Assembly (NCBI RefSeq): GCF_003473485.1
Contig: NC_053044.1
Location: 57,514,091-57,578,090, forward strand
Direction: 5' to 3'
Source: Medicago truncatula
Lineage: Eukaryota; Streptophyta; Magnoliopsida; Fabales; Fabaceae
Length of the DNA stretch: 64,000 nt
The position numbers and the translations under genes are program-made. Of this stretch, positions 1 to 64,000 are shown piece after piece; the first letter of the stretch is position 1, and every line of letters begins with the position of its first letter. The notes under the pieces were generated by a model, which searched no databases, was not told the DNA's origin, and saw only the letters and a list, made by a program, of their open reading frames with translations.

Positions 1-124
1 TTATTAATTATTTCAATACGAGTAACGTTTTAGACCAACTTAAATTTTTTAAAACATTAGAATAAACATGAGAGTCAAAACATCAAATTAAGCCCAAAAA
101 AGTTTGAATATACTGTTTTGCATA

Positions 125-748
125 AGAGATTAATTAGAATAGGCTCTCAGACTATATATATTTTACAACGTCAACCAATTCAAATCAATGTTTTTAACAC
201 ATCATCACAAATGAATTAAAATGGAAAAATCCAAATCAAATCTCTAATAACCGCTTTAGTTCTTTATTTTCGGTATTGATTAATAGCTTCTCCCTCATGA
301 TTTTGTTCTTCGCCAGCATCTATCTTACCTTCAATGAAAATATGTTAATTTTGTTCTTTGCCATCAAATTATATTTTTGGAGAAATTTCTTCAATTAGTG
401 AAAAAATTCTGCATCATTGTTATTCAATATGCAAGTTAATTAAGAAATTATTAATCTTGCTAACACTTTCATGTGTGCACGTGGATAAAGTTATGGGGGG
501 ATGAAGTTATTCAAACACAGAACAAAATAATGGGAGATGAAGTTGTCCAAACTGCAAATAACAAAATCAAGGACGACAATAGTTATTATCAATCAATACC
601 AAAAACAAAGGAAGGTGTGACAAAATGGTTATTAAAGATTTGATTTGGATTTTTCTATTTTAATTAACTTGTACTGATGTGTCAAAAATATTGATTTTAA
701 TTGGTTGACATTGTAAAATAGATATACTCTATTCTAATTAATCTCTTT
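125..748. mobile_element. Foldback-type MITE with long terminal inverted repeats
   Basis: The stretch at about 125-300 reappears as an imperfect reverse complement at about 560-748, so the two arms could pair over more than 150 bases. The outer arm begins AGAGATTAATTAGAAT on the left and ends ATTCTAATTAATCTCT on the right. The centre has no coding potential. Long arms with no ORF fit a non-autonomous foldback/MITE element; the superfamily is not clear. The motif AGAGATTAATTAGA occurs once more just outside the right arm, at about 754-767. Confidence 0.75.
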
Positions 749-1692
749 GAATAGAGATTAATTAGATACTATTTGGCCCATATTTTTTTTTCTTCAGATT
801 CTCTACATTTTTAAGGAGAAGTTAGGCGAAACACAATATCAATAAAGTACTTTTGGAAAAAAGTATTTTTTCTAGAATGCATAAAATTGAATAAAATGAG
901 CTTTAACCAAAAGTTGTTGAATGCTACTTCAAAAAACTATTTCTCTGCAATTTATTTCACAAACACATCACTTCAACTCAACCTGACAACATTTTCTTTT
1001 ATTTTTTAATATTTTTTCTTTTATTTTTTAATATTATATTTCAATTTGTTTTTATTTTATTTTATATTTTGAACCGGTCCATATAATTTTTTTTGAAGGA
1101 GGGTCCATTTAATTTTATTATCTATTTTTGAACAAATTTTATTATCTTTCGATCACTTATATATTTAATTTCAATATTGTTCGATTATCACAACCTCGCA
1201 AATATTTTTATTCATGTTGACATTGAATGACAACAAATATTTTTATTCCCTTTCTTCAACCTCACACACCCACACACACATTAGCATTTAGGGTAATACT
1301 TTATGTCCGTATGTTTGTTTTTTTGTTATGCTAATGCATATAATTTTTTTCGTGTTGTGTAATGCGTATAATTATTTTTATAAAATTTTGATTTTAATTA
1401 ATAGTACAAGTATAGATGCCTAAAAAAATTATACTTATATATATTTTACAAATTTATATTGTAACAAACTATGCATATCTTTTTCTTATTTAAAAAACTA
1501 AACATATCTTTTTCAATGACACCAACAATGTAACAAATATAATATCATATAATATAAATTCTTATCTTTTCAAATGACATAAAAAATATGGTATTCTTAT
1601 AACAAAATTTGTTATACAGAATAATTGAAAAAGAAGAAACAAACTATTCATAATATTTTAAACATTTTATTTATTTATTATGCTAATTCATA
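749..1692. other. AT-rich intergenic DNA
   Basis: Very AT-rich sequence with homopolymer runs and no open frame of note. I see no gene or RNA here. Confidence 0.6.
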
Positions 1693-1714
1693 ATAAATTC
1701 AAAGTTTTGTCATC

Positions 1715-1796
1715 GTGAGCTTAGCTCAGTTGATATAGACAATGCATAAATGTATGCAAGGTCCCGGGTTCGAACCCCTGACACCACAAAAAAAAT
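1715..1796 (+). mobile_element. Short tRNA-derived SINE with target duplication
   Basis: An RNA polymerase III box A (TAGCTCAGTTG, about 1722) and box B (GGTTCGAACCC, about 1767) lie in a short unit that ends in an A-rich tail. The unit is flanked by a near-perfect 18-base duplication, ATAAATTCAAAGTTTTGT at about 1693-1710 and the same with one change at about 1797-1814. The ends cannot pair as a tRNA acceptor stem, so this is a retroposed SINE and not a working tRNA gene. Confidence 0.75.
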
Positions 1797-1977
1797 AATA
1801 AATTTAAAGTTTTGTACAATATTTTGTCAAACAACTTTTAACTTAAAAATAACTTTATAACTAAAAAAAAATAAACAAACCAAACAACTTTAGCTTAGCT
1901 TTTTTCTTAAAGGACTTTATTTTAACTTTGTTTTAAAGTAGTTTTTAGACCGAAAAAAAGTCTGGTCAAACGGTACC

Positions 1978-2075
1978 TTAGAATAGACTCTGAGACTATA
2001 TATACTTTACAACGTCAACCAATTAAAATCAATGTTTTTAATACATCATCACAAATGAATTAAAATGGAAAAAAA
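1978..2075. repeat. Partial second copy of the 125-748 MITE arm
   Basis: About 100 bases match the left arm at about 137-235 almost base for base, including ACAACGTCAACCAATT and CATCATCACAAATGAATT. Only one arm is present, so this is a half-element or a truncated copy. It ends about 175 bases upstream of the WOX13-like start codon and so lies in the likely promoter region. Confidence 0.75.
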
Positions 2076-2249
2076 AATAAAAAAAATTGTACTACCTTGT
2101 GTTTTGTTGTTGACTTTTGCTTTATTTGATATAAAGAAAAGAAAAAGAGAGGAAGAATGGCGGGATTAGCGGAGAGAGGGTAATGAAATTGCGCAAGTAA
2201 GAGACAAACAAAAAGATAGGAAGTGTGGCTTGTTGAGTTGCAAAGAGAA

Positions 2250-4410
2250 ATGGAGGCAGAGCATGAGAACAGTGGAGGAGGAGGAGGACTTTATGTGAAA
2301 GTTATTATGACCGATGAACAAATGGAACTTTTAAGACAACAAATATCTGTCTACACCACCATTTCTGACCAACTTGTTGAGATGCATAAATCCATTACCA
2401 CTCAACATGACCTCGCTGGTAAACTACTACTATTTTCTTTCTTTCTTTGCAATCTCTCTCTGTTTTTTTTTTAGTAAGTTTAGTTAGAATTGCATGTTGT
2501 AGTTTGTTATAGATTAGATAGTTGCAAGTTGGTTACGATTAATTGCAAGTTTGTTAATATTAGTAAATTTAGTTAAAATTGATTGATATGTATAGAAAAC
2601 TTATTGCAGCTTATATCATATGTCTATGAATTAGTTATCTATGTTATTATAATATAAAGAGAATACATTATTTTAGTTTGACTCACGTTTTCTCTTTCAC
2701 TTACACCCTTATGCAAATTTGCCTATATGAATGTTATATTAGTGTGTTATTAAAAAAATAAGAATTTATATTATATTTGTTATATAGTTGATGTCATTGA
2801 AAAAGATAATAATAGTTTGCGTGCAAAATTTCTAATCAAAATTTCATTTTTGTTAAGAGGAAAAAACAAGATTTTATAAAAATTATTGTTCGTAATTTAT
2901 ATGCATTAGCGCAATAAAAAGAGCAGTAACACAAGTTAAACTATTTTCATATAATTTATAAGTTGTTTCATCAGCTCTCCTAGAGAGCTTATGGAAATAA
3001 GAAGAAAACAACTTATGATTTTCAAATAAGTTGTTTCATTAGTACTTCAAAAAAGTGTCACAAGTGTTTATGTGAGTTGATAAGTTCAAATGAGTTTATC
3101 CAAACATGTCCAAAATATATCCTGCACTCACTAGAACCAATTTTTGTCCTCTCGATTCCAAAAAATCAATTTTTCTGTTCGACGAGTTCTACAATGTTTC
3201 TGAGCAGTAGATTTGCATTGTTTGTATTGAATACCGAAAAATCATCGTACATTATTGTTAGTTGCTTTACTTAATTATCTTACCAATTAAACCTTTAGTG
3301 TTTTTTTTTATAGATTTGCATTATTTGTCTTGAATACTGAAAGATTATAATACATTATTGTTTATCTCACCTTAAAAAAATAGAGAAAATTAAACCTTGA
3401 GTGTTTTTTTTTATAGGCGAATATTAGTGGTTATGTTCATTTTCATTGTTCAAACCTAGTACCTTCAGTGTCCCTTGGCTCATCAACCGAGGTACTTATT
3501 TAGGACTAGACCTTGATTGATTTAGCGCTTGTCAATGTTATTGAATGTTCAGGACTGAGACTTGGTAATTTGTACTGTGATCCACTGATGATGGCTTGCT
3601 CTGGACACAAGATAACTTCGAGGCAGCGTTGGACTCCAATGCCTATCCAGCTTCAAATACTCGAGCGTATTTTCGATGAAGGCAATGGCACTCCCACCAA
3701 ACAGAAGATCAAAGACATAACCATTGAACTAGGGCAACACGGTCAAATATCCGAGACTAATGTTTATAATTGGTTCCAGAACAGAAGAGCACGTTCAAAG
3801 CGCAAGCAATCATCAGTTCCTGCAGGAAATCATGCAGAGCCAGAGGCAGACACAGAAGTTGAGTCTCCAAAAGAGAACAAAACATGTGAAGAAAGCGATC
3901 AAGTTCAGTTCTTTGAGAGTTTATCACCTCATCGGGTCAAGGATATGTACCTTCAGAGTCCTGACATAGGTATTAATCTTAACTTCTATGAATACTCACT
4001 AACTAGGTAATTCCCTTTTGTATTAAACTAGTTTTTGAGAACATGTACATTGCACATGAAGAAATCTGTGTAAGGAATCCATGTTCGATACGATTGACAA
4101 TTCTCTGTGTTCAGTTAGGGGAAGTTAATAAATGATATAATTATCTTAAGTGCTCATGTCTCATTATGTTCGATATGATTCAAGTTCAATCTATCATTAT
4201 GTTTCTTCCATTTGTTGTTTACAATTGAATGATTGGCTCATGTGGGCTTATATATGTGTACAATTAGCTATAAAACCTGGTTAAATAAACAGCCATACTT
4301 CGTTTTAGGCATTAAATTTATATGACATTAAGTTGTTTGTTTATGCAGGATTTGAGCACTTGTTGGGAAAAATTGAAGTTGCAGGCTGCTATAATTCTTA
4401 CTTTCTTTGA
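2250..4410 (+). CDS. WOX13: WUSCHEL-related homeobox protein, WOX13 (ancient) clade
   Basis: A nuclear homeodomain transcription factor. Exons read as 2250-2418, 3553-3969 and 4349-4410, giving 215 aa with consistent phases. Residues about 20-57 carry the TDEQME...LVEMHK...HDLAG block typical of WOX13, followed by LYCDPL. The WOX homeodomain spans about 76-140, with helix-3 [16 protein letters not shown]. The C terminus HLLGKIE...YNSY also resembles WOX13 proteins. There is no WUS box, as expected for this clade. The start is the first ATG in the frame, preceded by a purine-rich leader; glycine runs follow it. If intron 2 is retained, the frame instead ends at 4010 with a different tail. WOX13-type genes are broadly expressed and act in fruit, root and regeneration in Arabidopsis; the role here is inferred. 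Confidence 0.88.
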
Positions 4411-7400
4411 TAATTGACTGGTTGATGACAGAATTCTAGGAGTGATCTATTAGGAGTATCCATCCAAAAATGTTGATGAACCACTAATGAAGTGGCATAT
4501 ATATATATATATATATTGTTGTCTTAATGAGATGCTTTACAAATCTTACTTTTGATCAGCTATCACTGTGATTTGATCAGACTTCAATGTTATAATACTA
4601 TCTTATCAGGCTTGTCATCCATGTTACCATAGAATGTAATATCTTATCAGGCTTCAATCTTCATCAAAATGTTGTGGCTTTGTCTCATTTGTTTATGTTT
4701 AGACTAAGTATACATTTGGTATGGGTATGGCGTTGCGTTTAGCAAAATTGCGGCAAAATGTGAAAGCTGTGCATATGGAAGGCAAGAAATCAAGGTATCG
4801 TATGAGGTAACCAGAAAAATTATTTTCTGGTTATAAAGTTTGATTATATGACTTCACTACCACCATAGAGTATCCAGAAAAATCCTACAAATTTTGGCTT
4901 CAATCATTGTGAATGACGACATACAACCCCAACCATTTTGCTAATACATACCAATCATGATATCATTATTGTTAGGCAAGTGTATAACATGGTAGGATCA
5001 CTTCATTGTACTCTATTTCAGAAAAACAGAACCACCCTATTGAAAATTCAAACAACTAAGCCTATACAAAATGTAAGTTGAAGAATGGTATTGAAAGCAA
5101 TAACAAATTGTAGCTATGAATGACTTGTTTGTGATGTGACTAACTACAGATCCATTAACTTTTTTCTTTCATTTCAAACTAGTAGTAATAATTTTATCTT
5201 GTATTCATGTATTTTTAATAATTTATATAATACTTTTTCCTTGATAGCTTATTTTAATTGTATGTAAAAATTTATAGTGTTAATTTGAAGGGCTGATGAT
5301 GTATCTGTTGAGTCGAGGATTGTAAGCATGTGTTGAAATCCAAGCATTTAATCAACCATAGTTCTTCGTCCTCCTCTTCTGCAGATTTTGAAATTTCAAT
5401 AGGGAGTTTGGAGGAAGATTTCGAAGATGCAAACGGGAACAAAGAAGCAAGGATGACTAGTGACAGAGTCTGTTTGTCTTAGTTGAGCAACTTCAGACTA
5501 ATCAACATAGTTTCAACCTCCGTAAATTAATAGGGTATAAATACCACAAAACATGTATTAAATTAATATCTATTAGAGATAAATACCACAAAAATATTCC
5601 TGCAAAAGTAGAGAATGTTTATCGTAACTTACAAAGTGCAACGTCATAGATAACAAAATAAATTATAAAATTGACCAACTTTTTGAGTTAAGTCCCATGA
5701 ACATTTGGTATTGGAGATTAAAAATATCTTTTCTACTTCTGATATATCTGCAATTGATAATATATGATAAGTCGATAACTAAAGGGGAAGTTTAAATAAA
5801 TAAATAAAAAAAAAGAAAAGAAGGGATTCTTGCAAATAAAACTTATCAGGAGGTCCATTTTTTTTAAAACCGTATAACCAAGTACGTGTACAAATGAGAG
5901 CTTGCACAATTTCGATGAGTAAGCAATTCCTATACTTGTGCAAGATACTACGACCAAAAACCACCGTTGTGATTGGAATGCTTAAAATGGAAATCAAACA
6001 CTATTTAACTTCCAGTATTGAAGAATATCTACATCATCATCATCATCTATAAGACACTCTTCATCAAAGTATATTTTAAGTTCAGACTTACAATCATTTG
6101 AAATCTTTTGTATCTTTTCTTCACGGTATTCCTATTGAGACGTGCGGAAACTATTCAAATTAGGCATCAAGCAAACTAGCCAAACGGTGGGAAATGTTTC
6201 TTACTAGCTAATCAAACTTAATGAGCAATTCAGTACCTAATAGATTAATTATAAGTATACAAGGCGGTGCTGTAAATTAATGAATAAGTCTCGTGCTTCT
6301 CAACTGATCTTCTAGCTAGTGATATCTTGATTTAATTTCTAATTATAGCAACCGAAACATATAACTCAAACTGATCAATAAGCACTATATCATTAATCTT
6401 TTTGAAAACTATTATAGCATTAATCTTATAACAAGAGTTTGAGAAGATACATACTAATTGCAATTTGCAAGCAAAAGAAGAAAAAAGTTATCAATGAGAC
6501 ATATCGTATAACACCAGTGGGGAATAAGTCAATCAAATAAAGTTATATTTCTTATGTATATATAAGACAAATCATGATACTAATTTATACACAATGTGAT
6601 AAAATATGATAATGAACAGTTAGCAATTGGCTAATGGACACTTTCTCTATCATTGAGTTATCAATTCCAACCAATACTTGAAATTCTAGGCAAATCTGGA
6701 TTGCTTCTGTATTGCTGACATGTTTTTCTGATACCACATTTCCAGCATCATCGCCTTAATTGCCCTTTTCTTTCACATTATGTCTCCATCATTTGATGCC
6801 GTTACAATGTTAGTTTAAGTAACTTGATTCTACAGAATTATAAAGGTATGAAATGTTAATAAAAAAAAAAAACAATTATTCTTTATATGATTATTTGTGT
6901 ATATTTTATTGATAATTTACTACTATTTGTATTCTCCTTAAACAAGTTGTTGGATTCAAGCAAATCGAAAAATCATGTAACATGAGTAGGCTCACATCAA
7001 ATTTTTGGTTGTTGGAAGTGGAAGGCTCTTAAGGATGTTACTTTTTTACCAAAGCTAAAAGGTAATATATGAGCTGATCAAAAAGTTGTGCTGAAAAGAG
7101 TACAACAATGTAACTGAAATACCAGCTAACTAAGAGCAATTTCAAAATGTGTGTCGATTTGTAGCACATTGTGGGCTGAAAATAGTTCAGCAAAGTAACT
7201 GTCACAAATTACTTATAGTTTCCTTTCTCTATACTTAATTATTATTCTCACAAAGAACAATTGATCAGATACTTAATTTCTGAGGCCTGCTCCTGGTTAG
7301 AAATGGACTCAAGCTAGCATACCTTTTACCATCTTTACTCTTATGTCTCAACATAATTAAATCAGTTTACTATTTTTGCTAATTCTAATCATCAATTTAA

Positions 7401-7510
7401 AAATAAATACCAAACGAAATCCATTACATAATAATTTTACTTTCTAAAACATAGGAAAAATAACATTTAAATCTAAAGTTGATAATTTTACTTGAGTACT
7501 ATTATAAGGT
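4411..7510. other. Intergenic region between WOX13-like and the EAR-motif gene
   Basis: Three kilobases of AT-rich DNA with a short (AT)n tract at about 4498-4518, just past the WOX stop. A short exon-like piece lies near 5383-5480 (possible acceptor TTCTGCAG followed by about 30 codons), but I found no partner exon and do not call it a gene. Nothing else is supported. Confidence 0.5.
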
Positions 7511-9216
7511 TTAAATAAGTTTCCGAGTCGAATTCACATCACACCTCCTAATGTGTTGAGCTGATCTTGCCAACCATTGAAAAGAGGCCACATTGATCGA
7601 CTCTTCCACTGGTAGATTCAGATCCGGAAGAGCTATTGGACCATTATTGTTGATATTTTGGCCCCATGCAGTAGAAGAGAATCCCACATAAAATGACGTT
7701 GTTTGATGAACAACACCCTTGCCTTTATGCATTTGGGAAGACCCATAATTCCGATTCTGATGATGACTCTGAAACTTTTGTTGTTGTTTCTTATTCATTG
7801 CATTTTCAGCCTTACTCTGACGTAGCTGCAAATAAATGACAATTTTTATTAGGAAATTGTTTGTTAGATATTTCAAAGGTTTGTACTCCTTGAGAGTGAT
7901 AGAAATAAGAGAAAGTGATTGAGGTGTCCAAATATCATTGTTGTTTTCATAAACCAATAGACAAAAACAAAGTTCTTTCTCCTAATACAAAGGAAAATTA
8001 TAATGAGAAGAAAAGGAGATTAATTAGTGATACCTACCTCTTGCTTCTTTGCATTCAACCACAAATTGTCATACTGCATCCTTTCAAAGTCTTGCTTCAC
8101 CTTTCCTATATCCTGTTTGGTTTTACAAAGATTAATTAAAATTGTTTGGAAAAATAATATCAAGAAGAATATGAGATAAAAAGAAAGAAAGAAAGAAAAA
8201 AAAAAAAAAAAAAAGCAGCAAAACCAAATTCAAGCGGCGAAAAAAATACATGAAAAAAGTCAAAAATAAAGAAGCAAACCAAAATTAAGCTTACTTGAAT
8301 GATTGCATTTTTGTTATTTGTCAACTCATGTATAGTATTAAGAGTTGATTCTCCTTGCTTTTGAAAAAAAAAAAAAAAACCCTAAAAATCAAATAAGACA
8401 TACCTAAAAAGAGAAAATTAAATGGTAAACTTGATAAAGAAACGTGATGAGTAAGAAAGGTAAACAAGAATACCAATTTCACCGAAGGTTTTCGTTTTGA
8501 AAGTTTTGGTGTTTCAAAATTCGAAATCTCAGCTTTAACTGCGACAGCATTAATATCATGACTTTTGGGAGCATATTTCCCTTTCGAACTTTTTACAGCA
8601 GCCGGAGATAAAGGAGGGGTTTCTGGAGCCTCAACTTTGACAGCAGCGGCCCCTTTAACAGCACGGCCACCACAGCCCTTTCCCAAAGCAGGAGTGCTCG
8701 AAACAGACAAAGCGGCTGTGCTGGCATAAACAACGCGAAGGGAATGCTTTTTTGGAGGAGGTTTCTCAGCGGTACCATTAACATTACGACATGGGCGCTT
8801 TTTTGGAGAAGTTTGTGATGTTAATGGTGTTTCTTTTTTCTTTTGACACAAGAAACAAACCCTAAAGATCAGAAATCACACATAACAGAAAACTGCTTAA
8901 GAAAATTGAGCAACAAAGGAAAATATTTTCATACTTTTTTGAGAGAAGGTTTCTTGTTTGAACTTCGTTTGAGTTTAGCGTCTGATTCAGTTGCAGAACT
9001 GCAAGCCTCAACTTTGACAACCGTGTCGGAACCAGCATTAACAGCACGGTAGTTTTGAGTTGCTGGAGAAGGAGAAGCTGTTCTTTTTCTCTTGCAACCC
9101 CAACTGAATGGTATACTACTTAACAAACCGACATGACAGTGAAAATCAAGAATGATTTCAGCGACTTCCATCTCGCTCTTTGACCACTCTAAAGAAGAAG
9201 AAGTTTCTGTTTTCAT
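7511..9216 (-). CDS. Uncharacterised coiled-coil protein with EAR-like DLNLP motif
   Basis: Five exons on the minus strand, all joined in phase 0: 9216-8935, 8839-8474, 8357-8295, 8112-8038 and 7825-7511, giving 366 aa. The N terminus has an acidic/hydrophobic segment (EVAEIILDFHCHV, from about residue 17) and then a basic KRKR cluster. The middle is rich in Lys, Pro, Ser and Ala, with repeated VKVEA / VKAEI blocks. The two short exons plus the start of the last encode a charged helix (QDFERMQYDNLWLNAKKQ) likely to form a coiled coil. Near the C terminus, ALPDLNLPVEE matches the DLNxP/LxLxL form of the EAR repression motif, which recruits TOPLESS-type corepressors. Basic clusters suggest a nuclear protein. 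I do not recognise the family; a repressor or adaptor role is inference from the motif alone. Confidence 0.7.
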
Positions 9217-9738
9217 TGTGCTTTATCTCTCTGTCTTTTCATCTTTCTGTTTAATGAATGAGTGAATCAATGGAGTGTTGTTAATATATGAAAAAGTTTA
9301 AGCTATGAATTTGTTGAAAGTGTGTGTGACTCAGAGAGTGTGAATGTGAATATTTATAGACGATAGAGAAAAACAAAATTTGTGTGTCTGTCGCTCCTTC
9401 AAATCAACTGAAGGAATTTCTAAATCAACATTGTTGTCTCTTGAGGTAGGGTTTATTTATAAGGACATTGCATAATATATGCAGAACGGGAGTTTGAACC
9501 CCGAACACTCTATTTATACACTTTAAAAAAATGTATTTCTAACCTCTATATTACGACAAAAAAAATACCTCTTGACAAAAAAAAAAAACCAAGCAATATA
9601 TACCATGAAAAATAACCAAACAATTGGACCGAAGTAATTAATGAGTCTCCAAAGATGAATTGTTCGGAAGAATCTAAATTTGATTTTTAACTGTAACAAA
9701 TTTTCGTAAAGAAATAGTTTTTGTTTTTTTACGAATGG

Positions 9739-9793
<55 letters not shown>

Positions 9794-10337
9794 TATTCTA
9801 AAAATATAAATATAGCACAATACTCGTACCAAAAAATAATGTAGAATAATACCAAACTTTTGTTTTAAACATGCTTTTCATCGTGTTTTAGATGCAATAA
9901 TGCTGAATTGGTCAGGTATTTTAATTGTTCTTTCAAACTAACTTCTAAATAATTTGGATAGCATGTTTAGGCTGTATGGAAAACTCTAAATGATCATGTC
10001 TAAGGTAGGAAGGATATAATTTCCTTTGTTCTTATTGAGCATATTTAACTTTTCGTGCAATGGTGGTTAAAATTATCATAGGGTTTCTTTTCGACTTCAG
10101 TAGTCACTGGTGCACCAATCTATTGAGTTGTTAGTCACTCAAATATTTGGGTATCTTGAAGTTTATAAAGCTCATGGGTTCATGATATTTGGTTGTTTTT
10201 TAGATTTTCACAAGATTTTTATCGTGATATTGTTTTGACCTTTTTGCGAATATCTTGTGTCTGTTTAACTATTTTCTTTGGCCTTTTTAGAAAGAAAAAA
10301 AAAAAAAATCATATTATTTAGAAAAATGATCATGATT
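9217..10337. other. Intergenic: 5' flank of the EAR-motif gene, SINE relic, (AT)n tract
   Basis: The first 150 bases are the leader and promoter side of the minus-strand gene. At about 9443-9510 there is a worn tRNA-SINE relic (GGACATTGCATAATATATGC, then GTTTGAACCCCGAACAC). A long (AT)n microsatellite occupies about 9739-9787. No gene is seen. Confidence 0.6.
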
Positions 10338-11320
10338 AAAGGTGTTTGCGGTGCAGTTTGATTCGATTTTGAGGTTAAAAGTCATCCGAACCGTAAGATA
10401 AAAAAGTATGCGGTTTGGTTTGGTTCGGTTGACTTTTAAAATAAAATCCGAACCAAACCAAACCAAAACAATGATGTTTGAATTGGATCTGCTGTTGTGA
10501 TTTTTTTTAGACAATACTCCCTCTGTCCTGAATTAGCTGAGCCATTTTTTCATTTCACACATATTAAGACAAATGTATAAATGAAGGAGAGAGAAAAATA
10601 GTTTTAAATGTTTTTGTTAAGTATTGGTGCATTCTCCACTATCATAAATGCAAAGTGAAATATATTGAATTGGAAGTTGTGAAAGTAGTATTGATTAGAG
10701 TTATAAAAGGAAAAAAGTAATTAATTTATATTGAAAAGTGAAATGACTAAGTTATTTTGGGACACTTTTTTTTTAAAATGACTTAGTTATCGTGGGACGG
10801 AGGGAGTAATTTTTTTGTTTTCAACATTAAAATCAAATTAAAAAGTTAAACCATAACATATTTTTAATAATGTTTTAAATTTCATCAAATATTACAAAAT
10901 TTTATTTTCATCCAACAATGTTCTCAACTACGTATACCAAATTAAAACTTGGACAAAAAGTAATCCAACCCAGTAAGAAATACAAAAGACTAAATTTTTT
11001 ATCATTCTCTAAGAGTTCAAGTAGCACATAAATACATTTTTAAAAGAAAAAGCAAATAAGAAACTTAACCAGAGAAAAAATATGTCATATTATTAAAGTT
11101 TCCATTGAGTTTCTATGAATATTATTCTAGGTACATGTATTTAATTAGCGTTTTTCTTATATTGCGGTTTGGTTTGGTTAGTAAAATCAAAACCACAAAC
11201 CGAATCAAACCCTGTTGAATAAAAAAATGATATGAATATATCCGAATCAAATGTGGTTTCCATTTAGATTGATTCGATTTACGGTTTTTTTATTGGATTG
11301 GTTCGATTTTGAACACCTTT
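10338..11320. mobile_element. hAT-like non-autonomous element, interrupted by a Stowaway MITE
   Basis: The left end AAAGGTGTTTGCGG and right end GAACACCTTT are inverted copies. Both subterminal regions are built of GGTTTGGTTCGGTT / AACCAAACC motifs in opposite orientation (about 10355-10465 and 11163-11310). This layout is usual for hAT-related MITEs. No transposase frame is present. A clean 8-base target duplication could not be read, so the exact ends are provisional. Confidence 0.55.
10517..10806. mobile_element. Stowaway (Tc1/mariner) MITE
   Basis: The ends CTCCCTCTGTCC and GGGACGGAGGGAG are the classic Stowaway terminal inverted repeats, and the element is flanked by TA dinucleotides at 10515-10516 and 10807-10808. 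It is about 290 bases, non-coding, and lies inside the larger hAT-like repeat. Confidence 0.85.
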
Positions 11321-11720
11321 TCACAAAATTGATTATGATTAGTATAGCATTTTTCTTACAAAATTATATGTAAAATTGTATTATTGCTATATTTTACTTG
11401 ATTACTTTTTAGGGGTATAAACGGGGATTTATTATTCTTTTACTTACTTTATGATATAGGTAGATGCATGAAATAAAATGATGATGAGGATGAAGTTGGT
11501 CCGTTGAGGCACAGCCTGTGTGTTTACTGTCGTTGGAATATCATCAGAAAAAAAAAAAGGCACATCTCGCCGGAAAATTCCAAAACCATAAATCACTATT
11601 TCAAATCCCTTAAATTCAACAATTTTCATTTATAAATTTCGTTTCCCTCTCTTCTTCTTCCACAATCCAAATCCCTAACCGCTTCGACTTGGTTCCGTTG
11701 CACGCGATCTAGGTGCAAAA

Positions 11721-14700
11721 ATGGCAGCACCACCGAACATGGATCAGTTCGAAGCGTTTTTCAGAAGAGCAGATTTAGATGGAGATGGTAGAATCAGTGG
11801 TCCTGAGGCTGTCAATTTCTTTCAAGGATCCAACTTGCCTCAAAACGTTCTTGCTCAGGTACCTTTCTTTCTCTTCCATAATTTCAAATAAAATCAACTT
11901 TACTATAATTGATGTGATTATTTTGAGTTTTAGGTGTAGGATTTTCATAATGGATTATTGTGATTATGTGCTTGTTTGCTTAGAAACTATGATTTAGGTT
12001 TTCTTGTTGTTGATTAGGGATTTTAACTCGATCTAGTGTAATGCTTATTGATCTTGGTATGGATTACAGGTATGGATGCATGCTGATCAGGCCAAAACTG
12101 GTTTCCTTGGGAGGAATGATTTTTATAATGCTTTGAAATTAGTAACTGTTGCACAGAGTAAGCGAGATTTAACTCCGGATATTGTGAAGGCAGCGTTATT
12201 CGGTCCTGCTGCTTCTAAAATCCCTGCACCGCAGATAAACCTTGCTGCTATACCTCCACAGCGTCCGAATCCAGTGGCTTCCTCGTCGGTTGGGCAGATT
12301 GGTGTGACTTCTGGACCAACATCGAGTCAAGGTTATGCTTATAGAGGACAGGGGTTAGCAGGTTCTGTTGGGAACCAGCAATATCTTCCTTCTCAGCAGG
12401 GTGCTAACATGAGACCGCCTCAATCACAGGGGTTCGCAGGTTCTGTTGCGAACCAGCAATATCTACCTTCGCAGCAGAATGTTAACATGAGACCACCTCA
12501 ATCACAGGGGTTATCAGGTCCTATTTCAAACCAGCAATTTCTACCTTTGCAGCAGAATATTAACACGAGACCGCCTCAATCACAGGGGTTAGCAGGTCCT
12601 GTTGGGAACCAGCAGTTTCTACCTTCGCAGCAGAGTCCTACTATGAGACCACCTCAATCACAGGGATTTTCAGGTTTTGTTGCAAATCCACAATATCTTC
12701 CTTCCCAGCAGAATCCAAACATGAGACCAACTCAATCCATGCCAACTGTCAGTGCTCCTGGTCCACAACAATTCATGCCTGCTGGTAACACTCCTCGTCC
12801 ACCTCAGTTGATGCCCTCCGGTACAGCCCCTCGTCCGCAACAGGGTTTTGCAGGTCCCAATCTCTCAAATGCTAACATCTCAAATGATTGGAATGGTGGA
12901 AGGACTGGTATGGCTCCAGCTCAGCCTGCAGGAATCACTCAATCACCTGCCTTATCAACACCAACATCGCCGTCTCTGGTCTCGCCGGTCTCCCAGCCAA
13001 CACCTGTTACCACTAAAGCATTGACTGTGTCTGGAAATGGGTACCCTTCCCGTCCAGTTTTGGGCGACGATTTTTTCTCTACTGCTGCATCCACACCAAA
13101 ACAAGACCCTACTCGACAGAATTATTCTGTTAGCAGTGCACCTGCCTCATCATCCATTGTTCCAGTTTCCAGTAGTGCCAACCCTGCAAGTAGGCAAAGT
13201 TCACTTGATTCATTGCAGAGTGCATTCTCAATGCCACTTACAAATAGCCAGATTCCGCGGACACAGTCTTTACCAAACACAAACCAGCAAATTTCACCAC
13301 CAGCTTCTTCTCCGCTTACCACATCTGGGAGATCGGTTGGACTTGGAAATACTAGTTCCGACAATTCACAGCCTCCGTGGCCAAAAATGAAACCTTTTGA
13401 TGTGCAGAAGTATAGGAAGGTTTTTATGGAAGTTGACACCGACAGGGATGGGAAAATCACTGGGGAGGAGGCACGCACTCTTTTTATAAGTTGGAGATTA
13501 CCAATAGGTAAATTTTTTGCATTCCAACTAACCACTGTTTGATGCAGTCTTTAAGCATTTTGGTATGCTGATGTGATAACTAGTCCATGAAGCATAGAAA
13601 ATAACTACTAATAAAATCAATAATCAGCTGAAGTTTATCGGTTTTAGCTTCGTAAACTCGTTATTTTTCTACTCTTATTCTTTTGTTGACATCCAAAAAC
13701 TGGCTACTGTAACCTGATTCTGAAAATGTTATTGTTTCTGGCAAAATTAATACAAATTTTTTGAATGTAAATTTTTGTAGTCAGATCCTTTTTTATTTTA
13801 AAAATTTACAAGCTCTCGTTTATTTGGAAAGAAGCATATTAGATTCACGTGATTGTCAATAAATAGAAGTAAAATGGAGCATGTGCATGTTCGGCAAGAC
13901 ATACTTGAGTGAAAATTGAAGATCATATACCACAACAAGTCAAATGGTTTAGGTGTATGTTCTGTATATTAATGAAGGGACATGTAAGAAAAGAGAAGAT
14001 GGAGAATGGACAAAGGCTCGCCTCGAATGATTTAGCCATGTGAGGAGAAGATCAATAGAAGCCCTAGAGAGAAGACTTGATGACATACATGATATCCTGA
14101 TAAATAGATATAGAGGAAAACGTGTAAACAAAGAGAAGGTCAAGAATGATTCTATTATAGAAAAAGTATGACTAGCACCTATCAAGGAAAAGTGGACAAA
14201 ATTTTGCCCGAGATGATTTAGTCATGTGAGGAGAAGAAAATAGGAGACCTAGAAAGAAGAACTGATAAGATTGAGGATAGCCCAACAAATAGAGATAGAG
14301 GAAGACCAAGTAACACTTGAAGCATGCATAAAAAAAGACCTATACTTAAAACTTGGATTTTTATAAAACAAAGTGGTGATGTTTGATCTATGTAGTTCAC
14401 TCCACTTATTGTTTTTGTTGTTATAGCTATCATTTGATGATTTTCGTTTATTAGCTCCTTTATACAGGAAAGTCAAGTTTTCACTATCACCTAAATAGAA
14501 TATGGACAAAACTTAGGTGCATTTCCTGAGGCATTGTTTGTGAGTTTGGAGGGGAAGGGAGGGGAGGGTTTTGGAGTAAAGGAAGGAACAGTAGAAAAAA
14601 TAGAGAACATTGGGAAGGGAGGGCTTTCTGGGGTTCATTTTTCTCCATGATACAAAACTCCCCTCACTTGGGGGAACTCAAATTGTATTAGAGGAGGGTT

Positions 14701-17700
14701 TACATGAATTCTTCAAATTTAATCGATGTTGTTATAATATTGTTAAAATAAAAAATATATTATTCATAATCATTAATTTATCATTCTTTAAAAAAACATT
14801 CTTTCAAATTTTTTGAAAGATTTCTCCATGTTCCCCTATATTTCCCACCCCCCAAAGCTCTCCCTTCCCCTCCCCTTCAATCTCCCAAACAAAGCCTTGG
14901 TGCATTTCCTTAGGTGCTTTTCATGTGGTTCTTCACATAAAATTGAACTTCTGTGCTAATAACAAACTTTAAGAAAATTGTGGATTTGAGAAATCATTGG
15001 TAGTTATTAGTATTTTATGTGAAGAACCACACGAAAAACACCTAAGGAAATGCACCTAAGTTTTGTCCATATATAAATTACTCCCACATAATCAACAAGT
15101 ACTTCATTGAGAGATTCTTTATTCTTTTTTTGACCAGGGAGAGATTCTTTATTTGGATAGAAGAACAATTTTACTAAAGGAATAAATACAAAGGAAGGAG
15201 GATAAGTAATCCTCCCTAAACAAACCTACTGAAAAAACCAGGAACCTCTAGAAACACAGAAAACACTGCTAACATGAGCTACAGCATTAATGTGAAAGAG
15301 CTCTAAATCCCATGTGTCTTTTGTTTTGTTTTCTTTCTTTTGGATTCTAGAGGAAGCTGTTATTTGAAAGATGGAGGAGTAAGCACCAATGAGAGGACAT
15401 AAACACAATGCTATATTATTTTAAGGGTAAAGAGACCTCCTTAAATATATGAGCGTTCCTTACCAACCATAGTGGAGAATTGTAGCAACCTCACATTGCT
15501 TAAAAACCAGGTCTCCTTTTTCCGGCCAAAATCTTTAAAGATTACATTAAGAAACATCATGAACTTGAAAGGAGAAAGCTGTTATTATCAAAGATCTCCA
15601 AAGGTTCTTCCATTATAAGTTAGTCACCTTCGGATGCAAAATTAAGTAGGATTCTGTTTATGAACTAGTCCTGGAGATGATAACACTGATATATGGAGAA
15701 AGAGCTGGGTGCAGCCTATAAATCTGCAACTTCTACTGCCACACAGTTTATGGTGTTCCACAATTTCAATGTCGAACATCATGTTGGCTGCAATTGTGTC
15801 ATTGCTGATGCCTAATGAAGCTTCTATTGCCAGGCAGTTAGGCTAGCATAAATTAAAACTGCTTAGTGAAATGTGCTACACTGAATAGAAAGCATCAGTA
15901 GACATGTTTCTTTGCTGTTTTTATTTATTTATTTGCTTTTAAGACTCTATTTCTTCTAGTTCTGTCTAACTGTGTACTCCACTATTTTGGAAATTTTCGT
16001 GGATAGGTCTTGGGATGGCCTTTTATAATTTCTTGATAGTGCATTCTGAATAAGGTCTTTGTGCACTTTCTGCAGATGTCTTAAAGAAGGTGTGGGACTT
16101 ATCTGATCAAGATAATGATAGCATGCTTTCATTGAGGGAGTTTTGCTATGCTGTTTATTTGATGGAGCGGTATAGGGAAGGTCGTCCTCCTCCACAGTCT
16201 CTTCCAAGTAGTGTTATATTTGACGAAACATTGATGTCTATGACTGGGCATCCGAATATTGCTTATGGAAATGCAGCATGGAATGTAGGCCCAGGTATAT
16301 TCACAAATTTATACTATCTCTTTTTTTCTCTCTTGTTGGATATTTCTTCACTAATTTTTTACTCCTCCCTGTCACAAGGTTTTCAGCAGCAACCAGGGAG
16401 GCCAGGTGCTCCGCCAGTGGCGCCAGCAGCTGGTCTGAGGCCACCAGTGCAAGGAACGCCTGCTCAGGTTGACAGCACTGTGCCGCCCGATCAGAAAAAG
16501 TTTGGAACATCTGCGTTGGACGATTCCTTTTTGAACGACACAGATAATAGTGAGCAAAATATTGAGACTGCAGGGAAAAAGGTATATGCTTTGCCTTGTA
16601 GTTTTTGTTCATATGTAACTCAATTTTGAACGACATAATTTTTGTCCAACATGAGAATCAAGTAAGCTTAGCAGAGATGAGGATGTTGCGTTTGATGAGT
16701 GGTAAAACTAGACGCGATAGGATTATGAATGACACCATTAGAGAGAGTGTTGGGGTAGCACCTATAGTAGAAAAGATGGTAGAAAATAGGCTTAGGTGGT
16801 TTGGGCATGTAGAGAAAAGACCTGTAGATGATGCAGTACGTAGAGTAGATCAGATGGAGGTTAGTCAGATCGAAAGAGGTAGAGGAAGACCTAGAAAAAC
16901 TATTAAGAGAAACTATAAGGAAAGATTTAGAGGTCAATGAGTTGGACCCAAATATGGTTTATGATAGAACATTATGGCATAATTTGATCCATGTAGGCGA
17001 CCCCACTTAGTGGGATAAGGCTTGGTTGTTGTTGTTATTGTAACTCAATTTGGTATAGTAAATGTTCCATTTCAATGATAATTTTTTTCCGTTTTTACTT
17101 TGATACTTGTTTTTTTCGTTTTCATGTCAAGGAGGATTTGTTGTAACCAAATATCAACTTGTCTATTGCCTTTCTTGGCACGGACTCCAATTACTGTAGG
17201 TTAGATAGATAGTAAATAACCAATTCAATTGAGAGACTAACCGCACTTTCCAAGACACTTGATATTGGTAAGAAGATAAATCAAGCTGCAATACACGTGC
17301 TAATCTGTGAAAAGCTCTGTTATAAAACAAGCTACTTTTCCATTGAGACCTAAAGAAAAATGGTTCTCTTTGATGTTGTAGGCTGAAGAAACACAGAATA
17401 TGATATTGGATTCAAAAGAGAAGATTGAGTTGTACCGCAACAAAATGCAGGAATTGGTGAGTAATTCATATATTCTTTCCTATTTCATTTTGATCTTGTA
17501 CTGATGTTGCATGCTTAGAATTTAAAAATAAATTTATTATGACCTTTGACCTGTTGCTGCTATATGGAAGAATTACCACATGTTCGCTTTGGCTTAATTT
17601 TTACACAGTAAATGTTATGAGCTAAATACCTCTCGAGTATCCGATTATAAACATAGAATAAGCCAACACAAATATTTTAGTGTACCAGAACTGTGTAATT

Positions 17701-20700
17701 TGGCATGAAGAACTGGTTCACTATGTGACAAATACTGTGGAATGGGTCAATACTGCTATTAGTTGCATTTTATATATGTTTTGTTACAGAGGACCACATT
17801 TTTGTTGTCTCGTGACTGTCTATGAATTCAATTTACCTTGTTCAGATGATAACTGACATAGATGGATTCATAAATCATCCTACAGTGACTTGATGGTAGG
17901 GTTATGGTTCTAGTTAGGCTTTAGTTTAATCCCTGGGAATTGACTTCTGCTTAGGAAGACTTGATATTTTGCAGAAGGGAAATTCTTTCCCTCAAGAAAT
18001 TAACTGGAATCGTGCAATCAGTGAAAAGATTGAGGATTTAAGTTGGTAATGTTAAGGAGTTTGTGGGGTAAAACCATGTAAGATTTATAATCTTTTTATA
18101 TCCTTTTTAAACGAGAAAGATAAGTGTTTATATATAATGAATCTGAATAAAGGAAAATGGATCTTATCTGCTTTAACATTTGGCCAGTGATAATTTATGT
18201 TAGGTTGTGCACTCACTCTCTTTTCTGCCCCTCCCTTATGGTTTTCGTATTTCAGGTCCTGTATAAAAGCAGATGTGATAACCGCTTAAATGAGATTACA
18301 GAAAGGGCATCTGCAGATAAGCGTGAGGTATTCTTATTTTTCTGAATATGTTTTGTAAGTTTAAGATGTTAAGAGAATTCACTCGTGTTTGGTGGTGTGC
18401 TACAGGCAGAATCATTGAGCAAGAAATATGAAGAGAAATACAAACAAGTTTCAGAAATAGCATCTAAATTGACTGTAGAAGAAGCTAAATTTCGTGATAT
18501 ACAGGTAGTTGGACATACTGTATTATATGTTGATAGACATGCTTTTTGTTAGAGTTGAAAATATTTTGCATCCTGATATCCTCATATTTGCATCGTTACT
18601 AGTGTTGTTGTCAAGGACCAACTTTTCAAAAAGCTTTAGCTTTTAGGTCAAAAATCATTAATAATTTTATAACTAAAACACTCCTCGATGCTACATCCCT
18701 TGAGTCCTGAAGCATACACAACGTACAGACACAGCTTACTTTTTGGTGAAGTTTGACTTATTTTAGAATGGGGATGGCAAGAATCAAACTTGTGTGGCTG
18801 AACCACCTTAAGTCACGAGTCTGTATATCTTCTTAAAATCTTTGTTTGTGCTACCTATTACAACAACTTGCTTGTTCGAACATAAAAAATGGTGATAAAG
18901 TTCTTTTGAATGCTTTTCCTAACAAAATGAAAATACACTTTAATATGCTTTATATTCTAATGAAACAGTAGGTTAAGAGGAAATATGCACGGCAGCAAAT
19001 TATCTGATATATTGCACTTAATCTCCTTTTGGAACTTTTGGCAAACCTAATGTCACATCAATTATATAATTGATATAATCTTTCTGGTTGTAGCTACTGT
19101 GGCCCAATGTTTCCCAATACTAGACTTCACTACTACATTTTTCTTCTTGCTTTACCATGAAACTACTAGGTTTCACTTTCACCCCTACAAAGACATGATA
19201 CATTCTGACTAATAAACATAAGTATGTGTTTAGAGCTGCATAGCCCGACGATTGTTGCAGAACCTTTCTCTTGAATCTTCTTTAAATACTTAATTGTTCA
19301 AGTTAGAGTGCTCTAGTGGATGTTAGTTAGTGAAGAAATGGAGTGCCTTACAATTGGCAAAGCAATGTCCCGCCTGTCAGACCACTAATCTTTTGTATCT
19401 ATTTCTGTGGGTGACCTTTTTCTCTGGAACCTTCTTCAAGTACATAATTATGCTAGTTAAGAGCTTTCAAGTGAGTAGTGGATAGTGAAGACATACAGTG
19501 ACCTACATTTGGCAAAAAGCAGTGACATATTTTCTCTAAGACCAGAAAATATATTTTATTGAATGCCTCATGACTTTGCTATCATGTATCAAGTATATTA
19601 TTTAGATACCCAAATCCTTAGTGTGATATCTGGTTTGGATGAAGTCTATTAGAGCATGTCACTGGCTGTTTTGAATTGATTCTGGTGTTGGTAACTAGTC
19701 ATTTATTCCTCTCCGCTTTTCATTCTTTCTTTAAACCAATGAATTCATATCGTTATAGTTAGGAAGATATATGTCTCTATCTTGAAACATTTCAGTGCAT
19801 CTTTTAACCATTATTTGACATATTTAGGAAAGGAAGGTGGAGTTGCAGCAAGCCATTGTCAAAATGGAACAAGGAGGCAGTGCAGATGGTATTCTTCAGG
19901 TGAACTTATTTTCTTGAATTAATACTAGGATTTCTGTGCGAACCTGCCTATTACTCTGTTACTGATTTTCAGTTAATTCCATAGGTTCGTGCTGATCGCA
20001 TACAATCAGATCTTGAGCAGTTATTTAGGGCTTTTGATGAACGGTGCAAGAAACATGGAATGGATGTGAAGTCGGTTGCAATGGTTCCGCTTCCTGAAGG
20101 TAATTTTAATCTGATGTTTCCTTGATACAACATCTTTCTCTACACTTACTTCTGTTCTTTGTTGGTCCTTAAAGAATCGCCTTACAAGTTTGTATTTATT
20201 TTGACTTAATTTCTCTTGCTATATGCGATTCTTGATTTTTATTCCCTTGTGGTATCCTCTTACACAGTTACACTCTTTAAGGATCATTCATTGAAACAAA
20301 GGAATTACCTACCAAGTGATGATGAAATGCTTATATTTGTCATAGAATACTGTTGGGAAAAACCCTAGTGGTCTAGTTTCACATTGAAAAGAAATAAAGC
20401 CTGAAAAGAGTTTATGAAGAATGACACTCCTCACATTAAAAGTTAATTTTGTAAGGATGAATTAGGCCCAACATAAAAACCTAAGATGATATCAGAGCCT
20501 CACGATTCAGGCCACTCACCATACTATCCACATACCTAGCCCAATAATGTTAGGCATGAGGGGTGTATTGGGGAAAAACCCCAAGTCCCACATTGAAAAT
20601 AGATAAAGTCTGAAAAGATTTTATGAAGAGCGGCACTCCTTACCTTAAAAGTCAATTTTGTATAGATGAGTTAGATCTAAATGTAAGAGATACTTTTTAA

Positions 20701-22568
20701 CACTCATCATTAAATTACTTCTTTAATATAATATGCATGCCTTTCTCGTGGAAGGTTGATAAGGCCAATCTAAATGGCTAATTCATAGATAGGTCAACTT
20801 ATTACTGCAGCAAACTTCTACAAGTGAACGCACTTTCCTGTATTAGTGTATTTCCAATTTTAATCTGGTTGTGTATTAACCTAATGAATTACAAGGTTGG
20901 CAACCCGGTAATCCAGAGGGGGCAGCTGTTTGGGATGAAGATTGGGATAAATTTGAAGATGAAGGTATGCCATATGCACTTTTCTGAATGCCATAATTTG
21001 CTTGATTGATATAACTTGTTTTATTAATTGCTTTTTTTACTTCCAGGATTTGCCAATGATCTCACTTTTGATACGAAAAATGCATCTTCAGAGCCAAAAC
21101 CTTCATTCATTCCCGGAGAACAAAATTCTTTTGATGATAATTCTGTTCATGGTTCACCTGTGAATGCAAATGGTAGGCAAGAAATTTTTACTAATGGTGA
21201 TTATACAGCCGAGGAGGAATCTTATGTACAAAGTGAAGATGACTTGGCACGAAGCCCCCGTGATAGCCCATTTGGAAGGAATGCAGTGGAGAGTCCTTCT
21301 AAGGATTTTTCAACCGCTCACTTTGATAAAGCTTCCGAAGCAGATGCAGAAACACATAGGTAATCTGTTCTCTGTTTTTCTGGTCATGATGGTGTTGGTT
21401 TATGTCTCGTCATCCTTTTTTTTCCTTTTTTCCTTCTGTTTCTGCAATCCGTGGCTTTGAATGTGGTGCATTTAGTAATTGTGATGTTGTTAATCTATGG
21501 TAACAGAAGTTTTGATGAATCAACCTGGGGTGCCTTTGACAATAATGATGATGTGGACTCGGTGTGGGGTTTTAACACCAAGGTAAGACATGTTATGCTC
21601 AGCTTTTACTTTTGTTGTTTTTCTCTTAATCTTGTTATCAACCTAGTTTGTTCTAGTTATTGAGGAAGAAGTTTTATGGAAATTAGTTTTAGATTTTTTT
21701 ACACTGGAATTGATGTAAGACACAATGGGGAACTGTTTCTTTTCCATATTATTTTTGCAATGGGTTTCTTAGCGCAACTACTGAAGAGAGTGTGTGCTAA
21801 TTTCAAAGATCAAGTTAGTTTAATTTCTTGGCACATAAGCCTGCCACATGATTATGCTTTTGTGAAAAAATAATTGAAGTAAAGCTACTAAATTCTTTAT
21901 GTTTGGTTCTGTAGGACTCTGACTTGGATAAGCAGGGAGATTTCTTTAAATCGGGTGATTTTGGTTTAAATCCAGTTAGAACAGGATCTACTGTTACAGA
22001 TGGTGCATTCCATACAAAAAGCCCTTTTGCTTTTGATGATTCAGTGCCTGGAACTCCATTTTCCAAGTTTGGAAACTCTCCAAGGTACAGTGAGGCAGGG
22101 GATCACTTCTTTGAAACGTCAAGGTTCGATTCCTCCTTCAGCATGCATGAAAGTGGAAATTCTCCGCAAGCAGAGAGATTTACGAGATTTGATTCCATTA
22201 GTAGCAGCAGAGATTTTGGCAACAATCAAGAGAAATTTTCAAGGTTTGATTCCATTAGTAGCAGCAAGGATTTTGGCTACAGTCACGAAAAGTTTTCAAG
22301 GTTTGATTCCATAAGCAGCAGCAAAGATTTCGGTTACAATCCTCCTGATACGCTGACAAGGTTTGATTCCATGAGTAGCAGCAAAGATTTTGGCTTCGGT
22401 GGTCAAGGACATGCAAGGTTTGATTCAATTAGTAGCAGCAAGGACTTGGGCTACAGTGCTCCATTCTCTTTTGATGACTCTGATCCATTCGGTTCCTCTG
22501 GCCCATTTAAGGTCACTTCAGATAATCAATCTCCAAAGAAAGGCTCTGATAAGTGGAGTGCGTTCTAG
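11721..22568 (+). CDS. EH1: EH-domain endocytic protein, AtEH1/Pan1 type (TPLATE complex)
   Basis: Thirteen exons: 11721-11858, 12070-13507, 16076-16294, 16379-16581, 17382-17456, 18256-18327, 18406-18504, 19828-19899, 19985-20099, 20896-20964, 21047-21359, 21507-21582, 21915-22568; 1180 aa. The first EH domain (about residues 8-95) has an EF-hand-like loop DLDGDGRISGPE. The second (about 485-585) has DTDRDGKITGEE and WDLSDQDNDSMLSLREF. Between them is a Gln/Pro-rich linker with five 26-residue repeats. A coiled coil covers about 667-810, then an acidic WDEDWDKFEDE motif, then a Ser/Phe-rich tail with repeated RFDSISSSKDFG units. Arabidopsis EH1 and EH2 are subunits of the TPLATE complex, which acts in clathrin-mediated endocytosis at the plasma membrane; EH domains bind NPF-type peptides. 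Large introns hold several transposon pieces but splice borders look intact. Confidence 0.92.
12349..12738 (+). repeat. Five 78-bp tandem repeats inside the EH1 linker
   Basis: Units start at 12349, 12427, 12505, 12583 and 12661, each beginning CAGGG and each exactly 78 bases (26 codons). Each encodes a variant of QGLAGPVGNQQFLPSQQ followed by five or six variable residues and RPPQS (RPTQS in the last unit). Spacing in whole codons keeps the frame open, so repeat number can vary without breaking the protein. Confidence 0.9.
13935..14310 (+). mobile_element. Decayed RTE-type LINE fragments in EH1 intron 2
   Basis: Two neighbouring stretches (about 13935-14090 and 14150-14300) read as worn copies of the RTE LINE 3' coding end: a block like APIKEKW then a SHVRRR-like block, interrupted by stops. 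The same motifs are clearer at 16627-17038. The twofold arrangement suggests a partial duplication of an old fragment. Confidence 0.5.
14502..15070. mobile_element. MITE with a second MITE inserted in it (EH1 intron 2)
   Basis: Outer ends ATGGACAAAACTTAGGTGCA (14502) and its reverse complement (ending about 15070) form perfect inverted repeats. The inverted arms continue inwards at about 14908-14950 and 15011-15050. A second element, about 14528-14897, sits in the left arm. Its own ends are GAGGCATTGTTTGTGAG and CTCCCAAACAAAGCCTT, and GTGCATTTCCT is duplicated on both sides of it. Neither codes for protein. Confidence 0.75.
16627..17038 (+). mobile_element. 5'-truncated RTE-clade LINE with target duplication (EH1 intron 4)
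   Basis: The frame encodes a typical RTE reverse transcriptase tail: LRLMSGKTRRDRI, then GVAPIVEKMVENRLRWFGHV, then RGRGRPRKTIKR. After the stop comes the conserved 3' end GACCCCACTTAGTGGGATAA, then GGCTTGG and a short (GTT)n tail. A 13-base target duplication, TGTAACTCAATTT, borders the insertion at 16614-16626 and 17039-17051. Only the last part of the element was copied. It lies in the sense orientation, about 45 bases past the exon 4 donor. Confidence 0.88.
20351..20695 (+). mobile_element. TRIM-like mini LTR retrotransposon (EH1 intron 9)
   Basis: A first terminal repeat runs from TGTTGGGAAAAACCC (20351) to GGCCCAACA (20473), with the TG...CA ends of an LTR. After it, GATATCAGAGCCTC (about 20487-20500) resembles the primer-binding site for initiator Met tRNA. 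A purine stretch, GGCATGAGGGG, comes before a second, diverged repeat that starts TGTATTGGGGAAAAACCCC at 20564. LTRs of only about 125 bases and a spacer of about 90 bases fit a terminal-repeat retrotransposon in miniature. The right end is worn. Confidence 0.7.
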
Positions 22569-23521
22569 CCTGCAATCCAAGTTTTCCTGGTTTTTTTCTT
22601 TGTTGTTTCCTTTTCCTTGATTGTTCATGATTAGCCTATTTTTTGTGTATAGCTAGAAAAAAAAAAATGTTAGACGGTAATATTGTATGGCGTATGTATT
22701 ATTTTTCAAGAGAGCTTTCCCTATATTTTTTGGGAAGGGATGAGTGTGTGTGTGTGGGGGGGGATAAGAGATAGGATTAAATGACATGGTGTGAATGTAA
22801 TACTAAGTTGATTGACAAACACATGCACAGGTTTTGTTTTTTTGTTTTTTTTTTCCTTTTTATTTCATTACATGCATTCATGAAGGTATTCTTGGTTGCC
22901 AGCTTGCCGGAGCATGAAATCTTCATTCACTGAAAATTGATAAATTGAACTATAATGGCAGGGACGGAATTTTCAGAGCTTTTAGTGTATATCTCAATAA
23001 AGAAAAAAAATGAGAAAACACATGATCGTTTAAATTATGGATGTGCTATTTTCATGAAAAATAAATAAATGCTCAAGTGTTGCCAAGTAGTTTGGCTGGA
23101 AGAACTATGCTATGCCATTCTGTGTATCCCACCCGTTTTTGCCAAAACCTGAGCGTGAGAATGCTATTGAAGATATTGAACCACAAGAAAAAATAAAACA
23201 AAACACCAAAAGTAATAAACTGAAAGAGAAATGATATTTGTACAACCATTTTTTTACAACTTTTAATAACTTTCTCTCTCATATTCACATTATCTTTTTA
23301 TTATTCTCTCTCTATTGTTTTTGACCAATCAAATGAGAGAAAAACTAGATTGTCATGAAAGTTTTTCAAAGAGATGTACAAATATAACTACTCGTAAAGA
23401 AAAAGTATCTCCAACTTGTTTCAACTTGATATTATTTGCTGCAAAAAAACTGTTCATAGCAAATGTATGTTCCTCATAAAAACTTCAACAGTACAAAATG
23501 AAATAAACACCGAGAAACTTT
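22569..23521. other. 3' flank of EH1 and intergenic DNA
   Basis: The 3' untranslated region of EH1 probably covers the first 100-250 bases. A short (TG)n and G-run lies at about 22743-22762. At about 23234-23385 a weak hairpin-like repeat (TATTTGTACAACC ... GATGTACAAATA) may be an old MITE. No gene is seen. Confidence 0.45.
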
Positions 23522-23611
23522 TCATTTGGTCTTCTGATAAATAAATTGAACACCAAAATCTTGCAATGCTCGGTCGCATTTGATCTCCATTTGTGATGCT
23601 GATCTGGCAGC
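23522..23611 (-). other. Exon-like minus-strand segment ending in a stop
   Basis: Downstream of a good acceptor (TTTTATTCAG) the minus strand reads 29 codons (AARSASQMEIKCDRALQDFG...) and then TGA. It would join in phase 0. No upstream exon of its own was found. It could be an alternative last exon of the VMA22-like gene, because exon 6 of that gene has an in-phase GAG|GTGGAA site, or it may be a relic. Low confidence. Confidence 0.3.
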
Positions 23612-24737
23612 CTGAATAAAAGAATAAGAAATTATTACCAATGTCTTAAAACAAATACTCATTTCATTTGCGAGTTCTTCACTTTATCACACCCAATAAC
23701 TCATCTTTTTAAATCACTTTGTTTTTACGTCTGTCTCTCCTCTCAGCTTTAGGAGCAAGCAAAAGATCAAAGGTTTTGGCCCCAATTACAGGAATTTAAT
23801 TCAAGGTCTGTTTAGACTGGGGGTTTAGGAACGAAATTAAAGATAGAAAAGCCATATTGTGGTCGGGACTCTTGTAAAATGAGAAGCGAATGGGGGATTT
23901 GATAAGAATACAATTCACTCAACCCTTATGAATGTTATCCCGTCAAAAAATATTGTAAATGTGTTTTGGAAAATCATTCAAATTTAATTAGTCATCAGTT
24001 TATTTTAACTTCTCAATCAATTTGTGAATCCAAATATCAAACAAGGGTAAACATTCACTTAGCATTTAGGGGGTTGGGTAGCTTTAATGATTTGAGCTAA
24101 GAGAAAAGGAATTGGAGGTCCTGGGTTCAAACCCAAAGGAAGGAGTTAAAAAAATTAATCTAACTACTAACATTTGCCATTAAAAAAAATACATGGGCTT
24201 GGCAAAATAATACCGTCCCTCATAACATTACTCATCGTTTGCCATCCACTGTGGTTTATCATTTGACACCAACACCCTCATGGTGTTTGAAACTGGAGAG
24301 TGGAGATACTAACCTGTTTTGGAGAATAACTTTATACAACACTTTGGTTGAGGTTTTAAAATCATTTAGATTTCATCTTTTATATTTAAAAGCTAAACAC
24401 CTTATGTTATACGATGGCATGCCTAGTTCCTATGTAAAAACTAATTATGTTTGATTTTAAGCAAAAAGGTCTCCATATTAAAGAAAAGGGACTGAGATTC
24501 AAAATTAAAATATCTTATACCACAGCGAGACAAGTATCTCACACACTCTGACATTTTATATTTATTTGTTTTCATCTTCGTTCATAATATATGTTGCTTA
24601 AATACTACTATACACTGCAATAAATAGATAAAACACCATAGTCTTGATATGAACTTATATGCAGCCAAAATAAGAGTAGAAGAGAGATAAAATAAGGAGA
24701 AATGAGGTTATCTATACCTGAAGGAATTGCTACTTCT
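23612..24737. other. Intergenic or 3'-flank DNA with a SINE-like relic
   Basis: AT-rich sequence. At about 24066-24150 a tRNA-like relic shows a box B (GGGTTCAAACCC) after a weak box A region, as in old SINEs. No gene is seen. Confidence 0.45.
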
Positions 24738-26256
24738 TCATTCTTTGGTATCTTCCACCTCTTGATTAAGTTGGCTAAAAGAGTGTAACAATGATGATCG
24801 CAAATTTGCTATTTCAATGAGTGTTTCTAGTGCTGCAAAGAATTTGAATAGACAGAATGTGTTATCCTGGATGTCAAGTATAAAATATAAATAAATGACT
24901 AAAACCGCATACACAAAGTAAGGAAATTTAAGGTTTAGAACTCTGTTAACTACCTTTCTCAAATGACAGTTGGGTCGCACGAAGCTTTGGGGAAATCAAA
25001 ACTCCAAAAACTGACAAGGACTTGTGTCGCTCCTTTTGAACCTATGAAAACCACCAAGATTTTAACAGTAATTTAACTGATAGTTCAGATGCTCATGTTA
25101 ATGACTTAAATATCCAAATCTATAATTTATTCACCCTGTGAATCCATGAGAGCAAAGATATTAGAAAGCCAATCCAACTCTACTTTATGAGAAGCTGTAT
25201 TTGAAATTTTATTATAAAAAAATAAAAAAATTAAAAAAATTAAAAAAAAAATTGAACCAAAAGGATGAAATACTTAAAATGACATTTTACTAGAAACTAT
25301 TCAAACCAATTTCTCATTTGAAGCTTCCTTTAAAAAATCATTTGTTAAAAAAATTATAGCAAGAAGATACACCTATAAAAACATTTTTCAAAAGAGCTAT
25401 ATAATAAAAGGGTCCATTATCTTTTTAAAAGAATCTAAAATAACAAAAGAAAGTGATACAAAATTTCAAATACTTACTTCATCATTATCTGCAAGTCCCA
25501 TTAAGTTCTCTGTAATGGTTGCAAAACAAAGTAAGAAAATGAGAAACAACAGACATAGTAGTATTTGGTATTGAGAGAAGAAAACTGTACCAGATGATTT
25601 GATACTATTACTATCCTGTGGCTGCTCATTCTTGTATTCTAATTTAGTACTTTCAAGTTCGTGTTCAGAGGATACCCATTTCTGCAACGTAAAGTGTGGT
25701 TGTGTACCTATTGAATCATATAAAGTAGTACATGTTATGTTACAAAAAGGCATCATAAAAAAGCAAGTGAAAACACAGAATTTACCATCTTCATTTTCGG
25801 TTATCTTCAATATTGTAGCAGCTGAATGGAATTTGAGGTCCAATAAAGAACTATTAACGCGCGAAGTACCCATAGAATATCTAGCACTTGCTAACTCCAG
25901 CCACCCCTGTGAATATCAGGAGCATTGCATCATATCTGAACTTATAAACTGAAATTATTAAATTGTTTGAGAAAGCTTCAATAAGTAGAAATAGCATATG
26001 CCTCGTCAATAAGTTGTTATCAGCTTATTTCCATAAGCTCACCAGAATAGCTTATGATTCATATTAATCAGTGGTAATTAAATTGAATTTGATTAGGTTA
26101 TGTATGTACCTGTCGAAGTGTGGACGAGAGAGAATCGGAAAGGGATAGATAGTTATGAAGTGAATCCATAAATTGCAAAGCGACTTTGTCTTCATCTTTA
26201 ATAACAACTTCTTCTTCTTCACCGTTCAAACAAACCTCTCTTCTCTCTTCTTCCAT
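24738..26256 (-). CDS. VMA22: VMA22/CCDC115-like V-ATPase assembly factor
   Basis: Six exons on the minus strand: 26256-26110, 25906-25786, 25707-25591, 25509-25478, 25041-24954 and 24832-24738, with matching phases, giving 199 aa. The N terminus (residues 1-49) is acidic, then a helical stretch QFMDSLHNYLSLSDSLSSTL. Exon 2 carries GWLELASARYSMG...RVNSSLLDLKF, the hallmark of the CCDC115/Vma22 family. The C-terminal part has FGVLISPKLRATQLSFEKALETLIEIANLRSSLL, another family block, in a predicted coiled coil. In yeast and animals this protein helps assemble the membrane sector of the vacuolar proton pump in the ER; the plant role is inferred. It lies tail to tail with EH1, as in Arabidopsis. 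Confidence 0.82.
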
Positions 26257-27027
26257 TCGCTAAGATTTTTGGGATCACGAATTTTTTCTTTCCGCTAGAT
26301 TTCCACACTTTACACTGTTATAATGTTTTGTCGTACTCGTACATAGTTTTACTTGGTCATAGTAATATTTTACACGGTTTTTTTTTTTTTTAAAGAAGTA
26401 GTATTTTACACTGTTCAATATAATTATTTAATATCATATCAATCATAATTACTGTAACCAAAAAAAATATCAATCATAATTACTTTAATAACAACGTATT
26501 AGTCTCTTTGTAATCTAAGAGCGTTTAGATAAGATGACACATATCTCTCCTATCTTAATCAAAATCATGCGTTCAAATCCAATCTTAAATAAATTTGTTC
26601 AAACATCAATAATTATTTTTATTAATAAAGTGTATAATCAACAATCATTTGCTATGTTTTCCTTAAAAAAAATCATTTGCTATGTTTGGTAAAAAATTAC
26701 ATATATCTCGTAAGTTAGTTTATAATAGATAACTTATAAAATATTTTATAGCTAATAACGGATAAATTAGCTCATAAAATTTGTAATGTTTAGTAAAATG
26801 AATCATTGAAGTAATTTATAAATATGAAATCACATAACAAAAATATGTATTTCAATCAAGATTGCAGAGATAAAATTGAGATAAAAATAATAATAATCTA
26901 CAAGCTTTAATCTATAAACTACTATTTGAATTAGTTTATCAAAAACCATCATCTTATACTACACATAAAAGAAATACATGGTTTTGAGCCTTATTTACAA
27001 TTTTTTCTCTTCTATGATTTTGTAGAT
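26257..27027. other. Intergenic DNA, promoter side of the VMA22-like gene
   Basis: The first 100 bases are the leader and promoter of the minus-strand gene. The rest is AT-rich, with the phrase AATATCAATCATAATTACT partly repeated near 26437 and 26468. No gene is seen. Confidence 0.5.
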
Positions 27028-27959
27028 GATCAACAGAGAAAAAAAACTTCAAAGAAGAATTGCAAAAGAAAAAAGAAAAAGTCCAAAAATAAATCATCCA
27101 CCACAGCAACTCGTGGACGTGGGACTGGTTTTCCAATCAACCCTTTTAATTTCTCATCTCTTCTCTATGTAAGCTATTCTCTCTCTTCTTGTGTTATTTG
27201 CATTATATGTGATGACTTTTGAACTCTGAATTACTAATGTATATGATATTAGTATTTCATCATGGAGACTTAAAATCTCAATATGTCGTAGGATCTAAAT
27301 ATCAAGAAATTGGCTGAACAAGCAGAAAAATATCCATCATTCAATCAGATGGCTGGACAGGATGGTCTCCCTAAATCTCATGATCGGAAGTATCTTTCAG
27401 CCATGACACGAATCATAGATAATGTTGATTTATGGACCTTGGCTGATCGCCTGAGTCATGCATTGATGCAGCTATCTTAAAATTTCTTCGTTATGTTTGT
27501 AACTCATCTGCTGGTTGTTTGATTAGAATGTCTATCACAGGACCCATCAATGTCTTCCATGCTTGAAATTTATGCCAATCCATCATTAAGAAGGAAGCGT
27601 AAACAGGAAACGGCACACTTCAACCAAGATCCATGTTTGAAACTTATTTTAGATGAGACAGAGAATGGTGGTCCTGCTGTAATGATGAGGTTTAAATACT
27701 AATTTTAAAATCATATTTTATTGTTTTGGCGTTTCCATATTTTCACCATAAATTGTTCTGGTGTAAATTGGTAAATAATTTCTGAAGTGATTCTTTCCAT
27801 GCAGATACTGGAATGATGAGAAGGTTTTGAAAATGTTTGGACTGGTCATGGGCATTCCTCTAGTTGCTTCTGAAAATTCTCGGCTATGTGAGACAGAAAA
27901 TATGGGAAATGAAGATGAATCAATCGTTCATCATACTGCTATTATTGGCGACATCAAGG
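27028..27959 (+). pseudogene. Broken AKR2-like (ankyrin repeat protein 2) copy
   Basis: Four blocks follow the exon order of plant AKR2, a cytosolic factor that binds chloroplast outer-membrane and peroxisomal membrane proteins. They are: about 27028-27171 (KSKNKSSTT...GTGFPINPFNFS); 27291-27471 (KKLAEQAEKYPSFNQMAGQ ... LSHALMQ); 27540-27690 (DPSMSSMLE...ENGGPAVMM); and 27805-27959 (YWNDEKVLKMFG...NEDESIVHHTA). The donor after LSHALMQ reads CT where GT is expected (27472-27473), so the reading runs into a stop. No start codon is in frame in the first block. The C-terminal ankyrin repeats, which should follow NEDESIVHHTA, were not found downstream. The copy keeps introns, so it arose by DNA duplication and not by retroposition. 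Confidence 0.75.
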
Positions 27960-29131
27960 TATGGCATGATGGCTATTCACTTTATCGTTGAATCCATTCA
28001 AATGAAACAGTAAAAGATAAAATTTGTAGTTGTCCACAAGCGTGAAACTTTTTGGGATAGATGGTGCAGATGTAGAACACATTAAGTTAAGGTTAAGTTC
28101 ACGCTGAATTTTAAGAAATTAAAATAGGCTTCGAGTGTAATGAATTGTCTTGCTATTGGAATTGAAACTCCGGCTTTCTGAATAATTTGTATAAGGAATG
28201 TCAAAATGAATCGCAGTCAAGTAAACTAGTTATTAGCGTTCCGGTTGATCCTTTTGAATATCTGCCACTTTAGCTAGCTTCTAGAGTACGTGTTTCCTCA
28301 AATGTCAAATTGATTAGATATCTCCTCCTGAGATAAATAAAATCCTTATTAGTTAGTTTGATTTGGCCTCTTCTATTCCCCAACAATGCCCAAGTTTACT
28401 AAGGTCCGGTTTGAAATTGCCAATATAAATAGCATTCTTCTTTTGACTTTTGCAATGCCATTCCTGTCATTATCTGTAATGATAATATGATCTGCATAAA
28501 CCTCAATGCAAGTATTATAGTAATCTAGTATAGGTCCACTGGGTTGGTTTGGTTCCTTGAAATAAAATACCTGCTGCAGTTTACCCTAAAATTTGAACAC
28601 AATGTTACTGAAATTTTGAAGCAAGTTCTAGAAGATTTGAAACCATTAACAAACCTCAATTCTATCATGGACTTTCACTCATATATTCTATCACCGACCT
28701 CATCCCCATATTGTGTTGCATTTGTTTTCTCCCCCCTCCCGCCCCTCATTCTTCACCGCGTTGTGGTTGAATCTTCTTTTTTAATGTACACGACCTCTTT
28801 CTCTGCCATTCTTGCTTTGCTCGAGTTAGATGGGTGGAAGTATTTGAATCTCCTCGAATTTTAGCTTATGCCAGTTTGGGGTTTAAGGTTTCATAACTTT
28901 TAAATTGGGGACAAGGCTGTGAGAGGTTATGAGAAATTAAGTGTGCTGTGATGGAGTTAAACCCTAGACACTAATTTTCTGTCCTTTATTGTTAAGTTGG
29001 GTTTTAATTTTCCAATAATTTTGTGAGTTTGTGCATGCTCCTTTTGTTTTCAAAGGCTGAGAATGAATCATCCCTCTTGTGGTTGATTTCTCTTGTAAAC
29101 TGCAACCTCATTCGTTTATAATTATTTAAAT
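27960..29131. other. Non-coding DNA downstream of the AKR2 relic
   Basis: The ankyrin exons expected here are missing. A 106-codon open frame at 28544-28864 has no recognisable features and no family resemblance. Nothing else is supported. Confidence 0.45.
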
Positions 29132-29261
29132 GAGGAGTACTATGGACACTCTCTTTCTAACACTTTCTCTAACATTCACTCTCTTATTGGAAATGGATCC
29201 CACATAAAGTGGTGAGACTCGCATGAATTTCACCTAATAAGAGAGTGAGTGTTAGAGAGGA
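29132..29261. mobile_element. MITE, first of a tandem related pair
   Basis: The left arm CTCTTTCTAACACTTTCTCT and then CACTCTCTTATT is mirrored by AATAAGAGAGTGAGTGTTAGAGAG on the right. The core carries ATGGATCCCACATAAAGTGGTG. The right end lacks the terminal part, so this copy looks truncated by its neighbour. Confidence 0.7.
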
Positions 29262-29447
29262 GGAATGCTAGCAACACTCTCTTTTGAGCACTTTCTCTAG
29301 CACTCACTCATTTATTGGATGAAATCAATGTAGAACCTACACTTTGAAAATGGAACCCACGTAAAGTGGTGGGACATACATTGATTTCACCCAATAAATG
29401 AGTGAGTGCTAGAGAGAGTGCTCAAAAGAAAGTGTTGTTAACATTTC
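29262..29447. mobile_element. MITE, second of a tandem related pair
   Basis: The left arm GCAACACTCTCTTTTGAGCA, followed by CACTCACTCATTTATTGG, is mirrored by the right arm ending GTGCTCAAAAGAAAGTGTTG. The core AACCCACGTAAAGTGGTGGG is a diverged form of the core in the adjacent copy. The hairpin is nearly complete. Confidence 0.75.
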
Positions 29448-29748
29448 TCGTTAGAGATAATATTCCTAGCATTTCTCTTATTCAAATTCCTGTGTGATTT
29501 GGGATCTAGATACAATGTGGTGGCTTTGTGTCGACTGTTAGACACTAGAGCACTAGAATGTAGCTGTTAGACATTAGTACTTCATCTTTGTTAATTCCAT
29601 TTCTTTGCCGAGCAGATAATACCTTGCAGATTTTCTTTTTCGTTTGGAGGATGCAATGATCTTTCCTCTGAGTTGACCGTGTATTTGAGAGATTTTAGTT
29701 GATTCTCCAACATCAATAAGCAACGTGTTATTGTTGTTATTGCTACTA

Positions 29749-30092
29749 GGGTTAAATAAGTTTTTCTTCCATAAAAATATAGCGAATTTTGATTGTAGTT
29801 CTTAAAAAATAAAATTGAATGTTTTCATCCTCACAAAAAATTTCATTTTGTTTTTGGTCCCTAATGGCCATTTATGTTGATATGAATATCAAGATTATGA
29901 TTATTTTATATTTAAGATGTGTCTTATGTTCATATTATGTTAAAAAAAATGTCAACAACATTTAAAAATTACATCTATTAGGGACCAAAAACAAAACAAA
30001 AAATTTTGTGAGGATGAAAACATCTCATTTTATTTTTAAAGACTAAAATGAAAATTTGTTATATTCATGGGGACAAAAAACTTTTTTAACCC
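29749..30092. mobile_element. MITE with GGGTTAAATAAG ends
   Basis: The left end GGGTTAAATAAGTTTTTCTT is mirrored by ACAAAAAACTTTTTTAACCC on the right. Inner arms also pair (GAATGTTTTCATCCTCAC with GTGAGGATGAAAACATCTC; TTTTGGTCCCTAAT with ATTAGGGACCAAAAA). The flanks TTGCTACTA and GTACTACTA resemble a 9-base target duplication, as made by Mutator-like elements. Confidence 0.72.
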
Positions 30093-30189
30093 GTACTACT
30101 ACTACTAGTATTATTGTTGTTGTTGTTGTTGTTATTTTGATCAACATCGTCAATTAAATTGTATAAGAGTTTTATTCTTTCATGCTAGT

Positions 30190-30706
30190 TGTGCTGTCGG
30201 AATTTGAAGGAACTAGCCAGCAACCGAGTGTCTCCCCAATGGTTATCGAAGTACAAATGCAATCAAATAGGTAACTCAAATCATCTCTTTTTAATTTCAA
30301 CCAATTGTATGTATGTTTTTATTCTAGATTGTAATTGTTTAAGATTAGGCAACTTAAAGTGAAAGTAAGTTTGCTCAATGTTGTCCATGTTGAACTATTA
30401 ATATACCGTATTTTCTGTAGTTGGTTGAATTAATTTGGGTTAACATGCACTCCATCCATCTTTCTTTATCATGTTGAACTATCGATTCGTACAAGAATTT
30501 GTTCTAGTTCTCTTTCTGTATCATTGCCTTTGCACTATGCCTTCTGACCAGTTTGATAAAGAAGACCTTGCAAGTTTTGTTTCTCGATGCATATTTGAAT
30601 TCTTTAATATCAACAGGTTAAAAAGGCAGTGAAATTCTTTGCTAGGGAAAAAGAATACTGGGATAGGATCGACAAATTGGAAAGAGAATGTTTAGAGGCT
30701 GAGTGA
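30190..30706 (+). other. Possible decayed exons of unknown origin
   Basis: Two stretches look exon-like: about 30190-30271, ending at a GTAACT donor, and 30619-30705 after an ATCAACAG acceptor, reading VKKAVKFFAREKEYW...LERECLEAE and stop. No frame of the first joins the second in phase, so if they were once exons they are now broken. Family not recognised. Confidence 0.25.
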
Positions 30707-31255
30707 GATCAAGGATGTCAAAATGGTCAATTGATGGGTCTTTTTGCCATTGGTCTTTACACTTGAGCCCCCACCTTGAACCTCCGTCAATACATTTTTA
30801 AAAATTTGGAGTAAACTTTTAATGGGTTGTTTGAAGCATATGCAGATCAATGGAATCCACGAAGAACCAACAAATAGATATCACATTTGAAGTGTTCACA
30901 TCGGAGCCCCATCTTAAAACCCCGCCAATGTATTTTTGAAAACTTATATAGATAAGAGCTTTGAAAATTATTAATAAACATGTATTTAGGGACCATTTGC
31001 TGACTATTATTATTATTATTTAAAAATACATTAAAAAAAACTTAATTTAATTAATTTATTGTCATTGAGATAGTTGTTACTAAATATTACAAAATCGTAG
31101 GTTAAAAATATGTCAAAATATTACAAAATGAAAAATATGATGTTAACGTGTTCAATTGTTTTTAGACTATGTCATTCGATTCGATCTAATGTGATCTTCT
31201 ACATTTTTTATTTTTTTTATTGAACATGAGTTGCATGAATGAGTCATTTCGTTTA

Positions 31256-31651
31256 GGGCCCGTTTGTTACAGATTAAAATAAAAGTGATTTTGACATAAA
31301 ATAATTTAGAGATTTTATGAAAAATTAGAATCTATTCTGCGTCGTAATAAAAATATAATTTTTTTAAACAAAAAATCTAGTTAGTTTGGATACGACTATA
31401 TAAAATGGATTTTTTGTTACAAAATTAGTTCAATTTTTTAAACAATATTTTCTCTCTCCTCTAAACAAAATATATTTTTTGAGAGGCTGCGCTTAACAGC
31501 TTCTCATTTGAAGTTGTTTTTAGATATTTTTTGTTTAGATTCTGATTTTTTTTAAAAACCGTAACAAACGGATACAAAACTCTTAAAAGTGATTATTTTT
31601 TTAAAATAAGTGGTCTTTTCTTAAAAAAAAAAGCTGTAGTAAACGGGCTCT
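31256..31651. mobile_element. hAT-like MITE
   Basis: The ends GGGCCCGTTTGTTACAG and CTGTAGTAAACGGGCTCT are imperfect inverted repeats, with inner blocks also mirrored (AAAGTGATTTT and AAAAGTGATTA types). No coding potential. A clear target duplication is not visible. Confidence 0.6.
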
Positions 31652-32677
31652 AATCGATGACCTAATTGTCCAACTAGTGACCTAGTACTTTGATCGAGTT
31701 GATAACTAATCTTAATTTTAAAATATGGGGTTGAATAATATTCAACAAACATGACCTCGAAATATATTTTTTGTTGAGAAATAACCAATGATAAAATATA
31801 TTAATATTAATAATAAAAAAAAAAAATCAAACTCCATCGATGTTGGTGGATCATCCAAGATGTCTTTTCTGATTCTGCTACTTTCCGTGCCATAATTAAA
31901 AAAAAAGGATTGAAATAAATTTTTAAATTTTCAAAATATATATTTTATTGTTAAATTAAGACTGCAGAGATTATTTTTTTAATGATAAATATTAATGTGT
32001 TAATTATTATGTTAGTATGAGTATATGGAATATCTTAAATATATTTTTTTAAGTTAAAATTAAGAAAAATCAGTTTCATTTCTTACATGAAGTTGAGCCA
32101 ACCTGGTTTATTTATGGTTGAGTGGTGTATGATCAATATGATGATTATTAAATTAAGAGAAATGCTAAATAGTGTTTTTGATATTGATTAAGGGAACAAA
32201 AATAGAAATATCTTATTGAAAAGTGATGAAAAATGGTAAATTCAACTTTTTAAAAGTTAATTTTTTTTATTTCCAATGTAAAACTACTATTTTTGGTTTC
32301 TTTAACTAAGACACTCGTTAGCAAAAATCCTTAAATTATTAATTAATTATTGATTGATTGTTCTTCATGTCTCTCTTTACATTGTCTGACCTGACGACTA
32401 CCTCTGCATCGAGTCAACCTTCTCTCTCTTGCTGGAATTTCTTCTATTTTATTTTTACAATTTTTGCATTGTTTTGTTTTGTTGTTGGTGTTTCTCTCTC
32501 TCTCTCTCTTCTCTTCTTTCTCTCTCCTTCAACTCAAGTAATATCTTTCTTCCTTCCTTTCAGCTCCAACTCTACCATGTCACCACCACAACAATTTCAT
32601 CGCCCAATCAACTTTCCTTCAACCCTCTTTCTTTGATTCCCAAACCAAAACTATACTATATTTTTTCCTTTACACAG
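31652..32677. other. Promoter and leader region of the SAUL1-like gene
   Basis: AT-rich DNA gives way at about 32370 to a CT-rich stretch with a (CT)n run (about 32492-32509), typical of plant leaders. A likely leader exon ends at TTTACACAG|GTATTT (donor at 32678). Confidence 0.5.
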
Positions 32678-33255
32678 GTATTTCTTTTTCTCGATTTGTT
32701 TTGTAATTAATACTCTTTATTCATTTTGTTTGTCTATTTTCCTTAATCATCACCTAACTACTTTCTATTTTTGATCTAGTTTCTATTTTTACTTAAAACA
32801 CCCCCTTCCAATATTAGTAATATACTCATGTAGTATTTTTTATGAAAAAATATGCTCAAGTAATTTCGCAGGTCCCTGATTCTAAATTAAGATAATATAT
32901 GCAATTCTGGTTAATCTTTATGCTATCATTCTCAATTATTGATGCTTAGTCATTAACTGCATTTATTGTTTACCATTTTGTTTATCAATGTTTTTAATCT
33001 TGCAAGAGCAAGACACTTGGTAGTATAAGTATCAATTATGAGTATAATTGGATGAAGAAAAATGTCTAGTAGTTTGAAACAGACTTTTGTTTAAAGTCAA
33101 TTTTTGGTTTCTTTTGAAAAGATTAGTATAATTGGACTACTTCTTGTAGTTTCGAATCATTCTTGTGATCGATGCCTGAAACAATTTATTTATGTTTTTA
33201 ATTTGAGCGACTAATAACTTAATCTCATTGTTATTTCTTTGTCGCTGTCGGTTAG
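32678..33255 (+). other. Probable intron in the SAUL1-like 5' leader
   Basis: The donor CACAG|GTATTT at 32678 and acceptor CGGTTAG ending at 33255 bound 578 bases with no coding frame, 12 bases before the start codon. This is inferred from consensus only. Confidence 0.45.
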
Positions 33256-33267
33256 ATAACTGGAGAT

Positions 33268-36200
33268 ATGATGTCTTCTAGCTGGGATGGAAGTAATGAC
33301 CCTGGCAGTCAGTCAGATGATAGTTTTCTGTTCGAGAGGATGCATATTGAGCCTATTTATGATGCTTTTGTATGTCCTTTGACGAAGCAAGTTATGCGTG
33401 ATCCCGTTACTTTAGAAAACGGACAGACTTATGAACGTGAAGCAATTGAAAAATGGTTCAAGGAGTGCAGGGAGAGTGGACGGAAATTGGTTTGCCCATT
33501 GACTCTTCGAGAATTAAAAAGCACCGAAATGAATCCTAGTATGGCTTTGCGGAACACCATTGAAGAGTGGACTACCAGGAATGAAGCTGCACAGCTGGAT
33601 ATGGCTCGCCGGTCATTGAATACGGGCAGTCCTGAGAAGGAAACCCTTCAGGCCTTGAGGTATGTCCAGCACATCTGTCAAAGAAGCCGGTCGAATAAAC
33701 ATGTTGTCCGCAGTGCAGGGCTTATACCAATGATTGTTGATATGCTGAAGAGTAGCAGCCGTAAAGTTCGATGTAGAGCTCTTGAAACCCTTAGAATTGT
33801 GGTCGAGGGAGACGATGAGAATAAGGTTGTTGCAGGTTTGCTAGTTATCATTTCATTTCCTTTACGTTTTTTTGCTATCATCAGTGTGCCTGCCTTTGGA
33901 GAGTCATATTAACATCTCTTTGCTCAACAGGAACTGTTGGCTGAAGGAGACACTGTGCGTACGGTAGTAAAGTTCCTCTCTCATGAGCTTTCTAAAGAAA
34001 GAGAGGAAGCTGTCTCTTTGCTTTATGAACTCTCAAAATCTGAAACCCTTTGTGAGAAGATTGGTTCAATCAACGGATCCATTCTCATATTAGTTGGAAT
34101 GACAAGCAGCAAATCAGAAGACCTTTCCACCGTTGAGAAGGCTGATAAAACATTAGAGAATCTGGAGAAATACGAGAATAATGTGCGTCAGATGGCTGAA
34201 AATGGTAGATTGCAACCTCTTCTAACCCATCTTCTTGAAGGTACTAGCACTTCTCTATAACTTATATCACATCATATCAATGTTGCGTGGTTAGTTTGAT
34301 CACTGTTTTATGTTAATTCTCAAGAGAACATAAACTGTTTGACTAGCATTGCAGCCATGTTACACGTATATTATTGTAAAATGATGTGCATATGTTCCTC
34401 TTTTTGGAATTATGTAGAAGATTAAGACAAAAATTATATTTGTTGTATGAATATTTCAAGGATTGGGTGAAATGAATAACACTTACGTGGAAGATGTTTT
34501 AAAGAAGCTTCCAACTTAATATTGATACCATTTCTATGCATTAGGCAATATAATCTGGGTGGCAAAATAGCTTCTTTACTAGGAGTTTAGTAGAATTCAT
34601 AATTTTTAGGAGTTGGTAGAAATTATTCTTTTAAACAACAAGCACAGAAAACAGATCAACACCTTTCCCTGTTGCAACCAATATACAAGTGTTATTTGGA
34701 AAATATCTTCGTCCCCAAACAATTACAAAGAAATATTAGAGAATGTAACACTAGAAACTTGAATTTGATGGAAATTAAGTGCATACAACTTAGTTTTGAT
34801 TAATTTTGTTTACTTTAACATACCTGAACATGGTTATTGGTATCTGACTGAACATTGTGAGTCCCATCTTGATTCGACACAAAACCAAACTCAATCAATG
34901 TGAACCCCTATGTGTATAACAAATTCATTCTTATAAACCACAGCATGAACTAAGTATAGTCTGCTACTTTAGTCTTGCCAGCTTTGAATAGTAAGCCACT
35001 TTTCTTTTGTCATTTGATTTAGGACTTGTATATGATATATTAGCTTATATTTTTGCTGTCACTTGTTTTACATGAAAATGACATGTTTTTTTATTGATCG
35101 TGTATCTTATAATTCATAATAATAGGTCTTCTGATTTATAATCCATAATATTTTTATTAATTGTGTATCTTCTAAATATTTGGAATCAAGACGTGTCATT
35201 TGCTTGAAGAACTCTTTATTCCATTGTAGATATTAATCCATTGTCTTGTTTTTCGTTGAAACTTTTGCAGGGCCACCAGAAACCAAACTGTCCATGGCTG
35301 GAATCCTTGGTGAGCTGGTTTTGGACAATGACGTTAAAGTCCTTGTTGCCAGAACTGTGGGCTCATCCTTGATCGATATCATGAAAAGTGGGAATATGCA
35401 GTCAAGAGAAGCTGCACTAAAGGCACTAAACCAGATATCATCGTGTGAGCCAAGCGCAAAGGTTTTAATAGAGGCTGGAATACTTTCCCCGCTTGTCAAC
35501 GACCTTTTTGCGGTGGGCCCTCATCTGCTTCCCACACGACTAAAAGAGGTCTCTGCTACAATTCTTGCCAGTGTTGTGAATTCGGGAGAAGACTTTGATT
35601 CAATTCCACTTGGACCTGATCACCAAACTCTGGTGTCAGAGGATATAGTTCATAAGCTACTCCATCTTATAAGCAACACTGGTCCAGCAATTGAGTGCAA
35701 ACTTCTACAAGTTCTTGTTGGACTTGCTAGTTCTCCAACTACAGTGCTGAGTCTAGTTTCTGCTATCAAAAGCTCTGGTGCCACTATCAGTCTAGTTCAA
35801 TTCATTGAGGCACCACAGAAAGATCTTCGTTTGGCTTCCATAAAACTTCTTCAAAATCTGTCTCCTCACATGGGCCCGGAATTAGCCGATGCACTTCGTG
35901 GTTCTGTGGGACAGCTTAGTAGTCTAGTTAAAGTCATATCAGAAAATATCGGAATCACTGAAGAGCAGGCAGCTGCTGTTGGCCTCTTAGCTGATCTACC
36001 GGAGAGAGATTTAGGCCTCACGAGACAGCTACTGGATGAAGGCGCTTTTTTTATGGCGATATCAAAAGTGATTGCCATCAGGCAAGGAGAGATTAGAGGC
36101 ACTCGGTTCGTGACACCATTTCTTGAAGGGCTTATGAAGATTGTTGCAAGGATTACATATGTCTTGGCTGATGAGCCTGATGCTGTCGCGCTTTGCCGTG

Positions 36201-36847
36201 ATCAAAATCTTGCTGCACTCTTCATTGAACTGCTTCAGACCAATGGACTTGATAATGTACAGATGGTTTCTGCTATAGCTTTAGAGAATTTATCTCTAGA
36301 ATCAAAGAATTTAACCAAATTGCCTGAGATGCCAGAACCGGCTTTTTGTGCTTCATTCTTTTCGTGTTTCAGCAAACCGCCGGTGATTACCGGATTATGT
36401 AGGATCCACCGAGGGAAGTGTTCTTTAAAAGAAACATTTTGTCTCTACGAAGGACAGGCAGTCCTTAAACTAGTAGCTCTACTGGACCACACAAATGTGA
36501 ATGTGGTTGAGGCAGCACTTGCAGCCTTATGTACTGTAATAGATGATGGAGTAGATATTGAGCAAGGTGTAATGGTTTTGTGCGAGGCAGAAGGAGTGAA
36601 GCCTATACTTGATGTGTTGCTCGAGAAACGGACAGACAATTTGAGAAGGAGGGCAGTTTGGGCAGTGGAGAGACTGTTGCGAACAGATGATATAGCCTAC
36701 GAAGTTTCTGGAGATCAAAATGTGAGTACTGCACTTGTGGACGCTTTCCAACACGGTGATTATCGAACTAGGCAGATTGCTGAGCGTGCCCTCAAGCATG
36801 TTGATAAGATACCAAACTTCTCAGGAATCTTTCCAAACATGGGATGA
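33268..36847 (+). CDS. SAUL1: U-box/ARM E3 ubiquitin ligase, SAUL1 (PUB43/PUB44) type
   Basis: Three coding exons: 33268-33825, 33931-34240 and 35271-36847, giving 814 aa, close to the roughly 800 aa of the family. The U-box (about residues 30-104) shows YDAFVCPLTKQVMRDPVTL...TYEREAIEKWF, which recruits the E2 enzyme. The rest is a long array of armadillo-like helical repeats ending in VDKIPNFSGIFPNMG, as in Arabidopsis SAUL1. That family acts at the plasma membrane in senescence, abscisic acid signalling and immunity; here this is inferred. I end exon 1 at AAG|GTTGTT (33825), because a donor 10 bases later (GCAG|GTTTGC) would shift the frame into a stop. Two adjacent ATG codons open the frame; the first is used here. 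Confidence 0.93.
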
Positions 36848-37104
36848 GTGTAGGTTTGTTGTAAATGCTTCACTGTGATGTTTATGATAAAAAAAATCTG
36901 TATGTAATTTTTATGCGTTTAAAAATCAGTTTTGGATTGTATCTATATTGTATGCTATTGTCTTGTATGCATTTATTTATCCAACTGTAGCCCCTGGGAT
37001 TATTGTATACAAAATTACCCATTCTTTTAGGAGGTCTTCATTTGCTTTTATTGCTTTTTTAATTCTATTAAATGATCAGAATTTTGTTTCCTATAATCCA
37101 GCTA
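36848..37104. other. 3' flank of the SAUL1-like gene
   Basis: AT-rich 3' untranslated and flanking DNA. No gene is seen. Confidence 0.5.
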
Positions 37105-37115
37105 TTTGACCTCTT

Positions 37116-37680
37116 AAAAATAATAAAAATAGTTGGCCCTAGTTTTCTAGTGAGAGATTCAATTTCTCTCTAAACTTTCTTTCTCCTTCGTCAATCGAGG
37201 AGGGGTGGTTTTAGGTCATTTTTTGACCTACAATCACCCCTCTACATCTTTTTTCCTCTTTTCTTTCAATCTAAATAAGTGGTTTTCACATCTATCAAGT
37301 TTTTTCTTTTGTATTTTTTTTGTGATTTCGTCGTCTAAGTGCGGCATTGTGTTGTTCGTCGTCTAAGTGCGGCATTTGATTTCGCGTATTGTCGCGGTGT
37401 TTGTTTAGTTCCTATTGAAAGATCTACATCAATCATTACAAATTTCACCAATGATTTGGGCGTCAACGTTGCAGATCCGGAAGCATGGCTATTTCGGTGA
37501 CTTGGATTTTATCATATTATTTGTAGGCATTATGTCGTTGTATGCTATTAACCTGGGTGATGTGAGTTAGTTCGCAGGTTCACCCTTTACGTTTTTAGCG
37601 ATGTTTGTATCTGATGTACTCTATCGATTTGAATGAATGAATATCGTTTAATTTTTGTTAAAAAAAAAAAAAAAAAAAAC
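37116..37680 (+). mobile_element. Poly(A)-tailed retroposon (probable LINE 3' end) with target duplication
   Basis: About 565 bases end in a run of about 19 A residues (37661-37679). TTTGACCTCTT stands directly before (37105-37115) and after (37681-37691) the insertion, as expected of target-primed reverse transcription. The body holds GTCGTCTAAGTGCGGCATT, nearly repeated in tandem (about 37330 and 37358), and an AT-rich 3' part, but no open frame. It is a truncated LINE or a large SINE. Confidence 0.7.
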
Positions 37681-37691
37681 TTTGACCTCTT

Positions 37692-38410
37692 GTTTGTAAC
37701 TTTAGTTTCTTATTTGACCTCTCACAGGGACGGAAACTTTTTCTATTCAGAGAAACATTTTATACTGAAAAATAAAATGTAATAAATTTGTAACAAATGT
37801 AAAAATAACATATTTTTCTATCATTTTGAAACAAAAGTCAATGACTTTCCACCAATAAAGTCATTCGATCTAGATCATTTTTCGTAGTACTTTTCTCTTA
37901 CCCATTCCTTAGATTGATAGACAACAGTGTGATTAAAAATAAAAAAAGGAAAAGAAAGAGGGAGAGAATAAGTTTTAGCTTTAATTTTAGCGTGAAAGAA
38001 TATCGTTGATGTGATCTCATTTTTATTTTGGTGATTCACAAGTATAAATAAGGAGCAGAAATTATTGTGATTGAATACTGTCTCAAGTACTATAAAAAAG
38101 ACCAAACAACAATGAAAAATCATCAAGTCAAAGTTTGCAATGTTGTTTGTCTTCTCTTCTACTAGTACATTATTTATCACACCTTCCCCAACCCTTTTAT
38201 TTTCTTACAGAATTCTTGTATTTGTGTGCATTGGATTTATGCATATGCTCTAGCTCTACCAATCGTTACATTATTGATGATTCATGCCTTGGTTGTATAC
38301 TTCGTTAAAGCTTTTTAGAATAAATCATTTTATTTTTATGTTTTTTTAGGATCATATAAAAAAATGAGGTCGATAAACATTTACATTTGACACTTTTCCA
38401 TTACAGGAAG
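37692..38410. other. Intergenic DNA upstream of the cullin relic
   Basis: AT-rich, with a third TTTGACCTCT at about 37716. No gene is seen. Confidence 0.45.
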
Positions 38411-39597
38411 ATGGAAGAAGGCAAAAGGAGCCGTACGAGTTTCCAGAAAGAATGGCCATTGCTTAAGAAAGGTGTGAACAAATTCATAGACCTAATAGAA
38501 GGAGGTGTTGAGATTGACAACTCAAGTTTCACCGTTCAAGATTATATGTCCATTTATAGTATCCTTCATTGCAACGATTTTCGATAGTCAATGATCTTAT
38601 ACATTCACACCATCATCACATAATGTTCTTTAGATCGAGATTAGATATAGTCTTATATTAGTGCAAATTTTGATTATTTTTATGTATCAACTGTCTGGAC
38701 TGTTTGAACTCGATTCAATGGTCACCAATATCCATACGATTTTATTATGTATCTAGATATGTTTATAAGTTGAGGGCAGATGTGGATGACATAAATTCTG
38801 AGCTACTATGTGACAATTATAAGAAGGTCTTTGCTAAATACATTAATTCCAAGGTACGTCTAATTAATTTCCTAGACAAATGTAAGTATAATAAAATCTT
38901 AGTAGTTGTTAATTTAATCACATGCGTAAAATTAACTAAAACATTTTCTCGTCATGAATTAGGTTTTGCCATCTCTGCGAGCAAAGGAAAATGAAATTTT
39001 GTTGAGAGAACTACTCAAAACATGGTCAAATTACAAAATTATCACCGTGTGCCTCTCAAGACTCTTTAGATCTCTTGAAACATATGACATGAGAAAATCA
39101 ATGGAGCATTCTCTTGAAGAAATTGGCTTCTTATCCTTTTATGACTTGGTTGGTCATGAGAATATTCCTTTGAAAACTTACACTGCTTTTTCAAAATTTC
39201 CTCTGATAATGGTAATCATCTTTTGTGTATTATAGTCAGTATGATCTTATATATGTGTTCTAGCTAGGTATATTTGGAAGTGAATACTCAAGTAATGAAT
39301 GATATATTAGCTATGGTAAGATATTCTCTAATTTTCTTCTACTATTCATCTGTGATTTTATCATTCCACTCTTGTTTATGATTTTTATTTTCTACTTTCA
39401 GATTGCTGAGGATCATGCTGGAAAGCAAATTGATCGAAAATTGATTAACAACATTTTGGCATTCTACTTGGAGATTGGGGATAAGACTGGAAAAATTGAT
39501 CCAAAATACGTTGATTGAAAGAGAATGTAACATTATACTCTAATGAAGAGGCTTCAAAGTGGATGGCGAGTCTTTCCCTCACAGATAACACTCCAAA
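38411..39597 (+). pseudogene. Decayed cullin-1-like N-terminal fragment
   Basis: Blocks match the N-terminal half of plant CUL1, the scaffold of SCF ubiquitin ligases. They are: 38411-38554 (KEWPLLKKGVNKFIDLIEGG...QDYMSIY); about 38757-38853 (YKLRADVDDIN...NYKKVFAKYINSK); 38963-39210 (VLPSLRAKENEILLRELLKTWSNYK ... SFYDLV); and about 39402-39597 (AGKQIDRKLINNILAFYLEIG, then NEEASKWMASLSL). The first block has no donor that keeps the frame with the second. In the last block a stop follows KYVD, and the NEEASKWM part is in another frame, so there is a frameshift. The C-terminal cullin homology domain is absent. It is likely a truncated duplicate, though a short transcribed product cannot be excluded. 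Confidence 0.75.
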
Positions 39598-40008
39598 GGT
39601 AAATTTCAAACAAAAATGATTGCTGCTATATTTTATTGAACTGATTCATTTTGGATTGATATTCACTCTGTGAGTATTGAAATCTTGAATCATTGCTTCT
39701 TCTCCTCGAACCACCATGAAAAACAGAAAGATACTCCTTAACATATAAGGAATGAGCTGAATGTTAAAGTGACTTAGCGTGTTGCAAACCAAAGGGCAAG
39801 CACTTCGATAGTTATTATAAAATAAGTCTTATATATTTATTAGTATCATTATATATATTAAAGCATAATATGTAATGAATAAAATTGCCTTCATGGGTTT
39901 GTTTGGTTCGGCTGAATAAGATTATATTGAAATGAAAAATTTGGTGAATATATATTAATGATTTTTTGTTTTGATATTGTGTTTTAATTTTAATGTATTT
40001 TGATTTTC

Positions 40009-40045
<37 letters not shown>

Positions 40046-40048
40046 TTT

Positions 40049-40174
40049 GGTCTTAGATGAAGTGGTAATCCACTGAAAATAAACTCATACACAACTGTGA
40101 GGTCCCGGGTTCGAACCCGGGTCATGACGTCCGGCCTTGCAATTTCGGCATTTGCCAGTTGAGCTAGGACTTCT
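40049..40174 (-). mobile_element. tRNA-derived SINE, copy 1
   Basis: Read on the minus strand it starts GAAGTCCTAGCTCAACTGGC (box A TAGCTCAACTGG), has box B GGGTTCGAACCC, and ends ACCACTTCATCTAAGACC followed by an A tail, seen here as a T-run at 40032-40048. TTTGATTTTC occurs at about 39999-40008 and 40181-40190, a fitting target duplication. It is nearly identical to the plus-strand copy at 46639-46770. Confidence 0.85.
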
Positions 40175-40190
40175 AGACGATTTGATTTTC

Positions 40191-42216
40191 ATTGCATAAT
40201 AATGAAGAAGACAAAAAAACCACATATTAACAATTGTTCAGTGAATATGGAGCTGAACTAATATTGTTTGTTACAGTCAAATGTTTTTTATTTTATTATT
40301 ATAAGGTAAAAATCGAACACTTTCTACAACTTTCTCTTCTTCCTCTAATACTTCTAAGGTATTGTCATATGATTCCCTTCGTTTATCACTTTAGTAATCT
40401 TAGCATGTCCTCAATTTCCTTTGGTAGGGGTGGTTGGTTTCTGAAAAATTGAACTCAAAACAATAACAATATATAGTAACACTTGTATTATTCAATATAA
40501 TCCTTTTTTTCAATCTCAGCGTTGTGTTTTTCCATCATCACAATATCAAAATTTGATTCAGAATTCTCAGTTAACTACTAGACAAGAAACTCCTGCATTT
40601 CCTGCGGATATAATGACCAGATTAATTATCTGTGGATTCTATGTCTGCAGGAAAATCCTAAGGTAAGAATTTCAGTATTTGTTTTTACATTTCCTGCGAA
40701 TTTTAGTAAAGTTTTTTTTACAACGTCGTCCCATATCGTTGACCTATCAAATAATTAGGTTTTGACATTCCTTTGTTTATTCTTAATATTATATTATTAG
40801 GTTTTAGGTTCCCTTTCACTCGAATTTTTTAATCCAAACAAGCCATGAAGAAATTACCCTATGACAATGCACATATGTTATACTATTTCATTCATCAAAA
40901 TATGAGAAATACAAGATTGACATATGATCAAAGATGCGATGACTAACATATAATTTTGACGCCTCAAATTAAATTCTCCCCAAAGTTTGGATAATTGGAA
41001 TGTAGCATATTAGAGTCGTTTACAATTATGTCAAACTCGGTTTGGTTGATGGATTTATGCATTATGCCATCATCGATCATTAGTCAAGCAAGCTAAAAGA
41101 ATAGCTTCCGCTACCATAGGAGTTGCTACACTGCTGCCATACCATGTTGTCCAAGCTTTAATAAAATGACCTCCAAAATCATGAATGCACATGCTTATCC
41201 CAAAGCGATGATTTTCTTTAAACAAAGGGCTGCATCAATGACACTTTACCTCTCTTTCTCTAGGTGGCTACCAACGATCATGATTTATTATGCTATATTC
41301 TCCGTTGATAAATAAATTACGACTCATTTGGTTGAAATTCAAATGTACTTGATATTAGTAAAATATTGGTTTCATCAATTTCTTTTTGGTACTTTTCATT
41401 ATTAAAATTGTGTCGTTGATTGATTTAATGTTTTTCTATGTATTTTGTTGCATTGGTGCCATGTTTTATTGTCTCCGGTCTCTATAAAATGAATCATGAT
41501 TTATTAAATTATTTTTGTAATTCCTAATTTTTATTTATTTTTAAACTAACACCATATGTATTATATTTACAGTTTGGACACAAAGATCGTCTTGAAAATG
41601 AATGAAGCTAATGAAATACCACGAAGACTAGGATGTTTCTACGATTATTGTAATATTTGGTGTTCTCGAATTGTAGTGAAAGTTTTTGCCTATAAATATT
41701 CCATCATAAATTGTAATAAACTCATCCAATCAAACAAATCGTAATAGACTCGTTCAATCAAACACGTCTATTTCCCCTTCTTTTTATCTGTCTACCTTTA
41801 TCGTATCTTTTTATGCATTTTGTAGTCTAATAGCAAATAACCCAAACATTTTTATCTTTTTAATTTGCCGAAATAGAAAATAGAGTCCAAAAACAAAACT
41901 TAACAATCAATACACATTTTAACACAAGCAGAGCTTAATTTTGGATTGAGAGAGAAGGCTGGGGTTCACAAATAAGAATGGGGATTTAGGGATTGAGATG
42001 ATGGCAAGTAAGCTCAGGCAAAAGAGTATGGACGTAAACTTCTTCCCCTTCCTTTTGATTATGAATGGTTCAAAAGAGGGGAGGCAATGACAGAAGAGGA
42101 GAAGAAAGAAGAGAGGTTTATGCTAAATTGTGCCCTTATGGCATACCCTTAATATTAAATGTCACATTCAATAAAGCATATTAAAGTCTATCTATTTAAA
42201 AAATTTAAAGGAAATA
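40191..42216. other. Intergenic DNA with scattered retroelement debris
   Basis: AT-rich, no gene. A LINE RNase H fragment lies at 41073-41246 (listed separately). Repeated CATTTCCTGCG phrases at about 40597 and 40688 suggest another old small element. Confidence 0.5.
41073..41246 (-). mobile_element. Fragment of a LINE-type RNase H domain
   Basis: The minus strand reads about 45 codons with the plant non-LTR RNase H pattern: FKENHRFGISMCIHDFGGHF, then KAWTTWYG, then MVAEAILLACL. A stop codon interrupts the start of the block (after KCH). The rest of the element was not found nearby, so this is a short relic. Confidence 0.6.
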
Positions 42217-42376
42217 CTAACCATTGCCCTTGGGGCATTGGTTAAAGTACTAAAATAAGTAAGTTTGCATCGAAAAGTGGTTTAATCATTGATAAGAAAA
42301 AAGTAAAGACTTGTATTTCCATGACAAAGTTTTTATTAATGGAATCTTTAACCACTGCCCTTAGGGCACTGGTTAG
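42217..42376. mobile_element. Small MITE with 31-base inverted ends
   Basis: The left end CTAACCATTGCCCTTGGGGC, followed by ATTGGTTAAAG, is mirrored with a few changes by the right end CTTTAACCACTGCCCTTAGG, then GCACTGGTTAG. It is about 160 bases and non-coding. A related half-motif (TGTGCCCTTATGGCATACCC) lies near 42127. Confidence 0.7.
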
Positions 42377-43182
42377 CAAGACCCAAAATTTAAATACATC
42401 TTCAAATCCCTCCCATTATTGTTAAGGAAATCTAAAATTAATTTACAAAAAACAATTTTCTCTCTTCCCCTTTTCTTCCCTTCAAAATATTCCAAATTAC
42501 TCCAGGTTTCTAGTTTAGTGTGACATTGACTTTTTACAGTTTGACTAAGGCAAATATCTAATACAGGAATGCCCAGTTACAATCATTTCAAATTCAATGC
42601 TGAAACACAGGAGGAATATGAAGTATGAATTGTATAAGCTCTTTCCCTTTTTACAAAATTTATTAGTTGGAAAGGATGCCTGCGAATATCATCTTATCTG
42701 CACTTTGAAAGGACTACTGTAATTGATAGATTAGTCAGTGACTATGTCTCATTTCAATGCGTAGAACCAACAAATAAAATTGGATTGCATATAGCCATAG
42801 TCAAATTCATTCGGCGGTTGATGACTGCAATTAGCAATATTTATAGAATTTTGACAAATAACAGATGAGAATAATTCATTTACATACAATAACATAATTC
42901 CAAAAACTCAGAAGGCTAACTAGCTAGCATGAAAAATACAAGTGCACAGTCAGATGAAATTGAACTTTATGATCGGTGTAAAATGAATTAAATCAAAAGG
43001 TACATTAAATAAAAAAACACAGAAACTGAGAAATAAAAACGAGTTCAGACGACTAGCTGTTGTACAATTATATGCAGCAAATACAAAGCAGGACTTACCG
43101 CCGGTCATCGGTCATTTTGCATCTCAAAACAACGTACATGGAATATTTGAGATTGTGCTGTTCAGCATAGGACTGTAGGAGT
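42377..43182. other. 3' flank of the F-box/kelch gene
   Basis: AT-rich DNA that includes the 3' untranslated region of the minus-strand gene. No gene is seen. Confidence 0.5.
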
Positions 43183-44934
43183 TCAAAGGTGCATTACTGC
43201 TACAGATTTGGTCACACACGATGAACCATCCAGCTCATGAGTGACATGGTTCCTTGAAATATGGTTCCAGTTTGACATATCAGTCACATCACATACAGTG
43301 AAAAAATCCAACACCTGGCCAAATATTTTGAACATCTCAACTCCAAAAATCAAGTTTTTGTCGGCCACAAATACAGCATTCCAGTCCATTGGGGCATCAG
43401 GATGTACAGAGACTTCAGTCCAGGTAAGATACATGAGATCTAACTCCCATAATTTTCTAACAGCCTTGTTTCGGCGCCCAATTTGACCATCACCTTCGCA
43501 CCATGACACGGAAAGCATGAACAGACGACCTTTTGAAGATACAAGTTTGGGGTAGTACTCATGTACACGAGGTGGGATCGGAGTGGCTTGAATTGCAATC
43601 CAGAAACCTCGTTCTATGTCATATGCTGCAAGCTTGTCTGTTTCAGAGTAAACATAAAACATCTTGCCACATACAACTCCAGAACAAGCAATCCCAAAAT
43701 CAAAAGGCAGTCTTGGGATTTCAGTCCATTTATTGGAGATAGAATCATATATTTCTCCCGAGTCCAGAGGCTCATCCCAAGATCCAAGACCTCCAACAGC
43801 TATCAACAAAAACCTTCTACTACTCTTTGAGCTTGAAAGATCGCTTATTTGTCTCATGAATTTATGCGCCTTTCTACTAGACAATGATGAAGCTTCCGTC
43901 TCATTAAAGGTTGATCTGCAATGACGTCTCATTGAAAGCTTATGAGGATCCTCATAGACGTCTGATACCCCACCAATCTTCGATCTTGGAAAACGTCTGT
44001 CCTGCCGACTCTGATGGCTTTGAGAACTTGGAAAATCCAAACTGACTTCAAAGACTCCCAGTATAGGAATTGATCTAGCATACTTCATAGCTGATATTTT
44101 ACGCCAAGATTTTGTCAAGGGGCTAAATGAAAGCACCCCTCTGTGCGTCTTGAATGAGCTCCGATCCACTTTCCCAAAGTTAGTCAAGCTAGAACATCCT
44201 CCAACAATGAAGATATCATCTTGTACACTAGCAACAGAGAACAAGAACCTTCCTCTGAGAAAACCAGCCTCGATCCTGTGCCATTGATTCTGAGACACAT
44301 CCAACGCATGTATCTCACCAGAGCAAAAGCCGTCTTTAACGGCACCAAACAGAAATAACCATGGATTTTGATACAAGCCCTCCCTTCTCAGCTGGAGGAA
44401 TCTAGGTGTGGTGGTCAAGGACCTCCATTTTTTGCAAACAAGTCGGGCATTCATCAAACTTGTCAACGGAAGCCTCACCAAACACATTTCCAGAATATCA
44501 TCTGGAAGAAAGACATGCATTTTATTGTTTGTTGTTAACAATTCATCAAGTTCAGAATTCTTTCTGTGGTGTCTCCTCCAAAACCTATCTCTCACCCCAT
44601 ATGAGAAGCAGTCTACAACAGCAGTATCTTGGGGACCACAAACCGGTCTATATCCCTTTCCTTCTTCACTGGAACTAGATCTCCTTCTTGTGCTCGAATC
44701 TCCTAATTCTTCACTAGTGTCAGCACCTACCTTGCAACCTCCACCCCGACCATACAGACTTAGACATTTAAAATTGACTCCATTTACATCATCATCTTCT
44801 TCCCCTAAACTTCTGTTATTATTCTTCTTCCTCAACTTCTGGCTGACACTTCTAACAAGACGCTTGGACACACTAAAACCGTGGAAATCTTCTTGACAAC
44901 GAGATTCTTCTGCCCCCGATCTTTCAGAAAACAT
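43183..44934 (-). CDS. F-box/kelch-repeat protein (At5g42350/CFK1-like)
   Basis: A single coding exon of 583 aa. The F-box lies at about 142-185 (LPDDILEMCLVRLPLTSLMNARLVCKKW), the module that docks to SKP1 in SCF ligases. Kelch-type segments follow: WLFLFGAVKDG...HALD, FLFSVASVQDDIFIVGG, LLIAVGGLGSWDEPLDSGEIYD, and later VSSKGRLFMLSVSW. The N-terminal 130 residues are Ser/Arg-rich with a basic SQKLRKKNNN stretch and are probably disordered. The overall layout resembles Arabidopsis At5g42350 (CFK1), reported to interact with the COP9 signalosome; the match is from memory. The frame stays open upstream to 45015, but the first ATG is at 44934, and a likely leader intron (45653-45000) ends just before it. 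Confidence 0.85.
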   Translation of the reverse strand: MFSERSGAEESRCQEDFHGFSVSKRLVRSVSQKLRKKNNNRSLGEEDDDVNGVNFKCLSLYGRGGGCKVGADTSEELGDSSTRRRSSSSEEGKGYRPVCGPQDTAVVDCFSYGVRDRFWRRHHRKNSELDELLTTNNKMHVFLPDDILEMCLVRLPLTSLMNARLVCKKWRSLTTTPRFLQLRREGLYQNPWLFLFGAVKDGFCSGEIHALDVSQNQWHRIEAGFLRGRFLFSVASVQDDIFIVGGCSSLTNFGKVDRSSFKTHRGVLSFSPLTKSWRKISAMKYARSIPILGVFEVSLDFPSSQSHQSRQDRRFPRSKIGGVSDVYEDPHKLSMRRHCRSTFNETEASSLSSRKAHKFMRQISDLSSSKSSRRFLLIAVGGLGSWDEPLDSGEIYDSISNKWTEIPRLPFDFGIACSGVVCGKMFYVYSETDKLAAYDIERGFWIAIQATPIPPRVHEYYPKLVSSKGRLFMLSVSWCEGDGQIGRRNKAVRKLWELDLMYLTWTEVSVHPDAPMDWNAVFVADKNLIFGVEMFKIFGQVLDFFTVCDVTDMSNWNHISRNHVTHELDGSSCVTKSVAVMHL

Positions 44935-44999
44935 TATTATGCTCACCAACTTTTCACAACAAAATATACAAAACCCATCTCTTATCTTGCAATATGCAC

Positions 45000-45653
45000 C
45001 TAGAATAGAACACAAGCTCGCCTTCTATGAATCATTCATCCAAACAAAAAGGAAACACAGGAAATCAGATTTGAGTATTTTCAAATAAAAGAAGAGAATA
45101 ATTTTGATACACTCTCAATATATTTTTCTACACTAACAATCAATACGAAATCATCATTTGTATGAATGCTAAGTTAAAGTTAAATATGAATATGATTGAG
45201 TGATACACTGACAGTGTAAAAAATATTTACACCGTCTGTGCATGTGATTAAATCAATAAAATATCAATGTTTTGGTTATGATTTTCACATCTAAACCCCA
45301 TAGAATATTAAAATAAAAAAATGTAAACAAGTGATGCTGGAAAAAAGGTATTATTTTATTGTGGCAAAAGCAATGAATGAATCCAGATCCTGAGGGGAAA
45401 TTGATAGAAATGGTGAAATTGGAAATATTAAATGAAACGAGACATTATGTTCATAACAATAATAACAAAAAGGTAAATCAGTGTAAATGAATGAGTGTGA
45501 GTAATCCATACCTAGACAGAACAAAAAGGAAAATTGATAGAATTATTAATTTAATTAGAGGTTAATAAGAAAAAAAAGAGAGATTCGAAATGGAAAAGCA
45601 AAATAGTTTGCGGTTAAATAACGGAAATCTAAAGAATGAAAAGGAATACTTAC
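45000..45653 (-). other. Probable leader intron of the F-box/kelch gene
   Basis: On the minus strand a consensus donor GTAAGT begins at 45653, and the acceptor TTCTATTCTAG ends at 45000. The leader exon upstream, about 45654-45720, is CT-rich on that strand. This explains why the open frame upstream of the ATG is not used. Confidence 0.5.
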
Positions 45654-45720
45654 AACAACGTCTGCAATAATGCAGTTGAGAGAGAAAGAAATGAACCACC
45701 AAAATCGGTGCTATGCTAGC

Positions 45721-46638
45721 TATCACTTTACTCTTTTTTTCGTTTCTCAGAATAGAGTAATTATTAGAGAAATAAAAACAAAAAGAAAAAAAGGAAATTG
45801 GACAATTTGATGCTTTGGTTGGTTTGGGAATTTAGTAAAGCGACCGCACCACTCTCCTCCTTTTCTTCTTTTTGGTGGTACCTTTCTTTCTTTAATTAAT
45901 AATCATCAATTATTATTATTTTCCTATTCTCCACTCCACTCTACCTAACACTAACTACTGCTGTTAATCTTTTTAACTTACTTTTCTTTTTATTCTTTCT
46001 CTTTTTTAAACTTCTGACTAATACAATATGTTTATGTAATGTAATGTAATAATGATGGCACATTCAATACCGCATGTGAGTGATTTATGAAGCCACGTTC
46101 GAGTTATTGTCTTGTGGGGTCTGCTTATGCCATCTTCATGTGATGTGGGCTTCTATCAAATGTATAAATAATCTTCTTATCATGGGTTGCTTGTAGTATA
46201 TGAGGGTGTTCCCATTTTTTTAGGGAAGCATATGCCATTTCTATATCTAACTTTTGTTGTTTTTTGTTTTTTATTAGAAAAAACCACTTTTCTTTAATTT
46301 AAAAAAACAACCTCAAATGATTTTTTTTTACTAACCATTTAACAAAAATATATTAAAATGAAACATTGTTACAAACTTAAAATATCTATTACATTTATTT
46401 TCTCCTAATTTTGTGTCTATGAGTACCACATCCACCATGTTTGATTTTTCGTTGAGGTCAACCGATCATATTCGGATAAGTTCTCCAACTGTTAATCATC
46501 GGTCGTTAATTTCCTTCGTAATTTATTTTATTATTATTATTATCATTTCGCTCGTCTATAGAAGTGGAATATGATGGAAATCAATGAAGTGTTGTTTCGA
46601 TAAGGGAAATGGTGTATTTAAAATAGTAGAAATGGTCT
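45721..46638. other. Promoter side of the F-box/kelch gene and intergenic DNA
   Basis: AT-rich sequence with no gene or clear repeat. Confidence 0.45.
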
Positions 46639-46770
46639 AGAAGTCCTAGCTCAACTGGCAAATGCCGAAATTGCAAGGCCGGACGTCATGATCCGGGTTC
46701 GAACCCGGGACCTCACAGTTGTGTGTGAGTTTATTTTCAGTGGATTACCACTTCATCTAAGACCCAAAAA
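46639..46770 (+). mobile_element. tRNA-derived SINE, copy 2
   Basis: Same family as the minus-strand copy at 40049-40174, here on the plus strand. Box A is TAGCTCAACTGG (about 46647), box B GGGTTCGAACCC (about 46696), and the body ends CATCTAAGACC with an A-rich tail. The two bodies differ by only a few bases as read by eye, so both look fairly recent. A target duplication is not clear here. Confidence 0.85.
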
Positions 46771-47376
46771 AAACCAAAAAATGTGTACAAAAAAGGACAA
46801 AAAAATTTAATGGCATACTCTCCATTTGAAAAGTATAACAAAAAAAAAAAAAAAAAAACTAAAAAATGGCTTGCTCGCCATTTCAAAGGAAGAACTTAAT
46901 AAAAAACTTAAAATAAAACAATTGCTCGCCATTTGAGTTAAAAACAGACAGAATGTGCAGTAAAAAGCCTGCAAGCGCGCAGAGGGTGTTGAAAAAATGC
47001 TATATTCGCCAACCTAATTGAAGAACAAGGGCATTTTTAACAATAATTTTGAAATAGGGGCAGACATATCATTTATTTTGGTGATAGGGGTGATAGGGGC
47101 AGGAAAACAAAATTCTCTATTTTCTCTTGATGTATAAAAGAGGTGGCATTTAGCATACACAAGTCACTCTTTTGTGTACCATACATAAATGAACTTTTCA
47201 CCATTGATATATTCATATTTTATTCAATGGCCAGGATTAAAGAAGGGTTACCTCCTTAATGAGTTTATGGGATACTGTGTGTTATTTGCATTGTCACCCC
47301 ATATTATATGTAATTATTTTTATAGATTTTCTAAAATTCTTTAAAATTTGTGATGAATTGTTTACTGATGACAACT
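46771..47376. other. Intergenic DNA
   Basis: The phrase CTCGCCATTT occurs near 46873 and 46923, with related wording (ACTCTCCATTTGAAAAG) near 46816, which suggests a small worn repeat. No gene is seen. Confidence 0.4.
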
Positions 47377-47530
47377 AGGGTACCCATGGAAGAATGGTGA
47401 GTAATTACCCCAACCAATACACATAAGCACATTTTTAAGTGGTATCTATGAACTATCTTGACTCCACCAATAAATTGCTCATTTTCATTGGTTGGTGGGT
47501 AAATTACCCACCATTCTTCAAAAGTAATCT
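47377..47530. mobile_element. Small hairpin MITE
   Basis: GAAGAATGGTGAGTAATTAC and then CCCAACCAAT on the left is mirrored by ATTGGTTGGTGGG followed by TAAATTACCCACCATTCTTC on the right. It is about 150 bases and non-coding. Confidence 0.65.
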
Positions 47531-48755
47531 AGAAAAAACCTTGTTTACTCATTTCATAAAAATTCTAATCCAAATAAAATGTGATATCTGCCATGCTTAT
47601 TAAATTAATAAATGACCTGTATACACAACATAATCAAATAAACAAAATTTAATTAATTATTATTACAATATTTACTTTAATTTGTTTACTAAAAACTTTT
47701 AAAATTATTTTAATTGATAGGATGAACTATTAAATTTTTTGAACAACCTTTAATTAATTTTTTAATTTTTAAAAATAAATAACATGTTATTTATTGTTCA
47801 TAATAACCCTGTAATTAGTTAATTAGAATAAAAAAATTATGACGGAAAATATTGTTTAATTTAAGGATGTAGCAATTAAATTTAACAAGGGTTATCCCTA
47901 CAAACCACAATTCATTGACTCGCCCAGAAGCAAAAATCTGCGTGGTACACTTGTATTCTTCAACTACATAAGAGAGAGAATACAAAATTAAAACTATAGG
48001 AATCGTGAGGTGTGGCATATCTTTTTAGATCTATAATTTTTGTTTTAGCTTTCCTAAAAACACTCAATCCCGTATTGAGATTTGGTGGATTTCTTCTAGA
48101 TCTGGATACTGATGAAACCTAAATAAGTTACCTTGAAATAATTGAATAAAAAATAAAGAACTCATCAATAAATTTTTAGCAAAGATCATAAGAAGAAAAC
48201 AAAACAGACGAGGGAGGAGCAGAGAATGTTGTTGGCAAGTTTGAGATATGGATTTGCAGAGTCAATGTGTGAGATTATGTTATAAAGTCTCGAGGCAGAA
48301 ACAACGATGTGGCGGTGGTGAGTATCATTTTTCAACTTCGACTGGAGTGAGCAGTGGAGGGAAGGAGACAGTATGGCAGAGAGAAAGATGAGGGGGTGGG
48401 TGGAGGAGAGAGAAGCTGAAAAATTATTTTGGGCCATAACATAATTTGAAATTTTGAGGTCAGCCTATAACGTAAAAGAAATAAATATAGGATCAAATAT
48501 GTATTCAATGCATTACCGAATAACTTACTATCATGGATAAAAATAACTTTTTGTATGATACACAAATTCATTCACTTGTGTAGGCTAAATACCACCATAA
48601 AAGATGTTTTGGATTTGCTAAAAATATAAGTATCCCATAAACAACATAAGACACAACAATAGATGAGAAGGAAAAACAACATGACAAATTTTTATGTTAT
48701 TGCATAATTGTTTGTCTTAATTAATGTTTGATAGACAAAAGACTATTTTAAATAA
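47531..48755. other. Intergenic DNA
   Basis: AT-rich, with no gene I can support. Short open frames on the minus strand near 47815-48571 have biased composition and no recognisable domain. Confidence 0.4.
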
Positions 48756-48941
48756 GGGTTTTGCTAGAAGACACCTTTTATGAAGGTGTCTTTTAGCAAG
48801 TTATTCTATAAGCATTTGTTAAAAGACACCAACTAATTTTTATGAAGGTGTCTTTTAACAAAGTTATAACAAAAAAGTGAAAATCACCTTGAGGTGTGGA
48901 TTACTAAAAGACATCTTCATTGGTGGCTTCTAGCAAAACCC
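48756..48941. mobile_element. Mutator-like MITE with 9-bp target duplication
   Basis: The ends GGGTTTTGCTAGAAG and CTTCTAGCAAAACCC are perfect inverted repeats. TTTAAATAA borders both sides (48747-48755 and 48942-48950), a 9-base duplication typical of Mutator-type transposition. Inside, GAAGGTGTCTTTTA occurs twice in direct orientation. Confidence 0.85.
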
Positions 48942-48950
48942 TTTAAATAA

Positions 48951-49835
48951 CATGTACTTACGTAAAAAGTTGTGCTATGTATGATTTAGTGAGGGATAAA
49001 AAAATTAGTTTTTATCATGTCCTTTGTCACCTAGTTTGTCATATTACAGGAACAATATTATGATTAAGATTAAATATAATATAATTAAAGTTGTCTTGTT
49101 CCTTATTTTTTAGCATATTAAACGCAATTTAAGATTTTGTTTAAAAGTTTGGACGGAAGAGTTTTGGAGTGTGGAAAGTATAGAAAAAAATTGAAAAAAT
49201 CTTTAATGTATTTTAAAGGATTAATTTTTTAAAGAATCATAAATTAATGTTTATGACTAACATATTTTAAATTTTAAAAATATTATAACATAGATTGAAT
49301 CAGAAGAATTTATTTATACCCGTCAAAACCTTTAAATTTCTTTTTCAATATAATTTTTTAGTTCCTCAAGTTATAGAATTTTGTATAATAAAAAAATTGA
49401 ACCTCACAATTCAATTTCTTCCATCCGCTCATTCATTTTTTTTTTCTTTCGAAACTCTCCTTTTATTTTTCTCCAAACTTGTAAACAAAGTCTAGGGTAT
49501 GATTGATTTTCAAAATAATAGACATGATAAAATGAAGGTTTAAACTTCCCCTAAAGAGAAAAAAAAAAAAAAAAAAGGCTTAAACTTTCCCTTAAAGGAA
49601 AGATAGAGGTTTCAATGTAGTTTTAACCTCTCTATTTTAACTAAGCCGTATTTTACCCCGATATTTTAAAATTCGTTATTTAGCCCCCTAGTTTAAAAAA
49701 ATTAAGAATTAGGACTCAATGAAATGACCCAAAAGTCTGACTTTATCTTGTTTGGATCCACTCCTTCTTTCTTGTCTTAACAACATTGCGTTGATTTTGG
49801 AGAAAGAACAAACCTTATTGCGTCGTCGATAGGAG
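48951..49835. other. Intergenic DNA and promoter side of the CANOPY-like gene
   Basis: AT-rich. A worn duplication, TTTAAACTTCCC and TTAAACTTTCCC on either side of an A-run at about 49557-49577, looks like transposon debris. No gene is seen. Confidence 0.4.
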
Positions 49836-52656
49836 ATGAAGATCTCAATGTTTCATCTCTGTATCTTCCTCTTACTCATCGGAATGTCTCATGCCGTTGA
49901 TGACAAATGTGCTGCCTGTAAAGCTGTTGCGGTAATAACCTCTTCATTTTCATTCCTCCCAATCCAAAATCATACAGATTCATCTTTCACTTATTTAGTT
50001 TCTTGTTGATTTCATTCGATTCGATCCGATCCTATGTTTTGTTGCAGGGGGAGCTAGAGATTGGACTTGCCCGTGTAAGTAACATTTTTTACATTCATTC
50101 AATTAGCTTGCTGTGTCTGTAAATTCATTCAATCGTTGAATTTGTATTTAAAAACAGGAGAAGCCTCGCAATCATTTGGATATGCGCCATCGCTTGGACG
50201 CCAAGGGCCAGCGTCAAGGAAAGTTAATCGATTACAGGTAGTAGTATTTTACAATTTAACCTACCTACACCTTTATCCTGAGATTCATTTCAATCTATCC
50301 TATGAAAAAAATAATGTATCTGTTATGCTCAGTTACTGTCATAGATCGACTATCTAACTAACTAACCAACTGTGAAACTGTTTTGTACAATACTCAGAAT
50401 CAGTGAGTTAAGAGTTGTTGAACTTCTTGATGACCTTTGTGAAAAGATGCAAGACTACACACTCAGGGTACTTTCTTAATTACTTTCCATTGGTTTCCTA
50501 TCTTAATTCTTACATATTCTAGAATGAGTGTTATTGGCATTGTGTTCCATCTGTTTTTGCAGATATTTCCAGACTCACATGAATGGTACAAAGTGGGTAG
50601 CTGGGATAACCTCAGAACAAGTATGTACTCTATTTCATCTACCTTCGATTTATCATGCTTGACTTCATGAAATTTCTCTCTGTTTAATAAGATATTATGC
50701 TATATTTTAATGCTACACCCGTTTATTCTAGTATATTTGGGTTTTCTGGTACTCAACATAGCAATAATATGTTAAAACAACCGAAAATGATGAGATTAGT
50801 CGTTACTTTGCTTGTTGTGTCAGAATTAAATGGGTTGTAAATATTACAAGAGCTCATATGCAGGATCAAAATATACATTATATTTAGCATTTTTATTGCT
50901 TGTATCCAAACAAAAATGGAAAGGTAGCTGTAATTTGATTAGATTCATCATGTATTTGAGAATCATGTTTTGCAAGATTTTTACATGGCAATTTATCAAC
51001 CTGTCACTTATAATGCAAATGCCTGATTTTGAAGTCCCTATTTCACATTTGGCATGTATAACTTAAGTAGTGTTTGTTTCAAGTTTAAAAATGACATTCC
51101 TGGGAATCCATGGTTAGGGAATGATTATACCCATGTTTGTTATAAGGTCGAGAAAAAAATATTCCTAGGTACAAAGGTTCCTGGGAATGAAGTAACTTCC
51201 CTTATTCCCATGTGAAAAGATGGGAATGTGCATTCCCATGAAATCCTACATAGATTTTTTTTTTTTTTTTTAAATTTGTAACTTCTAATTTTCCCAGGAA
51301 TGTCAACTTATTCGCCAAACACTTTTATTAAAAAATACCTAGGAATCAAATTTTCATATTTTTATTCCCGGATAAGTTATTCCTGGGTATAACTTGTGTC
51401 TCACCGAAACATGTAAGATTTTAATTCCTTAACGAATATGAATTATTTCAGTTTGTTGCATTGTCATGCTTATTCCAGTGTTTACCGTTTAAGTTGTTTA
51501 CTTTTGTTTTCTGTTTTTAATACTTTGACGAGTAAATATTTCAAAAGGTTTCTTTAATTCTCATCCGAGTTATTTGAACAAATATTGTTCTCGGCAGATA
51601 AACAAGAAGCTCGGGCACATTCAAAAGACATCTCTTCTTATTGTGGAAGGTAAGATGCAACTAGATTTATGTTTTAACTTTAATATTTTTCAGCAGGGGA
51701 TATTTATGGCATCAAAGCTTTTCCATTATCTTTTGCAAGAAGTGACTTTAAAGCTTGAGTACTGCCGTTGTGGACTAACCATCTGTGTGTACTGTGACCA
51801 GATTACTTGAAGAAACAGAAGATGAGGTGAACTTTCATTTTTCTTGACTCTTCTGCTGCTATTGTACATATGCTTATCTGCATTATCTGTACTGTGAATT
51901 ATTTTGTAATGATGCCATGTCTTGTAGCTGGCCGAGTTGATAAAGAAAGGGTCTGTTAAAGTGGGAGATGTGAGCAAAGTTCTTTGTCAAGATTTGAGCA
52001 AACATTGCGATCAGACGAGGTAACTTCAAAGATAATAGTTAGAATTTATTTTACCTAAGTGATTCACTAGATTTTCTGGGACGCATTTGTTGTAGTCATG
52101 AGCTTTTGGGGTACCCAAAAGTTTGTAGGGTTCAAGTTCATATCATTATTTATTGATGGAGAACATCTTAAGTTTCATTCAGTACTAGTTTGAGGAGCCT
52201 TCCCTTTCTGGCCTGTTGTTCCTGATGGGGCATATAGTAATGAGCTTGAATGTGTCAGTCATAGTTGACCTTCGACATATGTGGGGATTAGGATAGTTTC
52301 ACACTTGCTTTTCAAAACTGTTGCAGCTCTCTTCAGAATTCTCTAACATCCATTTGGCCAATTGCCAAATACTCTTCACGGTTTGTTCAATCTTACCTAA
52401 GGCAATAAAAGTTACACAAACTCCGAAATGATAACCACAAAGAACCTACCTTAAGGGGGAAGATTAAAATAAAATCATAATAAGATTCTTGCAAGTTGGC
52501 CAGTCAGAACATACTTGCACTATGTCAAAATCTTGTATTTATTATTAACAATTGATGCATTCTTAAAAATTAAAAAGATATATGTAGATATAACTGTCAA
52601 TGTATTTATGCAGTGTATCAGATGAGGCGGAGGTCGTCGAAGACAGAGAGCTTTAA
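49836..52656 (+). CDS. CANOPY/DUF3456 saposin-like ER protein
   Basis: Nine small exons: 49836-49931, 50048-50074, 50158-50237, 50398-50467, 50563-50620, 51598-51649, 51802-51826, 51928-52019 and 52614-52656; all phases agree, 180 aa. Residues 1-20 are a signal peptide ending SHA. The mature part has six cysteines (25, 28, 82, 126, 156, 163) in the saposin-like pattern, opening with CAACKAV. Family blocks include EKPRNHLDMRHRLDAKGQR, ISELRVVELLDDLC and VKVGDVSKVLCQDLSKHC. Animal canopy proteins are ER-resident chaperone-like factors; plant function is little known. The last residues, EDREL, resemble but do not match an ER-retrieval KDEL tail. Several exons are under 60 bases, so the whole gene was rebuilt from splice sites. 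Confidence 0.88.
51068..51415. repeat. Probable MITE in intron 5 of the CANOPY-like gene
   Basis: Repeated phrases in both orientations (ACATTCCTGGGAATCC, TTCCTGGGAATGAAG, TTTTCCCAGGAATGTC, TATTCCTGGGTATAAC) fill about 350 bases between GTGTTTGTTTCA and CCGAAACATG. This layout suits a hairpin-forming MITE; ends and family are uncertain. Confidence 0.5.
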
Positions 52657-53801
52657 ATCCCTGGATATTGGGGTGGCTGGAAATCTGCCTTTTGGAAATT
52701 AAAAATTAACAGAATACATCACAAAATTGATGGTGTTGTCCGTTTTGTAGTTGGAGTTAGAATGACTTCCATTTTTCTCAATTAAGAGACATTTTAATGA
52801 TACGATTTATCAGACTCTAATCAAGCTATGAATGTGACTTCATATGTCATCACTGTACTGTAAAATCTTTTATTTTGAATGTCTGGTAATTCAGAGAGGT
52901 AATGCCTCTGCAGATAACTACAACTAGTTACATAAAAAGGAACCTTCACAATTCTTAAAAGACATAGATATAGAAATAGTTTTAACCCTGAGAAATTTAC
53001 ATTCAATTCAACATTTTACATTCAGAACATTCGCAGACTTATGGATACAGTGAACAAACATAGTAGATGTACTGACTGAGGAAACTTTGGTATTTTTTGG
53101 TTCCTTTGCTTTTGTTTATTCAGATGTTGATTCCTCTCTTGCACTTCTCCTGATCGAGGATGGTCATGTTTGTAGGATGATTTGCTTATTTTTGTGAGTC
53201 TTTTTATTTAAAAGGTTATACTAATTGTTTTGCAACTTCAATGGAGACCAGAAGATCACGTTCGGATTGTTTTACGAAGATTCCAGAGTTAGTTATTGTG
53301 TTTTCTTCAGACCACTTTTTAAAAAATTCACCCAAAAAAAATTGGTTCATAAAAGTTTACCCATTAATTTCATTGAAAACCTGACCTTAAAAAGTTTTCT
53401 GTCTCCCAGATATAAACGTCTTCTGTCTAAGCAAAAGGAAATTATCATTTTATATTGTTCGTAAATGTATCATAGCATCTTGGCTGAAGTAGTCAACATT
53501 CTTACCATGCTTTTTGTCCCTTCCAATCCGCAAAAATCGGCAATCTATCAAGTATGTTTCGTTTGTTCCTTGTGAAGAAAGGAATCGTAAAAGTTGTATG
53601 CTAGTACTATTCAATTTATCTTAAAAAAGATACCAATAGAATGTTAGAAAGGTGAACAAATAAATTTAGATTGAAATTAATTGAAGTGGCACAAGAAGGC
53701 AGAGATACCCTCCAGCAGGCCGCAACCTTCACATCAACAATTTTATACGTACAAATATCCATCCTTCCTTTCTAAACATAAACAATCATAATGAGCTAAC
53801 A
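52657..53801. other. 3' flanks of two convergent genes
   Basis: The CANOPY-like gene and the PP2C gene converge here. The sequence holds their 3' untranslated regions and AT-rich DNA. No further gene is seen. Confidence 0.5.
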
Positions 53802-56800
53802 CTAACACTCTAATACACCCTTAAGTAAAGTGAGGCTTTCTGCTGATATACTCCTCCTGACTCGAGAAGGAGGTATCTCTATCCTGGAAGGAGGATCTGG
53901 GGAGAAACATACCACGATAACCGTTAAATTATCACATGAGTTACGCTTAAGAGCCTCTCTGACCAACTCTCTCGAACACCTTTGAGGATCATTATGTATC
54001 ATCAACTCTTTTCTTGCCATTGTCACAGCACCTTGGTTACTCATGACATCCCACAGGCCATCACAGCCCATAATCAAGAATTCGTCATCCTCAGTCAAAA
54101 AGATTTCCTGCAACTCTGGCTCGGCACTCAAAGGACAGGCAGAACCCTTGGGACCCTTCATGTGCCAGTCTCCTAAGGCACGTGAAACAGATAATTGGCC
54201 ATTCAAGTATCCATCATATACCACCCCACCAAGTTTTTCAATCCTTAGTCTTTCTGAAATACAATTTGGTTTCTGGTCTTTTGACATCTCAATTGCTCTC
54301 CCTCGCCTTCCCAGTACAGCTCGACAATCCCCCGCATTTGCAATTATCATGTTCCTGTCAATGATGAAATTTCACTAATTTAGGGAGAGAGCTCATAAGA
54401 AATCATGCAACAACAGAGAACACAATCCATATAAGTTTTCTTTCCACAACTTCTCTCTTCCATCTCCAATGAGATGAGACAAAAACACTATCCCAGATTC
54501 TTATGTTTTTCCCGGATAAATTACGGTTGAAGAAGCAAATGCCATTATATTGTTTCCAAACATTGACAGAGCGGCCGTGTTCTAACACCCACTTAAAAAT
54601 AATAGGGATCTAACAAACAACCAATAAAATCTGAAGGCAACTGAAACTTGCTAAAATTAATGAAAAGAATCATGGAATCATAATGCAAGGTCATTACCTC
54701 CCAAATACAAGTGCAGTTAAAGCGGTGGTGCCAGAGGAGATATCAAGCGAGCTGGAATCTGCAAAAGCATAATCAGCTTTCATAAACGCACTTGTAATTG
54801 CCTTCCCCACGCAAGTTGGAAATTGAGAGTCCTCAACAATGAGTCTAAGGATGTTATTTCTTACAAACAAAGCAGCATCGGTTCCTCCATGACCATCAAA
54901 CACCTGAACAATGAGTATGGGTTACTGAACTGTTGGATTTTTTAACATGCAAACAAAAATAAAGGTGGAAACTCATTGTATGAGCAACAAATTTCAATCC
55001 ATTGTTATCTAACAGGTTCAACATGTGAATGTAAATATGAAGCTTTATATCATAGCAAATGTATATAAACTGTAATCTCGAGTAAGAATAACATACGAAC
55101 CCCATAGAAAGCTCCAGGAAAAGGAACATTTGAAGCAGAACCTATGTGTTGAGTAAGATCATCCATACGTACGTGTTCATCTTCCATATATTGTTTAGGC
55201 CCTCTTTCAGCACAACTTCCTGATCGAAATATCGGAACAAAATCTGGCTTGTTTTCAGAAGATGACTTACTTCCAGTAACCTCTGCATCCACACTCTTAA
55301 AAAAGAGAGAGAAACATACAAATCAGATAACCTAAGCTTTACAACGAATATGACAAGATAGGAAGTCAAGTATAAAGTATTAGTAAAAATTGGTAAGAAT
55401 TGAAATGAAGTTCACAGCATTTATGTCTGTATTGATAGCGCAGAAAATCAGAAGCGGAAGCTTTGTTCAGAAGCAGTTGTTCAGAAGCACTGTTCAGAAG
55501 CACTGTTCAGAAGCAGTTCAGAAGCACTGTTCAGAAGCAGTTCAGAAGCACTGTTCAGAAGCAGTTCAGAAGCAGTTTCTGATTCTAAGGATTTATGCGA
55601 ATTAGAGAGAGAATTGAGAGAGAAGAAAATTGTGATGAAAATTGTAAATGATCTTTATTGATTCTATATCATGAATGTACAAGATAATGGTCTTATATAC
55701 AAGTCTAAACGTTGCTTGAAGCACAAGCAATGTAACAAACTCTAACAACCTTATTTGCTAACCTCTAACAAACTTGTAACAAACTTCATAACAAACTAAA
55801 ACAAACTTGTGATTAACCACTGATTGTGATTATCACTGAAACTAAACTTGAATTAAAACAAACTAACATCCTCCCTTAATTCAAGTTTCCACTTCCTTCA
55901 TTCCAATCAAACTTCTGAGCTTGATGAATCTGTCAACCTTCAATGCCTTAGTGAATATGTCTGCAAGCTGCAGCTCAGTAGAACAATGAACAATCTGTAG
56001 TGCTCCCTTGTTCACTTGCTCCCTCAGAAAATGAAACTTTGCTTCTATGTGCTTGCTTCTTCCATGCAGAACTGGATTTCTTGCTAAGCTTATAGCAGAT
56101 TTGTTGTCTATGAGCAATTCTATAGGTCTGCTAACCTCTATCTCCATCTCCTTAAGTATATTTTCAAGCCATATTGCCTGACATGCTGCCATACACCCTG
56201 CAATATACTCAGATTCACAGGTTGACAATGCTACAACTGGTTGCTTCTTAGCACACCATGAAATTGGAGCATTCATAAACTTGAATAGGTACCCTGAAGT
56301 GCTCTTTCTATCTTGTCTGTCTCCACACCAATCAGCATCAGAATATGCTGTCAGCTCAATAGTGTTTTCATTTAAGCACTTAGGAAATAAAATGCCATAC
56401 TGCAGTGTTCCTTTGATGTATCTCATCACTCTTTTGGCTGCTAGCAGGTGAGATACTCTTGGTTCACTCATGAATCTACTGATTATGCCAACTGCATATG
56501 CAATATCAGGCCTACTATTGCATAGATACCTCAGTGAACCAACAATTTGCTTGAACAATGTAGGATTCACAGGTTCTTCATCTTCATTCATCACCAGTTT
56601 TACATTTGTCTCAGCTGGTGATGATGATGGATTGCAGCTCATCATATTGAACCTCTTCAATATATCAGATGCATACTTCTTTTGATGCATCACCAATCCC
56701 TCTGCAACTTCAGTAAATTCCATGCCTAGAAAGTATGTCAATTTTCCTAAATCTGACATTTCAAACTCACTCATCATCTGTGATTTGAATGCTTCTATCT

Positions 56801-59800
56801 CATTCATATCACTACCAGTCACTATCAAATCATCAACATAAAGACAGATGAGTAGTTGATTACCTTCACTTCCTTTCTTCACATATACACCATACTCAGA
56901 CTTGCATTTAACAAATTCTTGCTTCACAAGAAAGCTGTCAATTCTCTTGTTCCAAGCTCTTGGTGCCTGTTTCAATCCATAGAGAGCTTTGTGTAATCTG
57001 TACACCATATCCTCTTTCCCTTTGATTTTGAAACCTGGTGGCTGTGTCACATACACTTCTTCATCTAAAGGACCATTTAGAAAAGCAGATTTTACATCCA
57101 AATGATGCATTGGCCAGTTTCTTCCACAAGCTATAGCAACTATCAATCTCACAGTTTCCAATCTAGCAACTGGAGCATATACTTCAAAGTAATCCATACC
57201 AGCCTTCTGCATGAATCCCCTAGCCACTAATCTTGCTTTGTACTTGGCTACTTCACCATTTGGCTTCAGTTTCAATTTGAAAACCCACTTCACATCTATT
57301 GGTTTCTTACTAGCAGGCAGTTCAATCAACTTCCATGTGTTGTTTCTGTTGATTGAATTCAACTCCTCAATCATAGCATTCTTCCATACATCTTCATTCA
57401 ATGCTGCTTCATAATTGATTGGTTCTGCATCTGCTAATAGTGCAAAATGAACAAATTCCCCTTCTTCATTAACTACATTATCTGGAATGACTTCATGTCC
57501 AGCTAATCTAGTTGAAGCAAATCTCTGTCTAACTGAAGTTCTTGTGACTTGATTCTCTTCAACATGCACTTCAGGTTGAACTTCAGTATCAAGTTGAACT
57601 TGTTCAACTTGATCATCATCTTCAATTATTGTGGGAATTGTGTGACTGGAACTCTTCTCTTTCTTAGTCCAATCCCATGCTTCATTTTCACAGATTTTTA
57701 CATCTCTACTAATCACTATAGAATGATTCAGAGGATGATACAATCTGTATGCACCTGTCTCATGATAGCCAACCAGTATCATAGGTTCACTCTTATCCCC
57801 CAACTTCCTTCTCTTTGCATCAGGGATATGCATATAGCACAATGAACCAAACACTCTTAAGTGTTTTGCTGACTGCTTGCATCCTAACCAAATTTCTTCA
57901 GGAATTTGATTAAGTTTCTTAGTGGGACATCTGTTTAAGATGTATGCTGCAGTTCTTACTGCTTCTCCCCAAAATGTATTAGGCATCTTCTTCATCTTTA
58001 GCATACTTCTGGTCATGTCAAGCAGGCTTCTATTCCTTCTTTCAGCCAAACCATTGTGTTGTGGAGTATAAAGAGCAGTGACTTCATGTACAATGCCATT
58101 GTCTTCACAAAACTTCTCAAACACCTTTGAGGTATACTCTCCACCACCATCAGTTCTTAAAATCTTAATGGATTTACCACTCTGTTTTTCAACTAAGATT
58201 TTAAACTTCTGGAACATATCAAATGCTTCACTTTTGGCCTTGATCAAATATAACCAGAGTTTTCTGCTAAACTCATCAACAAAACTGATGAAATATTTGT
58301 TTCCTCCTAATGAAGGAACCTCTAAAGGACCACACACATCTGAATATACAACATTAAGCAGCTCCTTTGATCTACTTGCTGAACTTGAACTGAATGCACT
58401 TCTTGGTTGCTTTCCCAACAAGCAAGTACCACAGACTGTGTTAGGTATCTCAATTTTAGGAACTCCCAGAATCATTTCTTTATCAACCAATTGATTAAGA
58501 CCTCTAAAATTGAGATGACCAAATCTATAGTGCCATAACCAACTATCTTCATCTTTTACCATAGCAGATAAACAGTTCAGTTCTACAGCTTTCATATTGG
58601 TCTGAAAAGTTCTATTCTTTGCAAGAGGAGTTTTCAAAACTAACCTTTGATGATTATCAAACAACTTAAAGGTGTTGTCCTTCATAGTAACTGAGTATCC
58701 TTTCTGAATGAACTGACCTACACTCAGCAAATTGCACTGCATTCCAGGAACATAGAGAACTTCTTCAATTATTGCCACTTTCCCATTCTTTCCTTCAATA
58801 GCAATATTCCCCATTCCTTCTGCAACCAAGACTCTATGATCTGCAAGCTTCACCTTTGTATTTCTTCCAGGATCCACTTTTCTTAACCATGTCTTGTTTC
58901 CTGTCATGTGATTAGAACAACCAGTATCTAAGAACCAACTTTCTGAATTGCAGCTCTCATTACTAGTTGTTGTAACCATCATGAATAATGATTCAGAATC
59001 TGAATCATCTTGTGCAATTTTGGCTTCCTCTTCATCATTTTTTGATTGCTTTCCTTTACCAGACCAGCATTCAGAGGCATAGTGTCCAAATTTCTCACAT
59101 TTGAAACACTGAATCTTCTTCTTATCAACTTTCTTCTTTTGATTAGAATTTCCTTCCTTTGAAGATTCACCTTTATCAGATCCATTGTTCTTGCCTTTAG
59201 ACCAGTTTCCTCCCTTAGAGTTTTTCTTCCCTTTCTTGAAGTTCTTCCTATCATAATCATCCTTCTTGATAGTTTGAACTTGCAGGGCTTGTTGAATTGA
59301 TCTTTCATTGCTTCTTTCTGAAACCATCAATTCATGAGCTTCTAATGAACTCTGCAACTCCTCAATCTTCAATGTCTTAACATCTTTTGATTCCTGAATT
59401 GCCACCACAATGAAATCAAACCTTGAAGATAGGGTCCTCATAATCTTTTCAACTATCTGTTGATCAGTGATAGCTTCACTACAAGCCTTCATCTGATTCA
59501 CAAGATTGATGAGTTTAGAGATGTACTCAGAAATCTTTTGATCATCTTCCATTTGCATCAGCTCAAATTTCCTTCTCAGAGATTGAAGCTTAATCAACTT
59601 CACTTTATCATCACCTTCATGATACTTTGAAAGAATGTCCCATGCTTCCTTTGAACTCAGTGATTTTGAGATTCTTTCAAAGTTTCCTTCATCAAGACTT
59701 TGTTGAATCAAGAACAGAGCCTTGCAATCTTTTTTCTTCAATTCCTTATGTGCGTTCCTTTGCACCTCAGTAGCATTCGCAGCTAATTCATGTACACCAT

Positions 59801-61102
59801 CCTGCACAATTTCCAACAGGTCTTGTGCTCCAAACAGATTCTTCATCACCGCACTCCATCTTTCCCAATTGCGTGCTTCAAGAATTGGAAGATGTGTGTT
59901 GAAACTGCTGCTACCATTCATGGTGATTCCTTCAGCGTTTCTTTCTACAAATTGCGTGATTGAAGATCTTGATTACCCCTTAGAACGAAACCAAAGGCTC
60001 TAGATGCCAATTTGATAGCGCAGAAAATCAGAAGCGGAAGCTTTGTTCAGAAGCAGTTGTTCAGAAGCACTGTTCAGAAGCACTGTTCAGAAGCAGTTCA
60101 GAAGCACTGTTCAGAAGCAGTTCAGAAGCACTGTTCAGAAGCAGTTCAGAAGCAGTTTCTGATTCTAAGGATTTATGCGAATTAGAGAGAGAATTGAGAG
60201 AGAAGAAAATTGTGATGAAAATTGTAAATGATCTTTATTGATTCTATATCATGAATGTACAAGATAATGGTCTTATATACAAGTCTAAACGTTGCTTGAA
60301 GCACAAGCAATGTAACAAACTCTAACAACCTTATTTGCTAACCTCTAACAAACTTGTAACAAACTTCATAACAAACTAAAACAAACTTGTGATTAACCAC
60401 TGATTGTGATTATCACTGAAACTAAACTTGAATTAAAACAAACTAACATGTATCAGTTTAGCAAGGTGAATTATGAAGACTAACAAGAGCATTAAAGCGT
60501 ACTAAAAAAAACTAACAAAAGTATCTTGCTAACGTAATCTAAATTCTAAATATTGGTTAATGAATCGATAAAAGGAAATTGTATCTTAACAATACAAAGT
60601 TAATGTAATAAACACATCATTTTCCATACAAACTTGCCTTTTTTTATTCCTCAACCAATGTGGAACTTGTTACTTGGTAGCATTTTCTTTGTAATAAAAA
60701 CATAAAACTAAAATTATCTGAAAATTATAGCAAGCAAAGCAACAAAAGAAATTAATACAAAGTAAGAACAACTAGGACACAAAACATGACATGAACCAAA
60801 ATGTCAAAATATATAATTACTATAAAAAAAATATTACAAAAAAAAATCAAACTTTATGAAAAAGTTGAATAACATACCAAATCTGATGCAGCCAGTTTCA
60901 ATCTATTGGAGCTAAGGCTATGTCTCAAACTGGAAGCATGCCTTGGAGGTTTACCAATTGTGGTTGGTTTAAGATTATTGAAATCTCCTAATTTGTCATC
61001 ATCATTATCATTGTCTTTGTTGTAATCATCGCCTTCTAATCTTGTAATTGGAGGAGAATAATCCATATCCACATGCATAACAATCTTCTCCAAATCATAC
61101 AT
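53802..61102 (-). CDS. Protein phosphatase 2C (PP2C), intron split by a Copia element
   Basis: Four coding exons on the minus strand: 61102-60878, 55295-55101, 54903-54698 and 54354-53802, with matching phases, giving 392 aa. The catalytic PP2C domain covers about 90-365: [20 protein letters not shown] (142-147), DCRAVLG (218-224), [17 protein letters not shown] (305-311) and [11 protein letters not shown] (347-357). The acidic residues that hold the two metal ions are present, so the enzyme should be an active Ser/Thr phosphatase. It resembles the DBP1/PP2CG1-type group of Arabidopsis; the exact orthologue is not settled. The N terminus (exon 1) is acidic, then basic ([15 protein letters not shown]). 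Intron 1 is 5.6 kb, nearly all of it a Copia retrotransposon in the same orientation, which may affect splicing or supply a poly(A) site. Confidence 0.88.
55433..55868 (-). repeat. 3' LTR of the Copia element
   Basis: 436 bases, same as the 5' copy. In sense orientation it carries a TATA-like GTATATAAG (complement of 55691-55699), an AATAAAG poly(A)-type signal further on, and a block of short tandem repeats near its end (55466-55578). Confidence 0.9.
55881..59921 (-). CDS. Copia gag-pol polyprotein
   Basis: An uninterrupted frame of 1346 aa inside the retrotransposon. Order, with rough positions: gag of the UBN2 type (1-210); CCHC zinc knuckle with C272, C275, H280, C285; aspartic protease with LDTG (331-334); integrase with an HHCC-like region and an acidic core (about 460-700, including [10 protein letters not shown]); reverse transcriptase (about 840-1090) with the YVDD centre; RNase H (about 1170-1310) with SDADWCGD and STCESEYIA. 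Integrase before reverse transcriptase defines Ty1/Copia. The length is usual for plant Copia. No stop or frameshift was seen, so the protein is likely functional. The first ATG is 92 bases inside the 5' LTR border. Confidence 0.95.
60013..60448 (-). repeat. 5' LTR of the Copia element
   Basis: 436 bases. As the upstream LTR it should hold the promoter: on the minus strand a TATA-like GTATATAAG (complement of 60271-60279) lies about 180 bases after the start. The block of TTCAGAAGCA repeats (plus-strand reading, 60046-60158) lies close to the primer-site end. Confidence 0.9.
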
Positions 61103-63685
61103 ATATTAATAATATAACTAAAAAAAGAAACAAATAAATTAATAAAAAAAAAAAAGTATGAATCTGAAGAATAATAAGTTGAAATCAAAGAGGTGAAGTT
61201 GTAAAGGAAATTATAGGAAAATAGAATAATTAGGATGAAAATTGAAGAAGAAGCAAAAATTGTTTGGAAATGGAAAGAAGGAAGATGAAGAAAGAAAAAC
61301 TGCGTGTGGCGGTTCTGGGTGGGGGAATATGGACACGTGTGATGTAATAATTGGGTGTTGTGGATGGCCTTTACTGGATTGTGTCCTAACCGTTGGATCT
61401 ATGGTGTAACAAGATAGATAGATAGATACTTTGATGTTGGGTTTGTTTTTGTGACGGACAACAAAAGTCAAGGGACAAGCCTCGGATTCTCACATTACAC
61501 GTTTCGATTAATCATTGGATGCTACTCTTATTGTCTCAATCTTCAAGATTGCACTTGTGTTATGTTGATACTCCAATCTTACGCATAGTATACACCTTTG
61601 GTCAGTGTTACAAACAAAAATCCATTTTACATTCACTTTGATAAAATCAATATGGATATTAATAAGTGTTGGTTGTATTTATGTAAAAGTGAGTTGAACT
61701 ATAAATTTATTTGTAAAAATTAATTATAGAATAAAAAACTACAGATCTTAAAATAATTCTTTATGCATTTGAAATAATATTAATAACAAACTGAAGACTA
61801 ATGCTTACTCTAATTTCTCTTTCAATATAAGATGAAAAAAAATGAAGATAGAAAGTAATGAAGAAGTAAATTTCGGTGACGTTTAGGATACAAAGTGATA
61901 CTTCTTGTGTATCATACAAAAAACAATTGTTACCTGCAGTAGACAGTTGCAACGGTAATATATAATTAACATTTCACCCAGAATCTTTTTAATATTATAT
62001 CATGGGCTACCCCAAAACTTTTTGTTATTATGTTAAAGATTTTATCCCCTTTGAATGAATTAATGAAACCTGCACACATGAGAAAGGAGACTGAATCGGA
62101 AGCACAGAAAGTTTGAAGTCTTGAATTGAGTGAGTTCATCATTGTTCATTATACAACCTGCTAGTAATTTTTATTTAATTTTATCAAAAAAAGTAATTTT
62201 TATTTAATATTTAATGTTAAATATGCTCATCCCTTTTATCATCTTTCTCCTCCATCTCTTTTTCTCAGACCCCCCTAACCACAAGCCCAGAAAAGACCGG
62301 CTCACAATCACACAACATCATGCATCATCAATCCTCAAACCACCACCACCACCACCACCACAGAGACCACACTCTAAGACAAAGGTGCAGTCAGATCTGC
62401 CACACATAGTCGGTCTTACCAGATTTAATTTCCGCTGCAGTGATCTTTTCAGCGGTGAGCACGTTGCTCCGATCGCTATAGCTTACAATTACAAAGTCGC
62501 TAGCAGAGAAGATGGTTAACTTCTTAATCTGAATTTCTCATGATTAATCGAAAAAGTATAATAATAAAGCACAAAATAAAAAACATTTGACCATTATACA
62601 AGGATGATAACATTCTGTTCTAATTATGTTCTAATAATGTTAAAAAAAAAAACATTATGTTCTAATTCTGAAGAATAATGGTGACATCTTTACTTGTATA
62701 TTCATATACTAATTCCTTTTTCATAATTAATACTTTTTCATACTTTCTTTTACATTAAAAAAATTAATACCTATAAATTGGTATTCAATAAAATTTTATA
62801 AACTTTTTTCCGGTAATTATTTTTATTTTTAGTATTCAATATCATTTTTTCTTATTAGTAAAAAAAAAATCATTTTCTCTTATGTAAGTTTTTTATTAAA
62901 AAATAAAAATAAATGCATCAGTGCAATTCTATTATTGTTGGACATCATATTTGCAAATACCAATACTTATACATCAAACCTATTAAACAAGTATCCATTC
63001 TTCAATCTTAGCCATTGAATTATTTAATAATATATCAATGATAAAAAACACCTTTTTGTATGGTACACAAAAAGTTTCACTTGTGATGCTTGTTGTTAAC
63101 AAAACCCATTTAATTTACTATTGTGTATTGGACAAGATGATGAGAACGGAGTTGATAACTTTTTATAATTAAAGAAAAGAATAGTAGGAAAGTAAAGTTG
63201 AAAGAAGGTGACGTCACGTGGTTCCGATGTGTAAAAGTACAAAACTAGTTACCGTGTGTGTGAAGAAGTTGAGATTAGAGTTGGGTGGGTGATGAATGAT
63301 ATAATATTACAGACAGACAGTGTTGAACGTGAACCACACTCCCATTCCCAGGTGTTGTTTGTTCTCATTCTCAACACCAAATACCATTTTTCACTCTTCA
63401 GACCAACCGACATAATAACACTTGGTATTGGTTAAGCAACTTTGTTTTTTCCTCTTTACACACAACACAACACACCACAACCTTTTCTTTTTCCCCTCCC
63501 CCTGTTTAAGATAGATAGATACTCTTAATTATTAGATTTAGATAGATAGATAGATAGATAGATGTTGCTTGTCTTCTTCAAGTTTTCCATTTTCTCATTA
63601 CTAAACTAATGCATGCTGCATACTTATCTATTTCATTATATATCATTGACCTTTGTTTAACTAATTTAGTTTACTATTTTTAGAT
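61103..63685. other. Divergent promoter region between PP2C and the GLR gene
   Basis: The region holds promoter and leader sequence for both genes. Simple repeats: (CCA)n at about 62339-62361 and (GATA)n at about 63541-63563. A 101-codon open frame at 62214-62519 spans the CCA repeat and shows no domain, so I leave it out. The G-box-like CACGTG at about 63217-63222 is a plausible regulatory site about 470 bases before the GLR start. Confidence 0.5.
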
Positions 63686-63947
63686 ATGAATTTTTATTAT
63701 TACTGGCTGTGGCTGGTGTTTCTGTTTATGCTCCCCTATTTGGAACAAGTTTATTCAAATTCAAGACCCTCTTTTGTAAATATTGGTGCTATCTTCACCT
63801 TTGATTCTTCCATTGGTAAAGTTGCTAAACTTGCCATGGAACAAGCCGTTAAAGATGTCAACTCCAATTCCTCCATTCTTCATTCCACTCAACTTGTTCT
63901 TCATATGCAAACTTCCAATTGCAGCGGTTTCGATGGCATGATTCAAG
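63686..63947 (+). CDS. Glutamate receptor-like channel (GLR3 type), first exon, cut by window edge
   Basis: The first exon encodes 87 residues and ends in phase 1 at CAAG|GTATCC. A hydrophobic signal peptide (YYYWLWLVFLFMLPYL) is followed by RPSFVNIGAIFTFDSSIGKV, then EQAVKDVNSNSSIL, then QTSNCSGFDGM. These are the opening blocks of the extracellular ligand-binding (ANF-receptor) domain of plant clade-3 GLR proteins, and most resemble GLR3.3. GLR3 channels carry calcium across membranes in wound and amino-acid signalling. The pore and remaining domains lie beyond the window. Confidence 0.85.
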
Positions 63948-64000
63948 GTATCCTATTCCTGCCTTTAATTCATATTACATTAAATATTTGTATTATACTA

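Follow-up and report, generated by a model that had tools for sequence, protein, structure and literature searches.

A structurally complete Ty1/Copia retrotransposon, recent in its integration and possibly autonomous, very probably occupies the first intron of a predicted PP2C phosphatase gene, having inserted in the sense orientation of the gene into an intron that was already present and measured about 561 bp. Sequence analysis of the 64-kb window (the whole stretch of DNA under study) placed this LTR retrotransposon, of a type common in plants, at 55433-60448 on the minus strand, where it spans 5016 bp. The features of the gene and the element are as follows, in the order in which the minus strand is read.

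60878..61102, minus strand: PP2C exon 1, codons 1-75 (predicted from frame, splice donor and G+C)
60449..60453, minus strand: target-site duplication on the 5' side of the element, ATACA on the minus strand and TGTAT on the plus strand
60013..60448, minus strand: 5' LTR, 436 bp, TG...CA, with TATATAA from 60279, AATAAA from 60239 and 13/24-bp tandem repeats at 60044-60154
59990..60012, minus strand: primer-binding-site region, TTGGCATCTAGAGCC, an imperfect match to the complement of plant initiator tRNA-Met
55881..59921, minus strand: gag-pol ORF, 1346 aa, with gag, CCHC, protease, integrase, RT and RNase H motifs
55869..55879, minus strand: polypurine tract, TTAAGGGAGGA, immediately upstream of the 3' LTR
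55433..55868, minus strand: 3' LTR, 436 bp, same sequence as the 5' LTR (LTR alignment)
55428..55432, minus strand: target-site duplication on the 3' side of the element, an exact copy of the 5' side
55101..55295, minus strand: PP2C exon 2, containing the RxxxxxED motif
54698..54903, minus strand: PP2C exon 3 (predicted splicing)
53802..54354, minus strand: PP2C exon 4, to the stop codon (predicted splicing)

Structure and age of the element

Base-by-base alignment of the two LTRs revealed no differences (0/436), and both LTRs have TG...CA ends. The target duplication is exact at both flanks of the element, a 5-bp match that would be expected by chance with P of about 0.004 at local base composition. 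Between the LTRs lies a 4144-bp interior with one ORF, the sole stop of which is the terminal one. Self-comparison of the 64-kb window found no further copy of the LTR or the interior elsewhere, all other matches falling within the element.

We then characterized the polyprotein, which matched six Pfam families with E-values from 2.4e-13 to 7.8e-91: Copia-type gag (PF14223, E 4.5e-28), gag-pre-integrase, integrase core, the Pol beta-barrel domain, an SH3-like domain and RVT_2 (PF07727, E 7.8e-91). Searching for the motifs expected of such an element, we found a gag CCHC zinc knuckle, protease LDTG, RT YVDD and RNase H-type motifs, together with the integrase motifs HX4H and CX2C (HHCC) and D-62-D-35-E (DD35E). 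Gag occupies residues 26-202, LDTG lies at residue 331, the integrase core at 526-620 and RT at 860-1103, and the RNase H-type motifs begin at 1195; this gives the order gag, PR, IN, RT, RH, with integrase preceding RT as in Ty1/Copia. Assignment of RNase H rests on motifs because no RNase H model was among the six matching families. Judged by domain order and content, the element is a member of the Ty1/Copia superfamily, the level to which we assign it; lineages within Copia include Tork, Ale and SIRE. A pattern scan of viral contigs with the RT stretch of the element gave no match, and a viral-contig scan with its integrase stretch gave 10 pattern matches, 0 of which were confirmed, so that neither scan yielded a relative. 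At E 0.001, no solved structure matched the RT stretch.

The primer-binding-site region differs from the complement of the 3' end of plant initiator tRNA-Met by 1 substitution and 1 insertion in the first 14 bases. So imperfect a site is odd for an element that was necessarily reverse-transcribed recently. No tRNA genes were detected by ARAGORN in the 64-kb window for comparison with this site. Each LTR also carries a tandem array with a 13/24-bp unit (60044-60154 and 55464-55574; 4.5 copies when counted with the 24-bp period, at 95% matches), which lies downstream of the likely transcription start and so would sit in the transcribed leader. Two other repeats were observed in the window: a 78-bp repeat, its length divisible by three, in five copies at 12348-12737 within a long and seemingly Q/P/S-rich ORF at 12076-13542, and a tandem 57-bp repeat of 4.9 copies at 22172-22455, encoding repeated RFDSISSSKDFGY-like units in an ORF at 21924-22568.

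With 0/436 LTR differences, assumed rates of 1.3e-8, 7e-9 and 5.2e-9 substitutions per site per year give 95% upper bounds on insertion age of about 264,000 years, 491,000 years and 661,000 years, respectively, such that LTR identity bounds the age only loosely, at 0.26-0.66 million years depending on the assumed rate. A single sequence is by itself compatible with an old element in which gene conversion or assembly collapse erased the differences between the LTRs. However, the 1346-codon ORF and the target-site duplication are likewise undamaged, and we regard an old insertion as highly improbable. An earlier note on this DNA had described a young, seemingly intact Copia element with two LTRs that look identical, an exact TGTAT duplication and a 1346-aa polyprotein with every catalytic motif. 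Our data confirm the LTR identity and the duplication, and bear out the claim about motifs for those that were looked for, RNase H by motifs only. Identical LTRs, an exact duplication, an open ORF and catalytic motifs together support the word intact and point to a structurally complete, possibly autonomous copy, and the lack of LTR differences supports the word young while giving only an upper bound on age.

The host phosphatase gene

The four predicted PP2C exons join into a 392-aa protein without an internal stop, across introns that begin with GT and end with AG. This protein matched the Pfam PP2C family (E 1e-71) and, at E 0.001, 63 distinct solved-structure sequences, the best among the matches listed being a chain named PPM1B beta isoform (5.1e-36). 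All seven phosphatase motif strings looked for were present, including RxxxxxED, DGHGG, GD, DG and DN. The Pfam match begins at residue 100 and is therefore no test of exon 1, the prediction of which is supported by its reading frame, its splice donor and a G+C content of 36%, compared to 25% and 29% in the native parts of the intron.

Intron 1 (GT...AG, phase 0) measures 5582 bp between the end of exon 1 at 60878 and the start of exon 2 at 55295, and subtraction of the element and one target-site duplication leaves 561 bp (5582 - 5016 - 5). Predicted splicing runs as the earlier note had it, with the Copia element inside the first intron and the 392-aa frame open across the predicted exons, and element and gene do share an orientation, both lying on the minus strand.

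Predicted effects on phosphatase transcripts

On the sense strand, the LTR contains TATATAA at 60279 followed by AATAAA 40 bases downstream at 60239. For comparison, we took the part of that strand lying outside the element as 1163 stretches, each of 436 bases; these overlap and are therefore not independent. AATAAA occurs in 577 of the 1163 and TATATAA in 98 (counts derived from fractions), while a pair in similar spacing occurs in 7. Given that so many stretches outside the element have an AATAAA, this hexamer alone is weak evidence, and the native part of intron 1 already has one at 60648; the TATATAA/AATAAA pair is somewhat better evidence. A working retrotransposon copy requires a functional poly(A) region in its 3' LTR, and the identity of the 5' LTR to the 3' LTR was counted toward polyadenylation in the former. 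That the LTR poly(A) signal ends PP2C transcripts early, as the earlier note proposed, is plausible, with the TATATAA/AATAAA pair in the sense LTR and with RPP7/COPIA-R7, compared below, as a published counterpart. Most PP2C pre-mRNA would have the 5.6-kb intron 1 spliced out, and some of it may undergo cleavage and polyadenylation within the 5' LTR, producing a short exon-1 RNA whose ORF would, by our computation, have 82 codons and lack the catalytic domain. The silencing marks that the element carries would set the balance between spliced and 5' LTR-ended RNA, in line with RPP7/COPIA-R7.

The promoter of the LTR may also act on the gene from the downstream side. The 3' LTR has its own TATATAA at 55699, which places it 404 bases upstream of exon 2, and a new RNA starting there is possible. 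With its start assumed near 55668, however, such an RNA would first present ORFs of 2 codons, 6 codons and, out of frame, 48 codons. Only after these comes the earliest in-frame start codon, Met112, within the catalytic RxxxxxED motif and past its Arg106. Because of these preceding ORFs and the position of Met112 downstream of Arg106, a working phosphatase from this RNA is unlikely. We therefore rejected the 3' LTR as a new promoter for a functional shorter phosphatase, an outcome to which we give very little credence.

An intronic Copia element in a plant gene is a well-known and well-described situation, and early polyadenylation in the 5' LTR is best judged against published cases. In Arabidopsis, RPP7 has exon-1 (ECL) transcripts that end in the 5' LTR of the intronic COPIA-R7, a termination that EDM2 suppresses with H3K9me2 (PMC7529245). 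That system resembles ours in that a Copia element sits in the host gene's first intron, and its own feature is that host transcripts reach the 5' LTR poly(A) site and yield LTR-ended exon-1 RNA, which in PP2C is only predicted; the host there is an NLR rather than a PP2C, and the effect was measured there and is predicted here (PMC7529245). Soybean RAC is an intact Copia element in intron 1 of rhg1-a alpha-SNAP that is of similar size (4.77 kb, with a 1438-residue polyprotein), is thought relatively recent and has its own promoter activity (PMC6712407). RAC is apparently spliced out, and no overt effect on alpha-SNAP mRNA or protein abundance was detected; in contrast to the present element, which is sense to PP2C, RAC is antisense to its host gene (PMC6712407).

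A survey of Arabidopsis intragenic TEs counted 206 intronic and 35 exonic insertions and reports more premature polyadenylation in selected genes with intronic TEs when silencing fails (PMC4417168). Those TEs share with ours a position inside a gene intron, but they come from another species and, in the portion available, are not separated by Copia status or orientation (PMC4417168). In a further study, LTR/Copia elements show a slight but significant over-representation among alternative last exons derived from TEs (PMC10241880). Among the titles and abstract beginnings listed from the literature on Copia, intron, PP2C and LTR insertions, no title concerned such a PP2C insertion, which is not proof of absence.

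These cases point in two directions. The intact PP2C coding sequence and splice ends, together with the RAC precedent without overt host effect, suggest a neutral outcome in which the intron is spliced normally, the element is silenced and PP2C is not measurably affected. We consider this outcome slightly more probable than not, although the element is sense-oriented, unlike RAC, and the RPP7/COPIA-R7 precedent is one of termination in the 5' LTR. That precedent and the other published accounts (PMC7529245, PMC4417168, PMC10241880), along with the TATATAA/AATAAA arrangement in the sense LTR, are instead consistent with an active outcome in which 5' LTR polyadenylation lowers PP2C expression or switches it conditionally, tuned by element silencing or stress. 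We put this outcome forward tentatively and with some doubt, since a hexamer such as AATAAA says little in DNA so rich in A and T. A stronger form appears unlikely to us: a polymorphic insertion, still mobile, that acts as a silencing-dependent switch, such that relaxed marks on the element would cause PP2C RNA to end in the 5' LTR, leading to less phosphatase and altered stress signalling.

What the insertion means biologically depends on whether it is polymorphic. If it is not, it would be an ordinary feature of a plant genome. If it is, it would provide a clean with/without comparison of the effect of a sense-oriented intronic LTR on a phosphatase gene, and would also mark a retrotransposon family that has lately been active.
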